From Crocinitomix sp. (GTDB lineage Bacteria > Bacteroidota > Bacteroidia > Flavobacteriales_D > Crocinitomicaceae), in NCBI GenBank assembly GCA_020849935.1, contig JADZFJ010000118.1, forward strand, positions 1 through 15,023: 15,023 nt of DNA. Reading direction: 5' to 3'. Of this stretch, positions 1 to 15,023 are shown in pieces. The notes beneath the pieces were generated by a model, which ran no database searches, was not told the origin of the DNA, and saw only the letters and a program-made list of their open reading frames with translations. The stretch's first letter is position 1; every line of letters begins with the position of its first letter. The position numbers and the translations under genes were made by a program.

Positions 1-213
1 ATTTTTAGGTTTGAACAAATTTAGTTTTGCCAATTTCCCACTCACCTTTTCCCATTCATTCATGGGATAGATAGAAAGACAATTTTCAAATCCTTTGTTC
101 ATCATAAAAATTTCGTTCGCAGAAGGATCCAATTGCTTTCTTAGTCCCGCAGGGAAAAGAAATCTCCCTTTAGAATCAAGTGTGCATTCGTATTCTCCTA
201 CTAGTCCTGACAT
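1..213 (-). CDS. mraZ: MraZ transcriptional regulator, N-terminal part (cut by window edge)
   Basis: The first 71 residues are visible, starting MSGLVGEYECTLDSKGRFLF and continuing PAGLRKQL; the rest lies beyond the left edge. The DSKGR-x-FPAGLR stretch is the hallmark of the SpoVT/AbrB-like DNA-binding fold that occurs twice in MraZ; only the first copy is seen here. MraZ is known as the first gene of the division and cell wall (dcw) cluster and as a repressor of that operon, binding repeated pentamers upstream of its own gene. The ATG at 213-211 opens the conserved sequence directly, so the start is secure. Matching pentamers lie 35 to 49 bp upstream and are listed separately. The rest of a dcw cluster (mraW/rsmH, ftsL, ftsI, mur genes) would be expected to the left of this window; that is inference. 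Confidence 0.95.
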   Translation of the reverse strand, partial: MSGLVGEYECTLDSKGRFLFPAGLRKQLDPSANEIFMMNKGFENCLSIYPMNEWEKVSGKLAKLNLFKPKN

Positions 214-247
214 TTTTGCTTTAAAATGTAAAAATAATTATTAAACT

Positions 248-262
248 CCCACAAATTACCAC
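248..262 (-). promoter_or_regulatory. Candidate MraZ box pair upstream of mraZ
   Basis: Read on the minus strand, this is GTGGT-AATTT-GTGGG: two pentamers separated by exactly five bases, 35 bp before the mraZ start. MraZ is known to bind direct pentamer repeats (TGGGN or GTGGG type) with 5-nt spacers upstream of mraZ. The spacing and location fit; only two repeats are evident instead of the usual three or four. Confidence 0.6.
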
Positions 263-301
263 CCAAATTGTATTGTTGATAACTTTCGTGAACGTTAACG
301 A

Positions 302-309
302 CAAATGTA
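302..309 (-). promoter_or_regulatory. Candidate -7 promoter element for mraZ
   Basis: On the minus strand this reads TACATTTG, an exact match to the Bacteroidota -7 consensus TAnnTTTG. It lies about 90 bp upstream of the mraZ start, and the candidate MraZ boxes would fall in the 5' untranslated region. No good TTG element is seen 17 to 23 bp further upstream, so the call is weak. Confidence 0.3.
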
Positions 310-366
310 CGGATTTTTTTAAATTATGTTACAGTATTTACGGGTATTTTGGGCGAAAATACAGAA

Positions 367-381
367 GTGGTAAAATGTGGT
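367..381 (+). promoter_or_regulatory. Second GTGGT repeat pair, opposite orientation
   Basis: On the plus strand this reads GTGGT-AAAAT-GTGGT, again two pentamers with a 5-nt spacer, the geometry of MraZ boxes. It points away from mraZ and towards the metallopeptidase gene. A further lone GTGG occurs at 398-401, out of register. It may be a second MraZ site making a loop with 248-262, or a chance match in AT-rich DNA. Confidence 0.35.
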
Positions 382-618
382 AATTAATTTTAACGATGTG
401 GAAAAGTAATTTATTTTCAAGTTGAATTAAGCGTGATTTTTATTGCTTATTGAGTGGGATTTGATATGCTTTTTTTTTGCAAAAGGGACTTTATTGGAAC
501 TCTCTTTTAGGGAGGTTAAGGTTTTATTCTGAGATTCTCGAAGTGTTATTAATTGTGCAGAACCCACCTACCAAAACAATACAGGGAGGTCTATTTTGGA
601 AAAGAAGGAAAACAATGC

Positions 619-646
619 TTGATTATCAATAAAATCGTTAAATTTG
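619..646 (+). promoter_or_regulatory. Candidate promoter of the metallopeptidase gene
   Basis: TTG at 619-621 and TAAATTTG at 639-646 are separated by 17 bp. This matches the Bacteroidota primary sigma consensus (TTTG or TTG at -33, TAnnTTTG at -7). It places the transcription start near 653, about 55 bp before the ATG at 709, which supports that start codon. The rest of 214-708 holds no convincing gene; the open frame reaching back to 553 depends on a TTG codon. Confidence 0.45.
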
Positions 647-708
647 ATTGTCATGAAATTTATTTAGGACGCTATTGGATAAAAATTAATAAAATAAAAC
701 TCTATCGG

Positions 709-3700
709 ATGATAAGATATTGCAGTAAAAAAATCTTGACTCTCATCTTTCTGGTGCTCCCACTTGGAATATTTGCTCAAAAAATTTATCAAGGTGACGA
801 AGCCGCCGCTTTGTTTCCAAATGCCGAACTTGTGCGTGACAGCCAATTTAGCTCGCTGCCATCTTTTATTCGGTTTCGTGAATCCAATCAATTTGACATT
901 GATCAGTATAAGAAATGGATGAATGATCATTTCAAGCTTGACCCGAACATAGGCTTTAATCTGATTCGTACAGAATCAGACGAATTAGGCCATGTCCATT
1001 ACCGGTACCAACAAACCTATTTGGGAAAATTAATTGAAGACCCCACTTGGATCGTTCACACAAATAACGATAAAGTTTATGCGCTCAACGGATTGATCTA
1101 TGAACAAATCGTTACACCGACCGCCGCGAGCTTGAGTGAATCGGAAGCGTTAGAAAAAGCAATGGAATCTGTTGGCGCAGAAACGTATAAATGGCAATTA
1201 AGCGAAGAAGAAGAGCACCTCAAAATAGAAACAGGCGACTCAACTGCAAGTTTTTTTCCTAAGGGCGAACTCGTTTTTGTGTCTCAAAATTATTCTTTCG
1301 ATTCTCAAACATTTCGATTGGCCTATAAATTTAACATCTATGCGCACCAACCAGTTTCTCGAGCAGAAATATACGTTGACGCTGTGACCGGCGCAATTAT
1401 TCGCGAAAACGAAATCATTCATCACATTGATACTCCCGGAACTGCACATACAGTTTATAGTGGCGATCGTGAAATTATCGCAGACAGTTTTGGCGGAACA
1501 TATCGCTTGCGAGACCTCAGTAGGGGGAATGGCGTGCGAACTTATGACATGAATACAGGAACCTCTTATGGCTCATCTGTTGATTTTACAGATATAGACA
1601 ATGATTGGAACAATATCAATCCTCAAAAAGACCAATATGCAACCGATGCGCATTGGGGAGCCGAAATGACTTACGACTATTTTTTAGATATTCACGGACG
1701 AAATAGTATCGATAATGCTGGATTTCAGCTTAATAATTACGTTCATTACGGCGTTAATTATTACAATGCCTTTTGGGATGGTTCGCGTATGACCTTTGGC
1801 GATGGTCCTGGTGGTGCAATTACTCCGTTGACTTCTATTGACATTGCTGGACATGAAGTCGCACACGGATTAACAACCTTTACGGCGGGATTGATCTACT
1901 ATGCCGAATCGGGAGCATTAAACGAATCTTTTAGCGATATTTTTGGAGCTTCGATCGAACGTTTTGCTCGTCCTGATGATTATAATTGGCTATTAGGTGA
2001 AGATATTGGAACGCATTTCCGTTCTATGTCAAATCCAAATTCGAAAGGACATCCAGATACTTACTTCGGAACCTATTGGGCTTCATTGGTTGGAGGCGAC
2101 AGTGGTGGTGTACACACAAACAGTGGCGTTCAAAATTTTTGGTTTTATCTTTTGACAGAAGGTGGCACAGGTACGAATGATATCGGCAATGCGTATTCTG
2201 TTAGTTCGCTCGGAATAGAAGCTTCGAGTGCAATTGCATTTCGAAATTTAACAGTTTATCTTACAAGTAGTTCGCAATACATTGACGCACGCTTCTTTTC
2301 ACTTCAAGCGGCTCAAGATTTGTATGGTGGTTGTTCGAATGAAGTTGAGCAAACTGCAAATGCTTGGTACGCCGTTGGTGTTGGCGGAATTTATGATCCT
2401 ACAACAATTGCCTCCTTTTCAACACTAGATACTTTTGGCTGCGCACTTCCTTTTGAAGCTAATTTTACCAATTCAAGTTTTAATGGAATCACGTATTTAT
2501 GGGATTTTGGAGATGGAACAACAAGTACAGAAGAAAATCCTACTCATGTATACACAGCAGCAGGAATTTACACGGTTACTTTAAACGCGGATGGTGGAGC
2601 CTGCGGTAGTGACGAGTTAGTGTTAGCTTCTTATATCGAAGTTGATCCAGATGCGGAATGTATCATCACCTTGCCGCCCGACGGAATTTTAGGCGTTCAA
2701 AGAGGTTGTGACGGGACAATTTATGACAGCGGTGGACCGTTTGCCAATTATGGTGCGGGTGAAAATTCGCAAGTGACAATTGATCCGCTCGGAGCCGTTT
2801 CTGTAAATCTAGATTTTATAACCTTCAGTGTTGAAGCTGGTCCAGGCTTAACATGCAATTATGATGATTTGTCGATATATGACGGCCCTTCCATTTTTTC
2901 GCCCTTAATTGGCAAATATTGTAATAATAACTTGCCATCTGACTTGACCTCTTCTGGATCGGCCATTACACTCGCATTTCATTCAGATGGCGGACTTGAA
3001 CTTTCTGGATTTAATATCGAATGGTCGTGTAATCCTCCAGATGATGTTCCTGAAACGGATTTTATCGTTAATTCAGAAATCACGTGTTCGGGCTTGGCTT
3101 ATTTTACAGATCTTTCTACAAATATTCCAATCGCGTGGGCGTGGGATTTTGGGGATGGAGGAACTTCAACATTGCAGCACCCAGTGCATGAATATTTAAC
3201 TGAAGGTACTTATACTGTAACGCTTGTGGCGACAAACTTGGTTGGTGACAATATGGAGATTAAGACGGATTATGTAACAGTTGCCTTCCCAGAGACACCA
3301 ACAGTGGTGGGAGATACGAATTGTGTTGATCAAACTGCTACTTTAGTCGCTGTGGGTGAGGGAACATTAAAATGGTATACGGAAGCTGCAGGAGGTGTTC
3401 CGTTTTTCGAAGGAGACACCTTGACTACGCTACCTTTAGCAATTACAACAACGTATTATGTCGAAGATGATTTGTATGACAGTCCTGAATTTGTAGGCCC
3501 CGTTGACAATACCTTTGGTACAGGAGGTTATTTTAGTGGTGATCAATTCCTTGTGTTCAATAATCCTTCGCCAGTATTCTTAAAATCAGTGGATGTTTAT
3601 GCAGGTAGCGCTGGTTCAAGAACGATTGAATTACGCAATAATCTCGGTGGCGTGATCGAATCCATGACCGTTGATGTGCCTGCTGGTGAAAGTACCGTTG

Positions 3701-4890
3701 TTTTAGATTTCGAAGTGCCAATTGGTGATGCATTGCAATTAGGAACTGCAATTGGCTCAAGTCCTGACTTGTATAGAAATGATGCTGGCGCTGCTTATCC
3801 GTATCTATTGGCTGAATCTATCGAGATTGTTGGCAGTAGCACAGGCCCCGAATTTTACTATTTTTTCTATAATTGGGAAATTCATCCATTCAATTGCGCA
3901 AGTGATCGTATACCTGTAACTGCTGTAGTTGAATATGATTCTGATATTACAATCGAAGCTGTCGATGACGTTTGCCTTGAAGGAGAATCATTAACACTAA
4001 GTCCAAGTGAACCTGGTGGAACATGGTCTTCTGATTGTGGATTATGTATTGATGAATTAACGGGTTCATTTGATCCAGCTGTTTCTGGAGTTGGAACGTG
4101 GGAAATTTTTTATACCGTTCCCCACACTTGCAGTTATTTAAACAGCTTGTTTGTCACTGTAATCGAATCTACAATTACAATTGATCCTGTGGCTGATATC
4201 TGTAACTTAGCGGATCCAATCTTATTAACAGCGAGTGAGATTGGTGGAACATGGACTGCAACGTGTGGAGCATGTATTGATGAAGTGACAGGCGAATTTA
4301 ATCCAACTACAGCAGGAATTGGTTCTTGGGAAATTGTTTATACCGTTGCTGGAACATGCAGTGAATATAATCCAATTACAATTAACGTGATTGAGTCGGA
4401 TATCGAGATTTATCCGATAGATCACCTGTGTCAACAAGGAGATCCAGTGATCTTAACGGCAAGTGAACCAGGTGGAACATGGTCAGCATCATGTGGTGCA
4501 TGTATTGATCCCGTAACTGGCGCGTTTAATCCAGCTCTTGCTGGAATTGGTGAGTGGACAATTACCTATGATGTGGATGGAACGTGCAGTAGCTACAATA
4601 CTTCAATTGTTTATGTCGTGGATTGTTTAGGTCTTCCAAACGAAGATCAATTTAACGTCACTCTCTATCCAAATCCCAATAATGGTTTGGTGAACGTCAA
4701 TATGGGTGGAATTTCTGAAGGCGATATCATCATTAAAGATGTCTTAGGAAAAACCGTTCTCGTTTATCACTTTACGAATTCTCTTTTTTCTGTTGACCTC
4801 AAAAATAGTCATTCAGATGGAACCTATTTTATAGAATTCTATACCAATGCGGGTCAGTTAATTGGTGTTAAAAAAATTATTAAGCAGTAA
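709..4890 (+). CDS. Secreted M4 (thermolysin-like) metallopeptidase with PKD, CUB and T9SS C-terminal domains
   Basis: A 1393-residue extracellular zinc endopeptidase. The ATG at 709 was chosen because it begins a clean signal peptide (MIRYCSKKILTLIFLVLPLG, then IFAQ); the frame stays open upstream to a TTG at 553, but that extension is polar and would bury the signal. A propeptide follows (FTP about 77-131, PepSY-like to about 200). The M4 catalytic domain (about 248-560) has HEVAH at 382-386, zinc ligand Glu406 in NESFSD, and the transition-state His469 in GGVHTNSG; the spacing fits thermolysin. Then come PKD1 (about 566-640, WDFGDG at 598), CUB (667-774), PKD2 (about 778-850, WDFGDG at 812), an Ig-like domain (about 865-922), a beta-sandwich stretch (about 930-1060), three 76-residue repeats (1079-1306) and a T9SS type A C-terminal domain with LYPNPNNG. 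It is inferred to be exported by Sec, then T9SS, and anchored or released at the cell surface to degrade protein. Family is certain; substrate is unknown. Confidence 0.95.
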   Translation: MIRYCSKKILTLIFLVLPLGIFAQKIYQGDEAAALFPNAELVRDSQFSSLPSFIRFRESNQFDIDQYKKWMNDHFKLDPNIGFNLIRTESDELGHVHYRYQQTYLGKLIEDPTWIVHTNNDKVYALNGLIYEQIVTPTAASLSESEALEKAMESVGAETYKWQLSEEEEHLKIETGDSTASFFPKGELVFVSQNYSFDSQTFRLAYKFNIYAHQPVSRAEIYVDAVTGAIIRENEIIHHIDTPGTAHTVYSGDREIIADSFGGTYRLRDLSRGNGVRTYDMNTGTSYGSSVDFTDIDNDWNNINPQKDQYATDAHWGAEMTYDYFLDIHGRNSIDNAGFQLNNYVHYGVNYYNAFWDGSRMTFGDGPGGAITPLTSIDIAGHEVAHGLTTFTAGLIYYAESGALNESFSDIFGASIERFARPDDYNWLLGEDIGTHFRSMSNPNSKGHPDTYFGTYWASLVGGDSGGVHTNSGVQNFWFYLLTEGGTGTNDIGNAYSVSSLGIEASSAIAFRNLTVYLTSSSQYIDARFFSLQAAQDLYGGCSNEVEQTANAWYAVGVGGIYDPTTIASFSTLDTFGCALPFEANFTNSSFNGITYLWDFGDGTTSTEENPTHVYTAAGIYTVTLNADGGACGSDELVLASYIEVDPDAECIITLPPDGILGVQRGCDGTIYDSGGPFANYGAGENSQVTIDPLGAVSVNLDFITFSVEAGPGLTCNYDDLSIYDGPSIFSPLIGKYCNNNLPSDLTSSGSAITLAFHSDGGLELSGFNIEWSCNPPDDVPETDFIVNSEITCSGLAYFTDLSTNIPIAWAWDFGDGGTSTLQHPVHEYLTEGTYTVTLVATNLVGDNMEIKTDYVTVAFPETPTVVGDTNCVDQTATLVAVGEGTLKWYTEAAGGVPFFEGDTLTTLPLAITTTYYVEDDLYDSPEFVGPVDNTFGTGGYFSGDQFLVFNNPSPVFLKSVDVYAGSAGSRTIELRNNLGGVIESMTVDVPAGESTVVLDFEVPIGDALQLGTAIGSSPDLYRNDAGAAYPYLLAESIEIVGSSTGPEFYYFFYNWEIHPFNCASDRIPVTAVVEYDSDITIEAVDDVCLEGESLTLSPSEPGGTWSSDCGLCIDELTGSFDPAVSGVGTWEIFYTVPHTCSYLNSLFVTVIESTITIDPVADICNLADPILLTASEIGGTWTATCGACIDEVTGEFNPTTAGIGSWEIVYTVAGTCSEYNPITINVIESDIEIYPIDHLCQQGDPVILTASEPGGTWSASCGACIDPVTGAFNPALAGIGEWTITYDVDGTCSSYNTSIVYVVDCLGLPNEDQFNVTLYPNPNNGLVNVNMGGISEGDIIIKDVLGKTVLVYHFTNSLFSVDLKNSHSDGTYFIEFYTNAGQLIGVKKIIKQ
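3943..4626 (+). repeat. Three in-frame 228-bp tandem repeats inside the metallopeptidase gene
   Basis: Three consecutive 76-codon units start at 3943, 4171 and 4399 with no length difference. Each unit has cysteines at repeat positions 11, 32, 35 and 63, an E-x-GGTW motif near position 25, a C-G-x-C-I-D motif, and a conserved F-[DN]-P near position 43. Units two and three look closest to each other. They are beta-rich, disulfide-capable modules between the catalytic part and the sorting domain, probably a spacer or a binding stalk. Unequal crossing-over could change their number. Confidence 0.85.
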
Positions 4891-4910
4891 TTTATTTTGC
4901 AAATCGACTT

Positions 4911-4941
4911 AAAAAGCAGCCTCATCTGAGACTGCTTTTTT
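4911..4941 (+). terminator. Intrinsic terminator after the metallopeptidase gene
   Basis: The hairpin has arms AAAAAGCAG and CTCA, a two-base TC loop, then TGAG and CTGCTTTTTT. There is a single C/A mismatch inside a stem of 13 pairs. It begins 21 bp after the stop codon. The A-rich 5' arm and T-rich 3' tail could let it act in both directions. Confidence 0.9.
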
Positions 4942-5308
4942 GTTTATAAAAATTATACCTATTCAATACGAAGGTATAAAAGCAGAACACGATTTACAAA
5001 AAGTAACTTCAAATGACGTGTCAAGATGGTTGACGGTCAAGAACAGTAGACATGTATGGCGTGTAATGATGAAGGTATTGTTGACGACCTTAAAAAGATT
5101 TACGTAGCGATCCCGAAGCCAATAAATTGGTTCTGGATACTAAATCCCGACCATTCCCATGAATGCGAGAATAAGTCGAGAATTTGTCCAGATACTTATT
5201 TAGATTTTTCTAATTTTCGGTATAAATTCGTGATAAAAACTGTATCTTGTTCACAGATGAACATTCTTTGAATTGAAACGTTCTACTACCACATAAGATT
5301 TAACAAAC
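4942..5308. other. Intergenic region with no convincing gene
   Basis: This 367-bp stretch separates the metallopeptidase terminator from the VWA gene. It contains a 7-bp inverted repeat, TTATACC at 4953-4959 and GGTATAA at 4973-4979, which could be an operator or a weak secondary hairpin. A 71-codon open frame (5056-5271) resembles nothing known to me and has no promoter or start context. No clean TAnnTTTG element was found close to the VWA start. Confidence 0.5.
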
Positions 5309-6430
5309 ATGCAGCCTATAAATCGTACTTCTGGTTTTGTTTTTTCGGAATTTACCGAAGAGCCAAAGGAACCCTTTGATGTTTTTTTTGACATTTTTAA
5401 AGAAGTGATTACGCACACCTCAGGTGATGTGGAAGAAGCCTTGGATTGGATGCGGCATTTGGACAAAGAATACAAATTAAGCACGCCTGAATATAACTTG
5501 GATGATTTTATTGAGGACCTGAAAAAACGGGGATATTTAAAAGATGACGATGCTCCTGAAGGCGGTGGACTCGCAATTACAGAAAAAACTGAACGTGCGA
5601 TTCGCCAAAATGCATTAAACCAAATTTTTGGAAAGCTACGAAAATCGGGAAGAGGGAATCACACCACCAAACATGTAGGAGAAGGTGGGGAAGAAAGTGG
5701 AGAGATTCGGAATTATGTTTTTGGGGATTCCTTGTCGCGGATTTCAATGACGGAAAGCATTAAAAATGCACAAATTAATGGTGGTTTGGATGACTTTCAG
5801 CTCAGCGAACGAGATTTAGTAATCAACGAAACGCATCACAAAGCGCAAATGAGCACGGTGTTGATGATTGACATTAGCCACAGCATGATTCTTTATGGTG
5901 AAGATAGAATTACACCGGCCAAAAAAGTAGCCATGGCTCTGGTGGAATTGATTCGAAATAGGTACCCAAAAGACACCTTGGATATTTTGGTCTTTGGCAA
6001 TGATGCATGGCCGATTAAGGTAAAAGATTTGCCTTATTTACAAGTCGGTCCGTATCATACAAATACGGTGGCAGGCATTGAACTAGCCTTGGATTTGTTG
6101 CGCAGAAAAAAGAATACGAATAAACAAATTTTTATGATCACCGATGGAAAACCAAGTTGCTTAAGACTGAGTACCGGAGAGTATTATAAAAATAGTTTTG
6201 GGCTTGATCCAGAAATAACGGAGAAGTGTTATACGATGGCAAAACAGGCCCGAAAACTTCAAATTCCTATTACCACCTTTATGATTGCGAAGGATGAATA
6301 TTTAATGGAATTTGTAGAAAAATTTACCAAAGAAAATCAAGGAAAAGCCTTTTACACTGGTTTAAAAGGGTTAGGCGAGATGATTTTTGAGGATTACGAA
6401 GTAAATAGAAAACGCCGAATTAAAGGTTAA
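5309..6430 (+). CDS. VWA-domain protein with MIDAS motif, partner of the adjacent AAA+ ATPase
   Basis: A 373-residue, probably cytoplasmic protein with no signal peptide. The first 180 residues are charged and of unknown fold. The von Willebrand factor A domain spans about 182-350. Its metal-ion-dependent adhesion site is visible as D188-I-S190-H-S192, a threonine near 251-253 in a YHTNT segment, and D279 in MITDG. VWA proteins paired with MoxR or Mg-chelatase-like ATPases act as client-binding or activating partners (ChlD, CoxE and NorD are known examples). The next gene starts 24 bp downstream on the same strand and encodes such an ATPase, so the two very probably form one operon and one complex. 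It is not a true ChlD: there is no fused AAA domain and no porphyrin gene nearby. The client protein cannot be deduced here. Confidence 0.85.
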   Translation: MQPINRTSGFVFSEFTEEPKEPFDVFFDIFKEVITHTSGDVEEALDWMRHLDKEYKLSTPEYNLDDFIEDLKKRGYLKDDDAPEGGGLAITEKTERAIRQNALNQIFGKLRKSGRGNHTTKHVGEGGEESGEIRNYVFGDSLSRISMTESIKNAQINGGLDDFQLSERDLVINETHHKAQMSTVLMIDISHSMILYGEDRITPAKKVAMALVELIRNRYPKDTLDILVFGNDAWPIKVKDLPYLQVGPYHTNTVAGIELALDLLRRKKNTNKQIFMITDGKPSCLRLSTGEYYKNSFGLDPEITEKCYTMAKQARKLQIPITTFMIAKDEYLMEFVEKFTKENQGKAFYTGLKGLGEMIFEDYEVNRKRRIKG

Positions 6431-6454
6431 GAATTAAAAGAACAAGCGAATACC

Positions 6455-7909
6455 ATGAAATTGCACGAAGCTAAAACAGTTGGAGATTTGAAAAATCTCG
6501 GATATACATCAAAAAGTATTAAACAAGAATTAAGGGATAATTTGGTGCGATTAATTCGCGCGAATGAAAACCCGTTTAAGGGTATTATTGGTTACGATGC
6601 GACCGTGATTCCGCAGTTGGAACGAGCTATTTTATCGAAACACACTATCAACTTGTTAGGTTTGAGAGGGCAAGCAAAAACGCGGATTGCCCGCTCGTTA
6701 ATTGGGTTGTTAGATGAATGGATTCCGGTGATTGAAGGTTCGGAGATTAACGACGATCCTTTTGGACCGATCTCCTCGTTTGGAAAAGAAACCTTGGAAA
6801 CCTTGGGAGATGCCACGCCAATTAGTTGGTTACACCGAAATGACCGCTTTTTTGAAAAATTAGCTACGCCAGATGTCACCGTGGCGGACTTAATTGGGGA
6901 TGTTGATCCAATTAAAGCATCGAACTTAAAATTGTCTTACGCGGATGAACGAGTGATTCATTACGGAATGATTCCACGTGCCAACCGATGTATTTTTGTG
7001 ATTAATGAATTGCCTGATTTACAAGCACGAATTCAGGTTTCTTTATTCAATATTTTGCAAGAAGGAGACGTACAAATAAGGGGATTTAAATTGCGATTGG
7101 CACTGGATCTACAATTTGTTTTTACCGCAAATCCGGAAGATTATACCAACCGAGGTAGTATTGTAACTCCCTTAAAAGATCGAATTGGCTCGCAGATTTT
7201 GACTCATTATCCGATTACACGCGAAATATCAAAAGAAATTACTGCCCAAGAAGCTAAAATTGAAGCTGAACTATTGGCGAAGGTTTATGTACCTGAATTG
7301 GCCAAAAACTTAATCGAACAAATTAGTTTTGAAGCTCGAAAAAGTGACTTTGTGGATGCCAAAAGTGGTATTTCTGCGCGAATGACGATTACTGCCTACG
7401 AAAACTTATATAGTACAGCCGAATTGCGTTTGTTGAAATCGGGAGATAAAGCTACCTGCATTCGGATGAGTGATTTTTTAGGAATAATTCCTGCCATTAC
7501 GGGCAAAGTTGAATTGGTGTACGAAGGTGAACAAGAAGGGTCAGAAAGTGTGGCGTTATTGTTACTTGGATCAGCGATTAAATCCTTGTTTGGTGAGTAT
7601 TTTAGTACGATTAAGAAATTATCAAAAACAGGCGAATATTCTGACATCGACCAATTGGTGGAATGGTTCATCAATAACCCCGGATTTGAATTACTTTCGG
7701 ACAGTAGTGAAGTCGATTATCAGAAAGAAATTAACACGGTTAAACCATTAAAAGCAATGGTGAAGAAATATCAACCGCACTTGCCAGAAGCTGATTTGTT
7801 TTTTGTGATGGAATTTGTGTTGTGGGCTTTGGTAGAGTATAAAAAACTAGCCAAGAAAAAATTTGAACAAGGGTACGAATTTGAAGATGCAGTTTTAAAA
7901 GGTTATTAG
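6455..7909 (+). CDS. MoxR / Mg-chelatase-like AAA+ ATPase
   Basis: A 484-residue AAA+ protein, likely an oligomeric ring ATPase that remodels or loads metal into a client with the help of the VWA protein encoded just upstream. Walker A is GLRGQAKT at 69-76. The Walker B strand is CIFVINEL at 179-186, with Asn184 where most family members have Asp and with the catalytic Glu185 kept. Sensor 1 is the Asn226 in FTANPED, and a likely arginine finger is R243 in KDRIGS. The helical lid and C-terminal part run to 484 and lack a VWA domain, unlike ChlD. It is often annotated as magnesium chelatase in Bacteroidota, but that reaction is not supported by the context. The gene ends 3 bp before the stop of a convergent gene, with no hairpin terminator between them. 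Confidence 0.85.
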   Translation: MKLHEAKTVGDLKNLGYTSKSIKQELRDNLVRLIRANENPFKGIIGYDATVIPQLERAILSKHTINLLGLRGQAKTRIARSLIGLLDEWIPVIEGSEINDDPFGPISSFGKETLETLGDATPISWLHRNDRFFEKLATPDVTVADLIGDVDPIKASNLKLSYADERVIHYGMIPRANRCIFVINELPDLQARIQVSLFNILQEGDVQIRGFKLRLALDLQFVFTANPEDYTNRGSIVTPLKDRIGSQILTHYPITREISKEITAQEAKIEAELLAKVYVPELAKNLIEQISFEARKSDFVDAKSGISARMTITAYENLYSTAELRLLKSGDKATCIRMSDFLGIIPAITGKVELVYEGEQEGSESVALLLLGSAIKSLFGEYFSTIKKLSKTGEYSDIDQLVEWFINNPGFELLSDSSEVDYQKEINTVKPLKAMVKKYQPHLPEADLFFVMEFVLWALVEYKKLAKKKFEQGYEFEDAVLKGY

Positions 7910-7912
7910 ATT

Positions 7913-8710
7913 TTAAAGCGGCACTATAAAACTCATGGTGTCAGAAGTAAACGCGCCAAAATATCCTACGGCATCTCCGATTAAATTCGTTGGTGGATTA
8001 GCAGGTGCTGCCGAAAAATTATTCGAATTTAAATTATTGGACAAACCAACAATGTAATCGTAATTGGCCTTATCCACTGAAATTAGTTCGACTAAGACCG
8101 TGTCCCCTTTTTCTGCAAGGTCGCCGAAGAATTGCGCCTCAAAATATTGTCCATTGATAAAATCATCGTTCCCCCAATAATACCCGCTGTTTTCGGTGCC
8201 ATTGATGAAAATTTTTGCCCAATAGTAATTCTTTTCGTCTGGATTGTCGACTGCGTGAAAGGAGATAATATTTAAGGTGTCACCTTCAGGAATTCCAAAC
8301 GAACCCGTGACAGTAAAACAACTCAGTGAATCAATTTTAGGTTTTATAGGTGCGTAAGAAGAGGCCGTGATGGTGCGGTCAAATGCTTGAACTTCCAAAT
8401 CATACCATTTACCCGGTTCAACTTCAAAATCCATCGCACGATAATACCCATCGCCTTGATGTTCCAAATAAACGATGGTGCCATCCTCTTTGGTTATTTT
8501 AATGGTGCCATCGATGATTCGTTCAAAATCGCCTTGTTGATAGACAGATCCAGTTTTGGAAAGAATCCCATAATTATTTCCTAACCCATCTTTTAAAATA
8601 ATGTCCACCACCAAGGTTTGGTCGGCAGTGTTTAACGGAATCTCAATCACTTTTTGGCAAGCCGACACCAGCAAGCCGGTGGCAAAAAAAAGTATAAAAA
8701 TTCGGTTCAT
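7913..8710 (-). CDS. DUF4249 outer-membrane lipoprotein (second of a tandem pair)
   Basis: A 265-residue lipoprotein. The Met at 8710 was taken as start because it directly opens the lipoprotein signal MNRIFILFFATGLLVSAC, with lipobox LVSAC and Cys18 as the lipidated residue; the frame stays open six codons further to 8728. After the cysteine comes QKVIEIPLN, the motif that typically opens DUF4249 proteins. The rest is predicted beta-rich and ends SFIVPL. DUF4249 members are commonly encoded directly downstream of TonB-dependent receptors of the carboxypeptidase-D-regulatory type, as here, and are presumed surface or periplasm-facing partners of that receptor. Their biochemical role is unknown. 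It is a paralogue of the gene 30 bp upstream (shared VIEIPLN opening, GDTVLVELISVD against KDTVFVELLSMD, NFSAAPANP against PFSASPANP). Confidence 0.85.
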   Translation of the reverse strand: MNRIFILFFATGLLVSACQKVIEIPLNTADQTLVVDIILKDGLGNNYGILSKTGSVYQQGDFERIIDGTIKITKEDGTIVYLEHQGDGYYRAMDFEVEPGKWYDLEVQAFDRTITASSYAPIKPKIDSLSCFTVTGSFGIPEGDTLNIISFHAVDNPDEKNYYWAKIFINGTENSGYYWGNDDFINGQYFEAQFFGDLAEKGDTVLVELISVDKANYDYIVGLSNNLNSNNFSAAPANPPTNLIGDAVGYFGAFTSDTMSFIVPL

Positions 8711-8740
8711 ATAAGCTCTTTCTATCAAAAAACGTTTGTA

Positions 8741-9544
8741 CTATGGAATTATTATTGACATGGTGTCAATCATATAAGTGCTGTAATAACCCAACCCTTG
8801 ACTCATATTTGAAACTGGATTTGCAGGTGAAGCCGAAAATGGTCCCGCGCTCAAATTACTTGAAAGGGTCAATAAATACTTATAAGAAGCTTCGTCCATC
8901 GATAATAACTCCACAAACACCGTATCTTTTGATTTAATGGACGTAGCAAAAAGTGGAGCTGATGCTAATTGACCATTTCCTAACGCATCATCGCCGATGT
9001 AAAAATTTTCGTCTGCAACGCCATTCACCCATGCACTGACACGGTAAAAATTATCTTCATCCACATTATCTACAAAATTATAGAACAATAGATAAGAAGT
9101 ATCGCCCGGTGTTGGTCCAAATCCACCAAATTGTTTAATAAATGTCAACGAATCCAAGGTAGGAACCGTTTTAGAGGTAGATTCGGCAGTAATTTCCAAG
9201 CCTTCTACATTTACATTTAAGGTATATTTATTGTTTGGTGTAACTTGAAAAGTCGGAGAAATATATTTTCCTGCTTGTAAAGGATCTTCGGTAAAAATGG
9301 TTTCTATCCCATCTTTGTCCACCACCTTAACAATTGCCCCAGACAACACCTCAAATCCGCCATCATCGTAAACGCTTCCCGAACGCGACAATAAGACATA
9401 ACTTTCACCTAAAAAGTTGCGCCCTACACCTTCCACCACAATTTGACGATCGGCATCATTTAAGGGAATTTCAATTACTTTTTCGCAAGCAATCATCAAA
9501 AATAATCCTAAAAAAGCCGTGCTTAAAACAAGTCTATTTCTCAT
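8741..9544 (-). CDS. DUF4249 outer-membrane lipoprotein (first of a tandem pair)
   Basis: A 267-residue lipoprotein beginning MRNRLVLSTAFLGLFLMIAC; the lipobox is LMIAC and Cys20 is the predicted lipidation site. EKVIEIPLNDADRQIVVEG follows, the standard DUF4249 opening. Its start codon lies 3 bp after the stop of the TonB-dependent receptor, so the genes are certainly cotranscribed and perhaps translationally coupled. Together with its downstream paralogue it probably works with the receptor at the outer membrane, for example in capturing substrate or in contacting the plug. This role is inferred from gene order only. The C-terminus (DTMSIIIP) mirrors that of the paralogue, so both look intact. 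Confidence 0.87.
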   Translation of the reverse strand: MRNRLVLSTAFLGLFLMIACEKVIEIPLNDADRQIVVEGVGRNFLGESYVLLSRSGSVYDDGGFEVLSGAIVKVVDKDGIETIFTEDPLQAGKYISPTFQVTPNNKYTLNVNVEGLEITAESTSKTVPTLDSLTFIKQFGGFGPTPGDTSYLLFYNFVDNVDEDNFYRVSAWVNGVADENFYIGDDALGNGQLASAPLFATSIKSKDTVFVELLSMDEASYKYLLTLSSNLSAGPFSASPANPVSNMSQGLGYYSTYMIDTMSIIIP

Positions 9545-9547
9545 ATC

Positions 9548-11911
9548 TTAAAAGTTGAAGATGTAAGTAATTGATGGAACAATTTTAAAGAGCGACAATT
9601 GAACCGCTTCTGTTTTTCCAGTTTCAGCATTTTCTCTGAAATCAATTGAAAAGGCGTTTTCACGTGCATAGGCATTGTAAACTGAAAAATTCCAACTTGA
9701 TTCAAATTTTTTAGGTACTTGTGTCACTTTTCCAGTTTCAGCATCTGTAACTGTTTTAAACTTTTTATTCGTTAAGGTTAAACCTAAATCTAAGCGGTGA
9801 TAATCTGGCATTCGGTACCCATTTCGTTCGCTGTATAAATTGACAACTTGCCCTTGGATTTCATATTTTCCACTTGGGAATGTCACAGCGTTACCTGTAT
9901 TGTACACCCACGTAGCAGAAACAGTAATTCGATCCGTTAAATTGTACATCCCAACTATCGCAAAATCGTGTGTTCTGTCTTGTCTTGCAACATACCAATT
10001 GCCATCGTTAATTTGGTCGAATTTTCGCTCTGTACGAGACAAGGTATACGTCACCCAACCCGTAAATTTCCCGCGTCTTTTTTTCAATAAAAACTCAATT
10101 CCATACGCACGACCAATTCCGTAAAGCAATTCACCTTCCACCGCAGGATTCAAGGTCACCTCTGCTCCATCACGGTAATCGATGACCCGTTGCATCCCTT
10201 TATAATAGGTTTCAACAGAGAATTCGAGCATATTGTCATAAAAATTTTGGAAATACCCAATGGCAATTTGATCGGCAATTTCTGGACGAATATTATTACT
10301 TGATGGCACCCAAATATCTGTTGGCAACGAAGATGTTGAATTAGACACCAAGTGCAAAAATTGATAATTTCTAGAATAAGAAGCTTTTAACGAACTGTTT
10401 TCAGTCACGCTGAAGTTTAAACTTGCACGCGGAGCTAAACCGTAGTATGATTTAACAGGCTCCCAACGATCGTATTTTACCGTGTCAGTAACGTTACCAT
10501 CTTCGTCATACGAAAAGATATTCCCAGGCCCAATTTGTGTAAAATTTGAAAAACGAAGACCATAAACCAATTTCCAACGTTTTTTTAAGGTTTGTTCATT
10601 GGATACATACAGCGAAGATTCAAGTGAATACCTATTTTCAATATCATTTAAAGTAAACCCAATGTCTGCCCCTGTTTCAATTTCACCTGGTCTGAAGGTA
10701 TGGTGAATAAAATCACCTCCAAAACTGAGGGTCTTATTAGAGTTGATAAAAAACACAAAATCCTCTTTTATATTGATGTCTTGAATCTCTGAACCAATTT
10801 GAAAGGTTTGATTTCCTGCGCCAAATTTGATTTTGTAGTTGTAATTACTAAAAATGACGGAAGTATTCCCAAAAAGACGTTCGCCATACAAGTGATTCCA
10901 ACGCATGGTTCCTGTTGCATTTCCCCAATCAAAGCCAAACTGATCTGCAAAGCCAAAATTATCTCGACCAAAATAACCTGATATAAAAATTCGGTCATTT
11001 TTTCCCAATTTATAATTGGCTTTTGCATTTAAATCATAAAAATAAAGAATCGAATTTTGTGCTTGTTCGTTGTTGGACAGACGCAAGAAAACATCCGCAT
11101 ACGTTCGTCGTCCAGAAATAATAAAGGCACCTTTGTCTTTTACAATCGGCGCTTCTATTGTCAAACGCGAAGAAATCAGCCCTAACCCCCCACTTGCCGA
11201 GAATTTTTTAAGGTTCCCGTCTTTCATTTTAATGTCCATCACTGAGGATAAACGACCACCGTAACTAGCTGGCGCACCACCTTTGTATAATTTCACATCT
11301 TTTAAGGCATCCGAATTAAAAACAGAAAAGAACCCAAGTAAATGCGAAGCATTGTAAACAGGCGCTTCGTCCAACAGAATTAAATTTTGATCTGCCGATC
11401 CACCACGAACATAAAACCCTGAATTTCCTTCACCTGCCGATTTTACCCCAGGTAATAATTGTAAGGTTTTTAAAATGTCCTTTTCCCCAAAAATTACAGG
11501 GATATTTTCTACATCCTTTACACTGATTTTGTCCACACCCATTTCAGCCGAAGTCACATTTTCATCTAGTTTTTGACCAGTCACTTCCACCACCCCAAAA
11601 ACTCTACCTTCGGCCACCATTTCCATATTCATGGTTTTATTCGAAGTCATTTCAACTGTTTTTACTTGGTTTTCAAACCCAAGCGATTTAAAAGTGATCG
11701 TGTACGTTCCTTTTGGGAGGGTTAATGAATAAAACCCATAATCATTGGTTAAGGCACCAACACCGGGTAATTCGTTCACCAAAACACGCGCTCCAATAAT
11801 ATCTTCGCCGGTGTCACCATCTTTCATACTACCACTCAAGGTGAATTTTTCTTGCGCAAACGAACTTGCTAAAACAAAAAACGAGAGTAAAAGAAATCCT
11901 ATTTTTTTCAT
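9548..11911 (-). CDS. TonB-dependent outer-membrane receptor with N-terminal CarboxypepD-reg-like domain
   Basis: A 787-residue outer-membrane transporter, intact. The Met at 11911 opens the signal peptide MKKIGFLLLSFFVLASSFAQ; an upstream Met six codons earlier (11929) is less likely. Residues about 22-100 form the carboxypeptidase D regulatory-like domain typical of Bacteroidota receptors. The plug spans about 115-230, with FYVRGGSADQNLILLDEAPV at 166-185 and a GGAPASYGGRLSSV stretch at 211-224. The 22-strand barrel follows and ends in ...PSITYIFNF, a terminal aromatic typical of BAM-assembled barrels. It imports an unknown substrate using TonB-ExbBD energy. The plug shape is of the FecA-like class seen beside DUF4249 genes, not of the SusC type, and no SusD gene is present. 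It is the first gene of a three-gene operon. Confidence 0.93.
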   Translation of the reverse strand: MKKIGFLLLSFFVLASSFAQEKFTLSGSMKDGDTGEDIIGARVLVNELPGVGALTNDYGFYSLTLPKGTYTITFKSLGFENQVKTVEMTSNKTMNMEMVAEGRVFGVVEVTGQKLDENVTSAEMGVDKISVKDVENIPVIFGEKDILKTLQLLPGVKSAGEGNSGFYVRGGSADQNLILLDEAPVYNASHLLGFFSVFNSDALKDVKLYKGGAPASYGGRLSSVMDIKMKDGNLKKFSASGGLGLISSRLTIEAPIVKDKGAFIISGRRTYADVFLRLSNNEQAQNSILYFYDLNAKANYKLGKNDRIFISGYFGRDNFGFADQFGFDWGNATGTMRWNHLYGERLFGNTSVIFSNYNYKIKFGAGNQTFQIGSEIQDINIKEDFVFFINSNKTLSFGGDFIHHTFRPGEIETGADIGFTLNDIENRYSLESSLYVSNEQTLKKRWKLVYGLRFSNFTQIGPGNIFSYDEDGNVTDTVKYDRWEPVKSYYGLAPRASLNFSVTENSSLKASYSRNYQFLHLVSNSTSSLPTDIWVPSSNNIRPEIADQIAIGYFQNFYDNMLEFSVETYYKGMQRVIDYRDGAEVTLNPAVEGELLYGIGRAYGIEFLLKKRRGKFTGWVTYTLSRTERKFDQINDGNWYVARQDRTHDFAIVGMYNLTDRITVSATWVYNTGNAVTFPSGKYEIQGQVVNLYSERNGYRMPDYHRLDLGLTLTNKKFKTVTDAETGKVTQVPKKFESSWNFSVYNAYARENAFSIDFRENAETGKTEAVQLSLFKIVPSITYIFNF

Positions 11912-12109
11912 AATTTGAATTTTGAGCATGAGGCCACTAAAAAGTCGTTCCTCAAATCGTTTACAAATTTCGGACTTTAATTTCGGATTAAGTTAATTTT
12001 TCAACAAATAATCTAAATTCCTCTATTAAAGAATTCTTTTATCGGTTGATTGGTTCAAATGCCACCCGTTTTGATTAGTCCGTTCGATGGAGACACATTA
12101 AACATTGTT

Positions 12110-12143
12110 CAAAACTAGCAAACGGTCGACCTCAACTAACAAA
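12110..12143 (-). promoter_or_regulatory. Candidate promoter of the TonB-dependent receptor operon
   Basis: On the minus strand, TTTG (12143-12140) and TAGTTTTG (12117-12110) are 22 bp apart, matching the Bacteroidota promoter consensus at the long end of the allowed spacing. It implies a 5' untranslated region of about 190 bases, which is long. No better match was found nearer to the start. Confidence 0.35.
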
Positions 12144-12203
12144 GTAAAATTGTACCTTCGTTCAAACTGAATTGTATAAGGTTATCTCAAAATTGCTTTA
12201 GCT

Positions 12204-12668
12204 ATGGAAAAGGAATATATCGATTGGATTCACGAATTGAAAATTAAAATTCGTGCTGCACAACTTAAGGCCAATATAGCAGTAAATGAAGAAATGCTAA
12301 TACTTTATTGGGAGATTGGTAAAAGCATTATCGAGAAACAAAATCAATTTGCTTGGGGCAGCAAAATTGTTGAACAAATGGCCAAAGATTTGAAGCGAGA
12401 ACTGCCAGAAACAAATGGTTTTTCAAGAACTAACCTATTTGAAATGCGTAAGTTTTATTTGTTCTACAAGGACAGTAAATTAGTCCACCAGCTTGGTGGA
12501 CAATTAGAACTTACAACCTTAATTACCGAAAATGAAATAGCACAACAAACTGCTAATCAATTGTCCAAAGACAGTATTTTAAGTAAAATTCCTTGGAGGC
12601 ATCACGTCCCTACTTTAAATAAAAATTACGTGCTGTTGTGTGCCACCATATCCCGCTATACGCTATAG
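12204..12668 (+). pseudogene. DUF1016 / YhcG-type protein, truncated after the N-terminal domain
   Basis: The open frame encodes 154 residues. Residues 1-135 match the DUF1016 N-terminal domain (YhcG family): a helical start, LYWEIGKSI, WGSKIVEQMAKDLKRELPET, GFSRTNLFEMRKFY, then the conserved LSKIPWRHHV. Family members are usually around 340-370 residues, with a C-terminal PD-(D/E)xK nuclease-like domain. Here the similarity stops abruptly after HHV (base 12608), and 19 unrelated residues run into a palindromic repeat. The nuclease domain is absent from this window. The gene is therefore a truncated remnant; an active free-standing N-terminal domain is possible but unlikely. YhcG-type proteins are often found in mobile or defence-associated loci. 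A weak promoter-like TACCTTCG occurs at 12153-12160. Confidence 0.75.
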
Positions 12669-12786
12669 TTGTCGCCTTGGCGCATAAGTCAACTAGGCTG
12701 TTTTGCTCATTTCCGCTGGTCATAAGCAAACAACCAGTTAACTAAATGCGCCAAAACGCCAAGCTGCCGCTGCTATCGGGGGTGGT
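12645..12786. repeat. 142-bp imperfect palindrome, copy A
   Basis: This copy aligns without gaps to 14800-14941. Over the core (12666-12786) I count 14 differences in 121 bases; the outer 21 bases are less alike (6 differences). It folds on itself. TTGGCGCAT at 12677-12685 pairs with ATGCGCCAA at 12746-12754. AACTaGGcTGTTTtGC (12691-12706) pairs with GCAAACAACCAGTT (12726-12739), with two bulges and one mismatch, leaving a loop near 12707-12725. A small CGCCTTGGCG hairpin lies within the left arm. The ends resemble inverted repeats (ACCA and TGGT). It lies between two truncated genes. It encodes nothing and is probably a non-autonomous mobile element or a hairpin repeat family. Confidence 0.8.
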
Positions 12787-13030
12787 AATCCTTCTTGCCC
12801 GTCAATTGGGACATGAGCTGTTTGATTTTGGAATTTCTCTTGGCTATCAATTTACCTTTTCGCGCAATAAAAAACTTTGTTTCATGCTAGGTTTAAAACA
12901 TACATTTTTTCCTTATGTGTACGATAAAGGACTTGAATTTTATGATATTCCTAGCTCACCCAGAAATGTTTCAACCTTGACACTTGGAATTGGATTTAAT
13001 TTCACTAAAAAGACAAATCAAATCCCTTAA
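12787..13030 (+). pseudogene. C-terminal remnant of an outer-membrane beta-barrel protein
   Basis: About 80 codons in frame, ending at TAA 13028-13030, begin immediately after palindrome A. The translation contains LFDFGISLGYQFTFSRNK, LCFMLGLKHTFF, and VSTLTLGIGFNF, which are alternating hydrophobic strands of an outer-membrane beta-barrel with an aromatic near the end. A start, signal peptide and the rest of the barrel are missing. The apparent ATG at 12746 lies inside the repeat and would not give an exported protein. It is best read as the 3' end of a porin-like gene (PorT or OMP_b-brl type) cut off at its 5' side. Confidence 0.65.
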
Positions 13031-13104
13031 ATCAGTTTATTTAACTAATTTTAATCAGAAAGATTCCTACATAAGGTGCGACATTTGATTGAAAAGAAAC
13101 AATA

Positions 13105-13680
13105 ATGACCGATTCACATATCCAAATAAATACGTTAGGAATGGCTCATTTTTGCATTCATCATAACGATCCAATTGACATTCTTAGAGAGTACTATTCT
13201 ATTTCAAACTTATCAGAGAAGCAATCAGTAAAAAAAATAGATTGGGACTTTATTTACAAGGAAAACGAAAAAAGCAAGAGATTTATATTACTTACAGACT
13301 TGAACGGCTGGAGTTATATTATATGGACATACTGGGACTTTCAGGAAAATGTGGTTTTAGCCACTGACTTCTCTAAAATACTAAAAACAACAGTAAACTA
13401 TTATTTTGTTGACTCTTATATTGCCACATCAAGATGGGTTTTTGCTAACAATGGTATATTAACACGAGCTTATTTTGAATCTCACGGAAATAAACTATTC
13501 GATTTCGGTACCAATGAAGTTGAATCAGAATTAAGATTGAATATAAAAGAAGTTTTTGTTGAGAGTATTTTTTGGGATTTATACGAAAAGACTTGTCAAT
13601 CGCTTGAACTTGTGAATAGACAAAATAGAAAAGAACTAAAATTGTATACAGGCTTGCTCGAAGATAGGAAAAACAACTGA
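13105..13680 (+). CDS. Uncharacterised 191-residue protein, distantly immunity-like
   Basis: A soluble, aromatic-rich protein with no signal peptide or membrane segment. The start ATG follows an A-rich leader (AAGAAACAATA) and opens MTDSHIQINTLGMAHFCIHH. The central part has the order W-S-Y-I-I, a short acidic stretch, FSKILKTTVNYYFVDSYIAT, then SRWVFANNGILTRAYF and a following glycine. That order (W-[ST]-h-h-h, FS or LS, h-x-F-x-x-x-x, W-h-x-x-x-x-G-x-h-x-R-x-Y) resembles a group of uncharacterised small bacterial proteins thought to be immunity-like, but this is recalled similarity and not a search result. No toxin gene is adjacent. It is AT-rich and sits in the decayed region, so it may have been acquired by transfer. 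Function unknown. Confidence 0.7.
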   Translation: MTDSHIQINTLGMAHFCIHHNDPIDILREYYSISNLSEKQSVKKIDWDFIYKENEKSKRFILLTDLNGWSYIIWTYWDFQENVVLATDFSKILKTTVNYYFVDSYIATSRWVFANNGILTRAYFESHGNKLFDFGTNEVESELRLNIKEVFVESIFWDLYEKTCQSLELVNRQNRKELKLYTGLLEDRKNN

Positions 13681-13811
13681 TGGCAGCTAAGACCTACACA
13701 TTACCCGACATAAAGCCCGCTTCCCCATCAAGGCAAAAATTCAGAATTCAACCAATACCCCCAAAAAATTAAAAACAAAATAATAACTTTGGCTTTGTGT
13801 AACCCACTTAG

Positions 13812-13841
13812 TTGGTCGCATGAAATTGTGACGTATTTTTG
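13812..13841 (+). promoter_or_regulatory. Candidate promoter of the OmpA-domain gene
   Basis: TTG at 13812-13814 and TATTTTTG at 13834-13841 are 19 bp apart, an exact fit to the Bacteroidota consensus (TTG, 17-23 bp, TAnnTTTG). It places transcription start near 13848, about 63 bp before the ATG at 13911. A second TAACTTTG at 13784-13791 lacks a good partner element. Confidence 0.5.
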
Positions 13842-13910
13842 TCCAATCCTACTCTTATCTTAATGGATGGGTTTTTAAACAAAGTCACTATTTTAAAAGC
13901 AAGTTGAAAA

Positions 13911-14774
13911 ATGGAAAATAATAGATTTAAAAATTTATTTCTAGTGCTGTTAGTGATCCTTTTCCTCATCGGCATTCCATATTTACTGTATGCCTTGGGG
14001 TCATTAATCCAAATCAATTCATTCGGCTATATCAATAATTGGTGGATTGTTTTGCTTTTTATCGTTGTACTCATTTCCGTTTTTATCCTGCGGCGCCTAA
14101 ATTTTGACAAATACATGGGCCATTTTTTCCTTTTGCTCCTTACCATTCCCTTTTTTCTCCTTGGCATCAAATTGGGCACAAACTCCCCAATCGACATGGA
14201 TTCTTATGCCTTGCTCGTGGAAAAAGAGAAACAAATCGATCAGTTGGACGCCGAACGCACCAATTTAGAAAACGACTTATTCAATTTAGAAAATCACGCT
14301 GCTCAAAATACAGATTTTAAACGATACGAACTTGTTTTCTTCGAACCCAATCGCGCCGAGCTTTCGGAATACAACAAAAACAAAATTAAGGACTTCATCT
14401 CCACCCAAGAAAATTGCAAATTAAATGTCAACGGATATTCAGACGATTCCGGAAATGAATCAACCAATATGGAAATCTCATTAAAAAGAGCGAACAATGT
14501 AGCCGACTATATCAGGTCTATCAATTTAGAAAATCATACCATCCGTAAGGTTCAAGGGTATGGCCACAGCGACGAATTAACCGCCAATAAAAATGAATTG
14601 TCCCGCGCCATTAACAGAAGAGTCAGCATTGAATTCGTCGAAAAAAATGACATCGTAATTGTATCTGGCAGGATAAGGATTCACGAGGACCTCACCAAAA
14701 CTAGCCACCAACTAAAAGTCCTGAAAGAACAAAGAGACAGCCTGCGAACGCTCATTTTTACGCCTGAAGACTAG
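13911..14774 (+). CDS. Three-TM inner-membrane protein with periplasmic OmpA-like domain
   Basis: A 287-residue protein with three predicted transmembrane helices (about 8-30, 44-61 and 70-88), an acidic coiled-coil stretch (about 100-130), and an OmpA/MotB-type peptidoglycan-binding domain (about 143-243). In that domain FFEPNRAELSE opens the fold, GYSDDSG (175-181) and NRRVSIEF (235-242) carry the Asp and Arg known to hold diaminopimelate, and LKRANNVADYI is the expected helix. An odd number of helices with the N-terminus inside would put the domain in the periplasm. About 44 charged residues follow the domain. OmpA domains usually sit on lipoproteins, barrels or MotB-like one-TM proteins, so three helices are unusual. 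It stands alone with its own promoter-like sequence. It could anchor an inner-membrane complex to the wall; its partner is unknown. Confidence 0.8.
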   Translation: MENNRFKNLFLVLLVILFLIGIPYLLYALGSLIQINSFGYINNWWIVLLFIVVLISVFILRRLNFDKYMGHFFLLLLTIPFFLLGIKLGTNSPIDMDSYALLVEKEKQIDQLDAERTNLENDLFNLENHAAQNTDFKRYELVFFEPNRAELSEYNKNKIKDFISTQENCKLNVNGYSDDSGNESTNMEISLKRANNVADYIRSINLENHTIRKVQGYGHSDELTANKNELSRAINRRVSIEFVEKNDIVIVSGRIRIHEDLTKTSHQLKVLKEQRDSLRTLIFTPED

Positions 14775-14799
14775 TTTTACTTCTGTTTTTTTTATCAGA

Positions 14800-14941
14800 A
14801 CCTAATCCTGCTTTTCGCTTTAGTTGCCGCTTCGGCGCATAAGGCAACTAGGCTGTTTTGCCCGTTTCCGCTGGTCACATGCAAACAACCAGTTGGCTAA
14901 ATGCGCCAAAACCCCAAGCTGCCGCTGCAATCAGGGGTAGT
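14800..14941. repeat. 142-bp imperfect palindrome, copy B
   Basis: This copy pairs with copy A at a constant offset of 2155 bases, with no insertions or deletions. GGCGCAT (14834-14840) pairs with ATGCGCC (14901-14907), and GCAAACAACCAGTT pairs with the upstream AACTaGGcTGTTTtGC as in copy A. Here the first arm also contains TAGTTGCC and GGCAACTA flanking a CGC-TTCG-GCG mini-hairpin. It starts 25 bp after the OmpA-domain stop codon and could serve as its transcription terminator. The remaining sequence to the window end (14942-15023) is AT-rich and shows no gene. Confidence 0.8.
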
Positions 14942-15023
14942 TTTTTCACAAAATATTCAATTCCTATTATTTTGAATTTGTCTCCTTTTGCATGTTATGT
15001 GTCTGTAAAAATTAATATCTTAG

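Follow-up and report, generated by a model that had tools for sequence, protein, structure and literature searches.

The window analysed here, a 15,023-nt stretch of a Crocinitomix sp. genome, contains two copies of a long palindromic element. A repeat search of the window confirmed the gapless direct repeat of the earlier note at 12645-12786 and 14800-14941, 142 nt each, and gave 86% identity; the covariance model built here (R2) adds 3 nt to each copy at its lower coordinate. Copy 1 (12642-12786, minus strand, ~145 nt) is entered by a gene fragment, an ORF on the plus strand (12204-12668) that matches DUF1016_N over residues 12-135 (profile positions 2-98 of 137) and ends inside the element. 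Copy 2 (14797-14941, minus strand) lies ~22-25 bp past the stop codon of a plus-strand gene for an OmpA-domain protein (13911-14774), antisense to that gene. Three conserved blocks are found on the minus strand of copy 1: a 5′ block, GATAGCAGCGGCAGCTTG (12760-12777), whose outer part also occurs in short Flavo-1; a tip block, ATGACCAGCGGAAAT (12709-12723; family form GYGACCANCGGAARC); and a 3′ block, CAACTATAGCGTATAGC (12655-12671; family form AACTAWARYGRATAGC).

The element had been considered to be of unknown class, which was wrong: the Rfam family Flavo-1 (RF01705) matches both copies full-length on the minus strand (E-values of 8.6e-5 and 1.4e-4), placing them in the Flavo-1 superfamily. 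Since these full-length matches score 34 and 33.2 bits, below the curated gathering cut-off of 42, we call the element a long-form relative rather than a plain member of Flavo-1. Conversely, R2 matches sequences of short-form length (~80-100 nt) with E ~1e-14. The two forms share the same strand, a dispersed occurrence, and the basal paired module at both ends (CCCCGAT..AGCGG / TAGCGGA.AGCGGGA), which is present in the alignments to RF01705 and in 12 copies from the window's own genome; they differ in that the long form, at ~145 nt, carries an inner stem (AGCTTG/CAACT) and a conserved tip of its own. The long form is the Flavo-1 basal module plus a variable long stem capped by the conserved tip, and both copies are very probably members of a subfamily of the superfamily that is long (~145 nt) and constant in length. 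RF01705 matched none of 14 control genomes, and the search with the long-form model covered the class alone. The accessible parts of the open-licence PubMed Central literature give no function and no long form for Flavo-1 or related repeats (PMC9723704, PMC2864571, PMC9029176, PMC12306157, PMC3733652).

The minus strand of copy 1 folds with a z-score of -5.5 against dinucleotide shuffles, none of 200 of which equals it. Copy 2 on its own does not stand out clearly from its shuffles (z of -1.2; 25 of 200 equal it), so its fold rests on family-wide covariation. The predicted folds contain the stems named in the earlier note; the ACCA/TGGT ends it proposed are clean in copy 1 only, and the family foot reads 5′-TC-YR-CC ... 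GG-YR-GCC-3′. The strand that folds best is the strand that matches Flavo-1, which in the window is the minus strand.

Pairing is conserved across the family with compensatory changes, found in 14 of 43 pairs among 12 own-genome copies and in 27 of 28 pairs among 30 diverse copies. For the 82 matches in G020, a genome of the same family, we found 86.8% of cells paired vs 57.9% in shuffles and 689 double-change cells vs 222 ± 18, evidence that is biased because copies that have lost their pairing escape the model. The folded form is one strand only: G-U exceeded A-C by 17 to 0 and by 38 to 19 among pairs found from both strands, and the Flavo-1 strand was the better folder in 82 of 90 copies with RNA parameters and in 87 of 90 with DNA parameters. 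Polarity at orthologous loci was 19 to 7 with both directions counted. In the well-paired columns of G020, G-U (76) far exceeds G-A (26) and A-C (10), a pattern closer to RNA than to DNA. At the orthologous loci, G-A (13) is nearly as frequent as G-U (19), which does not look RNA-like.

The covariance model found 58 matches in the window genome and 95 in G020, which is 99% complete, and one or the other length class was matched in 44 of 296 genomes of the class, the window genome counted. Match lengths are mostly ~140-150 or 65-105 nt, and the near-constant length and ends across matches bear out the earlier view of a defined element. Further copies occur in this genome and its relatives, and the outcomes that would have spoken against the note's reading, a lack of further copies or unconserved pairing, did not occur. 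No match came from viral contigs, searched with one exact pattern, or from plasmids and phages, each searched with one blastn query; these negatives carry little weight. Recent spread, as once suggested, fits the own-genome set (12 copies, mean identity 77%) but not the 77 long copies of G020, which average 46% identity with three pairs above 80%.

Nine loci are common to sister species. Of 11 comparisons there, 10 show the element better conserved than either 250-bp flank, rather than the neutral decay after insertion expected of a MITE. Summed over these loci, 25 pairs are broken vs ~82 expected in one direction and 28 vs ~80 in the other, counts from which decayed partners are invisible because the model had to find a copy in both species. 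One locus, read in one direction (from L244 to L234), breaks as many pairs as the null (11 vs 11.7). The 10 of 11 comparisons and the deficit of broken pairs argue that the fold is selected in place; together with the covariation they support the proposal of selection on the folded form, and at loci comparable between species pairing is kept by natural selection. At the Lrp locus, eight of ten genomes from one genus lack the element, which is therefore dispensable there; no clean empty site was found, since the two element-bearing genomes have a different upstream sequence from the other eight. Among the loci fetched, the window genome and its genus had no locus pair with two matching neighbours, and G020 has no second genome from its genus.

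Nearly all copies are intergenic. None of 79 lies inside an ORF of at least 100 aa in G020, and only 1 of 38 does so in other genomes and 1 of 17 in the own genome. In G020, where element-free gaps served as control, convergent, tandem and divergent gaps number 31/37/10 with the element vs 8/43/25 without it (p 4e-5), so the preference for convergent gaps holds for this genome; the convergent gaps are 8 of 38 for other genomes and 4 of 17 for the window genome, in counts made without a control. Replication-strand bias was rejected: 38 copies in G020 have the same and 34 the opposite orientation (72 of the 88 matches listed; GC skew from 40 sampled stretches).

Proximity to gene 3′ ends in G020 would suit a structured RNA that functions within transcripts, either in untranslated regions or in read-through RNA; so would strand-specific folding that tolerates G-U and selection at loci. 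Orientation speaks otherwise, since copies in tandem gaps, summed over G020 and the other sets, are 31 sense and 33 antisense and thus without preference, and divergent gaps also hold copies (10 of 78 in G020, 4 of 17 in the window genome and 9 of 38 elsewhere). Nor was the promoter of a small-RNA gene found in G020: no 5′-flank position of 75 copies exceeds 0.15 bits except -1, and TANNTTTG, a promoter motif, lies upstream of just 3 of these 75. Flavo-1 itself is filed as RNA in Rfam; the table in Weinberg 2010, as far as accessible, lists it for Bacteroidetes only and marks it as probable RNA, not cis-regulatory (PMC2864571), and the available part of PMC9029176 ranks it among the most abundant of the families that are filed under bacterial small RNAs. 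For Flavobacterium psychrophilum, the accessible text of PMC9723704 describes Flavo-1 matches as sense or antisense to transcribed regions indistinctly, with many outside them. We regard the transcript reading as a real but rather unlikely possibility. An intrinsic terminator is very improbable: a hairpin close to stop codons and the convergent-gap enrichment in G020 would fit one, but the folding strand is followed by A rather than T (at least 6 A of 12 in 29 of 76 copies vs at least 6 T in 8 of 76, G020; 58% A vs 30% further out in 38 copies from other genomes), the complementary strand is about equally often T-rich (22 of 76) and A-rich (19 of 76) in G020, and some copies occupy divergent gaps.

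A non-autonomous selfish mobile element of MITE, ERIC or REP-like type, decaying where inserted, would explain dispersed copies with sharp ends, copy numbers that vary among relatives between none found and 95, the closer-related copy set of the window genome and a presence at the Lrp locus that is specific to a lineage (2 of 10 genomes). The window genome also has one IS200-like Y1 gene and one reverse transcriptase match. G020, with its 95 copies, has no Y1 (RAYT/IS200) transposase, and 51 copies show no target-site duplication (best mean flank identity 37%, for 2-mers, ~background); on both points the earlier MITE-like or REP-like suggestion fails. G020 also has no reverse transcriptase, and the selection in place and the 46% mean identity of well-folded copies in one genome do not fit a mobile element that decays, a reading we hold to be unlikely. 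Seventeen stretches around Y1 genes contained a single Flavo-1, at ~1.8 kb from the Y1 gene, and 29 stretches, a few of which represent the same gene twice, contained no long form. REP/RAYT systems are likewise dispersed extragenic hairpins with a convergent-gap preference (for the long form, in G020), but the long form is much longer, and its copy-richest genome has no Y1 protein. ERIC and Correia-type repeats are long intergenic palindromes of 100-150 bp in short and long classes. The long form resembles them as an imperfect palindrome of that size with two size classes; unlike them, it shows no target duplication, and its sequences have diverged much further while keeping their pairing in place. 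Retroposition, once suggested by the A-rich tail, was dropped because the own-genome set shows this tail weakly and G020 lacks a reverse transcriptase.

In integrons, attC sites are folded single strands with a conserved base, a variable top and a bulged base, and they end in GTTRRRY/RYYYAAC. A site of this kind recombined by a tyrosine recombinase would account for the conserved base, its unpaired loops and bulged nucleotide, the variable upper stem, the strand polarity and the missing target duplication, and Xer-type tyrosine recombinases are present in the genomes. However, none of eight genomes, G020 among them, has an integron integrase over the TIGR02249 cut-off (best 136 of 265 bits), copies are dispersed in both orientations and not in cassette arrays, their orientation to genes is not fixed, and the attC end motifs are not seen at the element ends. 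The doubt already expressed about attC was right, and this reading has very little probability.

We read the long form as a new variant of Flavo-1 whose copies are structural sites, strand-specific and dispersed, that the genomes retain at the loci where they lie. Our preferred account of how it works, to which we give a probability of about 0.4, is that each copy acts in place: one particular strand would fold into a hairpin that is imperfect and has conserved internal loops, and the folded strand would be recognised by a putative host factor, a protein that would bind it. Since the element follows neither gene direction nor any recognisable promoter, it may act slightly more probably as DNA (a hairpin on exposed single-stranded DNA or one arm of a cruciform) than in transcript form. 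New copies would arise occasionally, which would account for the strong differences in copy number between species. It is a more doubtful suggestion that these hairpin sites, strand-specific and nearly fixed in length, occur class-wide at up to ~1 per 40 kb, are selected per locus independently of gene direction and transcription, and form a chromosome-level system in Bacteroidetes of which Flavo-1 is the short form; such sites might, for example, be landing sites for a structure-specific protein at single-stranded DNA.

The long form reveals what is constrained in the family, namely its length, three blocks of sequence, the use of one strand, and pairing at individual loci, with gene orientation left free. 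It is also a warning that such families should not automatically be taken for small RNAs, and the working covariance model makes the family's role testable. Beside the own-genome copies, 13 of 20 proteins have a Pfam match, mostly to a near-whole profile, and seven have none; one of the 13 matched neighbours is a DDE transposase.

A repeat search of the window aligned two 142-nt copies without a gap and in direct orientation at 86% identity, copy 1 at 12645-12786 and copy 2 at 14800-14941, both folding as the minus strand. Against shuffles, the minus-strand fold of copy 1 has a z of -5.5, and that of copy 2 on its own is not distinct (z -1.2). We found the full model of Rfam Flavo-1 (RF01705) matches both copies on this strand with 34.0 and 33.2 bits, scores that lie below its gathering cut-off of 42 bits, and the apex of both holds about 75 nt beyond the model. 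Hence, the ends are those of Flavo-1 and the middle is not, and the copies are firmly placed in a long form of this family. A DUF1016_N gene fragment (ORF 12204-12668) runs into copy 1; its DUF1016_N similarity stops about 35 bp short of the copy, before the profile is complete, and no Pfam match was found for the ORF starting within copy 1 (12746-13030). Hence, copy 1 may lie at the junction of two gene fragments.

With copy 1 as query, the window genome (2.93 Mb in 576 contigs, 68% complete) gave 20 matches, 14 of them spanning at least 120 of the 142 positions. Twelve copies from this genome share a 43-pair structure with compensatory change at 14 of the 43 pairs, and the covariance model built from them (R1) found matches of either length in 12 of 59 relatives, own genome counted. 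For a second model (R2), we used 30 copies drawn from six genomes; 27 of the 28 pairs in its structure show compensatory change. The long form has three conserved blocks, GATAGNAGYGGCAGCTTG in the 5' arm, GYGACCANCGGAARC at the tip and AACTAWARYGRATAGC in the 3' arm, and its foot, TC-YR-CC/GG-YR-GCC, covaries. Its near-constant length and ends are also among the firm results. Three long copies in the same orientation on one contig of another genome, G008 (L089:8877-9018, L089:16009-16150 and L090:10928-11072), have an apparent extra stretch of about 14 nt ahead of the conserved GGTGC end and seem to be a further variant.

At E <= 1e-4, R2 gave 58 matches in the window genome, 95 in G020 (the copy-richest relative, of the same family and another genus, 99% complete) and 11 in a further genome, G003. 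Among the matches listed, about 25 in the window genome are 139-148 nt, and the 88 in G020 comprise 83 of 128-151 nt (mode 145 nt) and five of 66-77 nt. Own genome counted, R2 matches of either length occur in 41 of 156 genomes of the family (E <= 1e-5) and in 44 of 296 of a class sample (E <= 1e-6); scoring in these runs was capped at 20 and 10 candidates per genome, which makes their copy numbers lower bounds, and the lengths among the matches listed are mostly about 140-150 or 65-105 nt, with few intermediate. Copy number varies widely among relatives, and one locus carries the element in two of the ten species of a genus. Hence, copies come and go. We found no target duplication in a scan of 51 copies. 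Y1 transposase and reverse transcriptase are both absent from G020, where no integrase passes the integron cut-off and the other tyrosine recombinases score below it; in the window genome, one IS200-like Y1 gene and one reverse transcriptase are present.

We aligned 82 G020 matches, 13 of which had also gone into R2, by fitting them to the model; 86.8% of cells are paired, compared with 57.9% when shuffled and 31-43% when slid, and 689 cells are double-changed, compared with 222 ± 18 in shuffles. The 77 long copies of G020 have a mean pairwise identity of 46%, with only three pairs above 80%. As an independent test of selection on the fold, we compared orthologous loci in two genera: 13 loci from six genomes, of which eight make up four orthologous pairs, and 20 loci from three genomes (9/9, 6/6 and 6/7 of the copies listed), of which 11 make up five orthologous groups. 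In 11 comparisons across these nine loci, the elements are 78-99% identical with 0-5 gap columns, and in ten of the 11 the element exceeds both 250-bp flanks, which contain coding sequence; the exception is L287/L290 (0.79, with one flank at 0.83). Going from the fold of one species to its partner, 29 changed pairs are double changes that keep pairing, 22 are one-sided with a standard pair kept and 25 are broken, compared with about 82 broken under random placement of the same changes; in the reverse direction, 28 are broken compared with about 80. This null is crude, three of the 11 comparisons come from one locus, and the test takes in only loci with both partners found by the model. One comparison, L244 to L234, does not improve on the null, with 11 pairs broken and 11.7 expected. 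Hence, with the element above its flanks and fewer pairs broken than expected, the fold is firmly under selection in situ at the loci we compared.

One strand is, again firmly, the folded form: of 90 copies, 82 with RNA parameters and 87 with DNA parameters give a better fold for the Flavo-1 strand than for its complement, and among pairs obtained by folding one strand or the other, G-U to A-C is 17:0 in the window genome and 38:19 in a diverse set. At orthologous loci, Watson-Crick pairs change to G-U 19 times and to A-C seven times (two directions counted, p 0.03); G-A is frequent as well (13), so these data do not separate RNA from single-stranded DNA. The well-paired columns of G020, with 76 G-U, 26 G-A and 10 A-C, lean towards RNA. 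From simple ORF calls, none of 79 G020 matches (two short) lies within an ORF of at least 100 aa, and one copy does so in each of two other sets, 38 copies from elsewhere and 17 from the own genome. Gaps with the element in G020 are 31 convergent, 37 tandem and 10 divergent, compared with 8, 43 and 25 for other gaps of at least 150 bp at the same loci (p 4e-5); convergent gaps make up 8/38 elsewhere and 4/17 in the own genome, counted without control gaps. For G020 copies, the median distance to a stop codon, 57 bp on one side and 90 bp on the other, is shorter than that to a start codon (118 and 136 bp). In tandem gaps, sense to antisense is 22:15 in G020, 8:11 in the 38 and 1:7 in the 17 (31:33 in total), and we found neither a promoter motif upstream of G020 copies nor a bias of these copies to a replication strand. 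Because the element is independent of gene direction and recognisable promoters are lacking, we slightly prefer a DNA-level site over a transcript. The Flavo-1 literature, in the portions available, assigns no function and places matches on either strand of transcribed regions or outside them.

On the 3' side, the folding strand continues into an A-rich, not T-rich, stretch. In 38 long copies from genomes other than G000 and G020, a C comes first and then a run of A (58% A from +2 to +15 and 30% farther out), a feature also retained in orthologous pairs, and the element may be about 8 nt longer on this side. Among 20 proteins adjoining own-genome copies, 13 match a Pfam family, one being a DDE transposase.

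G020 has two inverted pairs of long copies, 32 bp apart (L120:4249-4395 and L120:4428-4572) and 93 bp apart (L153:12835-12978 and L153:13072-13216), which resemble paired REP units. Several of the own-genome copies at L095, L096, L098, L101 and L104 lie beside other small repeats, with runs resembling CACTCAAAACTCAAACTC on one side and hairpins resembling CCTTCGCTAAAGCTACGGA on the other; close to L098 there is also a palindrome, GGGACGTGAAGCATCACGTCCC, parts of which also occur close to copy 1. Elsewhere in the window, three 129-nt repeats at 4006-4590 with an exact spacing of 228 nt (73% and 68% identical to the first) sit within a large protein that resembles thermolysin and carries a T9SS sorting tail.
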